Origin: Astropecten irregularis
Lineage: Eukaryota; Echinodermata; Asteroidea; Paxillosida; Astropectinidae
DNA: 64,000 nucleotides
Reading direction: 5' to 3'
Assembly (NCBI GenBank): GCA_963971285.1
Contig: OZ020244.1
Coordinates: 33,108,001 to 33,172,000 of the forward strand
The notes beneath the pieces were generated by a model, which had not been told where the DNA came from, did not search any database, and saw only the letters and a list, made by a program, of their open reading frames with translations. Shown one piece after another: positions 1 to 64,000 of this stretch. Position numbers and translations under genes: made by a program. How positions within the stretch are numbered: position 1 is the stretch's first letter; each line of letters opens with the position of its first letter.

Positions 1-2690
1 AAATCGTTCAGATGATGATTTCTTCAAATACTCCTTAAGAGGCCAATTCCCCCAAGATATGGGTTGAAATAAGTCCCAAATATGGCCCATTCATCATAAC
101 ATGCTTCTATAACTCTGTTCTCTTGCCATGACTTGGGTCTCTTCTTCTTGTTTCTGCTGGTGTGGTGTTTTTGCACAAGATGCCCTGTCGCAAAAACTAT
201 CGAATGAAAAAAAAATCGAGCGACTGTTGCATGCGGAAGGGCAGACTGGTGAGACGGGCATGCGTTTGTGTGTGTCATCGAGTGCCGTCAGGGTCGCTGA
301 TGTAACAGCATTACAAAGTCATGAGAAGGCCATCTGTAATAACAAATTACGTGCACCACGTGAGTGCGTAACTGTGCGCCACTCGATGACAATTCCACAT
401 GAACGCATCCTGAGGTCTTCCGTCAAACTGGTGACACATCGTAGCAACACAGCTGCCGATATACAGGTAGTCAGGGTAGCAGTCTCTTTACAAGTTACAA
501 CTCCCTGCCACGCACAGAGCGCCGTCCATCGATACATTTCAAAACACACCAAAATAATCGTTCAAGAAAGCTAGTGGAGACAACTCTGCAATTCGCAAGG
601 AAGAAAAGGAACTTCAAGCAGACGGAGAAAGAGGGCGAGAGAGGCAAAGGAGTAAGAGAAGGCTTTGCTAGAGGAAGAAAGGTCCAATAACTCATGGCGA
701 AAGTAATTTATCAGAGATGGTAGTGATAGTGGTTAGCTGCAGAGACACGTTCCCATGCCCTGTCCGACAAACACCGACGAATCAATCACAGAGTACCTTC
801 ACAAGGCCGCACCATCAGTTTCCAATTCAATCTGTGACTAAACCAGGAGAAAAAAAACATAAAAACCCAAAGACTGCACTGACGCCATAGTGGCTAAGAT
901 GCTTTCCCTAGCTTATAATGCACCTGCAACTCATGTTTACCTCTCTTTTAGATTACGTTAAAGGACGGGGGGGAGACAAATCTGTGCCAATAACTTGGTT
1001 TGGCCAAGCAGACATGATTTCGTGGTACACTTACGCAATCCCTTATTCCCTATTTCTTCTTCGATGTCTTCTTTGACTTCTCAAGTTAGACAAACTCATT
1101 CAGGACCTCAAGTATTAAAAAAGAATATATATCTATAATCTTTGGCTAGATAGATGGGGTGATTCCTCCTCCCCCCCCCCACAATCCAACGACACAAACA
1201 CAATGTGGACTTCAAAGGCAACATAATAGCCGCGAGCAATAAGCCTAAGCAACATTACAGACAGTACATTCAGTACAATGGCCAAGCGATATCAGACAGG
1301 AATACAGCAGGGTGAAATCGTGTGGACTACATTGTGAACGTGTCACAAGCACCGACGGGGTTTGACGGCACAAAACTATAAACTCACATGATTCATACAT
1401 GTACCTCCAACATCTTAAGATGACATATATCTTAATACTCATGGATTGCAAAAATCCTATTACATGCAAAATTAAAGCAAAAAATCTGACTTTCACTCAA
1501 AACTTCAGGAAATACATATAACTTGCAGTAAAAATTATTTCAACAAATTTGATTTTATCAATCAGAAAATCTCATTTTCACATTTTTTTATGTCAGAAAT
1601 TTTTAATGAATCTGATAAAATTCTGGTTGGCAAGTATGCATGATTGAATCCTGAGATGGTTTTCACTATCCACTAATACCCACTATCAACTGAAGCTTAC
1701 ACCCAAAAAAATTAAATTCTGAGTGATCAATGGCATGCACACAACTTTGCTATTGATTTCATTCAAAGGTTTCCTTAATTCCCATTTTAGGGCGTTTATC
1801 AGAAGATTTACAAGAAATGGGGAAGCTAGTACACGTACATACACAAACAACTGGGCTCATCTTATGCTCTGTCTGGACAACAGCTGAAACCATCGATTGA
1901 TTCTTAGAAGATTGAGGAGAGAATACATTTTATTGGATGTGTATTGGTTGATATTCGGTCAAAGGATGTACTCTCGCCAAAAGGGCACAGTAAGTGTTCT
2001 AAACATAGTACTCGTGCGTCAATGTATGTCGTGCAATATATTGAAATCAGTAAATCATTATATGGATAGCATGTGATGACGTTTTCAGAGTTCTCAGAAA
2101 ACTTGTATCAGTCAATAGATAGTTATATGGGTCACTCCACCGGATTGGGGCACGATTTGTGATGGTGTCGAATGTTACATAGCTGTACACTTGCAGATAA
2201 TGAATTTTACCGGTAATAAAGAATAGGCAGGTATTATTTTTTGGGCAATAGTAAATGTAAACAATTTGCAGCAGATATTCGAATTCAAATTAAATCAGTC
2301 AACAAATTTATTTGATGAATACTTCCATGCTAATGAGTCATAGTTGTAAATAGTCCGGTATCCTAATCCTCCGCGGTCCACCTGAAGTTAGAAATACTTA
2401 ACTAAGCAGGGCACGAAGTGTGGCCTTTCAGTTTTTTTACCGTAATCACTGTAAAGAATGTGCAGTCTATTGTACTTAGAGTATTGTGCGATCACCCCGG
2501 TGATATGACCCATATTATACACATATCCGACGCACAATTCATGTAATTGGCCCTATACAAAGAGGGGACGTACACCCACAGTAGGGCCTATAACAGTGGG
2601 GCGGGGACACTGCATGGCGGATGTAATACTGCCCTCACATGACGAGTCGTGTCATCGGATCGGTGTATAGGCTGATCAAAGCAGGAGGAT
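1..2690. other. Noncoding stretch, no gene recognised
   Basis: The sequence is AT-rich with homopolymer runs, for example a C tract near 1171-1181. Open frames on both strands up to 148 codons lack recognisable domains, and I see no convincing paired splice sites. I see no mobile-element ends here. Confidence 0.5.
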
Positions 2691-2867
2691 AATACGGGCG
2701 TTTCAAAATAGTGCGCCACCACGAGTTTGCAAACGCATTGGCCAATTTGTCGACACACTGCGAATCTTTCCACATGCGCAGTTTGTCGACAAAATCAATT
2801 CAGCGCATTGTGATTGGCCAACATGTTGCAAACTCATGGTGGCGCACTATTGTGAATCGCCCGTATT
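2691..2867. repeat. Palindromic MITE-like element flanked by TA
   Basis: The left arm (AATACGGGCGTTTCAAAATA...) and the right arm are near-perfect reverse complements for about 50 bp. They include the shared core GTGCGCCACCA and the inner GCATTGGCCA/TGGCCAA parts, around a central segment containing GTCGACA twice in opposite orientation. The ends read TA-CGGGCG...CGCCCG-TA, compatible with a TA target duplication as used by Tc1/mariner-type elements. There is no coding capacity. The family is inferred; only the inverted repeat is seen directly. Confidence 0.7.
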
Positions 2868-4587
2868 CTTCGGTACCCTTGTCAGCTAGCTGAGAGTCCT
2901 GAGGATTGTGACGATCTGTTTGAGATAGTCTGTCACCAGATCATTGGTGGATCTGCTATGTCCTATCTGAAAATCAATCACCTTGGAGGATATAACGAGG
3001 ATATAACGTACCCCAGATATAGGACAAGACAGTTATTTCATCTTGTACGCTAAAAGAACTGACCATTTTCTGTGTGACTGTAATTTCGCATCACTTAAAA
3101 CATGGGGCATTCTGACGTGCACGTCAATGCTTGTACATACTACATGTACATGTACTTCTGCAGAAGCCAGTGTAGCGTGCAAAGAGAGATACGCATATGG
3201 TTCATATCCGACATGTTCTAGAGCTTGTGCTGTTTTGACAAGGTGCGTGTGTGCAATGGGGCTTGACCAGGAGTTGAGGACCCTATGAAGAGGAGTAATA
3301 CATGCAAGGAACATTCATGTTATAGCTGAACGGCAAAAACATAAACATGCTGGAAAGACATCAGGAAACGACCACCATCAGGATGTAATAGGATTTACAT
3401 ACAAGTCAGGCCATGTTATAATTGGCCTTATGGAATGATAACCCTTGAAGATAATAAAACCGCATCTCAGACAGGCAAGGGGAAAACACCCCCCCCCCCT
3501 CCCACCTCCTCACCAGGGCTGCGACAAATTAACAAAACAAAAACCCATCTAAACACACAGCTCAACCACCCACCTACAAACAAGATAGCTAGATAGAGTC
3601 GGGGGGAAAAACAATGACTGAAAAATCCAGGGCAATATCATTCGCTCCTGCATGACTGGCCATCTCATCTCAATTCAATTCAATTTAATTAGATTCCAGT
3701 TCAACACTTTATTTCTACATCGCTGACAAATGGCGCATACATAACATCACTTTCAATCAAATCGATGTCAGAATAACATGTATGTAGTAGTCCCAGTTTG
3801 CAAAATGGGGCGACAAAAACAACAGGGAGAGATTTTAATCTGTACATTATTATTTTTTTTCGGTACATGAATGTCGGGCAAAATGTTTGTCTATACCGTA
3901 GGCAATCATGACTATACACATGTAGGCTCTATCGGTATTTATTACCGTTATCAATTTGAAAAAAGAAATTAGAATAATGTGCTTGTTTTGGATGGAGTGC
4001 TTCCTTTGAGATATTGCTTCAATAAACCATCTCTAGCAGAAAGAGGAAGGAAGAATGTAGTCTTTAATTTGCAAGATGACTCACTCGACATCATTAGCGA
4101 TGGAATGAGAGATGCTGATGGAGTTTTAGAATAGATGATGACATCCGCAGCATGCAGGCTACGTACCGTACTCTGTGGCATGACATAATATACATGCCCA
4201 TGACGTTATCTCCGTCATTGGAAATCAATGAACTTCACACAAAGTTACCAGCTATGTTAATCCCACTTTAGATTCTATTGACCGGACTGTCCGGACATTG
4301 CTAACAGCTAAAACACAATGTGTGGTGTCATATGTTCATACAATTCCCCGAGCGTTTGTATTATCTTTGTTTTAATTGCAGAAAAACTTAAGTCTTTAAT
4401 AACAAATAAGTGATTATTTTTAACTCAGGGTGGATGTGCCAGGTTTGAGTGGAATGACATACATTAATTTCATTGTGTATTGATTGATTTGCTGTGAGGA
4501 TGTGCTGTTTTCACTTTTTGATCCCGTGTTTTCAGGATGGAAAAACGGGCTGTGATTCTGTGGGTCTGGTTTGATGTACAGTACCCA
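2868..4587. other. Noncoding stretch, no gene recognised
   Basis: This stretch holds TACATGTACATGTA-type sequence near 3136, a C tract near 3489 and CAATTCAATT repeats near 3672. A plus-strand frame of about 54 codons ending with TAG near 4130 has a plausible amino-acid mix (for example NVVFNLQDDSLDIISDGMRD). It lacks a good upstream splice acceptor, so I do not call it a gene. Confidence 0.4.
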
Positions 4588-5104
4588 TTGCTGAGATGTG
4601 GTGTGCCTACAGTTTGGGTGTTGCGTACCCATAATTTGAGTGAAGTGTACCCATGGTCTGGGTGTGGTGTACCCATGTTTTGGGTGTGGTGTACCCATGA
4701 CTTGGGTCTGGTGTATCCATGGTTTGGGTCTAGTGTGGCCATGGATTGGGTAAAGTACACCCATGATTTGGGTCTGGTGTACCTATGGTTTGAGTATTTA
4801 AAGATGCATCCATAGTTTGGGTGAAGTGTACCCATAGTTTGGGTCTGGTGTGGCCATATATTGAGAAAGGTGCACCCATGGCTTGGGTGAAGTGTATCCA
4901 TAATTTGGGTAAGGTGTAACCATGGTGTTGAAGAATACCCATGGTTTGGGTGAGGTGTACCCATAGTTTGGGCCTGGTGTGACCATGTATTGGGTAAACC
5001 ACACCCATGGTTTGGGTCTGGTGTACCCAAGGTTTGAGTATTTAAAGATGCACCCATGGTTTGGGTGAAGTGTATACCCATAGTTTGGGTCTGCCATACC
5101 CGAG
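4588..5104. repeat. 22-bp minisatellite (ACCCATGGTTTGGGTCTGGTGT)
   Basis: About 22 units follow each other with a basic period of 22 bp, built on ACCCATGGTTTGGGT plus CTGGTGT, GAAGTGT or similar endings. A longer motif (TTTGAGTATTTAAAGATGCA followed by the same units) occurs at 4789 and again at 5033, giving a higher-order period of 244 bp, about 11 units. Because 22 is not a multiple of three, repeated 22-residue peptides appear in several frames on both strands, including a 203-codon minus-strand frame. I regard these as by-products of the repeat, not genes. Confidence 0.92.
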
Positions 5105-5715
5105 ACTCAGATCAGATAATGCTGAATCTTGACTCACTTGAATTTGGCCGTGCATATTCTAATTTTCTTCTTTCTAATGAAGTAAGTTACTCATACACTT
5201 GAAACCTACTTCAGAAGATAAAGATGATGCTTCAAGAACCAAAGACAAAGGAGAGAATGGGTCAAGGGAGGAGAAGAGGAGAATCAACATGTTTCCACGG
5301 TGAATCACCAAGGTGATTCATGCCATGAATGGAAAAAAAAAAAAAAAACATCAACGATTCAACTGGTACCAGCAATAATAAGTCAATTTACAATGCTATG
5401 GTCGACCCTGCCCCAAATTATTTCCTTAAAATTACAACTTACTGTGCATTTATATTGTAGGCCTATGATATATTCCCATGTTTAAAATAACGTCACACAT
5501 CTAGCTATACATCCATTTTTGTGCTTTATATTTTGTAACTCACAATTGCTTTTAAATTATTTACATGACTTTCTAATGCTTAAATACTTTGTTTAAATTG
5601 TAAACAATCTTTACAACTGTTCATCATTAAATTTCACCATATCAGTTTGAATCAGCAAAGGGTATATAAAAAAAGGTGAAATATTTCCATTTGCTCCCCA
5701 TATAATGCATCTAAC
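5105..5715. other. Noncoding stretch, no gene recognised
   Basis: The sequence is AT-rich with an A run at about 5332-5348. No domain-bearing frame, RNA gene or element end is seen. Confidence 0.5.
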
Positions 5716-5718
5716 ATA

Positions 5719-5953
5719 GGCCCTTTTTCAAACCTCAGCTCCGGCTCAGGCTCCGGCTCCAGCTCCATTTCTTGAGTCAATTTTAAAATAACGGGTATCA
5801 AAATAGAGACTTTTGGCTGTGGTTCGGAAGTAGATTCTCTGGTTTGAAAGGGAAAACGGAGCTTCAGCTTCAATGAAAGCCCACAACCTCTTTTTTCAGC
5901 ATATGGATGAGGGAGCCGGAGCCGGAGCCGGAGCCGAGGTTTGGAAAAAGGCC
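5719..5953. repeat. TIR element with GGAGCC hexamer ends, ATA duplication
   Basis: The left end starts GGCCCTTTTTCAAACCTC followed by GGCTCC-type hexamers. The right end has four GGAGCC hexamers followed by GAGGTTTGGAAAAAGGCC. The two are inverted repeats for about 40 bp. The three bases on each side are ATA (5716-5718 and 5954-5956), consistent with a 3-bp target duplication. The middle, read on the minus strand, matches the smaller relative at 23319-23430 (shared AAAAGTCTCTATTTTGATAC-like segment). It is non-autonomous and the superfamily is undetermined. Confidence 0.75.
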
Positions 5954-6278
5954 ATAATCTATGAAAAAGGCCCTCCTAACTCCAAACAGTAATATTCTTA
6001 TTTAACTTTGTTCACCTAAGGGGAAGGCTGCCAAATATCTTTTGAAGGGTGCTTCTGGCCCCCAACTCCATCATCACCCAATCCTAGCAGCGTGCTTGGC
6101 AATTATTGCAGCCTACATCCAAGTGGGGCAAATTTTTTGATAATTTCATGTACTTAAATATACTTAAATACTTAAACCAAGTGCTTAAAAAAGAAACATT
6201 TCACATCAATTGTGTTTCCCATACGTAGTGACAAGCTGTTTTTTTTTTTCTTTTTTTTTAGGTTTTGCTACGTGTCAT

Positions 6279-6367
6279 CAGGTCTTCCTATTACTCCAAG
6301 CATTTTATCAATTTCAGGTCATTATTTTGGCTGATGACCAGTTTGCAGCAGTTTATTACTTGTGCTT
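6279..6367 (+). repeat. Dispersed repeat (family B) copy
   Basis: The segment contains TTACTCCAAGCATTTTATCA, then CAGGTCATTATTTTGGCTGATGA and TTTGCAGCAGTTTATTACTTG split over the copy. The same order of blocks recurs at 8396-8480 and 18996-19076. It is diverged, with no terminal repeats seen at this copy. Confidence 0.65.
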
Positions 6368-7209
6368 TTTTTATAACTAGTACAATCTGGAACGATATTC
6401 AAGTGCTATGGCATGGAGCCAAACCAGAATCTAACTTTCAGAGGGTTAATAATACACCCTGCTTGCTGAGATGTAGGAGCTACATGTCCCCAGTCCTCAT
6501 ATTATGACATTTGACATTTCGGGTTGCGTGGCAGGGCAGAGTAGACGGCATTCATCTGTTCATCAGTCGGTTTCATCAGTCTACATTTCATCCTGCCGCC
6601 CAGGACAAAACTGCTGATCGGTAAAACATCACTCCAGCGCCGACCAAATTTACAAATTCCACTCCTACTGTACGGGGCAAAACTGTCAGAGCATAACTCG
6701 GCCGTCTATAGCAACAAGTACCGCACTGCCGCCGCCGCACCGCGCCGAGCCGCTTGCCGAGATTCACCTGGGTCTCCTGATTCTAATTAGGTTACAAATG
6801 TACTGCACGGCCACCATATGGCCTGCTTCTTTTTCTACTTTTTAATTCCTTTCTTTCTTTTTTTTGGTTCAAATTAGACGTTCACGTCGAAAGGTTTTCA
6901 GGTATCCTAAGAGCATCAGGTGTATCAGACTGAGGACACAAACAAAAAAAATTAAGCAAAAATAAGCATTCATTCCGAATCATAAATATCTGGATGACTC
7001 TAACACAGAATTCATGAGAAACACAGACCTGGAGAAAGCACACTCCCTCCCCCAAGAAAAAAAAAAAAGCCGAATAAATAAAAACAAGAACAAAACGAAG
7101 ATGCATGAAGAAACCCCCCCCCCACAAAAAAAAAAAATGAAAAAAAAAGAGTGGGTGGCTTGAGCATTTGACAGCAGACAGACAAGAGGAAACTTAATAT
7201 CCTGAGGTG

Positions 7210-7239
7210 GTTGCCATGGCGATAATGACGTCAAATTGG
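7210..7239. promoter_or_regulatory. Composite X-box, CRE and CCAAT-type sites
   Basis: Three recognisable site types lie within 30 bp. GTTGCCATGGCGAT (7210-7223) is close to the RFX X-box GTTGCCATGGYAAC. TGACGTCA (7226-7233) is a perfect CREB/ATF site. ATTGG (7235-7239) is an inverted CCAAT pentamer, as bound by NF-Y. RFX, CREB and NF-Y sites co-occur in known promoters, though the spacing here is much tighter than in the MHC class II module. There is no adjacent gene to confirm promoter function. Confidence 0.35.
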
Positions 7240-8362
7240 GTGGCCAGGTCCCGTGAGTCATGGGCTCATCAAGAGCCTCGTCCCGTGTTTCTGTCTCATT
7301 AGCTTCAGGAAGATTTATGTATAATTCATTTTTCAATTACGCCTGATTATAGGCTGCATTATTCACACATCTCTTCCCCTTTTTCTCCTTTTTTTGGAGG
7401 GTTGGTAGAGGGGTTGGGGGCTTGAATAATAAGAACTTCTATCATTTTTTAGTTTACAAGAACTAAACAAACAAGAAACAAAACAAAACAAAAAGCTTAA
7501 AAACAACTATTCAAAAAACAACAAAAAGCAAAACACACATCCTATCACTGCATGGACAGCCATAAAGGATGACTACCTTCAAAAATTCCCCACGGTTATA
7601 CAATCACGGATACTATCTATTTTGATTCATTCATTTGTTCTAAGACACTACCCGCTTATTTCCCTTGTATATTACATAATATGAGGCAGCCCCTTTTCAT
7701 TACTGTGGTTCTCATTTCCGACTGACCCATATTTTGGGCTCTGACCAAAGAAAAAAACCCTTTTTTTGCCGCCGCCCCTATCCAGAATGACATAATATGA
7801 ATTCAAGAAAAAAAAAATTGTGCCAATAGGCCTACATTTTTATACTTCCTATCACAGAAATAATAATAAAAAATGTTCAACCGAGATTACAGTGAATACA
7901 ATGAACATTTCTCATCATTTTCTAAAGGTTTTTGTTCAGTTCAGCCAGATTTTTCTTCCACCAAACTTTTTTGTTGTCAGACCGACCGACCCTCCCTCAA
8001 GGTGAAAAATAAATGAGAACAACAGTTATAAAAAAAGGGCCCCCCTAATGTTGTGTCAGTACGTAAACATGGTTTCATTTTGAGTTTTAGAGTAGTTTGT
8101 CATGTCAATTTGCTATTCTGAGGATTCTCACACATTATTTATCAGGATTTGTATTTAGGCTTATGATCACTTTTCGCAGTGTAAAAGGCTCAATTTTCTT
8201 CTTATATCAAAAAGCAGATTACAGAAAAGCAATTCATGAAAAAAAAATTACAAAATTTAGAGATGGAGAAGGAAAGAGATCAGTTTGTGCTTTTGTTCCG
8301 GTTGCCAATCGTTTTTAAATAAGACAAAATTAAAATAAGAGTTAGGAGCTAAAACATAAACC

Positions 8363-8480
8363 CTTTGAGAAAGATTCTGCTTGGATCAAAACGTCGAACA
8401 ACCCTCCTAATGACTAGGCATTGTATATTTCAGGTCATTATTTGGCTTGATGAGCAGTTTGCAACTGTTCACTACTTAAA
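8363..8480 (+). repeat. Dispersed repeat (family B) copy with hairpin
   Basis: The copy begins with GATTCTGCTTGGATC, a short hairpin (GATTC/GGATC stem with one G-T pair), followed by AAAACGTC, CCCTCCTAATGACTAGGCAT, then CAGGTCATTATTTGGCTTGATGAG and TTTGCAACTG. The block order matches the copies at 6279 and 18996. The hairpin followed by a GAAACG-like string is discussed as a possible hammerhead relic. Confidence 0.6.
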
Positions 8481-8807
8481 ATTGAAGGATAAATAAAGAT
8501 CAACGCAGGGCAAAAGTCAAGAGTACTCGCAGCATTAGCATTCCAGACAAAATAGGACAAATTATCAGGATATGCATGTGTTCTGAACTTCTGGTTAAAA
8601 AGTGTTCAAAGGAAATACGGTGGTTAATATTAAGAAGGGTAATATACCGTGGGATGCTGCCAAATTCTTAGATTGATGGAAAATCTTAACATCGGGTACG
8701 GCTAGCAATTAAGTTCAAAATGTCAACCCGGTCACGGGAAAAACAAAATAGTGCTACACTGTACATGTTTTGTCCATAATCTGATGCTCTGGGTTTTTTT
8801 TTTTCAG

Positions 8808-8912
8808 CAAAAGGGCGTTGCCCAGTGTCAAGAGATTGTGTTGGATGATTCCAACGTTGGGAAGATGAACATGACCAATGTGAAAGATATTGCTTCTGTG
8901 TTGTATTTTTAA
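8808..8912 (+). CDS. Candidate terminal exon of an unidentified host gene
   Basis: A strong acceptor (ten T residues then CAG at 8805-8807) precedes a frame of 34 codons, beginning QKGVAQCQ and continuing with VLDDSNVGKMNMTNVKDI, that ends in TAA at 8910-8912. The mix of residues is typical of coding sequence and not of the AT-rich surroundings. No family is recognised. The stop codon abuts the 8-bp target duplication of the hAT-type MITE at 8921, so if the exon is real the MITE sits at the very start of its 3' untranslated region. ATTAAA near 9310 could be a poly(A) signal. A chance open frame after a chance acceptor remains possible, and the upstream exons were not found. Confidence 0.33.
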   Translation, partial: QKGVAQCQEIVLDDSNVGKMNMTNVKDIASVLYF

Positions 8913-8920
8913 ATACTAAG

Positions 8921-9250
8921 CAGGCGCGGTTCTAGAGCCAAAATTTGGGGGGGGCTAGAAGAGCCATTATTTTTTTTTTTTTTGGGGGGGGGGGCTAGAA
9001 GACCCAATATTTTGGGTTCTTCTAACACTCGCTTCTGCTATGTCTTATTAGGGGTTGAAAAACATGCACATTATAGCCCACACATCGCATTTTTATGTAA
9101 TTGGCGCTTAATAACTGAAAAAATCCAGTATTTTCAAGAATTTTTTTTTCACTTGCATAATTTTTGGGGGAAGGGGGGGGGCTAGACAACATTTTTTGGG
9201 GGCCAGCCCCCCCCCCCCCCCCCCCTAGTCCCCCCATGGAACTGCGCCTG
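8921..9250. mobile_element. hAT-type MITE with 8-bp target duplication
   Basis: The element begins CAGGCGCGGTTC and ends GAACTGCGCCTG (11 of 12 terminal bases inverted-complementary). It is flanked on both sides by a perfect 8-bp direct repeat ATACTAAG (8913-8920 and 9251-9258). An 8-bp duplication with CAGGSGCGG-like ends is the signature of hAT transposons. At 330 bp, with no transposase frame, it is non-autonomous. Subterminal GGGGGGGCTAGA repeats and a 19-C tract (9207-9225) make the inside strongly strand-asymmetric. Confidence 0.88.
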
Positions 9251-9258
9251 ATACTAAG

Positions 9259-10378
9259 TATTATTTCTGGGGAGGTAGCAGGCTATGTATTGAACCAACT
9301 CATAACTTCATTAAAAACCAGTGAACTACCTTTGTCATGACTCTCCAGATTATATGAACAAAATGTGTGCTTTTTATCTTTCATAGTGGTTTACACATTG
9401 ATTTTTAGTCTGCTTGTCTCATTTTGGGGCATTTTTTTTTCTATTCTCACAAACAAACTCAGATGCAGTAGCTGCCTTGTACCCCTGGCCATGCACCTAA
9501 CCCAAGAAGAATAGGGACTTTCCATTTTGATTCATTGCAATTAAAATCTAATCAAGCCAGCATATGTCACACTGGACATTCAACTGTCTACTTTCCTTAT
9601 TTTCATTTCGGACATTTATTGCTTTGTTGAATACAGGACATCAGAAACAATTAAGCATACATCTCAATGCCTCCCCCGAAAAAACAGAGGGGAAAACAAG
9701 TATAGAAAGACACAAATTCTTATAAAATACACGATGAAAATAAACAAATTTGAACGTGATGTATTTCATACACGTATGTGTCCTACAGTGACCAAGCGTT
9801 TTTCTTTTCATATAAAAAGACAAACAAACATACTGACAATGGGGCATAAATTATTCACCCATGGAGTTCACTACAGGTGTTTGTCCACTGTGTGTTGCCA
9901 TGGAAACTGTATAAGCTACAAAAGGAAAGCAAACTATTGAGAGTCTGTATAGGCCTATAGACATCGTGCATGTAATTACGGTATGTATACAGCATCATAA
10001 CTGGCCACAGACAATATCATCTCCCCAAGGTTGTTGCATGTACAGTATGCTAAGTGACCGCCTAATGGGTCTTGCCATGCAAATGTATCAATGTTCAGAT
10101 GGGGGGAGGGGATGGTGTTTAGTTTGTATGAACCATTTTTTGTTCTTCTATTTTTTTTTGTATTTGTACTGGCTCTTTACCCTATAGTCTGCAAAAGGAA
10201 AACAGGCCGAGCGTTGAAACGCGTTAACATGGATCGATCCTTGATGGCACAGTGTGGAAACTGTTGATACAAATACTACATAATTCCGTCTTCTGTCTGT
10301 AGTAGTTGCGATTGATCTCTCGTCACAACCTTTTGTTATTTTACAAAATGATCCAGAAACATTTCCTCGGGTATGCAT
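9259..10378. other. Noncoding stretch, no gene recognised
   Basis: No domain or convincing exon is seen. It contains an X-box-like GTTGCCATGGAAAC at 9894-9907. Confidence 0.45.
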
Positions 10379-10576
10379 CAATAGCGCTCCGCACTAATGA
10401 CGTCACACGAGTGATTTGGCCAGGCGCGCGCTTGTACAAAATTCCCGGATGTCAGACAAACTTCTCATGCTATGCATGCACACACACACCCCCCCCCCCA
10501 CCACACGTTTGCCTTGGTTGCAATGAGTGTCTGAGATCAGGTGTGCTATTTTTAGCGCAAGTGCGGAGTGCTATTG
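10379..10576. repeat. TIR element, family C, copy 1
   Basis: The left end CAATAGCGCTCCGCACT and right end AGTGCGGAGTGCTATTG are inverted repeats. A second copy at 38776-38918 shares CCGCACTAATGACGTCACA near the left, CACCACACGTTTGC in the middle and GCTATTTTTAGCGCAAGTGC on the right. It is non-coding and CpG-rich, with an internal TGACGTCA. A CA/C-tract expansion (10479-10500) is private to this copy. Confidence 0.8.
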
Positions 10577-13365
10577 TGATGAGAACAAAATATAAATTCT
10601 CATATGCAACACAATTGCTATTGCGTACAAAAAAATTGAGTAGAACATTTTCAAACTCGTATGATTTTGTTTTTCCTATGGAAGGTAGATTGTTTTCTTC
10701 AATACATATATAGTTCGTTGTTTTCTTTTTTGACCATGAGAACAAAATACTGGCTTTAGGCCCCAAAGCAACATTAGTAATAAATGCCTGTCACTCAACT
10801 AGATTGTGAATGCAATACAGATCAATCATTATTTCAACAAAACATGTTGTATTATATTGGTAGGCCTAGGTTTAACCTTATTTTCTCCCTGTTTGGTCGG
10901 AATAATAGCAGAAATGACTTCAGTTTTTTAATTTTGTGCCAGATAAAATCCCATGCATTTAACCCAAATAAAACTTCTATTTTCTTTCTGAGAGACCTAT
11001 ACACATGAACAGAACTGATTGTATGACATTCGTTTCAATTTCAATTACTAGAATGGTCCCCCGTAGAGCACCCAGAGTCAGATTGGAGAAGTTGAGGAAA
11101 TGAGTTTTCCTCCGACAAAAATCACGAGGGAACGGCCTGGTTCAACAACAAGCTGGAAGGAAAAATGAGTCAAAACACTTGAAGGCAGGTTAGATTTCTC
11201 AAAATGTTGAATACTTTTGTTGTCATTATACCACTGCCTGAAGATACCATGGGAGCGGTTTACGTCAGGAAGCTTTTGGAAAGGCAAGACTGTGATGGAT
11301 ATCAATTATATGATTGATGTCACTCACAGCATTCAATTACTCACGATGTATTGGCTGTAGAAACAAATCCACAAGTGACCAATTTGGAGGGCTTTTCTAT
11401 TTTCGGCTTTTCAGGGAATTCAGTAAAAATGATTCGTCATCAGTCAATTGCGGCCTTTTGGGGTTTTCTTATTGTACAAAGGTTGTTTTTTTTAACAATC
11501 TTTGGGAAACTTGTTGGATTTTTATGACCAATCGCATAAAAGAGAGAGTACATTTATAAGGAATAAAAAAAAACTTGAACCCGAAAAATTTGGTCAGAGC
11601 AATAAATTAGGTGGCACTACAAATTTGTTACCCTGAAGCCTACGGTTATAAATTCTCTGCAATATTCCCCCATATTGTCCACTGCTGTGAAATTGGACTC
11701 AATTTCAGCTCGCGATGCTCGCGATGCCCCTTCATCAGTAAATGCAATTTTTTTTTCTCTTCCTACATTATATTCTTCGGTCAAACTGAGACAAAATTGC
11801 GAGTGCAGAGAGCCAATTCATCTTGTCAGTTCGGCCTACAGATGATTGATTGTATTATTAACCCGACGCATATTTCAACAGATTTATCATCATAAAAGAA
11901 ACAAGAAACTAGGCTTTATTTATGGATCACGAAACCACCTCATTGTCCATGTTACTTTTTGTTTTATACTACTGTAAATGAAAAAAAGGGGAAAAATTTG
12001 ATAGCCATTTTCACTTAGCCTCCCCCCGCCCCCAAAAAATATAAAACAGTACATCAAAACCAAGCTTATCAAATTTGACCTTTGAAAACTTAACAAAATA
12101 TTGACAAACCAATGATTAGGCCTACCTTCTTCTGCTCGCAAAACGTGAAACTGTTCTTCTGGGTCTTTATGCATTTACCTTATTTCATGGCCTTATTGAT
12201 GCGCCAGGACAATTATGAGGTGCTGGGCAAGGAAATTGAGTTAATCCTACCAGATGAATAGTTTACAAAGCCGCAGCCAGAAAAAGGGAGGGATTCTTGC
12301 GGGTAAGGGAGACGGCCTTAATTATAAAAATGACAGTTTCAATGATTTTGTACATTTCTTCATTAATCTCAAATATCGGTTCAGATGAGCAAGGATCTTT
12401 TCATTTCTATTCGGCAAAACACGATTGCAGACTTGTAAGTAAAATATTTTGTTCACTACATTTTTTTTCTTCTTTTATTCAATGGGGAATAGTTGAAAGT
12501 GATGTTTACACAACATGCAGAACAATTTTCTGGTCATTTTTTTTAAATTTTATAACAGGAGGGCCAAACAAAATGGAATTCAATCAAAACATGTGTGGCG
12601 TGGTTATGTCTACAAGATGATCTATTTTTAGACATTTGTCCATTTTTATCTGCACATTTCCTTGCCTCTCTCCCTACTGGCCTAATGGGTCGTCCAAGTC
12701 GAATAAAAACTGAAAATACATGCATTCATGGCATGGTTAACTTTCTTGTTGTTTTAATCTAGTTCACTTTTTTTCTACTCAATCAGAAGAGGCAGTCAAC
12801 CATAATGAAATTGTCCGCAACATTCTGCTTCATCATTACACGGTCATGACATTATATTAAGCATTTAACTATATAATCAGTTCATGTCTCTCTTCATATT
12901 ATGCAGCATGGATACAGCCTTACATCAAAATACATGTATGCAATTGGGCTTGTGATTTTTAAGCATGCACTTTTACAATATCACCGGAACATCATCTCCT
13001 AGCCATTATACTTGGGCCTATTCATCACATTGATTACAAAGCTATCAAATCTATTGATTTTCACACCAAATGCTTGGGAAAACAAGTCGAAAATGGCCAG
13101 GAAAAAAAAAATAGAAACATGACACCACAATACAAGTTCTAATGCATTCCCAAATGAAGCACTATGGAAAATTTCCCAAGAGGGAAATAAATAAAAAAAA
13201 ACATCCAGCACATCGCTAGATGATAAGAATAATGATCATCAATAACCAAATAAAAAGAAAATTCATTGGGAAACCTGATTTGGGGTTTGAGAAAAATTTT
13301 AATCTGGTGGTATGATGATTGATGATGTGATATAGCAAACAGGCCAATAGGGACTTAAGGTACAG
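10577..13365. other. Noncoding stretch with weak exon candidates
   Basis: No gene is recognised. A 50-bp plus-strand segment (12385-12434) sits between GGTTCAG and GTAAGT and reads DEQGSFHFYSAKHDCRL in one open frame. On the minus strand a frame near 12174-12127 reads KDPEEQFHVLRAEEG up to a GTAGGC. Both are too short and weakly bounded to annotate as CDS. Confidence 0.35.
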
Positions 13366-13634
13366 TATAGAGAGCGTGCACATGACGTCACTTGACAGCT
13401 TATCGGCTATTTTGGACGGCACGCGTACGCACGCACGCCACGTATGTGCGCACGCGTACGTACCAGACAGCATCATTATATGCACGCATTTCTGCGTCTG
13501 CGTACGCGTCCGGTTGATTTGCAAGCTACGTGAACACATGTGGGTTACATACACTGTACGTACGTGCATTATACATGTGTACAGCGTTGCCGTCCAAAAT
13601 GGCGTCCTGATCACGTGACTGCACACCCTCTATA
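13366..13634. repeat. TIR element with TA flanks
   Basis: The outer ends TATAGAGAGCGTGCA (left) and TGCACACCCTCTATA (right) are inverted repeats with two mismatches. Inner arms TTTTGGACGGCA and TGCCGTCCAAAA match perfectly. The interior is rich in ACGCGTACG-type alternating sequence. The outermost TA on each side may be the target duplication. No transposase is encoded. Confidence 0.7.
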
Positions 13635-16600
13635 GGTCCAATCTTTAATGCTAGCCTTGCTAAGAGACAAAGAATTAAGGCTAGTTTCTGCATCTTTTTA
13701 CCCTCTTGCTGAGAGTTCCTTTCCTACATGAATCCTAAATCACCCCGACTGAAATCCAAGAGGCTAGCATGCATAAACTATGCATTGAAGTGAGACTGGG
13801 AAGAGCTTTCGAAACTCGGGACTGGAACTACTGTTTTGTTAATTTTTTTCACTCGAATTACAATGAAATAGTATGAGGGCCTCATCAACATGCAAGAGTC
13901 ACTCGGGCATGTTGTTACCCGTGTGGCAAGAAGCCACTCAGATTAACAAATAGGCTATTACGATGCAGAGTATGAAATTCATCGGCTAGATGATATTGCA
14001 AATGCGGTTATTTTGCTCATCTGACCTGGCAAGTCTATAATTCTAACCCCCAAAGGTATTTAGAGGTTTCACAACAATACACCATAGGTGGGACAAATCT
14101 GAAAAAAAAAAAAACTTGTGCTCCCAATTATTTCATGGCAATAATCTATGTGATGGGTAAATCATTAATTTCACCAGAAATCAGAACAATTTCTCAATCA
14201 ACAAGTCAGGAGTGACTAATTAATGCGCAGACAACAAGAAACATCCTTGACTATCAAAGGGCATTGAGTTCATAGAATCTGCAGTACTAGGTCTAATGAA
14301 CAACCTAAAAAAAAACACTTCTTGACAATCCAGCTCAAGACAATAATGACTGAAGCCCCGGTCCACACGTTCCTTGTTATCATTTCTGCTATAGATGTAT
14401 AGAATGAGTCCTCCGAGCTGTCAGATCTGACAATCGTCACGCCACGGCGGAGCGTGAGTCTGGTTCTTCTTTTTAATCACTGTGAAAATCTTTCACAGTC
14501 TCAAGTGTAATAGCTAGGGTCCCCCTCTCTCACGGAGAATTGATCCAGAAATTGCCAAGTCCAGAAGCGGGACATTTTTGCTGTTAAGGGCTGGGCATGT
14601 TGAGGGCGGTGCTCTCAGGCCATGCAGCTGCTTGGATCTCCTTGACATGTTCAGGCTGGCTCTGAACGTTCGACTGTGTTCGCTGCACCGAAACGGGGCC
14701 AATTGCTTAAGATAAAAAGATGATAACTATGCGAAGTGTACCAGGTGGATGCTGTGTTTCCACCAAAAAAATGCTCTTAGAGTGCACTTTAGCCCTTAAT
14801 GTTCCAACATTTTTCGCATTTTGTATGCTCCTGTTTGAAAGACAAACTAGATATGAAAAAGTCAAGTGTCTACAGGCAAAAAATGGATTGTGTCTTTTTT
14901 TTTTGAGCTTTTAGAAAAAAGGGCTGAAATAAGAAAAGAGTGCTTCTTCATGTACATTTCTGAAGCATTTTCAGTTTGAAAGTTTAAAGTTTGCACCATG
15001 GGTTATTGAAATAAAACTACAATGAAATAAGTGGACAAAATTCAATTTAATTCTGATTTTGTTTTAATATTGGGGAGCATTATCAAACATTAACTATGGA
15101 TTTGAAATATTGCTCCGTAACCAACTCAAGATTTCTTTCCTTGTTTTCTTTTATTCACTTTCTAAATTTTTCAATAGATAGCTGATAACTTGCATTTTTT
15201 TTAGCCACCTCTCGAAAATGAAATAATTTAGACTAAAAGAAACTTAAGAATATGGTTAAGTGCTGATAGTATTCGCTCAGTGTGTGGAGGCTTCTCATAT
15301 GTCATCTGAGTAAGCCTCTGACTTTGTTCTGAAACAAACTTCAAAGTACAAAAACTTCATGTATAGGCCCTATTTATACATTTAGGTGAAACAGCGCAAA
15401 GCTTTCCATTGCAAATTGCAATTCATACACAAGTTACCTTTCGTTTCAAGCAGTTTTGAGTTTTGACCAGAAATGTAAGAATATGACAATGTATTTATGA
15501 TATTTTGTCCCTATACACAGTCTCAGAGATTTAAAGGTAGGGGGAAAGAATACCCCTATACAACCTAGCAGGATTCATACTGACACCACATTGCATAAGG
15601 AACACTCTCCATTATAATCAGATGTTTGACATTAGCCTATTAGCAGATAGAATGACATCCTCCATATACACAGGGGCGGGGCCAGGGGAAGCCGATCGAG
15701 TAACTTGGGTGAACCTGACTATTTTAATTCGCACTCCGTATGTATTTCTTTTCTGGTCTCCCCAGGTACCACTGATACCTCATGCTGTCGTGTGGCATAA
15801 TTACAGGCATACCACTGCCTCTCTGAAACCACTGCTGTGCTGTGTCTGACGCTGACTGCTTAAATACTTCAGCAGGACGTGATTGATATGTATTTAGATC
15901 ATACAAAGAGAAAGACAAGAATCAAAGCAATCGCAGGACACCTACATAAGGATACAGCGTTCAATGTGTACAAGGAAATCGGTCCACACAAAAATATCTA
16001 CAATTTCTATGATGAAAACCAGGTGGTCTCTGAAATCAAAGAGGACAAAACAACATTTGTTGTTTATTTTATCACTCACAAGTTTAATTGAATTGTCTTC
16101 ATTTTATCAGCTTTGAAGCTTCACCGAAAAAAAAAAGAAGAAGCTAAAAGCAAACAAACACGAGGTAGGTCAATGTTGTGGGTTTTCCTTCTATACTGTT
16201 TTTCCATTCATAATTGAATTGTCGGTAAGCGTTGTGGATAGGTTTTGATATGGATACACTTGCCTGTGGCAATATGTCCAGACCCCTGGTGTGTGGCTCC
16301 TCAGTTTGACAGGTGTAATCATTACAAAGAAGTCTAAGAAATAATATCAACTGGACATTGCTATATAATTGCCCTAATGTCATCAGTGATCATGTGAGGT
16401 TGATTATGATCCTGCCAACAATCTGACAGCTTTATCAAGGGTTTTTTTTATTTCAGTTCAGAATTCCTATTTTAAGGTTTGCTTTCAAAGCAGGGTTTTT
16501 CTATCAAGTGGGCAACTATACCGATTCCATCTGAGTCATCTATTCCTACATTCAGCAGCAAAAGAAATCATTGGACCTACACACAATTTGTTCACCAGCA

Positions 16601-17988
16601 GAAACGGTCGTGCACAACTGACACTCCCCCTCAGATATTCAGTTTGACAGCGAAACTAATCCATGCACCTCCATGTGGGTATTTTCTACTTTTTTTTTTT
16701 TCATAAGCAGATTCTGCACGCACATCAGAAGGGGGGAGAAAAAAGGGGGAGGGGATAAGCTGTGATGGGTTGGTGGAAAATCGTACCGGACCATTAAGGG
16801 ATTCCACGCTGTTCAGCACGAGTAGGCATGCAAATTTCACCCTAGTGATGTTTCAATATTTGCAGAGCACTTAAGGGAACAACATCCTGGCTGCCTGCCT
16901 GCCGGCCGGGACCGGCGTGATGCCGGCCATGTTAAAGGGAGAAGGGTGGCACATCATCATGTACATGTACACAACCATCTCATGATGATGATGTTCATGA
17001 AGGACTCTCCAATACATTCAGGTCTGGGAGCTAGAGCTTCTTATGCTATGAGGTAACTAGCTTTCATAATGAGTACACCTATTTGCAGTTTCACTGCACT
17101 ACATGTAGGTCAGTCTTGTTACTAAATCTCTTTCAAGTTTCTTATTTATCATCAGCATGAGTCTAAGACACAGTTACCATTTAATTTTTTTAAAAGAGGC
17201 CACTTTGGCAAAGTGACAAGAATCTCTGCCAGCAAGCCATGCAGCAAGTGATTGTGTGGAGATGCTATTCCCTCCTGCTTTGTGACCCTATCAGCATCCC
17301 AACAATGGTCTGAGTTGCAAGAACTCACGAGTAGTCAGAGGTTATTCACTCATCAGGAAATCTTGAACCCGTCCCTGCTTGCTCCATCCATCCAGCCTTC
17401 ATATACCTGCAAGCTTGTCTGCATGTACTGTATAATAATAATATACAACATGTACAAACACTTGAACCTTTGGGCCGAGCCCAATTCTGCCAATGCCTTC
17501 GTGGACGGCATTTACTAAGTGAATCATGATCGCACAGCAACCTACTTGAAAATGTCAATCTCAACCTGCCGATATCAAACCAACAGACGACTTGGAACAA
17601 GTGAACATGTTCAGAGCTTGAATCTACATGCCGCTGTACAGTACCAGCAGACTAATTGATTACACACCCATACTTGTGTTACATCCAAAGTGTGGACATC
17701 CCTTTCAGCCTGTTCTAATGCAACGAACATGATGATTTCTTTCAGGATAGAATAGATGGCCTCTGAAAGTATTTATGAGGGATTAACGACATCTTCAAAA
17801 TCGTCACATAAAAGACCGACCTTGTATTTCTTGAGAAGTATTTGATGGCATTCATGTGCAAGTCTAGACACACAGACCATACATCTCCAGAAGGCATGCT
17901 ATGGACACCTCCTAAATTGTTGGGTCTGTACATCATTCCCGTTCGCAGATTTTACTTTGAAAGGAAGGCATATCTACCTCCACAAGTC
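13635..17988. other. Noncoding stretch, no gene recognised
   Basis: This stretch shows small hairpins (CTGTGAAAATCTTTCACAG near 14480), a GCCGGCC-rich patch near 16904 and a hAT-like CAGGGGCGGGGCC at 15671 without a visible partner. A plus-strand frame after TTTATTTCAG (16447-16456) stays open for about 62 codons to 16647, but it shows no recognisable domain. Confidence 0.4.
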
Positions 17989-17991
17989 TAA

Positions 17992-18489
17992 AGGCTGGAT
18001 TATATTCACTGTGTTTATAATGCACGCGCAGCGCACAATGTGAATGTCGCATTCGATGTTCATACTCTTTCAAGATATGAAATACGATACGCAGTGATAG
18101 TCTGCATTCGAATGCGGGAACGCGCGAATGGTACAGTTCATACTTTCAAAAAAATGTGTGATGCACAACAGATTCACAACGGAGAGAGTAGATGAGAATA
18201 TTCTTTTGTCATTATTGTGGATTGCATGACACCGTCGAAATTAGGCAAGATCTGAAAGAAATTACCTGAAGATTCTACTGCGTGTACGCATCCGGCGAAT
18301 GTTGAAATATTTCAACTTGTCCGAATACGAATCAAATTGGTGCGCACAAACTTTTTTCATTTCCAAATACTTTGCACAAAGACGCTCACTTTTAGTACGC
18401 AGTACGCGTTCTTACACGCAGAGCAGACACTTCCAAATGGAACGCCGTGCTGCATACGCAGAGAATACGCAGCGAGTATGAATCGGCCT
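17992..18489. mobile_element. MITE with imperfect TIRs and TAA duplication
   Basis: Left end AGGCTGGATTATATTCACTG and right end (inverted) AGGCCGATTCATACTCGCTG align over about 22 bp with transitions and one gap. TAA flanks both sides (17989-17991 and 18490-18492), consistent with the 3-bp TWA duplication of PIF/Harbinger-type elements. The interior contains many TACGC and GCGCG motifs. It has no transposase frame, so it is presumably mobilised in trans. The superfamily is inferred from duplication length only. Confidence 0.65.
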
Positions 18490-18888
18490 TAACACTCTGC
18501 ACTGCACACAGATGCAGCATTATTTCTCATGCACTTTTACCGACAAGTGTCAGCTACTTTAATAATATCCATCCATACACTGGACGGTTCATAATGGAAG
18601 GAACATGTCTCAACATTATCAATGGCAAGTATCCAACAAGCTGCCACAATCAACCATAAAAATACGACATGAGCTATATACTATTGAATAACTGCTACAT
18701 TTAATTAGTCTTGACATAGTTACTGGTAGCTGTAACCTTCTATAAATAGATAGATGACCTCATAACTCCTCCCATCTCTGCTTTCGTAAAAGGTTAATAG
18801 AATTAGAAGCTTCAGCAAAAATTACAATACCAGCATGTTTTTCTCAATTTCTAAAGAACTCCCCAGCGCACACTATTTATTAAAATTA

Positions 18889-19076
18889 TTGGAGTATAAG
18901 GAGGGCCTGACGTGTTTCAATCCTAGCAGGATCTTTTAAAAAGCCTTTAAGTCTTTAAGAAATATCGTGCTATAGGATCGAAACGCATCAGGCCCTCCTA
19001 TAACTCCAAGCATTTTTGTATGGGTCATTATTTTGGCTGACGAGCATGAGTTTGCAGCAGTTTATAACTTGTATTC
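18889..19076 (+). repeat. Family B copy with inverted-repeat head
   Basis: The arm starting TTGGAGTATAAGGAGGGCCT at 18889 is repeated inverted as AGGCCCTCCTATAACTCCAA, ending at 19009. Each arm carries a GGATYGAAAC-like string, and the left arm (read on the minus strand) contains the hairpin GATCCTGCTAGGATT. The right arm continues into the body shared with 6279 and 8363 (CATTATTTTGGCTGACGAG, TTTGCAGCAGTTTATAACTTG). This looks like two head-to-head partial copies, or an element with inverted termini. Confidence 0.65.
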
Positions 19077-19624
19077 ATTATTATTATCATTCTTTTCTCT
19101 TTTTTTGGGTGGGGGGAGGGGGGGCTGGTTTTCACTTTTGGAATTATATTTTTAAGTAAGAGGGAGAACTGTGCACATTCAATTCGTTTTTCTGTAGTCG
19201 TGGAAAATCAATGGCTGCACCATTGAGTGCGACGGAACACACTCACTGCGCCTTACTTTGCCTTAGGGTGATCCTGTTTGGTATATACCTGGTCCCCATC
19301 GGATGCAATTCACCTGAGTTATATAATATTACCCGGGCACTGGTGTGACTCATCTTGTTCTGTACATTTTACCGTCCATGCACCATCCGAGTTTGTTGTT
19401 CGATTGGTGCATGAGCCTATGCGTTAAAGGTAAATATAGTACATTATTACCTGAATGAGGCATTTTGGAGACAAGATATAAACGCGTATTTTGTCTGTCA
19501 GCTAGGGCTCAGCTGAATGACGAGTGACCATAATATTCATACACTCCTCTTGCGAAAAGAGTAATTTTCCTATTGCCCCTATGTACAATAATTAGCGGTC
19601 CATAATATCCATATTCACCTCAGC

Positions 19625-19666
19625 GCGTTGAACGCGTAACTTCCACGCGCGTTACGCGTTCAACGC
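19625..19666. repeat. Perfect hairpin with ACGCGT in both arms
   Basis: GCGTTGAACGCGTAAC is followed 10 bases later by its exact reverse complement GTTACGCGTTCAACGC. The loop is TTCCACGCGC. The function is unknown; it could be the core of a small MITE, though no longer terminal repeat is obvious. Confidence 0.7.
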
Positions 19667-19814
19667 CTAACTTGCCGTTGAACAGGTTGAAACCATAGAT
19701 TTGATTTTTGTTTTTTCTTCCGATATCAACTTGGTTCGGCTTTCTTGTTCCTATTCCTATGCACCAGAAAGTGTTGAACAGGTAGTAATAATAATATTGA
19801 TTGGTGTTACTTTC

Positions 19815-19914
19815 GGGAGATACCACATATATTTCCCTCACTAGACCCATATTGCCCTCGTCTTCAATTCAGGGCAATATGAGACTAGTTTGGGAAATAT
19901 ATGTGGTATCTCCC
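19815..19914. repeat. 100-bp palindromic MITE-like hairpin
   Basis: GGGAGATACCACATATATTT at the left is mirrored by AAATATATGTGGTATCTCCC at the right. Inner arms CCATATTGCCCT/AGGGCAATATG continue the pairing with a small bulge. The central loop is about 15 bases. It is non-coding. Confidence 0.75.
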
Positions 19915-19939
19915 TCAAGGCCAGTCAATATTATATAAA

Positions 19940-20265
19940 TATCTTTTGGTACGTAGCACACTGAAACAGAAATCTTGACAGATTTACCTAAAAACTTACA
20001 GGGTGATGAAGATGGTGATGGTAGAAACATACCGTTATAATTTGTTGGCCTGAAATGCTGTTTTTATCAAGAAAAGAGTCAAACCAGAGACAAACATTAT
20101 TTTTGATCTTTTAACGGCCAAAAATAAAAAAGAAAAGACTTAAGAAATACTGTGGCCGTTTTTCACTGTTTTCTCAAAAAGTGGCCACCGTATGGCACTG
20201 AAATTTGCACAGATGACTAGTACTGTATCGTCCTTGATATTTCTGTCACCGCCTCAAATATTTGT
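19940..20265 (+). repeat. Family A TIR element, degenerate copy
   Basis: The body matches other family A copies: CTGAAACAGAAATCTTGACA, ACAGATTTACC, GATGGTGATGGTAGAAACAT, TCAAGAAAAGAGTCAAACCA, CTCAAAAAGTGGCCACCGTA and TCCTTGATATTT, in that order. The terminal repeats are eroded at both ends. Confidence 0.8.
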
Positions 20266-20368
20266 AAGTCACAAAATAATGTAAGCTGTGTGGTGTTTCT
20301 ATCAACCTAAATCTTACACCATGTACACACTATACAGGCCTGTTGTATACCCAGTCGCTTTCTTTAAT

Positions 20369-20517
20369 CCAATGGGAGACTTTTGGAGAGTCGGTCTTGA
20401 GTCAACAGCGCACGCGCAAACCATGCTTGCGCAATTGTGAGCATGCGCGCGTTGTATTGCGCGTGCGTGCGCGTGCGCTGTTGACTCAAGACCGACTCTC
20501 CAAAAGTCTCCCATTGG
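20369..20517. repeat. Long perfect palindrome (149 bp)
   Basis: CCAATGGGAGACTTTTGGAG onward is repeated as an exact reverse complement for about 50 bp, ending at 20517. The arms meet around a CpG-rich centre of GCGCACGCGC and GCATGCGCGC runs. Perfect arm identity implies a recent insertion, or homogenisation by gene conversion. It has no coding capacity. The element family is unknown; the single-stranded form would fold into a very stable hairpin. Confidence 0.85.
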
Positions 20518-21400
20518 CCGACCTCAGAATGTTCAGGACTTAACTTTATATAAAAAAATGGGGGAATAAAAATGAAAAAAAAAGAAAAGAAGATTGAGTG
20601 TGAGAGTGATTTCCCTGTAGGGTATGACACGAGCTGGTCTTGGATGGATTTAATACCGTCTTCCCCCTCTGATCTTGACATGTTACATCCAGATGAAAAA
20701 GACAAAAAAATACAGTGAGCTTGATTGATAACTTGGTATATGAAAGCAAACAGGAAAAGGGCAAGGAGAAAGCTGGATATGAATTGAGTGAGAGAGAAGA
20801 AAGAGCCACGGAATCACGTCCAGAATAACACACCGATTCATGAAAGAACCTAAAGTATCTTCCTTTATATATCCCTATTTTCCCCCTCCTCTATGATGCA
20901 AATGAGACGATGAATAGCTAGTCCTGGGAAAGGAAGGCGGGAATCCTAGCATGTCACTATCACCAGGCAGAAACAGTGCACACATGAGAATCTTTGCATT
21001 AAGACTACAGAGGGCGCTCTCCTACCAACCATCAGAGAATGTGGTTTGGTTTTTCATCACACACACATGCACCAAGCATTCACTGCAAGAACTAATGAAT
21101 GCTGCACGTACTGGGAATGTAATTCTTTGGGTTGGCAAATACGGCTATTAAAGTGAATCATCCATGAATAGTTCTGCTTTTAGATACCGCATGGAAAGTT
21201 TACGTACCGTGGATTGGCTGACAAAATGTAGTTTCCATATACCAAACTATGATCCAGGGTATGTGAAGCACACATTCTGCATGCCCAGAATAGGGCATTA
21301 TATTCCCACACAAAAACTGATCCATGAATTCAGCAATCTTTTAACCAATGAAGTCAGTGTAATACTACAGTTGTTATCAATGTCTTTATGATTACACTTA
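20518..21400. other. Noncoding stretch, no gene recognised
   Basis: I see no domain-bearing frame, exon signal or repeat ends here. Confidence 0.45.
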
Positions 21401-21760
21401 AAGGTAAGAACAGGATTGGTAACATACCAAAACAGAAATGTTCACAGATTTACGTATATTACTTTCAGGGTATGAAGATGGTGCCTGGTAGAAACATACT
21501 TTTAAAATGTTCGCCTAAAATGGTGTATTTATCCAGAAATTAGTCAAACAAAGACCAAAATCAATTTTGATCTCAGGGTAAGATCAAAACCATTTTTTGT
21601 GTTTCATAAGAAAAACTGAGTTGGGTTTTTGCTATTTTCTTGTGACTCAGATGTCCGAATGAGTTCAAATTTTCACAGGTTATTTCATGTACATGTTGGA
21701 TTAGACAAAGTGTGAGCGCTAGCTGTTCTGTGACCTTTACCAAACATGCATTATACCTTT
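21401..21760 (+). repeat. Family A TIR element copy
   Basis: It starts TTAAAGGTAA and ends TACCTTTAAA. The middle contains ACCAAAACAGAAATGTTCAC, AGATTTACGTAT, GGGTATGAAGATGGTG and TCCAGAAATTAGTCAAAC, all shared with the copies at 43253 and 47078. The 3' third is the most diverged of the set. It is non-coding. Confidence 0.8.
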
Positions 21761-22180
21761 AAACAAATAATTCAAATGATTTCCTTGAAATTGAACTGCA
21801 ACCTTCCGGATAGTTCTTTTCCAGTTTTTAGTGGTTTAGTTGTCAAGATTTATATAATTATGTGACTAATGTACAAATGTCACAGAATTTTGTCTTTTCA
21901 AACTTCTTAACCTTCCAACTGAACCTCATATAATGGATTATTAACCTGTCTTGAATATAAATTGGATAGTTTAACACAGTGTGGTAAGACATGACCAGGT
22001 TCTACAGCATTTCATCATAATTTGAGTATGAACATGTAACATGAATACCGGTAACTGCATGAAGGCATTACCCATGTACATAATAATCATGTGCATATTG
22101 GACGCACCTATACCGTATCATGACAACCAGAAAGTTTAATGTCAGTCATGTAACCTATACTGCCATCATTTTCCTCTCAG

Positions 22181-22335
22181 GCACAGCATCAGTGCAATGT
22201 GTGCATCAATGCAAACAATTTGCACTTTTGGCTTGGATGTGCAAAGAGCTCAAGTCCTCCTGGGTGATATTCAAGTATAAAAACTGGCCAACTTCAGCAC
22301 ACATGCGCTCGCATTTCACACTGTACACAAACTAA
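22181..22335 (+). other. Possible terminal exon, weak
   Basis: A good acceptor (CATCATTTTCCTCTCAG, ending 22180) precedes a frame open for about 50 codons to TAA near 22335, including VQCVHQCKQFALLAWMCKEL. A second frame is also open for 28 codons and contains C-x2-C. There is no family match and no confirmed partner exons, so this may be chance. Confidence 0.18.
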
Positions 22336-23315
22336 ATTTGGTCTATTCCAGCATGTTGCCATGGTCAATGACATTTTAGAGAGCAAAAAAAAAAAAAATT
22401 CAAGAAATATTAAATTAAAGCGTATTGTAATCATTGACGCAAAAATTATGAAATAAAACAAATTACAAGCCTTTTTTATGTTGTGGTGGGGGAGGCAGAC
22501 TGGAGAAATTGCATACATAAATGGCAGTGCTAACAATTTTATAGCGCAAGTCAAGAGCCCTGAGTATGAGGTTGTGTTGCAGTCAAGTTGCAACACTCTA
22601 AAACAGAAGTGTCCTTCACAAGAAATAAACGCTCAATGTTAAACTGTATAGTGCAGGATATTGTTTTAACAAAACCAAAATGGAGTAGTTACTGAGAATG
22701 ATGATTTTCTTGTAAGTTGACTCAGCAGAACAATGGATGTAAGCTGTATATGTACTGTGTGCTTTATTTCTGTGAGACAAATAATTGCAGTGAGTTGCAT
22801 ATATCTGAATTGTCAGGGAACATCGGAAAAGAGCAGAAATTGCTACATACAAGACTGTTCCTGCAAGAACATATGGCATGTTTCTTGTCAGTCAACCAGG
22901 GGGTCCATTATTTTCAAGAAGCCCCACAATCGATCGATCATAACTCGAATAAAAAGAATAACCAATGTTATCCTTTGTAGGGCTGCAATTCTTCTCAAGT
23001 CCTACGATTGGCAGTTGGTTGCAATGACTTTGGTAAAATCATGCAACCCCAGGAACATACACGTAACTTGAGATGTCATCACTGGGCAACTGCATGAACA
23101 CTCTAGGGATGGCCGTTGCTCTAGTTCATACAGTATGATGGGATACATCATCCGCAGCTCAAAAACACACAACAAATGGCGTAACAGTCTAATGTGCTGA
23201 TGCCATGTGCTCTCAATAGGATAGAGCAATTTCCAACTCTTAGCACACTTTAAAGCATCTTCAGAGATTTTGTTTTTAACTACAGGATGCAAATGGGATG
23301 TCTTCCTACAGTTTC
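22336..23315. other. Noncoding stretch, no gene recognised
   Basis: The stretch contains an X-box-like GTTGCCATGGTCAA at 22355. No element ends or domain-bearing frames are seen. Confidence 0.4.
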
Positions 23316-23318
23316 TAT

Positions 23319-23430
23319 GGGCTTTTACGAAATGGCAGCCAAAAGCCTCTAATTTGATACCAGTTATTTCAGAATGGATTCACAAAATGGAGCCTGAGCC
23401 TGAGCCTGAGCCTCCGTTTCGTAAACGCCC
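23319..23430. repeat. Short relative of the GGAGCC TIR element
   Basis: The ends are GGGCTTTTACGAAA and TTTCGTAAACGCCC (one mismatch as inverted repeats). They are flanked by TAT on both sides (23316-23318 and 23431-23433). The body, AAAAGCCTCTAATTTGATAC followed by three GAGCCT hexamers, matches the minus-strand body of the 5719 element. Only one hexamer cluster remains here. Confidence 0.7.
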
Positions 23431-23433
23431 TAT

Positions 23434-23930
23434 GCCTTCTTTAAAACTGTGTGCTGCCATTTTGTTACAGAGTCAAATCCACCAGGCCTATATATAACTC
23501 TGCCAGATATAATCTACAGCCTACGACAAAAAAAATAAGAGAAGTGAGAGCTACCCAAGCACTCTATGGCCTTACTCCAATGGGCAGTACGTACAGATTT
23601 ACCGCAGAGAGCCAACTGGACCAGCATATGTGATGGACTTGATCCGATCCATCGATCAATCAAAGCTCATACATCATTTGGTAAGCACTGCTGTACATGT
23701 AGAGGTGAACACCCTGATGAAAAACTCATTATGGCATGCTTTATGTGCATTCATTATGCATGTTTAAAAGAAAGGGGTAACAAAAAAAGAAGCAAATGAC
23801 GTGAAGGGTGTACTGGCATTCCGTCAGCAGTATCTATGATAAATCAAAACTTGTTAAAATGAAAAAGCAATATACTTCTTTTTGAGTGGGGCGGGATTTA
23901 AATGGCCCAGGGTATAATGAAGAGAGTGAA
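23434..23930. other. Unassigned open frames, no gene called
   Basis: Two overlapping plus-strand frames look coding-like: one contains YGLTPMGSTYRFTAESQLDQ, and the other ends with CCTCRGEHPDEKLIMACFMC followed by IHYACL. The second has a CxxC...CxxC-x-H-x2-C pattern that resembles half of a zinc finger but fits no family spacing. A GTAAGC donor lies inside it at about 23681. This is not enough to annotate a gene. Confidence 0.25.
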
Positions 23931-23935
23931 CTTAC

Positions 23936-24025
23936 TGTAGTTTTTTCCAGGCAGCTTAGCAGATGGTGATGTTGGGATTCGTAGGCACTGTACTTGCTGC
24001 TCAGATCCTCAATGCTGCAGCCACT
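23936..24025 (-). CDS. Candidate internal exon (90 bp) of a host gene
   Basis: On the minus strand a pyrimidine-rich tract and acceptor (GGTTTTTGTCATTTGCAG) precede exactly 30 codons in one open frame, and these are followed by a strong donor (ACA then GTAAGTTCAC). The exon is phase 0 at both ends. The peptide is polar and helix-friendly (SIEDLSSKYSAYESQHHHLL, then SCLEKTT), of the type seen in coiled-coil or spectrin-like proteins, but no family is recognised. A branch-point-like GACTAAAAT lies about 35 bases upstream of the acceptor. Of all exon candidates in the window this has the best combination of both splice sites, length and composition. Neighbouring exons of the same gene were not found. 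Confidence 0.42.
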
Positions 24026-24030
24026 CTGCA

Positions 24031-26098
24031 AATGACAAAAACCAAGGCCGGATATATTTTAGTCTAAGCGTGCAAAAAATCTATTCAAAGTCAACCAAAA
24101 GCTGGTTAGTTAACAGAGAATAAACAAACAAAGCATTCTTTTAAGAATTATGAATTTTCCACATACAGCATTAGTTTTTGCCTTATAGACAAGTTTGAAG
24201 TCAGAGGATCACAATGTGAAAATATCGAGAAGAATTAATAAATATTTTGTCACAAGAAATTGGTTTGATATTAAAATGAGGCCAGTATAAGTCCAGACTT
24301 CTTGTAATGAATACCTGTTTATTGCATATTTTAAACCCAAAACACCAACACAAAAAATTGTGGGCAAAATAAAAAAATGTTCACAATGAATTATGACCAT
24401 TAAGCTTCATTGCGAGTCCAACATTGTCACGGCCATCTTTATACAATAAAAAAACCATGCGTCCATTCAAAACCATAAATAAAACATGTATATATAGATT
24501 GCGATCCATTTACAATTTGTTGTCGTTTGCTCAGTAAGGCATTTCATCTCTTCCTGACATCCCTTGCTTTTTTGTCTCGCTCTTCTTTTCCAGTCATTTA
24601 TTTATTTATCTTTTTCTGACAGCCAGGTCATATAACGCTCGAAGGGGAAACTCGAGTGCAGGCTGCACTTTCATAATGCAATGATGCATCGCCAACTTAG
24701 ATATATCCCGGATGAGAAGGCTTGAGCAGGGTCTGATAAAAGTATGACGAATCCAGGCCTAGTCATGCTAGTTTGGCTTTCTTTTTTTTTTTTGGTGCGG
24801 GGGGGGGGGGGCTGACTGAGGGGAGAGAGGGGGAACCGCCTGCCACCGGCCGTTGCAAACAAGCAAACAAGACAAGGTCAGGTGAATCAAGGGAGAACTC
24901 AAGCCTTATTTATCGGGCGGTACCTCTCAGATGAAATCACCCCCCATTCAATCAATAAATGTAATCACAATTTCACACGTCAATGTCGATTGCAAAATCT
25001 CTCCCCCCTTCGCTCCCTCTACCTATATTGCCTCAGGAGTACACAACATTCCTCGTCTCCACAACAACAACAACAACAACAAACACCATTTCTGACTTAA
25101 AAAACTAATTATCAGTCAGATTTTTTCAAAATACATTGTATTAAAACACGACAGGGACCGTTCATTGCTTGATCGTGCTCAACATTCCTTATATGTCCAA
25201 GAGGCATCAACTTAAAAAAAAAAAAATGCTTTCCACCGTCTTGAATTACAAATCTGCATCTTTTAACAGGTGTACCAGCTTGATGCACAGACTGAGAGAA
25301 AAAACAAATTGAGTAGACCATCATAGATCTAATCCAAGCATCTTCCCAGAAACACTTTCTTGAAGCAGCAAGGAGACACTCCTTGGCAATCTCAGGGGGA
25401 TTGATGTAGCTCCTCCGACATGGTCTGTACATTAATTTTTTTTTTTTTTTCTCTCTCTCTCTCTTTGTTTCATCTTTGCCACCTTCTCCTGGACAGAGTA
25501 CACTTTGCAGGATGCTGTTTTGCATTTCGCTGATAAATCACTTGAACCTAACTGAGGACACGGACCTATGACCATACAGTGATGGATGACCAGTGCATAC
25601 TAGGCGTGTGCTATGTCAATAGTACAGCGTTAACTACGCACAAATCTTCAAGCTCTTTATTTTAATCTGCATTTCTTTCTCCAATGAACAAAAACAAACA
25701 ATTCACAAAAAACACAAAAATAAAAAATTTCAAACCTCACAAAATAAATAAAGAAAGAAAAATTGGATAAAAATGGTTCTGTATCAATATTCCTCTTTAA
25801 AAAGGGGAAGACAACCGGAGGAGACTTCCACTGCCATTGAATAAAACAATCAAATTAATATTCGTTAAAGAGCCCTGATTCATTATAATTATGGTATAAA
25901 CAGACATGACTTACCAGACCTAAGTCAGCAAATTTATCAAATCATCAGCTACGCCACAAGAGAACATGACTAAACAAAATACATGTATCAGTCCTAACAA
26001 AGTGAACACATACATGAAACTATCCAAAGCAGGAGTTTTAAAACAGGTCTGTGACTTCAAGGAAATAATAATCCATTGGTATTAAGTCTATGAGTTGT
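24031..26098. other. Noncoding stretch, no gene recognised
   Basis: It contains an ACA(ACA)n microsatellite at 25061-25082, a T run plus CT repeat at about 25438-25464, and a G tract near 24800. Open frames around 25112-25525 contain the microsatellite and lack an acceptor with a pyrimidine tract. Confidence 0.45.
25061..25082. repeat. ACA trinucleotide microsatellite
   Basis: About seven uninterrupted ACA/CAA units. Confidence 0.9.
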
Positions 26099-26099
26099 C

Positions 26100-26349
26100 C
26101 AGGGGCCAATTTCACAACCCTGCTTAGCACAAACAATTTGCTAACCATTACATTTTATGGCTTGAAAAAAAAACAAATTAATTAACAACCAAATTTTAGT
26201 GCTGTCTATACATGTAACTTGTAATTGTTCTTTACCTGTTGTTCGCTGACCATGAATATCAAACGGAATCTTTAATGGTGGTTTGTCTTATTGAGAAAGA
26301 GCTTGCTAAGCATTTTTTTTTTGTGCTTAACAGTTCCACGAAAATGGCC
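26100..26349. repeat. GGGGCCAATTTCA-ended TIR element, copy 1
   Basis: The left end CAGGGGCCAATTTCACAACC with CTGCTTAGCACAAACAATTT is mirrored by a diverged right end (TTTTTTTGTGCTTAACAGTT, then AAAATGGCC). The interior contains GTTGTTCGCTGACCATGAAT and TATCAAACGGAATCTTTAAT, shared with the copy at 57673. Single-unit interior. It is non-coding and old, judging by mismatches. Confidence 0.8.
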
Positions 26350-28528
26350 TTAGTCCTGTGTTGGTAGTGTCCAAACTTGTCAATTACTTGACTTAATAAG
26401 AAATATATGTGAATCGCCTGGATTCACTACACACCCAGACACATTTGCACTACATGTACTGTGATTCTCATATTATACCGGTACTCCTTGACTTTTTCTC
26501 GACTGAAGTTGAGAATTTACATAATGTGCCACCGCATCAGCCATCCAAATGGCCTCAGTCATCTTGCAAGGGGTGTATGTATATGCCTTGCAAGAGCATG
26601 ATGATTCAGGAGATCCAAGCCAGAACGGGTTCCATCCATACAACCTGTAATTGTCTCACCCCATGCCTTGGCAGTGTCAAAGACACTCAACCAGGCGTGT
26701 GTTAACATTCTAAACACCATCTCCACATCTCTCACTTCCCTAACAGAATAACCAAGAGTGCTTCATAAGTTTATCGCAATTCTCAGACCTTTTTAAATCA
26801 GGGTGGGGAGTTTTTTTTTTTCTTGCCAGATTTTATCATTCCTTTGCGGCTCGACTTTATGCTCATGAAGCGATCACTTCAGGTGGTTGCGGTTCCAACA
26901 GTTCAGAATACACACATGATACCTCATATGCCTTCAAATTCATCACAAATGTGAGAAGCAGTATCACAACAGCATACAGAGATACAGCTCAAACTACCGT
27001 ATACTGCATAAACCATACACTTCCCGTTTCACTTCAAAATCACCCTCTTTTCATCTCTTAAGGACGTCTATTAGTGACAGCCATCAAATTACTTCTCTTT
27101 TGTTTTGGGGAAAAAGCTCTCATTTCTGCTCTTTCAGTATCCATGGTGATGACAGGCTTTGTGCTCCGTGTCCTGTGCACTGTTTCCCCAATAGAAGCAC
27201 GTCATCGTCGTGGATATAAATTTGAGGAAGGCACTGCCGTCGGCGGCTTGCCTGACCAAGCACTTCTATTGTCACTCATTATTTAATGAGATGATGTTCT
27301 GCCTTGTGCTGTTATAATGAAAAATTTAGGCTGGGTAAACATGGTGCCTGACTCCCCCCCCCCCCCCCCTCCACATACACACACACAAGAGAAGAAAATC
27401 AACAAAAAGGCACAATTACTGACTACCCTGTATTTTCTGGTCTCGCTTTTCTGGAGAGAGATATTGATATATTAAAAAACATGAGTATGAGAATGGAAAT
27501 TATGATAATTGTCAGTGTTCTATTGACAGGTGGTAATATTGTTATAATAAAACATTGTAATAATAACTCACTCTGCTAAGTTAGAGGGAATTTCAAAAGG
27601 TTTGTGCACAAATTTTTAATACTTAACCTATTTCAAAAAAGCCTGAAATTGATAAAATCATTGCAAATAAATTGGACACCAAACATATTTCCTACAAAAG
27701 GTGTTTGTCAACTTAGGGCAGAATCAAACATTTCCTCCTTACGTCTGATTTCACCCTAACATAGACTTATATAGCAAACCGTTCCCCCCCCCCCACCCCA
27801 AACGTAGCTTTTAACAATACAATATTATCATTATTATCATATGAAGGCAGTTTTCATGTTCATTTAACAAAATCTTAGCACTGGACTCAACAGTTCATAA
27901 ACAGTGCAAACAGTCACCATGGGAAATCTTGGTTCATCAGATGCTGGGTTTTTCAAGGAAATCAAGATTTGGTGTCTTTTCCAAAGATTATTTAACATAA
28001 TTTCGACAGTTAACTCATTTTTCATAACTATAGGTTTGGTGTGCTTAGAACATTTTGGCTTGGCTACTTTACAAAACTACAGTTTATGACGATCAAAGAG
28101 CCTGGAAATCAAAAAGTCAGCCAGCAAAACCTTATCCTGCCTATGAACTAAACAACATCCACTGATGCCCGTATGGACTGCCAGTCAGGCACGTACGCTG
28201 TGCTGCACTTAGAATGTATCAACCTTGCATCTGTGGCCCTTTCTTGAACCACAAAAAAACAAATCAGGGTCTTGCAAAGTGACGAGGGACTTTGAATGAC
28301 CGGTATAAAACATGCATGGGCCTCCTCCAGACCCTGCATAAATGTATTGGGTTGCTGGAGTTGTAAAGAGACTTTGCAACTGGTACACTTCGGATTGCTA
28401 CTTTGTAATGCTACCGCACAGTGAGTCAAGTGTTCCATTTCCACTGATACTACCGGGGTTCGGAGCACAGCAAAGTCTACAATGCAAGGATGGATTGGAA
28501 GAGAACAACAACAGCAAAGATGCAACTT
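26350..28528. other. Noncoding stretch, no gene recognised
   Basis: The stretch contains C tracts near 27354 and 27785. No gene, RNA or element termini are recognised. Confidence 0.45.
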
Positions 28529-28887
28529 AAAGGTACTATCATACTTTGGTTGCATACCGAAACAAAAAACTCCACAGATTTACCTATAACTTACAGGGTA
28601 TAAAGATGGTGATGGTAGAAACATACTGTTAAAATGTTTCTGCCTAAAATGCTGTATTTGTCAAGAAAAGAGTCAAACCAATGGCCAACAAATTTTGATC
28701 TTTGGAAAATCAAAATGCTGAAAAGGTTTTTTTAAATACTGTGGCGGTTTATCACCATTTCCTCAAAAAGTGGGCACTGTGTGGGACTGGGAATTTCACA
28801 GTTGACTGTTACTGTACAGTATTTTCCTTGATATTTTTGCCCATGAATCTGCATTTCTTCGACCAAAACGAAAGTATATTATCTTTA
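28529..28887 (+). repeat. Family A TIR element copy
   Basis: It starts AAAGGTACTATCATACTTTG after TTAA-type sequence and ends with the inverted, diverged AAAGTATATTATCTTT. It has the full set of body blocks (ACAGATTTACCTATAACTTA, GATGGTGATGGTAGAAACAT, CTCAAAAAGTGGGCACTGTG, TTCCTTGATATTTTTGCCCA). This is one of the more complete copies. It is non-coding. Confidence 0.85.
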
Positions 28888-31800
28888 AAGACACATTACA
28901 AGGACAGGTTCACATACCGACTTTGAAATAGCTGATGTTGATATTGATAAGTCAATTCATGTTTTGAATGAAAAAGCTCAATCAATCAATCCTTCGCAAG
29001 AAAAACACCATTGTTGAAAATTGATATTAAGAAGAATTAGCCAAACGCTTTCAGTCTTCTATAGTACTATTCCTATTTCAGGAAACAGTGAGACTATTTC
29101 AGTCTCCAGAATGTGTGACACTGCTGAGGCACTGTGTCATGGAAAAAGTCTAAGTAAGGTTCCCCAAACCACCCATGCCCCTATGGCATTTGGACAGATC
29201 GCTCGATACTTGCTCAACCGATTGACCGATCTATGCCGTTTCTATAAAAAAAAATGTCCCAATTCTATCATGTCTGTGTTCCGCTGAGTGCAAAGCAAAG
29301 AGAGTGCAAGCAGCAGGCCGTTGCACGCCGCGATGCCAACGCTGATACAGAAGCTCTGTGGAGTGGTGGTGGGTGTTTGTACAGCTAGGTCGCAGGATGA
29401 AGTTATCAACAGTCTGGGGGAGCAGGACAGGCTAAAATGGGCCCTCAAATCAGGCTTTAATGCCACATATTACTGGACCCTGGGAATTTTGAGAATGAGC
29501 CAGGAGACCATCACTAGCTTTAATACAGAGCAGTGGCTAGGCTTGTCCCAGGTCGATCAAACTGGCTTATCACTATCTCAACAGTGACAGAATGATGTTT
29601 CTATAAGTAGGTAGGCAGTTGTGAGACCCCAACAGCTTGGAGTAATTTAATTTTGACAGAGCCACTTGTTGAAAGGATTTGGAAAGACATGTCATAAGAA
29701 GGACAGAGAGGGGCATGTCCCTAGTCCAAGCATAGTACCCTGTCCCCAAATCACAAACTGTTTGATCAGTAGTTGATGAAACTGGTTTATTTCTGGCTGA
29801 TCAAGGTTTCAACATGACAGGTTTGGATATATTCAGGCCGGTTCGTGCCACCAAAATGTCTGAACTGGTTCATTACGGGTGCAGCCAGGTACAGCTGTAC
29901 GTATCAAACTGGATTATGACTAGTAAATGAACCACAAACCTTATTAAAGTCAGCACTACATGCAGCAAAGGCCATCTGTATACTTGCAATTAAGCAAACT
30001 GAACCTGATACTACCTTATTGCCATAAGAGGGTAAAATCAAGACTTCAATGAGTCGCATCCATACTTTTCCTCTGGAACACGATCTCATTTGGAAGAAAC
30101 TAAAGCATACACAACTATTATTTACAGTAATATAAGGCAGAAGCACATTGTCAGGTGTCTTTCAAATCTCATGTGAATGCTTGGTTGGAAGAACTCCCTA
30201 GCGGTGCATGTACGGGTGTCAAATCAAATCTAAATGTTGTGTTAAACAGCGTCTCCAGTTTCAGTGCCATTATTATTATGACAGCTTCTCTCCATACTGA
30301 CTTCCATTCATATAGCCGGGCTAAACCTAACATGCCAAGACTCTGTGGCCAGAGTTTCATGTGGCCTCCTGAGCAAATTGATTAGCCAGCACAGGTGATC
30401 CGTGATTCCATGTGATGTATATTGCTAGCGACTGGCACCCAGCAAATTTCTGGCAGAGGAAATCTCCTGTTCAATAATGTTAACCCAAATGGATCTGTTT
30501 GGGATGATGAGCAGAGTATTCCGTGAAGATGCTATGACACAAAGTCTAGTGCCTGACAGTAACTTCATTATCTTTGATAAAATATTGGACCCCTATTTCA
30601 AATCTTGGCCCAAGCTAGAGGTCGATTCTGTTGGCTGTAAGAACTCAAAATACAAATTGGAGATTCTGATCATGTTGAAGCTCCTGTTTTTGTAGAGTTG
30701 GATATAAGAAGACGGGGGAGTAATTCCTTATTTCCAGCATGTTTCTGATCTTTCTGCTTGTCCATCTGATCATTGCACAGGCAAAACATATCAGGGGTCA
30801 GCAAGGGATTGCCTGGAAAAGATTCCTGCAAGCATCTTTTTGTGCCTCAGTTTTGAAAATGGTGCTGTAGTTTGTTCTCAATGTACAGGATTTATGATTC
30901 TTATGTAAACTGTTTCGCAACCTCCATGGCAGAAACTTGGGCTGAAATGGAGAGAACTGGATTGTGAGAATCGGAGCAAGAAATGAAAACATTCGGGCCT
31001 GCTGCGTAATGACTTGTATGACTTCTTAACTAGTTGCTTGTGAGGATGCAGCTGTATCGTTGGAGGAAAATTCACTGAATCAATTAATCATCAACCATCA
31101 AAGGAATCCAGTGAAATTTGATTGCCATGAAATATAGATTCTACTTTTTCCCGGTTCTGAATCATCCCCAAATTTGCTACACATGTGAGGAGCAGTCTGA
31201 CGTAGTTGAGGTGTGTGGCATAAGAGCACGTAGACGATGAGAGTTAATGTCTTGATGTCAATTATGCATCGGTCCTTTTGAAGCATGGCGTATTTTGCCA
31301 TACAGGCCGTGGCTCCGAAGAACCGCGCTCGTTAATGCTCGCACAGGCATCATGACTTTTGCATGAGATAGAAGCAGACGTATCTGCCGTGCTAACGTAA
31401 GCAATGTGGATGCAGAGAACCCTTAATGCACATCTCAAGATGAGACAGCTTTACCTTCATACCACTCACATGAGCAGAACCTTTGGCGTAGCGGTTCTTT
31501 CCTCGCCTTTCACCTTTGGCGGACCATGTGCAAGTCCGGCTCGGTCCACAAGTGGATTGGGTTTTCAGTCCCTACCTGATTCTGTGGGTTTTACCCAAAA
31601 TATTACTCTGGGGGTTTTCCTCCCACCTCTTAAATTGTATCCTCTTCTAGTCATCTTTCCATAAAAGGTTTCATCATGCACTTTGAGGAATCCTTGGTGT
31701 CATTACCAGAAATAAATAATAAAAAATAAAAAAACCTCGTCTCTTTTCACTGCAAACATAATTCATGTTGGGATGTACATGGCTATGGTACGCATTCATG

Positions 31801-32610
31801 TTCACAAAAGTAAATAATTAGGCTCTGTACATGAATAGCAGCCCCAGGCTTTCACTCATTTCACTTGCCATAAAAAGTCACCAATGACAACTTGAGTCTC
31901 AAAACTGTCATTTTATAGATATATAAATATGCACGGCTTATGTGCAGAACTGAATATATAATTGATTCCGTCAATACAATGAGTATGTCAGAGTACTTAG
32001 TGGGACTAGACAAATCAAGTCCAGTCATCAGCCGCTCAGGTATACTTAATCAAGCAAGTGGCTCCTAAAATATTGCTGCGGAAGTGTTGTTTACTCTCGA
32101 TCCGGTTACACAATCTGGGATGCCTATGTGCATTCATATCCTGCCTCCGACTCCTTCAGCTGCCTGAATGAGGAACTGCCAGGCTACAAGCGAGAGGAAT
32201 GGAGAGCATCATCGGGTTGTGGGAGGCGGTGAGTCTAACAACAAGCAGTGAACTAGCATCTCACATCACAGCTTGAAGGCAATGGATTTATTTATACTGT
32301 ACTCAAGCGGCATCAATGGCATCAGGATCTGATAGCTCTTGGTGGCATCCACCTCAGTGATGAGAAGGGTATTATGCAATCACATGATTTACTCTAACCA
32401 GTGTCGTGCATGCACATTCCCCGCTCCGACTTTCACTCATCTTTATTCAAATTACAATGTTTCACTCGCTCGCCGATTTTTGTTTATTTTCATCAGATCT
32501 CAACTCACGTAAACTAACAGTATATATCATTCAAAGATGGTTCAGCAATTGATTCTGCTTGGTTTCAAAATGTTTCAATGGCAGGCTTTTTTTCTTCTAG
32601 CTAGGTAGTT
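28888..32610. other. Noncoding stretch with one weak exon candidate
   Basis: No gene is recognised. A fragment at about 31546-31680 (GTGGATTGGGTTTTCAGTCC, GTGGGTTTTACCC, GGGGGTTTTCCTCCCACCTC) resembles a dispersed repeat seen in several invertebrate genomes; this is recognition from memory and unverified. A plus frame at 29288-29587 is open for 99 codons without a known domain. Confidence 0.35.
29082..29153 (+). other. Possible 72-bp internal exon, weak
   Basis: Acceptor CTATTCCTATTTCAG and donor TCTAA/GTAAGG bound 72 bp. One frame (SETISVSRMCDTAEALCHGK) is open through both junctions and another is open up to a stop at the donor. No family is recognised. Confidence 0.22.
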
Positions 32611-32613
32611 TAA

Positions 32614-32845
32614 AGCCCACCGCACACTATACTATCCGACTACGACCCCACTGTTTTTTGGAAGGATCGCAAAGCATTCTGGGAGTCTTAACCGTGATTC
32701 GACAGTCGAATCCTGCCGACTGGCCATCAGAGTGGGTCTGCGACTGGGAACAATCACGGTTAAGACTCCCAGAATGCTTTGCGATCCTTCCAAAAACCAG
32801 TCGGGTCCTAGTCGGAATGTCGGATCGTATAGTGTGCGGTGGGCT
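32614..32845. mobile_element. Palindromic MITE with TAA duplication
   Basis: Ends AGCCCACCGCACACTATAC are inverted and identical for 19 bp. Farther in, about 45 bp around GGATCGCAAAGCATTCTGGG are also perfectly inverted. TAA flanks both sides (32611-32613 and 32846-32848). The 3-bp TAA duplication fits PIF/Harbinger-type transposition, and high arm identity indicates youth. It has no transposase. Confidence 0.82.
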
Positions 32846-33019
32846 TAAGATTATGTAGAAAACCTTGGCAGCAGAGGAGGCCCTCATAATAGGAATATTT
32901 GAGGTTGCTTTTAGTCTTTATTTTTCATCAGTTCCAGGATTTGCTTTGATGCCTTCATAGTATACATGAATGAACTAGGGCAAATGGCCAACTTTTAGAA
33001 TATGTGCCTTATTTTGCAG

Positions 33020-33089
33020 TACCATTAATAAGCCAGGTATACAGTGCATTGTCATGGATGTTGTATGTATTGCACTACAACTCTAAAAG
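33020..33089 (+). other. Possible 70-bp internal exon
   Basis: An excellent acceptor (GTGCCTTATTTTGCAG) and an excellent donor (AAAAG/GTAAGTATAA) bound 70 bp. Only one frame is open throughout (SQVYSALSWMLYVLHYNSK), hydrophobic enough to be part of a membrane helix. Splice signals are strong but the peptide is short and unassigned. Confidence 0.28.
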
Positions 33090-34861
33090 GTAAGTATAAT
33101 AGACAGTGCATTAAAATACATCAAGTATCAAATGCAAATGTAGGCTATTTGATGCATTTACGTGTACATGTACATAGCAAGATTTTTCCTGTCATATCAT
33201 AAACTTCACTAAGTTTGATCAAGACTCGCTGGCCACTATAAGCCCATCACAAAGACAGCTAAGAATCTCATCCAAGCTTGGGATCAGGGACTGGAGACCA
33301 TGCCTTTGACAGTTTATGCTGAGGCCCTTCAAAGACAGAAGGTGTAGAGAATAGGAGGAAACACAAACAGTCTATGTTTTAGTCAAATAGCTATGGGTTC
33401 AAATCCGGAGAGGCCCAGTCAGTCAGTTTATAGTCGGCACAATTTGGGCCAGGTCAAAAAGCAAGCCTCAAAGACAACATTCACTGTGGATCCCAACGGC
33501 ACCTGCTTAGTTTGGCCTCTCCGGGGGGACTGGTGACAGTCACCACAGAGGCAAACTCAATCATCCTCTCTGAGAGATGAGAGAGCGGGTCGGTTCAACG
33601 GCGGTGGAGCCAGGGGAGGAGATTTGCTGATGAGATTCTGGTGGGTGAGTTTAAGCCAAGGTGTGAAGCAGTACGCTAGAACTCGCCTGGGACTGGACGT
33701 GTGCTCATAAAATGCTCATGAGGACCTTCAAATGATAGATATTTTTATTCTCTTTCTCTGAGTTGGTGAAGAGATGGAAGTTCCCGTCACCAAAACAAGA
33801 ATATTGAAATAGTACAGGAGAAGTTTGCTTTTATTTTATATCAAGACACACTCTAGACCTAATTTGATGAATCTTTTTGAAATGGTCTGTTCATACGCAA
33901 CAGGCAATTGAGGAAATTCTCAATTCTCAATATAGTCCCCCTGTATGCATAACATTGGTTGTCCTCTAAGAGAACAAAAACAAATTTGAAAAATAAACAA
34001 ATAACTGAGCCCTTGAACTTGGGTCAAGGTAGTCAAGAGTATGAGGTGTGGAAATTGCCACTACATGCACGACCGATCGACGCAGCAAGGGGAAGCTCTT
34101 AAAAACATTAAGGCGACGTGATGGGAGGCAAAGTCACGTGATACTGATGCAATTGCCGCTTCGTTGATGCTGCAGCGAGTTTGTCAATTTGGGAGCATGC
34201 ACCTTCACGGTTATTTGCTTACTCCCAACCTGAATAAATTACCAGCTGGCTGTAATGTCACGGAACCTATACGTAGAGTCACACAGTGGCAATGGACCAT
34301 TCCAATCATCCAAAATGTTAATGCAAACGGAAGATATCCAATGTTATGACAAACTGTAGGAAGTGGAGTTATATTCATTGCATGTTTGTCCACTCAGTTT
34401 GAGGACGATTATAAAGCTAGTCTTTTGGGACAGTTTTGTTTTGGCACGTTGGTCAACAAGCAAAGAGCCACAAATGCTCCGGGCTCCCCAGGCAGATCAA
34501 GAATGCCGTATATTCAATGAGAGCCAAGAGAATCTCTGGGAATGTCAGCACCGGTACATAAACGTCACCGTTGATCAAACCCCAAAGACTATCATCCACA
34601 CTCTGCACTGGATTAATAGACACATCAAACGATCACATATCTCAGTTCTCAGCGTGAAATAGAACTTTACAGCCCTTCCCCTCGGGGGAAAGAAAACTCA
34701 TACATGCTTAACAGGCGGTATTAAATGTTTCTGACTATGTGATGTGTACCCCCTGAATGAAAGTAAACCTGTGCATGATTCATCTGATCTATGCATGGTA
34801 TGATGACTGGTCACCAGGCAGTTAATAACGGTTAATAGCCTCTGATGACTGAAGCAGCTAT

Positions 34862-35023
34862 ACGCCTTTTTCACGGCGCTTCCATTTTTGTCGCCTTCCT
34901 TGTATACCCGTCGGAAAAGATAACACAAATTCCCAAAAGAAAACGGGTACCAGACTATTTCGAATCCAAGCCGCGATTTCATTACACTGCTTCGAATGGG
35001 GATGAATGCACCGTGAAAAAGGT
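34862..35023. repeat. Possible diverged TIR element
   Basis: CGCCTTTTTCACGGCGC at the left and GCACCGTGAAAAAGGTC at the right are inverted repeats with a few mismatches over about 16 bp. No target duplication is evident. Low certainty. Confidence 0.35.
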
Positions 35024-35084
35024 CAATAGCGCTCATACTGGCAAAAGATGGTCGACTATGAGGGAAAAGGGAACACTATAGTGC

Positions 35085-35140
35085 TCCATCCAGCAGTTGG
35101 TTGTGCACTAATCAAGAGGTATCAGGTTCACATCCAGGCA
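35085..35140 (+). repeat. tRNA-like SINE head fragment
   Basis: CAGCAGTTGGTTGTGCAC resembles a pol III A box region, and AGGTTCACATCC about 25 bases later resembles a B box. No cloverleaf-complete tRNA can be drawn. Probably an eroded tRNA-derived SINE 5' end. Confidence 0.3.
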
Positions 35141-36005
35141 AATGAGTCATTGCTGTTTGTGCACTCCAATTAAATGCAGGAGAATGTATGAGTAGGGCCT
35201 ATACAGCAGACATTACATAAACAAGAAAAATTAATTACAGTAAAATACTTGTACTGAATGTACATTGAACATTTTAATAGGGTGCATTCATTAGTGAGTT
35301 ATAAATACCTTAAGCCTATTCAGACTGGCTACATGTCCATACAGCCCAGTGGATAAATTAGCTTAATTAATGAAGGGTAATTCATTCCTTGATGACTCAT
35401 GGTGTCCCGTCGATTACTATACTTCTACATTGAGTCATTATTGTGAACCCAATCCTGCAAGATATGGATTGTGGTGCCTGGTTTTCTTTCCACTTGAACC
35501 ATGGCGGAAGACAGATTTCTTCTTCCTTGCTGGAACCAAGTGATGCCCCCCGTGCGGGCGTTGATCTTGTTGTCTTTGATTAAGCATGTGCCATACAGAG
35601 ATAGCCAGATCATCACCAGACTAATAACCTATAGTCAACGACGGCAACTTTTCCATTCTAGCATTATCACTCCTAATTGCCATTGCATTGAAAGTTCAGA
35701 GTATGATTTTGTTGCAATGTAATTTAATCAACAGTATAGCACTTATTATCCATTGCTTACTGTGGTAATAAATCATGGCAGTATAACGCCATATCCCTCT
35801 CAGCGTGCAGTTTTCATGAGCCAGATGCTGCAGAGTTATTGGTAGTTGAAATTATACATAGAGATGATTATGTTTTTATGATAGTCAGCAACTTTTGGAG
35901 GATGAGCATTTCCCCAATAACAAACTGGCTCCAATGATAATTATATCACGCAGATCGAAGGACTCGGCTGGCCATTTTCATGGAATTGTAAAAGTCATGA
36001 TGGTA

Positions 36006-36351
36006 GGGTGCTGTGGCCTAGTGGTCTTGCATGTTGAACTCAAGGTCTTGTTGGTTCGAATCCAGCCAAGAGTTAGTGATACTTGCATCCTTGGGCAAGA
36101 TGCTTTGTCACATATTGCTCCTCTTCACCAAGGTGTGAATAGGTACATACCTATACGAACGTAGAGCTGGCTTTGTGGTTTGATTAGTCTCTGTGCATTT
36201 ATAGCAGCCGGGTTGTACATGTATACTCCCCAGGGAGTTGTGATGGTTTCAAGAATGTTAATTAAGGCCAGATGACCAGGGATAATAATATGTAAAGTGC
36301 AAAGAGGATTTTCTGATTATTATGCACTACACACATAGATATTATTATTAC
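36006..36351 (+). mobile_element. tRNA-derived SINE with Deu-like central domain
   Basis: The head contains a perfect A box (TGGCCTAGTGG) and a perfect B box (GGTTCGAATCC) about 31 bases apart, i.e. an internal pol III promoter derived from a tRNA. The body contains CATCCTTGGGCAAGATGCTT followed by CATATTGCTCCTCTTCACC, which resembles the Deu domain (CCTTGAGCAAGGTACTTAAC...ATTGCTCC type) of deuterostome SINEs. The 3' end has AT-rich TTATTATGCA and ends ATATTATTATTA. It is non-autonomous and would depend on a LINE. The Deu assignment is from memory of the family. Confidence 0.7.
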
Positions 36352-38775
36352 TTTCCCATATGATGAATGTGACCATGGTTGACCTATACACAATGACAAC
36401 AACATTTGTTTGTTTGTTTTGGACTCAAGGAAATGCTTCCATTACTCCTCTGCTCTCACCATCACCTACGTCACTTCGAGGATGATGCTGCCCACATTAC
36501 AGTCATGAATATTTCAGCAAATACAACAGGGCTGAAAAAATGCAAACAATTCCAGTTGTAAGCCGTAATAAAGTGCACGCGTCACGGTATTCACCATCAA
36601 GGGGCTTTCCAAGGTGCGCATGCAAAGTGTATATATAAGCTTAGCATTCTTGTCAGGTACTATCCTGTGTATTCAGGGCACACTTATGGGAGAGATGCTT
36701 AGCAAATGGGGCAATGGTTGTTGAACTTCCAAGCCTGACTTTGAATGGGTCCCACGTAGTACATGTACGTGCAAATATGCTCAGGTGTCTTATAGTCGCC
36801 CTACCCCAACGTCCCCGCCATCATCTCTATAGCACCCTATACTCCCTCCCATCAATTTACCCTAGAGGAAATACAGTACATCGATGGGTTGTTAGGGGGT
36901 TGGTGTGACCTCCCTCCTTGCAAGCAACAAGAGTCAGACACGTTGTAGCTCCATCCCACTCATATCAAGGTTTTTGGCCAGAGGGGTGTGTGTCGGCATC
37001 TTTCGGCCGCCGTCCTCGTAGCAGTTTCAGACATTCAACCTTTAACATGTACAATGCAAGTAAAGGTACCCCATGGTCCAGCCAAAAATCGGTATGTGCA
37101 TGTTCTCATTGGGAGGTTCTAGCTATTCAAGGGAATTTTGGAAATTTTAAAAGAACCTGGCTAAAACCTAGATTCCAGTAATTGTGCTAGAATGTTTCTG
37201 CTCCGTCACGGTCAAATTTGAACTTTTTTGTCGTTCTTGTTGTTCTTTTTTTTTCAAGGGGCAGGAAATGATCAAGGCCATGCACCATGCAAAAGCTTTT
37301 AGATTAATGCTGCATTTATGTTATAGGCCTTTTGGGCTGGTGAGCAATATGTCATTCCAGTTTTGAGAAATATGGCTCTACTCAAATTATTTCGCCGAAT
37401 AAGCAAGCAATACAGGATAATCAAACATTGCAGCATTCTGCTTTATCATTTTCCAATATTTTTCTCATTACATGCTGCCCTTATTTAATTTAAACAGGAT
37501 ATTTTCAACTGCCGATATGAATAGAGTGTATGTACCGCATTCTACCTACTTCAGAATATCTTTCTAAAGCATGATGACTCACTAAACTGCACATATTGAA
37601 CTACCATTCTGAAGGTTGAAACTGCCTTGATTCTAGTTATAAACATGGTATTCATGAGTACCTTCTGCCAATGACGAAATGACGACAGAATCATACGACT
37701 GATAATATCACTTGATAAAACCATTTGGTTATCATCAATATAGATATGTACCTTAAGGGGGTCTGATAATTATATTCATGTGCTCCATTATGCTGGCAGC
37801 ATCAACTCAAGACCAGAGTTGGTAAACTCAAATCCTCTGGTCTGGACGTGGTGTTTAACATGTTTAAGGGAAAATCCATGCATGATAGAGGACATATGAC
37901 CACGATATCTGAGCAAATAACTCCAGCATTTGCAAACACAGTGACGCCCCTCACAGATTAAGATACATGGGATTAGATTAAGGATTAGTGAAATAAATAA
38001 ATTCAGGATGGGTTGTAGTGGTCAGATAAGAACATGTGACATGCATGATCAGTATTTAGACGAGTTAAGCTCATATCAGAATTATTTAATACATAAATGT
38101 GGGTGGTTGGGATGTCTGATGACGGTTTGCACATGTGCGTAATATATTGACAGAGTATAGACAGACATGATAAGACTTAAGCTCATTCTGTTGGCCCCGG
38201 TCAATATTAGTAACACTGCTAATGTCTGTTGGTGGGCTGCTACACGAATATGCACATGTGCATATACTGGTAGTCATGTTATCAGGCTTTAATGGTGATC
38301 CACTGCTAAATTGGCTTGATAGACGCCAATCTCAGAACTTTAAGACTGGTAGGAAAAAACAGTCGTAACAAATCGTCAATCATTGCAAGTGTGTGGATGG
38401 ACGAAAGGATGGCACTGTGCCTAACAGGAATAAAGGGTTTTTATAGTCATTCTCTAGTACTGTACATGACATGTAGGCCCTATAATTGGTTTGACAATCT
38501 GTATACATTGCAGAGATTACTGTGCACAGATATTCCAACAAATTACACGTACAGATCAAAATGTGACCAAGATTGATGACATTTCTTATATAGCTCCCTT
38601 AAAATGTGCACTACTTCATAATGCCTTAAAACAGTAAAGCCTGCATTACAAACTGTTTGTGCATATAGGCCCTCTATATAACGAATAGCAGATTATTATT
38701 TAAATACCAAATAGTCCATATGCAATGGAAATGCATGGATAGACTGCACTCATGTACAGAAACCAATGCAGTATG
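36352..38775. other. Noncoding stretch, no gene recognised
   Basis: A minus-strand segment after GCATTTTTTCAG (36531 downward) is open for about 20 codons (VVFAEIFMTVMWAAS) but has no donor before its stop. Otherwise nothing is recognised. Confidence 0.4.
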
Positions 38776-38918
38776 CAATAGCGTTCCGCACTAATGACGT
38801 CACAACACGCGCGACGCGTACAAATACTTCCACTCACGTCACCACACGTTTGCATGGCCACGTTGCAATGTTTGTCTGAGGTTCGGTGCTATTTTTAGCG
38901 CAAGTGCGCAGCGCTATT
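38776..38918. repeat. TIR element, family C, copy 2
   Basis: CAATAGCGTTCCGCACT (left) and AGTGCGCAGCGCTATT (right) are inverted repeats. It shares CCGCACTAATGACGTCACA, CACCACACGTTTGC and TGCTATTTTTAGCGCAAGTG with 10379-10576 but lacks that copy's CA/C tract. It is non-coding. Confidence 0.8.
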
Positions 38919-39043
38919 AATACATGTATGCAAACCAAAATTTATAAGGATATAACTGGTCGTAAACATGTCGATATGGCTTTCCAGCATTTTATGTAGA
39001 AAGATCATAACATATCTTCACCACTGTTTAGGTAAATACAATG

Positions 39044-39085
39044 TATAATCAAAAATTGCCATCCGGACGGCAATATTTGATTATA
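39044..39085. repeat. 42-bp near-perfect palindrome
   Basis: TATAATCAAA...TTTGATTATA outer arms, TTGCC...GGCAA inner arms and a palindromic TCCGGA centre form an almost continuous dyad. Too short for a microRNA precursor of usual size. It could be a dyad binding site or remnant of a palindromic element. Confidence 0.6.
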
Positions 39086-40005
39086 AGTTTTATTGCGTGA
39101 GTTACAGGTATATACAAATAAAATGCTTCACACTTTTTTTGCAACACGTTGCTGGCAGGTGAATACAAATCTCCAATTGTCATGTAAGACAGCTTGGGGA
39201 ATATTAGATTCAGCAGTGCCAGTGTCCGCTTAGAGAATACTCATCAACGGCAAAATGTTGAAAGGGAAAGTCTCTTGCTATTCCCAATGCACCTCAACTC
39301 CCTCAATAAAATCTTCGCGTGACCTCCTCCCCCAACACTTCACCGTTGAAAAAGAAGCTTTTCTTGCATAATGTGAAAACCGTAGACTGTTAATAGCTGC
39401 ATGATGTACGTTAAGTTCAAGTTAAATGTTTTATTTTGAGAGGGGTCCTGCACTGTGAAGACTGCAGGCTCAAACAGTGTAGAGTGCTTATTGTGCAAAT
39501 CTCCAGGGCACTCTAAAAAACGTCTGCAGACTTAGCCCGGTACGGAGACAAAAACAATCCGCTAAAAACCTTTTCAGTTTGTTTGTCGACAGCACGGACT
39601 GTGCACTCTCCAGTCATGCACGACATTATGCACAAGACAACTGTAAGAACTCTGCCATTCATCTTGGGAAGGTCACTGACGGAAGGTAAATTTCAGCTTT
39701 TACAGTTGAATGGTTTAAGGTAGTGGGGGTAAACATCCCTTTCAAAATGGTCTGAAGGCCAATTTCCGTAGTTCTGAAAAATAGAATCCACTACTGTACA
39801 ATGAATATAATTGCTTTTCATTGCTCCAGTCCAGCAAGGTTTCTATTCATCGCTTTCAATAAAAAGATACATGTATGTAACACACAAGTTAAAAACAAAA
39901 TAAGCAGGTATGAGGACATGCACGGAGAGTCGGAGACATTTTCGAATTAGCTGTATGCCATTGAACTTGAAATAGCATCCATGGACAGATTCAAGAGCCT
40001 GCTTT

Positions 40006-40336
40006 AAAGGTACTATCATACTTTGGTAGCATACTGAAACAGACATCTTCACAGATTTACCTATATTTTACAGTGTATAAAGATGGTTAAAGTAGAAACA
40101 TATTGTAAATTTTCTGGCTGAAATGCTGTAGAGTAAAACCAATGACCAAAAAGAACAATTTTTATCTTTTAAAGATCCAAAATCACGGTGAAAAGAGGCA
40201 ATTTTTCAGTTTTCTCAAAAGGGGGGCATCGTATGGGACTGAAAATTGCATAGATGACTGTTCCTGCATCTCCCTTGATATTTTTGCCCAAGAATCTACA
40301 TTTCTTTGACTAAAACCAAACTATGACATTAACTTT
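40006..40336 (+). repeat. Family A TIR element copy
   Basis: It starts AAAGGTACTATCATACTTTG and ends ACCAAACTATGACATTAACTTT. It contains the shared body blocks in order, with a short deletion after the AATGCTGTA block. It is non-coding. Confidence 0.83.
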
Positions 40337-40496
40337 AAAATGTCTGAATGAAAAATAAATTTAATATTTTTTTTATAACTGATTATAATTAGTGCAGATT
40401 CTGAAATTCAATCGACTTAAGACTCTCCCTGCAAAAGGAAAAAGAAATGCATTACGGATTGCATATGTAAAGACATGATCATTTCATGCTATACAT

Positions 40497-40627
40497 TGGG
40501 TGTATTCGTTTACCTCTCCTGGGTCAGCCCTTACTGGGAATGGTCGTGTTTTACTGCACAACACAAGCGAGAGAATGGGGACGAGGTTGACTGGTGTCGA
40601 CCCGGGGGAGCTAAACGAATGCACCCA
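40497..40627. repeat. 131-bp TIR element
   Basis: TGGGTGTATTCGTTTACCTC at the left and GAGCTAAACGAATGCACCCA at the right are inverted repeats, extending inward to TGGGTC/GACCCG for about 29 bp. It is non-coding. No clear target duplication, so the superfamily is not assigned. Confidence 0.72.
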
Positions 40628-41483
40628 TAACAAACTTCACTGCCGACATTGCTATTGAGATTGCGAAACAAGTGACATATATAAATTTAAAGTTGCTAGA
40701 ATTAATTGATTCCTACGGTGCCATATTTCTCCTTTCCACGTCAATGGGTCCATAATGGGGCATATGACATACTCAGTCAAAATGCCAACGAAGCACAAAT
40801 TGTTTACTAAATCTTAACAGCCCGCAGATCTCCGTAATCCCCCTAATCCTGACAAAGTGACAAGTTTATCCAATAATTTGACATCTTCGATAGACACTCC
40901 GCTTTGGTTTCTAAACACTGCGGGTGATGCAGGAGACGGCCAGCCTGCTACAAATCGATACAGTCAAAGAGAAAAAGTGTTGGCCGTATTTAAGACAGTG
41001 ACTCAAGGGAAGAGAAAGAGGGGGAGGGGATTCGAGTAGATGTACAAGAAGGAAGGCAGAGGGGGGTTAATGACGTCTGTGGCTTTTGAGAAGAACTTCT
41101 GTCTTTAATAGATGGAGCAACTGACGAATGCAAGCGAGTGTCCCAGCCGTTTCAACAGTGACAGCTGCTGATTGACCCCTAGGCTCTGGGCACCTGAGTG
41201 ACCAGGGCCTTGTATACTGCAGCTTGTATCAGACCAGGAATTCGGACAGCTGTTTTAGCAGTCGGCAATCATAGACATTAATGGCCGGTGCATATGTTGC
41301 CGGTCAATCATGACAGTGACTATGAACCCGCTAGGTATCAGATTCATATTTTTACAAGTCACTGTACAGGTATCTCACAAAATGAAGACGCTAGCTATCA
41401 ACTGAGTTCCTTCAGAACCTGTCAGCGGACACAGACGATTCTGTCTGAATTCTGTTTCTTTCCTTTTAGTTTTTAGTCCTCAG

Positions 41484-41548
41484 GCTGGCGACTATAAGCC
41501 TGGCGCTTTTGCACGTTCACAGAGAAGCAATGGTCCCAGGGTGGAAAG
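41484..41548 (+). other. Possible 65-bp internal exon
   Basis: The acceptor TTTTAGTCCTCAG is preceded by a T-rich tract, and the segment ends GGAAAG/GTATCC. One frame reads GDYKPGAFARSQRSNGPRVE, strongly coding-like in composition; a second frame is also open. The donor is only moderate. No family is recognised. Confidence 0.25.
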
Positions 41549-42837
41549 GTATCCAACTGGATTCAATTTAATCAGCCGATTTGCGAAGAAAGCCCCGGCA
41601 CGTGCTTGGTAATATTGCCAACTGCCTAGTACCCCCATATCCACTCAGAATACCCTCCCTCCTCCATCCCCTTGACTCACTTGCCCAAGCTTTTCCCGAA
41701 TTAAGTGTGTCGGTCGGCCGGTGCTACTCTTCAAATGCACCGTCATCATGTCACACACCTGATGGTATATGGACTGTTGATCCGGGAACAATTTAGAAAA
41801 ATAATCACTAAAAGGTTATAATGTTCTGGGTAGACCAGTGAGAGAATTTGTAGCCTGCCGCGATTGCTGCATAATTAATGGCAATATGAGCATCACTCGT
41901 AATCCCCTAAAATTTCATCCAGCTGTTTTCATGGTGATATACATGTACCGGTACACATGCATTTAAAACATCAAGCACAGAGTAATATTTCACTCCTCTG
42001 ATATATCGGTACAGTACACTGCCCGCCTTACCAATATTTGTCGTCAGTAAATTTACAACAATAACTGGGCTGTCTATGTGAATTGACATTTCTTGGATAT
42101 CCAAATGCACGTGTATATACGAGAGACATTTCTTTTTTAAATGTGGCCAATTGAGCTGTGTGTTGACATAATAAACATCGTTTGCTGCGCGGAGTTCCAC
42201 TGTTGCCAGACGAGGTACTTCGCGACCGTCTCATCACGTCATCGGAGCTGACGAACATACGACGAGAGCTGAGACTGCATCTAGGATACTAGCTGCGAGA
42301 GGCCACAGGGCTATGTTCAGGTGCAAGTGCTTTGACTCGACCACAAAATGCAGTACACAGCAGTGACTAATTTCCAAACCACAAAGCGGCATGACTATTC
42401 ACCCATGAACAAACAAAAAAAACATTTCAGTCATTGAATGTCATAAAATTTGAACCACAAAGCCGATTATCCATTCCACATCTTGCTAATGAAAAAATAA
42501 AATGTATTTGATGGTTGTGCGGTCATGTTTGACTCCCTATGTGCACAGAAGTTCTGTCTGATAATTACCAATGACCAGTCAACTGTGACTTCTAAACATA
42601 GCATATCAGCTGGCACTGTAACATGCAGAGTGCCTAATCTACCATATTGAAAGTCTAGGCACTAGACCAGTTCCATTTAAGAGAAAAGCCTTTGCAAGAG
42701 AATTTGTCCATGGGAAAATGTTCACACACGGCTATACCATGTAGAAGAGGATGCAGAGGAGATGACAATTGCATTTTTAAGTAAGACTCATGAAGCTATG
42801 CATGGTGGAACTACTAAAAGAAAGAAGGTTTGCGGTG

Positions 42838-42900
42838 ACACTCTGTAATCTCTTCTGTGAGAGTGTGTGGTTCTGAGAAGAACCGGTGGTATTATCTCGA
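42838..42900 (-). other. Repeat with histone-mRNA-like stem-loop, copy 1
   Basis: Read on the minus strand, GGTTCT-TCTC-AGAACC (42884-42869) has the 6-bp stem and 4-base loop geometry of the replication-dependent histone mRNA 3' end. It is followed by ACACACT and a purine-rich CAGAAGAGATT, reminiscent of the histone downstream element. No histone coding sequence lies upstream on that strand. The segment, including GGTTTGCGGTGACAC at its other edge, recurs at 45797. Confidence 0.4.
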
Positions 42901-43252
42901 CGTTAGTGTGCTCTGTTCGTCCTCAGGAGAGTAACTCCTGCATTTTTGAAACATATGTCGGATTCTCTTTCAGTTTTGTTTACCTAATATTGATGGCAGA
43001 CACAAGCCGAATTCAGACCGAGCCCAGCCCACTCCATGTCATCCATGCATCGAGGTCTACCAGTACTCCCTTGGGCAAGTTGAATGTTGGTGGAAACTCT
43101 GTAATCCCCAACTCCCTCCTTCCACCAGAGCAAAAAAGACTAAAAAAATGAAGTTATCAACCATACACTGAGCATCATCCGGACATCCAGACATAGCATT
43201 TATGCTGCAGAGTGCAGACCATTCCCACATGTTACCCGCAGTGAACAGGGTT

Positions 43253-43607
43253 AAATGTAGTATCATACTTTGGTAAGAAACCAAAACAGAAATGTTCATA
43301 AATGTACGTATAACTTATAGGGTATGGAGATGGTGCTGGTAGAAACATACCGTTAACATTTTTCCACTTGAAATTGTGTATTTATCCAGAAATTAGTCAA
43401 ACAACACCCGAAAATCTTTTTGATCTTTTAAAAGATCAAAAACAAAAGAGAAAAGACTTAAGAAATACTTAGGCCATTTTTCACGATTTTCTTTAAAAGT
43501 GGGCACCGTATGGGACTGAAATTTTCGCAAATGACTGTGACTGTATCTTCCTTGATATTTTTGCCCATGAATCTGTACTTCTTTGACAAAAGTATGATAT
43601 TACCTTT
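43253..43607 (+). repeat. Family A TIR element copy
   Basis: It starts AAATGTAGTATCATACTTTG and ends AAAGTATGATATTACCTTT. The body is closest to the DIRS-interrupted copy (ACCAAAACAGAAATGTTCA, TCCAGAAATTAGTCAAAC). It is complete and non-coding. Confidence 0.87.
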
Positions 43608-46600
43608 AAAACTAATTATAATTCTGAAAACTGAATGACAATCAAGTACTAATTCATATAATTTGCAAGTCGGGAAAAAGTACGGAGCCAAAGGAAGATA
43701 CCAAAAAAATTATAATAATACTAATAGGTCTATGCTGAACATCCTGCAAAACGAAAACACTTTTGTTGCTGTTGTATAATTAGTGAGCATGCAGCTAGAC
43801 CAGTGAGTATGAATTACTGTAGCCGATTGGTAAGCTATAGCTAGCTCGCGGCCATTTTGCAGATCTCTGTTCTCTGTTCTTGACACCGGACATCATCTGA
43901 TTGGGATGTCTTGGCCAGTTCCAGACCCTTACCCAGGCCTGACTGACAAGATTTCCCCAGTGACTTGCGGATGAAGCAGTCTGACGTTCTTGGATGAATG
44001 ACCATGAGTTTTAATGTCCTCGTATAAAGCATGGACAGAATGGAAATACCACGACCTCTCAATCACAACGCGGACGGAGGTTGGTCAGTGCAAAGCACCC
44101 AGCAATCGGCGACTATATAGTAGGATTTCTTCTCCCCCGGCCCGGCCCCGAGCCCGGCCGCGATACTAAAAAACCTAATTCACCCTCCATCTCTATACCC
44201 TCCCACAATCTTTGATGTGCCGTGCCATCTCCACTGTGATTAATTGTTACCGGCAAAGGCGAATGCTCACTGGTGACATTCAAAATTTCAAGGGTTATTT
44301 TGATGTTAGTGATTTATTATTATCATATTTTTTTTTTTTTTTTGGTACCGGGACGACAGCTGTGTTCCAGACATTTCTACGAGACTGTGTATCATGCAAT
44401 CATCCAGCACTTCAAGGAACATAAAAAAAAAAAGAAAAAAAAAAACATTGGACGTGCTGAAAGAAATATATTCAGATTTGTTGGTACGTGAATGACATGT
44501 CCGTATCGCCGATGTTATAGGTTACATATTATTTCTCAGCCAAATTGGACAACAAGGAGGATATTAGCAATACACATGTGACAGCATTAGACTTGTCAGC
44601 TGATGGTGTATTGGGGAGCGTCTTCCTTTATATGCCATTCGATCTGAGTAATTATCATGATGGTTTTATGATTCATGGGGGTGGGGGTAATCAGGTTCGG
44701 AAAAGATGCAATTATGCGGAACTTGTTGTTTCTGCACCTGAATGCATCCATATAAAATCCATTAGTATCCATTTTTTGGGGGGGCATGTATTCATTTTGG
44801 TTTTAAATGTCAACAACATGATACCACCCAAAACACCGAAGCACGTACTTCATAATAAGATAAATTTCCGTACCATGAGCACGTTGCTTCAATTTCCGCA
44901 AGAGAACTCAATTTGTGACATTTCGTGGCAGCTAGTTCAAAATGTCCTGTAAACAAAATGCCTTAAATGAACCGAGGTGAAATGAACTCTGTCCTTCCAA
45001 TCCCCCTAACAGAAATCTGTGATGCTGTTGATGCGTAAGAAAAAGAGCAAGATATTTGTAAGGATGGAGAAAAAAAAAAAAAAGCGAGGTATCGGGAGTG
45101 GCAAGGGAGAAACTTGATCCCACGCAATAAGTATCGCAGACTGTCAGTCGGGATTATAACCCAAGAGCCTAGCCATTGAGAGCTTTTAAAAATAAAGGTC
45201 TTTTGATTTCTGGGGTCTCACAGGCATTTCTTTTTTTTAATAATGAAACACTGCCTTTTAACTTGGCCAATGGTTCAGTGTTGCTTTACAGTTCTAACCC
45301 AATACCATCAGGTTTGTATGTCATGCAGTGAAAACAATAGGTGTTGAAAATAATAGGCGGTTCTTGTGAGGAGAGAGAGAGAGATCGAGGCAGACTGTGG
45401 ATGTTTTGCTGTGTGAGAAGGGAAGAGGTTTGGATATCTATTCTAAATGGTGGTTATTTTTTTGTCATAGAGCAATGCAAGCTGGACAGAACCAGTTGCC
45501 CGGCACGGGGCCCATGCAGCTTGTTATGTGAATAAACACAGTGTGCTGATTCATCTGAAAGCCGGGTGAAGGGGAAGGGGGAGGGGGCAGGGCAGAGTGG
45601 GAGGGAGGGAGGGAGACGAGGTGAAATGAAGTTGTCTTGTAGGCAGTAAAAACATGTATCATGTTTCCTTCTCATTTTTGTATGCGATGTTCCGTCACAA
45701 ATCATTAGAATACTGCCAGAGGTTTTTCGTCTTTATTGGACTCGTAAAATAATTATCTCAAAAAAACTTAATACAGTAGGTTTGCGGAGACACCATGTAT
45801 AATCTCTTTCATAGATGTGTGGTTCTGAAAAGAACCGATGAGAATGGTCTCTGAGAGATTCCCAAATTATCTTATCTCAGTTAAAGATAAGATTCAGATT
45901 TACAGACACAGAGGAATTTTTCCTACTCAAAAAACCCTCTGTTTTCTAACTCGGTCAGCAAAGTAGGATTAGGAAAATTTCTCATAATAGACATATTACC
46001 TGTTTCTTGGAAAAAAATAGCTAGAGCTTGCCCGATTGACACAGCGAGTCGGCATTTAAGTATAAAGGGGTTAAATCCAGTCCAAGTCTATTAAACCATT
46101 TGCATGGCAATTTGTTCGTTCAGTATTTCCTAGAAAACTTGCCCACAAGGATATAGCAAAAGCTTACCACACCTCTTGAAATGATCATGAAACTGTCACT
46201 CGCACGTAAATCATCAGATAATATCTTTGCCGGCAAAGGCAAAAATGTTTGTCTGACCGCTGGGTGTACACAATCCGTTTCCCAGGAATTATTCAGAACA
46301 ATTTTTTTTTTTTTTCTGGACGGTTTTCCCTTTAGGGAACAAGCACGTACTTAAGTCAGAGCAAAAGTCGTGACATTCTGCTGAAAATTATTTCAAAGGC
46401 AATTATAATAAACATCATCTTTTTGAGTTCAACGTACATGTTTCCATGGCGATATCATGACTTCTGCATTTCATAACACAAAATTGCTCCTTAACTGAGC
46501 AAAGCAAAACAAAACGAAACAATAAAAACACAAATATTTTGGGTTTTTTACCATATATGCTGGATTAAGCATCCATGAAACATGTAGTGTACATGCATGT

Positions 46601-46673
46601 ACAACCTGAACACATATTTTCCTATATTTTATGTTCCATATACCAGATGGTGTTCCACTGATAATATTCAGAT
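43608..46673. other. Noncoding stretch with features listed separately
   Basis: No gene is called. A plus frame starting near 44545, after the acceptor ATTATTTCTCAG (ends 44539), is open to 44952 and includes TALDLSADGVLGSVFLYM; no domain is recognised and it contains a G-rich repeat stretch. A CCGGCCCGG-rich patch lies near 44136. Confidence 0.35.
45797..45860 (-). other. Repeat with histone-mRNA-like stem-loop, copy 2
   Basis: On the minus strand GGTTCT-TTTC-AGAACC (45846-45831) matches the histone stem-loop including its UUUC loop. It is followed by ACACATC and then CTATGAAAGAGATTA, similar to the purine-rich U7 snRNA target. The flanks match copy 1 (GGTTTGCGG-GACAC about 45 bp away). No histone frame is present upstream on the minus strand. 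Confidence 0.42.
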
Positions 46674-46880
46674 AACTCAATATTATACATACTCCAAAAA
46701 GACTAAGGGAAGCCATTTTTAATTCTATATTTCGTTCTTTATTCAGAACATCTTTTGTTCTTTATTCAGGAATGAAGATGTTCTGAATAAAGATCAAAAT
46801 ATGTTCTGAATAAAGAACAAAATATAGATTCAAAAATGGCTTCCCTTATAGTCTTTTTGGAGTATGTATTATATTGAGTT
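46674..46880. repeat. 207-bp palindromic MITE-like hairpin
   Basis: The left side (AACTCAATATTATACATACT, CCAAAAAGACTAAGGGAAGC) is inverted at the right (GGGAAGCC reversed, CTTTTTGGAGTATGTATTAT, ATTGAGTT). Four TTCTTTATTCAGAACAT-type units in alternating orientation fill the centre. The arms differ by only a few bases. It is non-coding. Confidence 0.85.
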
Positions 46881-47077
46881 ATGTTCCTTTTATCGTCTTT
46901 CTTTCCTAAAATAATTATGATCCTTATGCTTCTATTTCACTCTGAAACATTTCTTTACATCCGAAACAAAATTTCTCCAAGAAAAACAGAAGGACACAGG
47001 AGACCCTGCTAGAATCAACAACAAAGCTCAGATTGGTGAGCAGTTTACAAGAGATACATTGACATTATTCTTTTTTT

Positions 47078-47206
47078 AAAGGTAGTATCATACTTTGGTA
47101 AGGAACCAAAACAGAAATGTTCACAGATTTACGTATAACTTATACAGGGTATGAAGATGGTGCTACATGTATAGAAACCTACCCTTAAAATGTTTCAGAC
47201 TGAAAT
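47078..47206 (+). repeat. Family A copy, left part, split by DIRS insertion
   Basis: It starts AAAGGTAGTATCATACTTTG and runs through GAAGATGGTG to TTTCAGACTGAAAT, where the DIRS element begins. The missing remainder resumes at 53342. Confidence 0.92.
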
Positions 47207-47230
47207 CCCCCCCACAGAAGTGTGGTAGGG

Positions 47231-47384
47231 GTCTACGAACGAGTACTTACCTGTAGAGCCACTACTTATGCATATTTCCCTAGACCGTCAGGTATTCACG
47301 CTAAGAATAGATACAACAGCGCCCCCTATCGGCCTACCCACAGTGCCCCGCGGCATGAATGCCACGTAAGCGTCCTCTTTTCTC
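47231..47384. repeat. DIRS inverted terminal repeat, 3' side of element
   Basis: From CTTACCTGTAGAGCC (47246) to CTTTTCTC (47384) it is an exact reverse complement of 53187-53325. The outer part (GTCTAC plus nine bases) is only partly shared. Beyond it, 47207-47230 is unique to this end and matched only by the ICR. Confidence 0.95.
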
Positions 47385-47440
47385 GGTTGAACTCAGGCGG
47401 AATGCCCAAACATCGAGAATAGTGGGGAGGAGGGGGGGAT

Positions 47441-47538
47441 GCTCTACAGGTAAGTACTCGTTCGTAGACCCCTACCACACTTCTGTGGGGGGGAGTCTAC
47501 TTCACTCGTCTTACCTGTAGAGCCACTACTTATGCATA
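47441..47538. repeat. DIRS internal complementary region
   Basis: 47441-47493 (GCTCTACAGGTAAGTACTCG ... GTGGGGGGG) is the reverse complement of the element's outer 3' end at 47207-47259. Directly joined, 47494-47538 (AGTCTACTTCACTCGTCTTA ... TATGCATA) is the reverse complement of the other outer end up to 53341. In DIRS elements this region is thought to template completion of the ends into a circular intermediate. Confidence 0.95.
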
Positions 47539-47890
47539 GACTGGCACCGGCAAAAAGGCGGTGGGTATGCGAGATGCTATTGTATACGGGAAGGGGCACT
47601 GTCAACAGCGCAAACCCCGGCAAAGCCAGCGCACCCAGAGAGGGTATGGTAGGTAAGCCGAAAATAGGGGCTCTATGCTTCCAAGGCCTAAGAAGCCAAA
47701 GCCTCAGCAAAAAGGAACAGCCAAACGCGGGCCCGACAAGGATCCCGCGAAGGGTGAAAGTCAACGCCCGCCGCGCCAACCTTGCACGGCAGGGAAGAAA
47801 TAAGGTTAAAGACAAAAACCTGAGTAATGACATTGTCAAAGGAAGGCAAAATGTACAAATGAAGAGCAGGAACAAAATGAGGGGACTCAC
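47539..47890. other. DIRS 3' untranslated region
   Basis: This lies between the recombinase stop and the ICR. The open frame on the opposite strand (47532-48002) is a composition shadow. Confidence 0.7.
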
Positions 47891-49243
47891 CTATTGTTGT
47901 GAGGTCCTTGGGGGAAGCGGGTCACGGGATGCAGATCTGGCAGCCGCCTCCAGCACCGCTCTCCCTGTCCTGCCCTCTGACTGGAGAACATCCTTCAAGT
48001 AACACTCCGTAAAGGTGTTCGGGGTCTTCCAGCATGCAGCCTGGACGATATCACCTATAGAGATACCCTTAAAGAAGGCCCACGAGGTGGAAGCCGCCCT
48101 GATATCATGCGCCCGGGCTGAGCCGGTCGCTCCTGCAGGCGGCGCATGCGAGGATGCGTTAATAGCCGAAACTAGCCAGCGAGCGATTGTGTCGCGAGAA
48201 GCTGGTCCATACGGCGGGGTCGTTGAAATGAAAAGTTGGGAGCAGGTCGCCCTGAGCGACTTGGTCCGATTAATGTACCACTTAAGGGCCCTGACAGGGC
48301 ACCACAGTTTGTCGTCCGGGACGGACGAGAAGGACTTGATGTCCGGAACAAAGATATCCGGAGGGGAGAAAGACTCCGACTGATTCTTTGTTAAAAACCC
48401 AACCCTCGGGATTAGGCGGACACCTCCTGGCTCCCATCGGATGTGGCCCGTCTCTATCGAGAGGGCATGAAGTTCGCTACGTCGTCTGGACGTAGCGACA
48501 GCCAGCAAGAACGCAACCTTCATCGACAGGTGCAATAAGGTGGAACCACCCAGAGGTTCGAACGGGGAGCTAGACAGCGTGGCCAACACGCTAAATAGAT
48601 CCCACGCAGGGACAAGCCTGCGCGTCGGGGGTCGTGACACAAACATACCCCTGAGCAACTGTTGAAGGGCTTGGTTGTCCGACACTGAGGACCCATCCGG
48701 GAAACCTCTGTGGACAGCTGCTATGGCCGATCGGTAGTTCTTAATCGTAGAGGACGCGAGGTCGCTCTCGAAAAGATACACAAGAAAATCCGCAACCTCC
48801 CCTACAGAAGTATTGGGGGGATGCAAAGATCGGATTCGGCACCATTTGGAAAAATGACGTAATCTGCTGTCATAGATTTTCCTGGTGGAGGCCCTGCGGC
48901 TACAGGCTGCAATGGCCGTAGCTCGCTGTGAAAGGCCAGCTGCGCGGAGGGATTGCTTGACAGCACCCAACACGTCAAGTGGAGATCCTGCGGAGCCGGG
49001 TGAAGAAAACCCGAGCTCGGCTGGAGCAGAATGTCCGCTCTCTGCGGAAGAATTACTGGCCGATGAACCAGAAGTTTGGTCAGCCTCGGAAACCAAGGTT
49101 GACGGGGCCAGAACGGCGCTATGAGGAGGATCTTGCAATCCTCCTGTTCTAGCTTTGTCACCACGCGAGGGATGAGAGAGAACGGGGGGAAGGCGTAAGC
49201 CAACAGCCCGTCCCACCGTATCGCCAGCGCGTCTGTCTGCCAT
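47891..49243 (-). CDS. DIRS tyrosine recombinase (YR)
   Basis: The enzyme would integrate the circular DNA intermediate of the element in place of a DDE integrase. With the ATG at 49243 the product is 450 residues. The frame is open upstream to 50779, but that part is a shadow of the RT gene. The N-terminal core-binding region starts near residue 119 (STRKIYDSRLRHFSKWC). Catalytic residues are visible: Arg about 254 in TSRRRSELHAL, a candidate Lys about 286 in FLTKNQ, His and Arg about 379 and 382 in HDIRAAST, Trp about 405 in AACWKTP, and the nucleophile Tyr about 415 in ECYLKD. It overlaps the RT/RNase H ORF by about 440 bp in another frame (a -1 step relative to ORF2), so it could be made from its own start, by frameshift, or from a spliced or downstream-initiated message. 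Stop TAG at 47891-47893. Confidence 0.93.
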   Translation of the reverse strand: MADRRAGDTVGRAVGLRLPPVLSHPSRGDKARTGGLQDPPHSAVLAPSTLVSEADQTSGSSASNSSAESGHSAPAELGFSSPGSAGSPLDVLGAVKQSLRAAGLSQRATAIAACSRRASTRKIYDSRLRHFSKWCRIRSLHPPNTSVGEVADFLVYLFESDLASSTIKNYRSAIAAVHRGFPDGSSVSDNQALQQLLRGMFVSRPPTRRLVPAWDLFSVLATLSSSPFEPLGGSTLLHLSMKVAFLLAVATSRRRSELHALSIETGHIRWEPGGVRLIPRVGFLTKNQSESFSPPDIFVPDIKSFSSVPDDKLWCPVRALKWYINRTKSLRATCSQLFISTTPPYGPASRDTIARWLVSAINASSHAPPAGATGSARAHDIRAASTSWAFFKGISIGDIVQAACWKTPNTFTECYLKDVLQSEGRTGRAVLEAAARSASRDPLPPRTSQQ

Positions 49244-51018
49244 GCTCGAGGATCGGGGGCCCTCGTGCAGTAGACCGGCAGCTGGTGGTTGTCGTGAGAT
49301 GCAAACAGATCGACATGAGGACGATCTATCAGCCGGAAGAGAGACTGAGCAACCAGTGGATGCAGCGACCACTCTGTTGGTCGAATCCATCCCCTCGAGA
49401 GGGCGTCGGCGGCGGAGTTCTCCTCGCCTGGGAGGTGAACCGCCGAGAGAGTCACACTGTGACGTAAGCACCACTGGAAGATGGTCCACGTGATCGCACA
49501 CAGCTGGGCGGACCGCGTGCCTCCCTGACGGTTGATATAGGCTACCACGGTCGTATTGTCGCAACGGATTAGAACCGATCGACCCGTCACGGAGGACTGA
49601 AAATGCTGGAGAGCGTTGGAAACTGCCAGCATCTCGAGCACATTGATGTGACTTGAGCGATGATCGGGGCCCCACCGGCCCGCCACTTGGCGTGGGTGGA
49701 GGGTGGCCCCCCAGCCAGAAAGTGACGCGTCTGTGGTGATGGTCAGAGATGGGTGGGGTCTGCGAAAAGCACGGCCCGCCATGATGTTCGACATGTCCAG
49801 CCACCAACGAAGGTGCGGGAGCAGCCAAGGAGTCACTGGCACGGAGAGACTTAAGCGATGAAGCTTTGGCCGGTACAAGGAGAGCAGGTGTAGTTGGATG
49901 GGGCGCATCCGCAACCTGCAGAAATTCACCACGTCTACTAGACTGGCCATAAGGCCCAGCAGTCTGAGCCAAGCGACCGCTGGGGCCGCTGAAACTGGAA
50001 GAAAAAGGGACACGCACTGGTGGAGGTTCAGCATGCGGTCCCACGTAGGACGGGCCAGCCCAGCCCGAAGGTCGAGAGACGCTCCCAGGAAGTCTGGGGA
50101 CTGGGAGGGACACGGACGGGACTTTTCCACATTGACGATAAACCCGAGGTCCTCCGCGAGGCCCCAGGTGAGGTTGAGTGCCGCCACCGTGGCCTCGCGG
50201 GATTGACCCACGATGAGCCAGTCGTCGAGGTACATGAACAACATCACGCCCTGTCTCCGCAGGGCAGCCCCGAGTGCCTTTACGACTCTGGTAAAGACTC
50301 TGGGCGAGGTGGAAAGGCCGAACGGGAGAGCCATGAACTCGTACATGATGTCCCGGTATTGGAAACGTAGGAACTTCCAGTGATCCTGTCTGATAGGAAT
50401 GTGGAGGTATGCGTCCTTCAGATCTATGCTTGCTCCCCAAGCTGGAGTCCGGATGGATTGGAGAATAATCTTCAGCGTATCCATACGGAAGCGACGAGGT
50501 CGAATGAACCTGTTGAGGGGTTTCAGGTTTAAAATCGGACGCCATACCCCGACCTCCTTCTTGGGGACCAGGAAGAAGGTTGACATGAACCCCGAATGCG
50601 GCTCCCCTTGGGGAAGCATGCGGATCGCCCGCTTCTCGAGGAGGGATGTTATTTCCGACTCGAGAGAGCGGCGCTTGGAAGCATCGTGCGGCACTGGTGT
50701 GGGCCGAACGAGCATGTCCGACGGGGGGGTGTTCGTGAACTCGAGCGCATAACCGCGGGAGATTGTGTCGAGCACCCACCTGTCGGACGTCACCTGAACC
50801 CAGGACCCTGCGAATACCTGGAGCCGGCCTCCCACGGGTCCCAAGGCGGGAGGCCTGCAGGAGACGAGCGAGTCACTTACGCCTGGCCCCGGTGGACCGG
50901 GGGCCGGGCGTGAGATAACCACGTCCTGACTTCGGTTGTTGGCGCCATGCGGTGGCAGCCTGGAGCTGCGTGGGGCGGGCCGAAGGCGAGGTGGTCGTAC
51001 GGCCACGAAAACTACCAC
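48802..51018 (-). CDS. DIRS reverse transcriptase / RNase H
   Basis: It copies the element RNA into DNA and degrades the template. The frame is open for 738 codons up to 51018, where the first codon is GTG. The first ATG is at about 50715 (residue 102), just before the conserved region, so translation may start there or by a +1 shift from the overlapping Gag ORF. RT: fingers and palm from about residue 115; SIDLKDAYLHIPI (Asp about 199), LPFGLSTSPRVF (231-242) and FMYLDDWLIVG with YLDD at about 263-266. RNase H: TTDASLSGWG (Asp about 430), LEMLA (Glu about 462), RCDNTT (Asp about 487) and AADALSRG (Asp about 538). A C-terminal segment VDLFASHDN...YAFPPFSLIP...APFWPRQPWF is typical of DIRS/Ngaro polyproteins; in DIRS this region has been compared with a Dam-like methyltransferase, which I cannot confirm here. 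Stop TAG at 48802-48804. Confidence 0.95.
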   Translation of the reverse strand: MVVFVAVRPPRLRPAPRSSRLPPHGANNRSQDVVISRPAPGPPGPGVSDSLVSCRPPALGPVGGRLQVFAGSWVQVTSDRWVLDTISRGYALEFTNTPPSDMLVRPTPVPHDASKRRSLESEITSLLEKRAIRMLPQGEPHSGFMSTFFLVPKKEVGVWRPILNLKPLNRFIRPRRFRMDTLKIILQSIRTPAWGASIDLKDAYLHIPIRQDHWKFLRFQYRDIMYEFMALPFGLSTSPRVFTRVVKALGAALRRQGVMLFMYLDDWLIVGQSREATVAALNLTWGLAEDLGFIVNVEKSRPCPSQSPDFLGASLDLRAGLARPTWDRMLNLHQCVSLFLPVSAAPAVAWLRLLGLMASLVDVVNFCRLRMRPIQLHLLSLYRPKLHRLSLSVPVTPWLLPHLRWWLDMSNIMAGRAFRRPHPSLTITTDASLSGWGATLHPRQVAGRWGPDHRSSHINVLEMLAVSNALQHFQSSVTGRSVLIRCDNTTVVAYINRQGGTRSAQLCAITWTIFQWCLRHSVTLSAVHLPGEENSAADALSRGWIRPTEWSLHPLVAQSLFRLIDRPHVDLFASHDNHQLPVYCTRAPDPRAWQTDALAIRWDGLLAYAFPPFSLIPRVVTKLEQEDCKILLIAPFWPRQPWFPRLTKLLVHRPVILPQRADILLQPSSGFLHPAPQDLHLTCWVLSSNPSAQLAFHSELRPLQPVAAGPPPGKSMTADYVIFPNGAESDLCIPPILL

Positions 51019-53035
51019 GAGTAGACGCCCCGAGGGGGCTACGACGGGGAATTACAAATGACGGCTTGCCCCTGCCTCGAGGCGCCTTGGGCGCGGAGGG
51101 CTGGGGGCGCTTGAGATTGATTTTCTCGGTGGCCTTCAGTCTCTTAGCCTCGGCCTGCATGAGTTCTTCAAACTTCCCAGCAAAGAGGTCGTTCCCCAGC
51201 AGGGGAAGAGCTTCGAGCCTCTTACGAGCGCCTTGGGACGGGAGAAAGAGAGCATCCAGCACGTTGCCCCTACGGGCCGAGGTTGCAAGGGCGGACACAC
51301 GGGCGAACTGGCCAAGCACCGACTGGAGGCCATTATCGAGGCAATGAAAGGCGGCCCTCAGCATGTCCGGAGGGACTGGCGACTCTTCCTCACAACCAGA
51401 AACTAAGTATTCCGTGAGGAGAAGTAAAAAGGAGGCCGCGGCCAGGCCATGGCGAGAGGCGGTATCCAACTTCTTCAGCGTATCCTCCAGCGTATTGCGG
51501 GACTTGTCCGCGAAGGGCCGCTTCGCCGAGGGGTGCCCCCCATCCGCTGTCAACTTGTCCTTCGTCGCATCGGAGAGAGATGGAGTGGCGAAGAACTTAT
51601 CCAAGTCCGATTTGGGGAAGCGGTAATAGCCTCTAGTCCGATTTGGGTAAGGCAACCACTTTTCAGTGGGGGACATAATCCCAGAGATCTTCTCAGCACA
51701 CACCTGATCCAAGGGGATAAGTGGGAAAACCTTGTCACCAGAAACAGCAACACCCGTTTTTCGCTTAAAGGATTTATGATCCGACTGAGGGGCCTCCTCC
51801 TCCGGTGGTAACTGAAGCACACGGATCATGTCCCGCTGTACAAGGCGCAGCTCCGTCTCGGCAATAGAGAGCCGTTGTAGCTGGGCCACGCCCTCATCGT
51901 CAGCAGAGCCGTCCGAAGAACGGGTAGACTGAGGAGAGCCAGGGTAATCCCCAGCGGCGGCAGGAGTAGGCTGGCCAGATGCGTGAGCCTGCGGTTGAAT
52001 GACCTCTTCAGACACAAGAGACATCGAGGGATGAAGGCTCAAAGCAGGAGGGGACGCGGGCGCACGGCTGACAGTGTGCGGCACGTCCCTTTGTGCCTGC
52101 GCCACCCAACCGTGACCAACGATCATCGCGGGGGTCACAGGGTCGGGTTGCTGGGTGGCGGGGCCCGTCTGGCGGGAGGCAGCAAGGGCCGATATCGAAG
52201 CCGAGATCGACTGGAAGGCCTGCAGAAATTCACCCCGTGAAACTACGTCATCGCCCTTGCAGCGTTTGCCGCGGCGAGACCGGGAAGAAGAGTCGCCGGA
52301 ACTCGGTGAAGAATCACGAGAACGGCGGTTCGATTTTTTCTTCTTCTTTCCCTTGGTCTTCGACGGACAACCCCGCGGGGTGTCCGAGGAAGAGTCCACT
52401 AGGGCCTGGGCCAACGGGACCCCGGAGCAACGGATGAAGTCCGAGGAACCCGATACGGCCGAGGCCGACGGGCCAGGGTAGGCCCAGGATGGGTCACCCG
52501 CACCGGCCACAGCCCGCCCGGCCAACGGCGCTTCGAGCCCCACGGGCTGAGCGTGCGTTGCACGGTCGGGTAGACCGGACAAAAGCCCGTCCCGGCAGCG
52601 CGTGGCGTCCGCCACCGTGCCGGGAGGGTGCACCGTGTCACTGGAGCCGCGGGGGTCAGTCGGCTTAGACTGCCCCGGGTCCATGGGTGCAGGGGGTGCA
52701 GGGCACACGGCCGAACCGCGTTTGCCCTGACGACCGCCCTTCTTCGGTTTGGCTCTGGCATAGGATGCTTGTTTTATGGTAACCTTTCCAGAGCCGCACC
52801 TACCGTGTACTTTCTTCGTTCCGTCAGAACTGACCACGGGTGGGGACCGTGAGAGGTCCCCGACCGGGCCGACGGAACTGCCCGCGCCTCCGACCGACTG
52901 AGGCTGACGGGCCGGGGACTGCCGCCCGGGTAACGGAGCGTACCCGGCGGAGTCCGTACACGAGAGCACGGATCGCACTGGGGAGTGGCTGTGCACCCCA
53001 GTATTTGCTGAACCGGCTCTATCGGAACGCTTCAT
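50873..53035 (-). CDS. DIRS ORF1, Gag-like protein
   Basis: 720 residues from the ATG at 53035 (the frame extends four codons further, to a TTG). It is presumably the particle or RNA-binding protein. The N-terminal third is proline-, serine- and glycine-rich and looks disordered. A lysine/arginine-serine tract lies at about residues 226-261 (KGKKKKKSNRRSR, SSSRSRRGKR). The C-terminal half is more ordered, containing LDKFFATPSLSD, a leucine-rich region (ASFLLLLTEYL) and then an RG-rich tail (GRGKPSF, SFRGRT). No CCHC zinc knuckle is seen. Position as the first ORF and overlap of 146 bp with the RT frame fit DIRS gag. Sequence-level homology to a specific Gag cannot be tested here. Stop TGA at 50873-50875. 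Confidence 0.88.
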   Translation of the reverse strand: MKRSDRAGSANTGVHSHSPVRSVLSCTDSAGYAPLPGRQSPARQPQSVGGAGSSVGPVGDLSRSPPVVSSDGTKKVHGRCGSGKVTIKQASYARAKPKKGGRQGKRGSAVCPAPPAPMDPGQSKPTDPRGSSDTVHPPGTVADATRCRDGLLSGLPDRATHAQPVGLEAPLAGRAVAGAGDPSWAYPGPSASAVSGSSDFIRCSGVPLAQALVDSSSDTPRGCPSKTKGKKKKKSNRRSRDSSPSSGDSSSRSRRGKRCKGDDVVSRGEFLQAFQSISASISALAASRQTGPATQQPDPVTPAMIVGHGWVAQAQRDVPHTVSRAPASPPALSLHPSMSLVSEEVIQPQAHASGQPTPAAAGDYPGSPQSTRSSDGSADDEGVAQLQRLSIAETELRLVQRDMIRVLQLPPEEEAPQSDHKSFKRKTGVAVSGDKVFPLIPLDQVCAEKISGIMSPTEKWLPYPNRTRGYYRFPKSDLDKFFATPSLSDATKDKLTADGGHPSAKRPFADKSRNTLEDTLKKLDTASRHGLAAASFLLLLTEYLVSGCEEESPVPPDMLRAAFHCLDNGLQSVLGQFARVSALATSARRGNVLDALFLPSQGARKRLEALPLLGNDLFAGKFEELMQAEAKRLKATEKINLKRPQPSAPKAPRGRGKPSFVIPRRSPLGASTRGSFRGRTTTSPSARPTQLQAATAWRQQPKSGRGYLTPGPRSTGARRK

Positions 53036-53186
53036 CGCACAACACAATACAACACAATAATATACAGAAGAAAACTACTAACTCTACACACGTTTATCCA
53101 AAAATACCTTTTATTAAGGAAAGAACTTCGCTTGCGTGAAAAAACACGGAGAGATCGAAAACACGTCTTTCCGCGCCTGACGCTAA

Positions 53187-53341
53187 GAGAAAAGAGGACG
53201 CTTACGTGGCATTCATGCCGCGGGGCACTGTGGGTAGGCCGATAGGGGGCGCTGTTGTATCTATTCTTAGCGTGAATACCTGACGGTCTAGGGAAATATG
53301 CATAAGTAGTGGCTCTACAGGTAAGACGAGTGAAGTAGACT
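53187..53341. repeat. DIRS inverted terminal repeat, 5' side of element
   Basis: It is the reverse complement of 47246-47384 without mismatch over about 139 bp. The last 16 bases (ACGAGTGAAGTAGACT) are specific to this end and copied only in the ICR. Confidence 0.95.
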
Positions 53342-53533
53342 GGTGTATTTCAGTTCAGAAATCAGTAAAACAAGGACCAAAATTAAGAGAGAGAAAACCG
53401 TTTTTTGTTGTTTTCTCCAAAAGTGGACACCGTATGGGGCTGAAATTCTCACAGATTACAGTTACTGTATCTGCCTTGATATTTTTGCCCATCTGTATTT
53501 CTTTGACAAAAACCAAAGTATGAATTACCTTTA
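53342..53533 (+). repeat. Family A copy, right part, split by DIRS insertion
   Basis: It resumes with GGTGTATTTCAGTTCAGAAA and continues through CTCCAAAAGTGGACACCGTA and CCTTGATATTTTTGCCCA to ACCAAAGTATGAATTACCTTT. Joined across the DIRS element it gives an ordinary family A copy (compare AATGGTGTATTTATCCAGAA at 21401-21760). Confidence 0.92.
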
Positions 53534-56491
53534 AATTTTTCATCAAACAGCAATTGATTTGATTGATGATCTGAATAAAAAACACAACACTCATTTCAAC
53601 CATTACCAAAATTGCAGGTATTTTAATAATAAATGAATTTGATAAAAAAAAAGAAACACAAAAAGCATTTGGGACGCAAGCATGGGGAAGAGACCAAGCT
53701 CCTGAATGCCAAAGCTGCAATTTTGCAGACGAGTTACAGAACAGCAATGCCATATGAGGAACATGTAACGAGATGTTATCTCACGTATATACACATTCAT
53801 CATCTATAGTCTAGTGCTGGGCCCTGCATTGCAACATGAATGATACACAAGGGAATGGAGGGAAGGAGAATGTGCAGGCTGAGAAAAGAATACAGCAAAG
53901 GGCTGCCCCCCGAGCGGGAAGAAGAAGAAGACTAGGACCGTGTAGCTTTTCTAATATAACCAGCCAGAAATTACGCTGGCATCTCAGACAACCCAGATTT
54001 CAGCTAATGAAGTTAGAGCAATTACGCACAGGCCCCTTGCAATGCCCCCCTGTGCGAGTCATGGCAAGCAGCACACAGTTTCCTAATTTCGTTTCAAGAT
54101 TGTAGAAGCATGATTAATTTGTTACAGCATCTTCGGCAGGAGGAGGAGGAAAAACAGAAGCAGTCTTGGGTTGTTGCATGTTTTTTCTCTCGCTCTCTAG
54201 TTTCATCTTTCTTCTTCTTCTTCTTCTTTTTTTTTTTTTTAACTCTCTAGGCCTACCCCCTTAGAACCAGCGGAAAGTGTACGTGTATTCAGCTGTTAAA
54301 ATAGGGACAGTGCATGCGAGGGAACATATATTGCCGGAGGGCTACAAATCTTATATCTGTCATCGAGCACGTGGGCTTCTTGCTATTCTCGTCTAGATGT
54401 CAAAATTGGATTATTCATCTTATCTCCCTGATGCCAGTCTCGGGGCCAAACGATTGCCATGGAAACTGCAACACCCGGAGAGAGCTATTAAATTATGTAT
54501 ATATATACATTGGATACAATGTAAAAAAAAAACAATTCCAGGTACCCCCTCCCTAACCCTTGAATCTGATTAGAAGAAGGACAAATCCGAAGATTCTTCG
54601 ACAAATCAGGATTTGACTTTCATTTTCAATTCTACAAATCTAAAATGAATCCTAACTATATAATTTTCAAAAATGAGTGTACCAAACAACAAATTTTATT
54701 GAAACATAAAATCTTCCAAATATAAAACCCAAAGTCCTCCAAAAAAGAACATCCAAATAAATCATCACATCACACACAAAAACCGAATTCTCAAAAACAA
54801 CGAGAGTTTAAAAGCATATAAATAAACAAAATGGCAAACCTTTGGAATTTAAAGCAATCACAAAATTCCGTCCACGAAATAATCAACAAATAAAATAAAT
54901 TACTACAGTATCAACGCTGCAATAAATAAAACGGCTTCATGTAATTGTGCCCTATACGTAGGGCATTAATCTCACTTTTCATGTGAAGGGAATATAATAT
55001 TGAACGACTTGATCAAATCCTCCTCTAAAAGAGTAAAAGCAGGCAAGTACAAGGCCACCAAGAGGTTGTTTGTATTCTCTACCACAAATTGCCAAGACCT
55101 TGTTGCTTGCTCTCTGCCTGATTCTTGATTCAACGCTGGACATGTCTTCTTTATAATAAATTTATGCTTCGCAAACAGACCCATGAAAAGGCTGTCCGAC
55201 ATTCTGACCGTGCAATTTTAATTAAGAGCAACATGCCAGTATATGGCCACTGGGCTATAATAAAGGCATGCACGTAATAAAATTCAATGCAAAACGCGCG
55301 GGGGGGGGGGGGGGGGGGGTATGGGTGGAGAGAACTAGAGAGAAATGAAAAAAAAAAGGAGAAAAAGGAATTGCTAATCAATATTCCAAATTGGGTTGTA
55401 TTCAATATTCATAATTTCTTATCGGAGTGAAGTTTCCTTCCGGTACATGCGCAGGGGTTATGTTAATAAGCAGGCTGTCGACATCTAGGCTGATGTTATT
55501 TGCTTCATAATTATGCAGGTGCATCATACAGTGAGTGCGTATTATTTATTTCTCCAGCATTTTACGGGCAAAATGATGAATGGTCAGTGCTCAAGGATTT
55601 CTGAGAATTGAGGAGTATTTATGGGCAGTCTGATATATTTTAGTCAGCATGTAAGAGGATGTGGACAAGCTAAGAACAGAAAGGTTTCATTACAAGCCCT
55701 TCTCATGTGTTTTCATTTTTTTTTTTTTTTAGAATAGACTACAGGTCTCTTTTTCTTCAAATTGACACACACATGACCTTTTTCCAGTAGGCCCCTTGCC
55801 AAATCTAGTCTAGCAGTTTTGACATTTGCTGATCAAACATTCATTAGGCTTGTTTAATTAGACAAATTGACACCATTTACAAGGAAGTTAGATGATCATT
55901 CGATTAAAAAATTTGCCTTCCATAAAGATTCTACTAGGATCGAGTCTCTAAGCGCAATAGAAAAATTGTAAATATTCCTATAAATTTTTTGATTGAAAAA
56001 TGCTTAAACGTACACGCAAGTCCTTTTAGTCTATAAGAATATTTCTTAGCCGGAGACTCCTTATCCTGGTGTATGCAAAGTCCAGTATTCAAGACATTTT
56101 CTAAAAACTCATAATCTAGACAAGAAATTAACATCACATAATTGCAGGAGGAAATGTACTCAAATTGCTATTAAAATTACCTTCTTCTTTTTGTGTGTAT
56201 GGTACATGTAAGTGCATTTTGAGCCTTTTTCAGACTTTAATTCAAACTGTTTTGGGATGCATAAATTCATTATTTTTGTTGATAATAACAAAGGATGTCA
56301 TAGTGGGTGCAAAGCCCGGCAATGGTGTTTAATGACCTTGTTTGAGCACCAGGACACCTTCTCACTGCTTTGCATAATTCACACAGGAATGAAAGGGGTA
56401 CAAGACATAACTGTGAGGGTATGGTGTAGATGGATGGTATAACGTCTCTTTATTTGGGGCCCAAATGAGCGGATAGTAAAAATTAACATTA
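53534..56491. other. Noncoding stretch, no gene recognised
   Basis: The stretch contains an X-box-like ATTGCCATGGAAAC at 54453, CTT repeats near 54208, a 20-G tract (55300-55319) and a fragment at 55926 (AAGATTCTACTAGGATCGA) related to the family B hairpin. No gene is recognised. Confidence 0.4.
55300..55319 (+). repeat. Uninterrupted 20-G tract
   Basis: Twenty consecutive G residues preceded by AAAACGCGC. Capable of G-quadruplex formation; the true length may be uncertain because sequencing of such tracts is error-prone. Confidence 0.9.
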
Positions 56492-56904
56492 GAGAGGTTC
56501 CACAAGCGAACGGATACGGTTAGTGCGCCGGATACGTCACCAGTATTTGTGTACCGGTACTTATGACCTCACAGTTTTTCCGCTATCCGTTATACATCTT
56601 CGGGGCACGGATATCTTGCTCGATGTGTGTAAGTGTTTAAACGCTTACACACATTTTTGTAATTCTCTGTTCATTTCCTGTGATGTGTATGATTAGATTA
56701 AAAAGAAAGGATTTGCTGAATAGGTCATTTCTAAGCATTTCAAAACTTAAGAATTAAGACAAAATTAGCCTCAAAGTCAGGTACAAAAGTGGTTCTCCGT
56801 TGTCGGATATAGACTTCACTAATGCGAAACATCGGTTCGGCTGTTGATGTTTACGGATAGCTAAACGTACGGGTATGCGTTTCCGTTCGCATGCGAAACC
56901 TCCC
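56492..56904. mobile_element. 413-bp MITE with TIRs and TA flanks
   Basis: Left end GAGAGGTTCCACAAGCGAACGG and inverted right end GGGAGGTTTCGCATGCGAACGG align over 22 bp with few mismatches. TA precedes and follows (56490-56491 and 56905-56906). The interior includes the dyad TGTGTGTAAG...CTTACACACA near 56625. No transposase. The TA duplication suggests a Tc1/mariner-like source, but that is inference. Confidence 0.68.
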
Positions 56905-57073
56905 TATTGATCAGTGACTTTTACTGTTTTATAGTGGATGTGTGTGTGTGCAGTATATGCTTTATGAATCCAAATTAATCTTATTACATGTACATGTATA
57001 TCAGTATAATATGAGGTGCATCTAAGCAATGGCCTAGCTGTCACAGACACACGTACACAAGACACAAGTCAAG

Positions 57074-57116
<43 letters not shown>

Positions 57117-57672
57117 CCAGCAAGAACCGGGCTGATTCAGCACTGACACCGCGTAGCCTTTCATTAAATACTTTGCAAATGTCATTAAACCATGCCCTAA
57201 CTGTGTGGGCCCCAATGAAATTAACGACATACGAAGCAGAGGCGACTGAGATCTATCTATTTAGCTGTGGCCATGCAGGAGGACCGTCAGGGAGCAGGCA
57301 GACAGCCGCGTGCATCAAATGCTATTAAGCGCATTGGCACTAGCTGGACATTTTATGTGTTTTTTTTCTATTTCAATTTTTTTATATCTTTTCCCAATGT
57401 CTGAGAGGGAGGCTGTTCATTATCATTGATTTGTCACGCTGCTGAGCTGCCTAGGATGAACTACAGCCAACAAACATCCACACCATCCTAATTAAATCAG
57501 CTCATGTAATATCTACTGCTTTCCACACAGGAACTTATTTTTCCCGATATAATACATGCACTCAGTGTACATGTACTGTACATGCATGCATTGCATTACT
57601 AAGTACTTATCTCTCTGTTTGCCACAATTTACATAGTGTTAGTTTTTAAAATGAGTAGTATATTTCAACTTC
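56905..57672. other. Noncoding stretch with TA microsatellite
   Basis: Contains the TA repeat at 57075. From about 57125 to 57480 the sequence is compositionally balanced with homeodomain-type TAAT cores (TCATTAAATACTTTGCAAAT), the kind of stretch that can be a conserved non-coding element. This is impression only. Confidence 0.35.
57075..57113. repeat. TA dinucleotide microsatellite
   Basis: About 19 uninterrupted TA units. Confidence 0.95.
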
Positions 57673-58010
57673 CAGGGGCCAATTTCAGAGAGCTGCAATT
57701 AGCACACAAATTTGCTAAGCATGACATTTCTGTCTGAGTAAAAACAGGATTAACAACCAAATTTCTGTGTGTTGTGTATCACTTGCCATTGTTCTCTGGC
57801 TGTTGTTTGCTGACCATGAATATCAAATGGAATTTTCAATGGTGGTTTATTTTGTTTTATTGGGCAAGCTGTTTTTGTGCTCATCTCTGGCTGTTGTTCG
57901 CTGACCATGAATATCAAATGGAATTTTCAATGGTGGTTTGTTTCATTGGGCAAGCTATGTTTGTGCTTAGTAATTTTTTGTGCTAAGCAGCTCTATGAAA
58001 TTGGCCCCTG
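57673..58010. repeat. GGGGCCAATTTCA-ended TIR element, copy 2
   Basis: CAGGGGCCAATTTCAGAGAG CTGC at the left is mirrored by GCAGCTCTATGAAATTGGCC CCTG at the right, with inner TTAGCACA/TGTGCTAA. A 91-bp internal segment (starting CTCTGGCTGTTG at 57794 and 57885) is tandemly duplicated; copy 1 at 26100 has it once. It is non-coding. The duplication is specific to this copy. Confidence 0.88.
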
Positions 58011-59362
58011 AGTAGATAATGTAACATCCTTTGTAGCAATAGGCCCAGCATCTCTTTCATGGAATATCTCCATTGATTAGATTTTTTTTTTTCATCTCCA
58101 ATTTTCTTAATTGAACATCTTGCATTCTGTGACAGTGTCCGTCCACGTAAACCAGCAATTAATCAATAAACTTGAAATATTGATTCCCACTGTGCTTGGT
58201 ATAACCAATCACCTTTTACGCACACACACACACACATTTGTAAAGCACACAGGGAGAACAAATAAATTCCAACTTGAAAACAAAAACACAGCAATCGACA
58301 GGGGGAAAAGAATGAAAAAAACCGAAACAACAAACAAAAACAGCCAAAGCAAACCAACAACAATTCATTTCGCTGATGATTTCTGTATTTGTATTGATTT
58401 TGCATAGTTCAAGGGCACATGCACTCAACATTTGTTTGCTCACTTGAAAGTGAAATTGCCTCCCATTATTTTGCATTCCACATCATGTGCCATCTGCTTT
58501 AGCGATGGCCTTAGCATTTCTATGTGAGATGATGATAATGTGGCTGTGCCTCTTCGCATGCTCAGTACTGGGCGTTCGGCCATTTTGTCTGTTTTTGAAG
58601 TTGGTGCAATTTGTATACGTTTGGCCTTTCACACTGTGGTATCTTTTACACATGGGTACATCCCAAATAAACACCATCCACATTTCAACACTACGTGTGA
58701 GTATGACACTACACAACATAACATGCACTTCAAACTACCACTCGAAATACATTCAACAAAATGTTTCAATAACCAACATTTTATGAGGGATATTGTCAAA
58801 AAATATATGCATTGGTACACCTTGGGTTAAAGGATGTACAGCAGACAACTTGAAACTCTTCACTAATCTTAAAACAGAATGACAAATCAATGTTGACAAT
58901 TTAGAAGAAAAAAAAACACCTCCCAAGAGCAAAATGCTGTAATCTCGGGATGCATGTATCGCATTGATTCAATCTTTTGAAAGTTTTTTTTTTTTTTGCT
59001 TTCTCCCTTGGCTATAGCCACTGACCGCTAGTGCCTTTCTCCAGCTTGGTAGGATTATTTAAGATGACACCTCCTACTTCTTCCACAGTGTTACATGCTA
59101 CTAGGTTGTTCAATGATGACAAAATCTGTTTCTATTCTTATTGTGTAGTGGCAGGCCTACATGCATGAAATACTGTGGGAAGAGGCCCACAGAGAAATGC
59201 ATTTACGTTTCCACAAAAACACTCCCACACAGATTTCACAGACAAGTGATGTATGTCTCCACCCCATTAACTTTCCTCTCAAGGAGTAAGACATACTTTA
59301 ACCTTCCGTGCTCATTATTTATGTTTTCCAACACAAAGGCAGTATTATTTGTCCGTTTGTTT
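58011..59362. other. Noncoding stretch, no gene recognised
   Basis: No domain-bearing frame is seen. It contains a short CA repeat near 58220 and T runs. Confidence 0.45.
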
Positions 59363-59765
59363 AAAGGTCATATTATTGATTTTTATCAAAGAAATACAGA
59401 TTCATGTGCAAAAATATCAGAATAGATATGTGCAGTAACAGTCATCTGTGAAAATATCAGTCCCATACAGTGCCCACTTTTTGAGAAAACAGCGAACAAC
59501 AGCCACAGTATTTTGCAAGTCTTTTCTCTTTAGGTGTTCGGGTTCAAGCCGAACACCTATTGTTATTGTTCAAGTTTTATTAATTTTTTTTTTTCAATTT
59601 ATTTTCTTTCCCAAACTTGTCCACAGGACAAGAAATAAGGGGCACCAAGAAATAAAAGAGAAAAGACTGAAATTATCACAGATGACTATTACTGTATCTT
59701 CCTTGATATTTTTGCCCAAGAATCTGCATTTTCTTTGACAAAAACCAAAGTATGATATTACCTTT
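59363..59765. repeat. Family A fold-back derivative
   Basis: The right half (from AGAGAAAAGACTG to ACCAAAGTATGATATTACCT) is the ordinary right half of family A. The left half is another right half in inverted orientation (AAAGGTCATATTATTG, AAATACAGATTCATG, CCCACTTTTTGAGAAAACAG, AGTCTTTTCTCTTT). The left half of the family is missing. Between the halves lies a non-family spacer of about 115 bp starting with the perfect hairpin AGGTGTTCGG...CCGAACACCT. Confidence 0.82.
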
Positions 59766-62757
59766 GATTCCTATGCATTACCCCTCGCAAACTGAACTAA
59801 ACGTCAGCTGTTTTTGGACTGAGTGGAAGCTACCAACATCTTATCTTCAATGAGGTAACAATCTCCATATCTTGGTAAACGTCACAACATAAGTTGATAG
59901 CTATTTTTTAGCACAAATGTGTCTTGAAATAAATGGGAGATATTGCGTACATCACCTTAAATTTTTCCTGGGATACCGAGCAATACGAAAATCTATAACA
60001 CAACAAAACCAAAGCTGATTTAGGAACAAAGAGACCTAATGCGCTTAAGTTCAAATCCTGAAAGGCAGCTGCTTGCAAATCCTACAGCAAAAAATGTGCC
60101 CCTCTAAATCAATCCGTTGCCAGATGACGGTCTATACTGTATGGGAGTATGTTCATAGATTCAAGGTTTCCCACACAACTGCAGGAAAAGTTTCCATCGT
60201 TTTTCATCAAGTACAATCACCCGCCCTAGTTTCCAATTTCTGCCACTGCCACGCCCTGACATGAGGCCCCGCATGAAGTGCGAATTTTAAAAACAGGTTT
60301 GACACTTGAGGGAATTGCAGGCAAACAGTTCTCCCCTTTGAAAATAGACAAATTAGACATAAATACCCCTATATACGCTACCCATAAAAAAATCAATATG
60401 ATAAATCCTGTATTGCACATTTTTGAAAAGACAATCGGTTAACACTTGATATTTCACACATTTCCACTACAAACTCACAATGATGACAGGATTTGGATTA
60501 CCGGCCACGTCAATGGTGCCTCAAATCAATAATCATAAATGTATAGCAATTGTAAAATATCAAGGCCTATGTTGTTCATTATGAGAATATCATAGAACCA
60601 CAACAGGAAAGAAAAAGAGATGCGTGGGCATTTTTTAAGAGCAAAACAAACAAATAATCAATGAAGCACGGAAGTAGACAGAATGAATTATTTAAAACTT
60701 AAAAATAGTCTTTTTTTTTAAGGACAGGTATAAATGGGAAACAAGCCTTATAACTTTCATGGCCTGACTATCCACTAACTGCTAAAAACTCACGCATCTA
60801 GTGGCCTTCTCGAGTGAAAATGTCATGGACATAATATAATTATGTGAAGCACTAAGACTACCAGTAATTATCAAATGCTGCTAATAATAAACTGACAAAG
60901 AGTTGGATCCATTAGGGGTTATTGTGCACCGTGAAACTTCTTCTTTGGGAGAGCATGTAGGATACGATGGGTTATCCTTCGTATCTCGAGATGCGATTGA
61001 TCGTAGGCTTTATGAAATGGACCCCTGATATGATATTTGCCATGACTAAGCCTACAATATACACCAGTCTGTACTTTATTCTGCTAGCAGAGCCCACTAT
61101 GTTCCCCTTCCATAAAGGGCTATAGATAGTTCAGTCTGGCCTTGTGGAAAGAACACTGAGTTAGTGAGTTTACGCTGCAGGGTTCAAGCTCCGGTGCAGC
61201 GGTGTAATTTTCACAGGTTTTGATATGACAGTGACAGGATATGAATACCGGTAATTGTTCACAATAATTGATCTCAATGTCTAGATGAATGCCTACTATA
61301 ACCTTCAGCTTCTGGATGCAAGCAACTTCTATAGGATTCTTAAACATTATGTGTTGGGGTGCTATACAGAAGTTGGAGATCACACACAACGCAAGAGGGC
61401 AGTACACTGGATTGCTTTTCTCTTTCACACTGTTGAGTATTGAGTCATTTGTAGTTTCTTTTCAAAAGACCAAGCTACATGTCAATAAAAACAGCATCTA
61501 CCGAGAGTATTTTACTTCACAGGGCACATTTAAAATCCATACCTTGTCTGGAATCATCCAGATCTAATACGTTAAATAAGCGGGTTTAATACAGTGTAAT
61601 ACTTCTCCAGATTGCAACTGAAATATTAAGTTTGACAGTAGCAGAGACTGGTGAAATGAACATTTTAAAGTTAATTGCATGATGCAGACCACGTTTCCAT
61701 GCAGTCTGACTATTATACTGGTAGGATCGCTTATCAACAGTATGTTGTTGATGGCGTCAAATTTGTCAGCCACGAGTCGGCCAAAATTTGAGAGCATCCA
61801 GGATGAATAAAATAACCACACACTTCTCATATCAGACTGCATGTGCATATAAATTATACAATATCAGAACGGCACCTGCATGCAGCTCAAACAACTTATG
61901 ACCCATTTTGTGGGATTGGAGCACTTAAATGTCCCACTGCAAACCCACAGTGATGAGCTGATGAGTGGTAAACACAAATCGGCCTGGAGCCTTGGGAATC
62001 CATTTTTAAAACATGAAATGAACTACGTATGTGGACACAGCGACTGCAGCTGAGAGTTGTGTCGATACATATTAAAAACTCAGCCTGGACTAGCGACCAG
62101 ATGGTCCTTACACTTGCTGTACTTTAATTTTTTTTTGTGTTACCACTGACACTGCCAATCATTATATGCATGTAGTAGCAGGCAGATGCCACTAGGTTAT
62201 GGGCATTGATTCGCTCCTCTTCGTTTCATTACGGAGCAGCCTGCAAATGGAATCACACGGCACCTCATCATTTCGGGGACTGTGTGTATTAATGCCATGT
62301 TGCAACGCACTCATTTATGGATTCCGAGGGCGTGAATGAGACAAGTGCAAAAAAATCCAATATGCACAGCACACCTGATGACGTATCCGAAACAGAAATA
62401 TCGTCTGCGACCATTATGCACTCCACATAAATTTCATGTACGAATGAGGACCTGTACACGTAATTGATTGCCTTTTCCCAATATGTCTACATTATTTGTA
62501 GAAACCATGCTAAGTGTAAAATAAACACCGGAGCAATCAAGCACACAAAGAGACAACATACATTTGGCCATTAATCATTGCTATTCTGCATGTCCCATAT
62601 TCACTGTGTATGTTTTTTTTTTTTCTGTAGTACAGTGTAGGCCTACGTGTAATGCATGCAATTAAAATGAAAAGCTTGTTGATTTTAAGGACCATCTGCA
62701 GCAAAACTGACAATACAGGGTTGGCCACTTGGTGTTAACCTTGATTTTCTTTTTCAG
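59766..62757. other. Noncoding stretch, no gene recognised
   Basis: Apart from the tRNA-like fragment at 61136, nothing is assigned. The part 62190-62430 is compositionally balanced and could be regulatory, without proof. Confidence 0.4.
61136..61205 (+). repeat. tRNA-like SINE head fragment
   Basis: TGGCCTTGTGG resembles an A box, and GGTTCAAGCTCC about 36 bases later a B box. No cloverleaf and no Deu-like body follows. Confidence 0.33.
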
Positions 62758-62859
62758 ACAGAGAGTAGTTCTGTGTTTCTCCTTGAAACACTTTCTAGTG
62801 AAATACACAATCGATGCAAGCCCAAGTGTATGCATGGCTTGACATCATGTGACAATTAA
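62758..62859 (+). CDS. Candidate terminal exon of an unidentified host gene
   Basis: A textbook acceptor (TTGATTTTCTTTTTCAG) precedes 33 codons in frame 1 (starting TESSSVFLLETLSSEIHNRC, then KPKCMHG), ending in TAA at 62857-62859. An AATAAA hexamer (62858-62863) overlaps the stop, and a second in-frame TAA follows at once. The peptide is compositionally protein-like, with four cysteines near the end, but matches no family I know. If the AATAAA is used, the 3' untranslated region would be very short. A chance reading is possible, and no upstream exon was located. Confidence 0.36.
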   Translation, partial: TESSSVFLLETLSSEIHNRCKPKCMHGLTSCDN

Positions 62860-62863
62860 TAAA

Positions 62864-64000
62864 TGTATGCGCATCCATGTGTACTGACAACATATAATCT
62901 TTTTGACCAGTGTCTATGAATGACATCACATTATTGGCAATATGACACTGTTACCAATAATTTCAATTTTACTAAGAGAAATAAAAGACGCAATAAATTG
63001 TGTGTTTGTGCCTCATTTATAAATTTCAAGTGATCAATTTCTAAGAAATTTACCTCAAAGGTCTACAAAAACCAGACAGTGCAGCATACATGTACATAAT
63101 ATGTACATATCTTAATGCTAAAGATTTCAAGACATCATTCTGTTGGGATGTTTGATGAATCCACTTGCACAGGAAAAAACAGCAGTAGAAGAACATAATA
63201 GGCCTATAACTAGATTATACACTTATTAACTTGAAACCAAATACATTTGAAAATTAATCAACTCTAATAAGTTTGCACATTATAGGAGAGGCCCTGTAAT
63301 TATGCATGTCAAAAGGGTACAAATCTAAACCTGGATACCTAACTGCACAAAGAAACAAAATACCGAAGGATGGAGAATGTTCAAGATATTTGACAGGGAT
63401 CAACCGTCGGAAAGGTTAATGTGATTCCCAATCAAATATCTGAACATGGTATTTCTATTGATGAAGAACCTTGGCCTGGCATTCAGTTCTTTAAAGCCTT
63501 GGCACCTCGTCCCAGCCCGGCCCGGCTGAGGTTAGTGGAACATTGAAATTGAATCACATCCTGCAGTGTACATGAAGACTACCAGCTGAACAGCTGTGAG
63601 TCTCAAGGATAGTGTGTGTGTGTATAGCCATCTATAGGCCTGACATTTCCAAAGTAATTTGATTGTTACATTAAAAAACGCATTAAGGGACATTCATCTC
63701 CGAACATTATTTGGGTGAAAATGTAATTCAAATTTACTGTTTCACCACATGGGTGTCGGGTTCAGTCCGAGTCAGTGCTAAAAAAAACCCTGAATGGTAA
63801 TATTGTGCATGCTTGTTTCTTTCTTGTATGCACTTCAAATTCACTTGCCAGCGCTGAATCAAACATTTGGTTTTCTACTAAGCCATTAAAGTATCTTTGT
63901 GAAACAAATTTCTCATCGGCAAATAAAAGAACTGCAAGCTTTATCAGAAATTCAAAATCCAATGATAATGTAATGAACCTAATCAATTGCAGATCCAGGT
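62864..64000. other. Noncoding stretch, no gene recognised
   Basis: No gene, RNA or element ends recognised up to the window edge. Confidence 0.45.

Follow-up and report, generated by a model that had tools for sequence, protein, structure and literature searches.

The window analysed here is a stretch of 64,000 nucleotides of the Astropecten irregularis genome (contig OZ020244.1, positions 33,108,001 to 33,172,000 of the forward strand), and on its minus strand lies a DIRS1-like tyrosine-recombinase retrotransposon which, as an element, is ordinary. Its parts, in window coordinates and in the order in which the element reads, are as follows.

47207..53341, minus: complete DIRS1-like element of 6135 bp, left end at 53341 and right end at 47207; ends match empty paralogues
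53326-53341, minus: left end beyond the identical ITR
53187..53325, minus: left ITR, identical part, 139 nt, 100% to right ITR
50873..53035, minus: ORF1, Gag-like, 720 amino acids from ATG; stop TGA, then CTC
48802..51051, minus: frame of RT, RNase H and MT, 749 codons stop to stop, +1 to Gag; Pfam and PDB matches
50842..50844, minus: presumed start codon of RT, here TTG
47891..50872, minus: YR frame, 993 codons stop to stop, same frame as ORF1 and open straight after the ORF1 stop
48802..50872, minus: YR frame stop-free across the RT gene, 0 stops in 689 codons, 16.7 expected (codon permutation)
48805..49386, minus: MT domain, predicted class I methyltransferase fold
47891..49070, minus: part of YR with conserved amino acids, SAM-like domain plus R, H, R, W and Y
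47494..47538, minus: left ICR (internal complementary region), complement of 53297-53341, 45/45
47441..47494, minus: right ICR, complement of 47206-47259, 54/54
47246..47384, minus: right ITR, identical part, 139 nt, 100% to left ITR
47207..47245, minus: right end beyond the identical ITR, divergent ITR and right extension

The original prediction, made from the letters of the sequence, had given this span correctly, to which the minus strand can be added, and its mismatch-free ITRs of about 139 bp measure 139 nt at 100% identity. Perfect 139-bp repeats 5.8 kb apart, together with frames of such length, exclude chance. The left and right ICRs overlap by one base, which is the circle junction, and ITRs combined with ICRs that meet at such a junction are characteristic of DIRS1-like elements. 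Membership of the PAT/Ngaro group was rejected, as split direct repeats are absent and the terminal layout is of the inverted ITR/ICR kind; only two pairs of direct repeats of at least 20 nt occur within the element, one of 29 nt, which that layout explains, and one of 20 nt.

The protein domains agree with this assignment. The RT frame has the Ty3-like RT and RNase H of DIRS1-like elements, with Pfam matches to RVT_1 (E 5.3e-19), RT_RNaseH (1.5e-5) and RVT_3 (1.8e-5) and PDB matches of the RT to 8r0s, the best (‘Enzymatic polyprotein’, E 3.8e-13), and to Ty3 (4ol8, E 7.3e-12; 7q5b, E 8.7e-12). A tyrosine recombinase takes the place of a DDE integrase, as indicated by Phage_int_SAM_1 in the YR frame (E 9.2e-5) and by R/H/R/W/Y in the sequence; against the PDB, the YR matches Cre weakly (E 0.077). 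The predicted RT YLDD and recombinase Arg/His/Arg/Trp/Tyr could all be located (YLDD at 50232, RRRSEL at 48487, HDIR at 48109, W at 48031 and Y at 48001), and we take these residues to have their usual roles in the window copy. ORF1 matched nothing in Pfam (E up to 10) or in the PDB (E up to 1); passages of PMC4495291 and PMC9210276 describe the Gag-like ORF1 of DIRS1-like elements as LAP2alpha-like in vertebrates.

A methyltransferase domain follows RNase H, as in other DIRS1-like elements, its fold being predicted. An FPP[F/I] motif (window 49191-49180) occurs in it in 14 of 14 aligned elements. N6-adenine methyltransferases have a (D/N)PP(Y/F/W) motif, and if FPP[F/I] corresponds to it, the MT domain may be a non-catalytic SAM-fold. 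The Pfam PCIF1 model matches 6 of the 14 MT domains weakly (best E 0.006). An early structure model of the domain, built on four close sequences, was discarded at pLDDT 40, and three photosystem chains found in the PDB with one MT domain (phmmer, E 0.9-1) were taken as chance matches.

Three other features of the window were recorded. An AT-rich nested palindrome of about 235 bp, MITE-like or a hairpin, adjoins the element at 46660-46894. A histone 3' stem-loop scores above the Rfam threshold at 42845-42889 on the minus strand; inspection by eye of the sequence just upstream revealed no histone-like frame. A 22-bp minisatellite (4612-5090; 21.4 copies, 65% matches) sits in a 213-codon open stretch of the minus strand.

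When the right-end kilobase was used as query against the 476-Mb genome, 329 candidates were found, of which 40 were scored; the best identities among these, the window itself excluded, were 97, 97, 96, 96 and 95%. Loci were read at 25 of the 39 other sites (20 of 8.1 kb and five of 3.8 kb), and copy numbers are lower bounds. Family A comprises the window copy and L009-L015; the identity of L010-L015 to the window copy is 94.4-96.9%, and L009, which overlaps L010, was left out of the identity table. Family B (L016-L024, L026 and L028) is 86.8-87.8% identical to the window copy, family C (L025 and L027) 87.6%, and family D (L029-L033), which is decayed, 63-67% in aligned pieces. Near-identical copies, for which a search had been suggested, thus exist: the closest to the window element among the copies read are 3-6% divergent, and within family B four copies (L016, L017, L019 and L022) differ pairwise by 3-25 mismatches over 6.17 kb. 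The five family D loci retain right ends and an ICR that still match well, lack long frames within the 3.8 kb that was read and are possibly non-autonomous passengers. L009 and L010 are two 5'-truncated family A copies in the same orientation, 3.66 kb apart, probably a tandem duplication. A search of IMG/VR with the RT protein gave four stretches that fit a pattern, none of them confirmed as a relative.

All three frames are full-length in 7 of the 20 copies surveyed (the window copy and 19 others), namely the window copy, L011, L016, L017, L019, L022 and L027; L018 has a shorter ORF1, and in L013 the YR frame is interrupted by a stop 43 codons past the gag stop. The three uninterrupted ORFs ascribed to the window element are indeed open at full length, but the element is not intact in every respect, as it has lost the presumed start codon of RT. 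Where the window copy has TTG, 28 nt past the gag stop, all 17 of the other aligned copies of families A, B and C have ATG (L010 and L020 do not align at this codon and are outside the 17), and five D copies have GTG, at weak alignments. The next RT-frame ATG of the window copy comes 157 nt past the gag stop, within the RT stretch common to families E and F, described below. TTG is a weak near-cognate start codon, so RT may be lowered without being lost, and the window copy, having no RT ATG, probably makes little RT itself.

The insertion is nevertheless young. The window copy has no mismatch between its own repeats (0/236; in this sum some bases are counted twice, since ITR and ICR overlap), as is also the case for L011, L016-L019, L022, L027 and L013 (0/235 in the last), while eight other copies have 1 to 9; L021, L015 and L010, in which one end is missing, do not allow the comparison. 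Changes private to the window copy, relative to L011, L013, L016 and L027, fall 11/2/37 at codon positions 1/2/3, and this third-position bias argues that most of them predate the insertion and arose under selection. The insertion site is within a dispersed repeat, and four paralogues of the target in the flanks of other loci span the insertion point unoccupied, for example CACC-A-TTTCAG in the L027 flank and CACC-A-TTTTAG in the L011 flank. Four further unoccupied paralogues lie in the window itself, at 43251-43567, where the alignment was read, and at 40003-40290, 21416-21564 and 28527-28688, each a single BLAST match spanning the junction. The single A of the empty site flanks the element on each side at the filled site, so there is no target duplication beyond one base, and insertion without target-site duplication is a further trait of DIRS1-like elements. 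The suggested check for an empty site is in this way answered by unoccupied paralogues of the target repeat, which are not the same as an empty allele. L019 and L022 occupy the same position of a ~217-bp satellite unit on different contigs, with adjoining units unoccupied, a possible target preference.

Matching repeats, the distribution of private changes and the empty paralogous sites together support a recent insertion. That the element is a dead relic, kept open by chance and without recent activity, is hardly credible: the loss of the RT start codon and the 3-6% distance to the nearest copies would fit such a relic, and the 0/236 repeat mismatches, the third-position bias and the near-identical copies of the sister family speak against it. 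The original prediction of recent or current activity therefore stands for the lineage and was too strong for this copy, family B (~87% identical, with its four copies 3-25 mismatches apart) being the better sign of recent activity.

The feature that sets these elements apart is the reading frame of the recombinase. In families A, B, C, E, F and G, Gag and YR share one frame with a single stop between them and RT lies at +1, and the YR frame is +2 (= -1) relative to RT in eight overlap copies and in two further families, H and I. Over 689 RT codons the YR frame has no stop in any of the five A-C copies tested (the window copy, L011, L016, L022 and L027). Under a null model in which synonymous codons are permuted within each RT gene, 13.3-17.5 stops are expected in these copies, and 0 of 1000 permutations reach zero in each; the other frame of the same copies has 24-30 stops against 23.4-25.7 expected. 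None of the 90 AA/AG/GA codons of the window copy follows a third-position T, as against 23 of 190 other A/G codons.

Further families were found with two RT proteins as genome queries, from which eleven elements and 13 short junction pieces were read. Families E, F and G, with one element each and RTs 58, 54 and 42% identical to that of A, again combine a shared frame of Gag and YR with 0 stops, where 12.8, 19.5 and 27.0 are expected. A comparison of 14 elements, all from one genome, was made without the final 130 codons of RT. No YR-frame stop occurs in the 551-557 RT codons of A, B, C, E, F, G and I (9.6-21.4 expected), and H has 4 against 24.1 expected; in H (L055) the YR frame is open from position 1349, ORF1 continuing into RT without the usual start. 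In the no-overlap elements J, K, L, N, O and P, where the YR frame overlaps only the end of RT, 43, 37, 38, 38, 46 and 42 YR-frame stops compare with 46.0, 45.9, 36.2, 38.1, 40.1 and 36.7 expected. Slightly low counts occur in the RT of K (16/1000 permutations) and in the Gag +2 frame control of L016 and L022 (31/1000 and 25/1000). Permutation, the other frame and the six no-overlap elements rule out chance or codon bias as the cause of the open frame; G+C differs between the two groups (0.48-0.60 with overlap, 0.39-0.44 without), and the permutation allows for composition. As A, B and C are close and O and P near-identical, the comparison amounts to about five or six overlap lineages (ABC, E, F, G, I, H) against five without. 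In the midpoint-rooted RT tree H and I group with the no-overlap elements (support 0.93-0.94), and this placement, if correct, implies more than one gain or loss of the overlap.

An open frame of this kind might be kept for the protein that it encodes, but the data do not support this. Amino-acid identities in the YR frame and in the third frame are 0.306/0.283 for A-E, 0.283/0.287 for A-F, 0.287/0.281 for E-F, 0.194/0.232 for A-G and 0.801/0.792 for A-B, so that in 5/5 pairs, spanning 42-91% RT identity, the YR frame is below the third frame or within 0.023 of it; the same holds for 3/3 pairs among A, B and C. Conservation of the YR frame starts near element position 4272 (window ~49070). Being stop-free while its amino acids are not conserved, the overlap seems to be selected to be open and not for its amino acids. 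Fourfold silent RT sites change less in the overlap (0.20-0.22) than in Gag (0.33-0.36), so some extra constraint on the overlap is possible; at sites coding for YR alone the change is 0.19-0.29, the overlap being lower in 2/3 pairs.

A frame that is held free of stops through the RT gene without conserved amino acids suggests that ribosomes probably enter it upstream of RT. That they cross the RT gene in the YR frame, which we regard as probable, is a firmer claim than readthrough of the gag stop, which we infer for six families as the simplest route into that frame. Under this reading, Gag would come from ribosomes that terminate normally, RT from ribosomes that reinitiate at an ATG shortly past the gag stop (A, B, C, E and G), and YR, as a Gag-linked product, from ribosomes that pass the gag stop in frame and then translate through the second frame of RT, the overlap stretch serving only as an open passage. 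The remaining steps would be those of the published DIRS model, in which the RNA is copied to cDNA, the missing cDNA ends are restored on the ICRs and the circle is inserted by the YR, at a one-base A core in the window copy. Taken whole, as a recent DIRS1-like insertion whose Gag, RT and YR arise by termination, reinitiation and readthrough, this is the explanation that we favour, if by a modest measure; the generalisation that the gag stop of long-overlap DIRS elements is a three-way switch (stop for Gag, reinitiate at +1 for RT, read through for Gag-YR) we hold to be evenly balanced.

The surroundings of the gag stop are consistent with this in part. In families A, B, C, E and F the stop is UGA-CU (7/7 E and 8/8 F copies), with CUC, CUU or CUG after UGA; in G it is UAG. 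According to an excerpt of PMC12233894, UGA followed by C favours readthrough, and passages of PMC4359377 give UGA-CUA as the strong context and UGA-CUU-G as a low control (0.27%); the strong UGA-CUA context is absent from the gag stops of the elements read. No stable RNA structure above shuffles was found past the gag stop (z -0.02 to 1.32, 4/4). An RT ATG lies at +28 in A-C (the window copy excepted), at +19 in E and at +1 in G. In F, 8/8 copies have no RT-frame ATG in the ~60 nt past the gag stop, the first in L035 being at +502, so this family needs another way to RT, e.g. +1 frameshifting. A counterpoint is L013, which has its early YR-frame stop in spite of repeats without mismatches.

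Three other routes to the recombinase have to be weighed against readthrough. A -1 frameshift from RT into the YR frame soon after the RT start would suit the +2 (= -1) position of that frame, and in family I, where Gag, YR and RT are in three different frames, a frameshift or other entry is needed; passages of PMC5006619 also raise, for DIRS-1, the possibility that a +1 frameshift joins ORF2 to the YR domain, ‘not determined experimentally’. The whole frame need not be open for a shift late in RT, however, and in six families Gag and YR are already in one frame with one stop between them, which makes this route unlikely. Among the matches listed, judged by title, no paper dealt with readthrough of a DIRS gag stop.

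Production of YR from a spliced RNA, with some other cause for the open frame, is less likely still. The splice-donor consensus GTAAGT is present at the end of gag in every aligned A, B and C copy except L014, and in A and B an AG with a pyrimidine tract ahead of the YR domain joins in frame; this AG reads GG in family C (L025 and L027), though L027 has three open frames, so splicing at that site was rejected, and with splicing an open frame through RT would not be needed. A similarly low probability is given to a start of YR at an internal AUG, by reinitiation or internal entry. The ATG at 49390, the only YR-frame ATG common to the six aligned A, B and C copies, could serve in this way, and a YR-frame ATG lies 32 codons past the gag stop in E and 22 codons past it in F. 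Upstream of 49390, however, the frame has 0 stops against 9.9-12.1 expected (0/2000 permutations in each of four copies), and the first YR-frame ATG past the gag stop comes after 235 codons in L027 (C) and 314 in G, with 6.2 and 13.4 stops expected before it, so an AUG start does not explain the open frame. In the no-overlap elements L051, L052 and L054 the first YR-frame ATG lies inside the stretch that matches YR, and recoding may give access to YR there too.

The way in which DIRS elements translate a recombinase frame overlapping with RT is unsettled (for DIRS-1 see the relevant passages of PMC5006619), and the contrast between seven stop-free elements and six with about the expected number of stops points to ribosomes that cross RT in a second frame. 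Readthrough at the gag stop, the reading preferred here, names that stop as the place where the mechanism can be tested, in a genome with a very young DIRS lineage. If the three-way switch is true, the RT gene would be held stop-free in the Gag frame only for the crossing of ribosomes, and the recombinase would be carried into particles as a Gag fusion.

As an element, the window copy resembles GaDIRS1/2, TnDIRS1a and XtDIRS2/3, for which Table 3 of PMC3266345 lists lengths of 5.3-6.2 kb, ITRs of 102-148 bp, right extensions of 26-34 nt and ICRs of 36-46 and 56-65 nt, and it shares with the long-overlap elements of that source the order Gag, RT-RH-MT and YR with a long overlap. It differs from the elements described there in its junction, with one shared base instead of three, and in its ends, AGT...GGA instead of NTT. 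Complete young DIRS copies are already known in vertebrates: DIRS-37_XT, of the recently active DIRS-like families of Xenopus tropicalis described in passages of PMC9210276, includes copies that retain every ORF, the ITRs and the ICR, and its amplification peaked very recently, so that it matches the young complete copies seen here in a different host and family. The founding member, DIRS-1 of Dictyostelium discoideum, has overlapping RT and YR frames, ITR and ICR as here, again in another host. DIRS1-like elements without the overlap (e.g. AcDIRS1) belong to the same superfamily, and six of them, from about five families, were sampled in the same genome; their RT has about the expected number of YR-frame stops, unlike that of the window element, and what is new is the stop-free YR frame, identical with that of Gag, through the RT gene.
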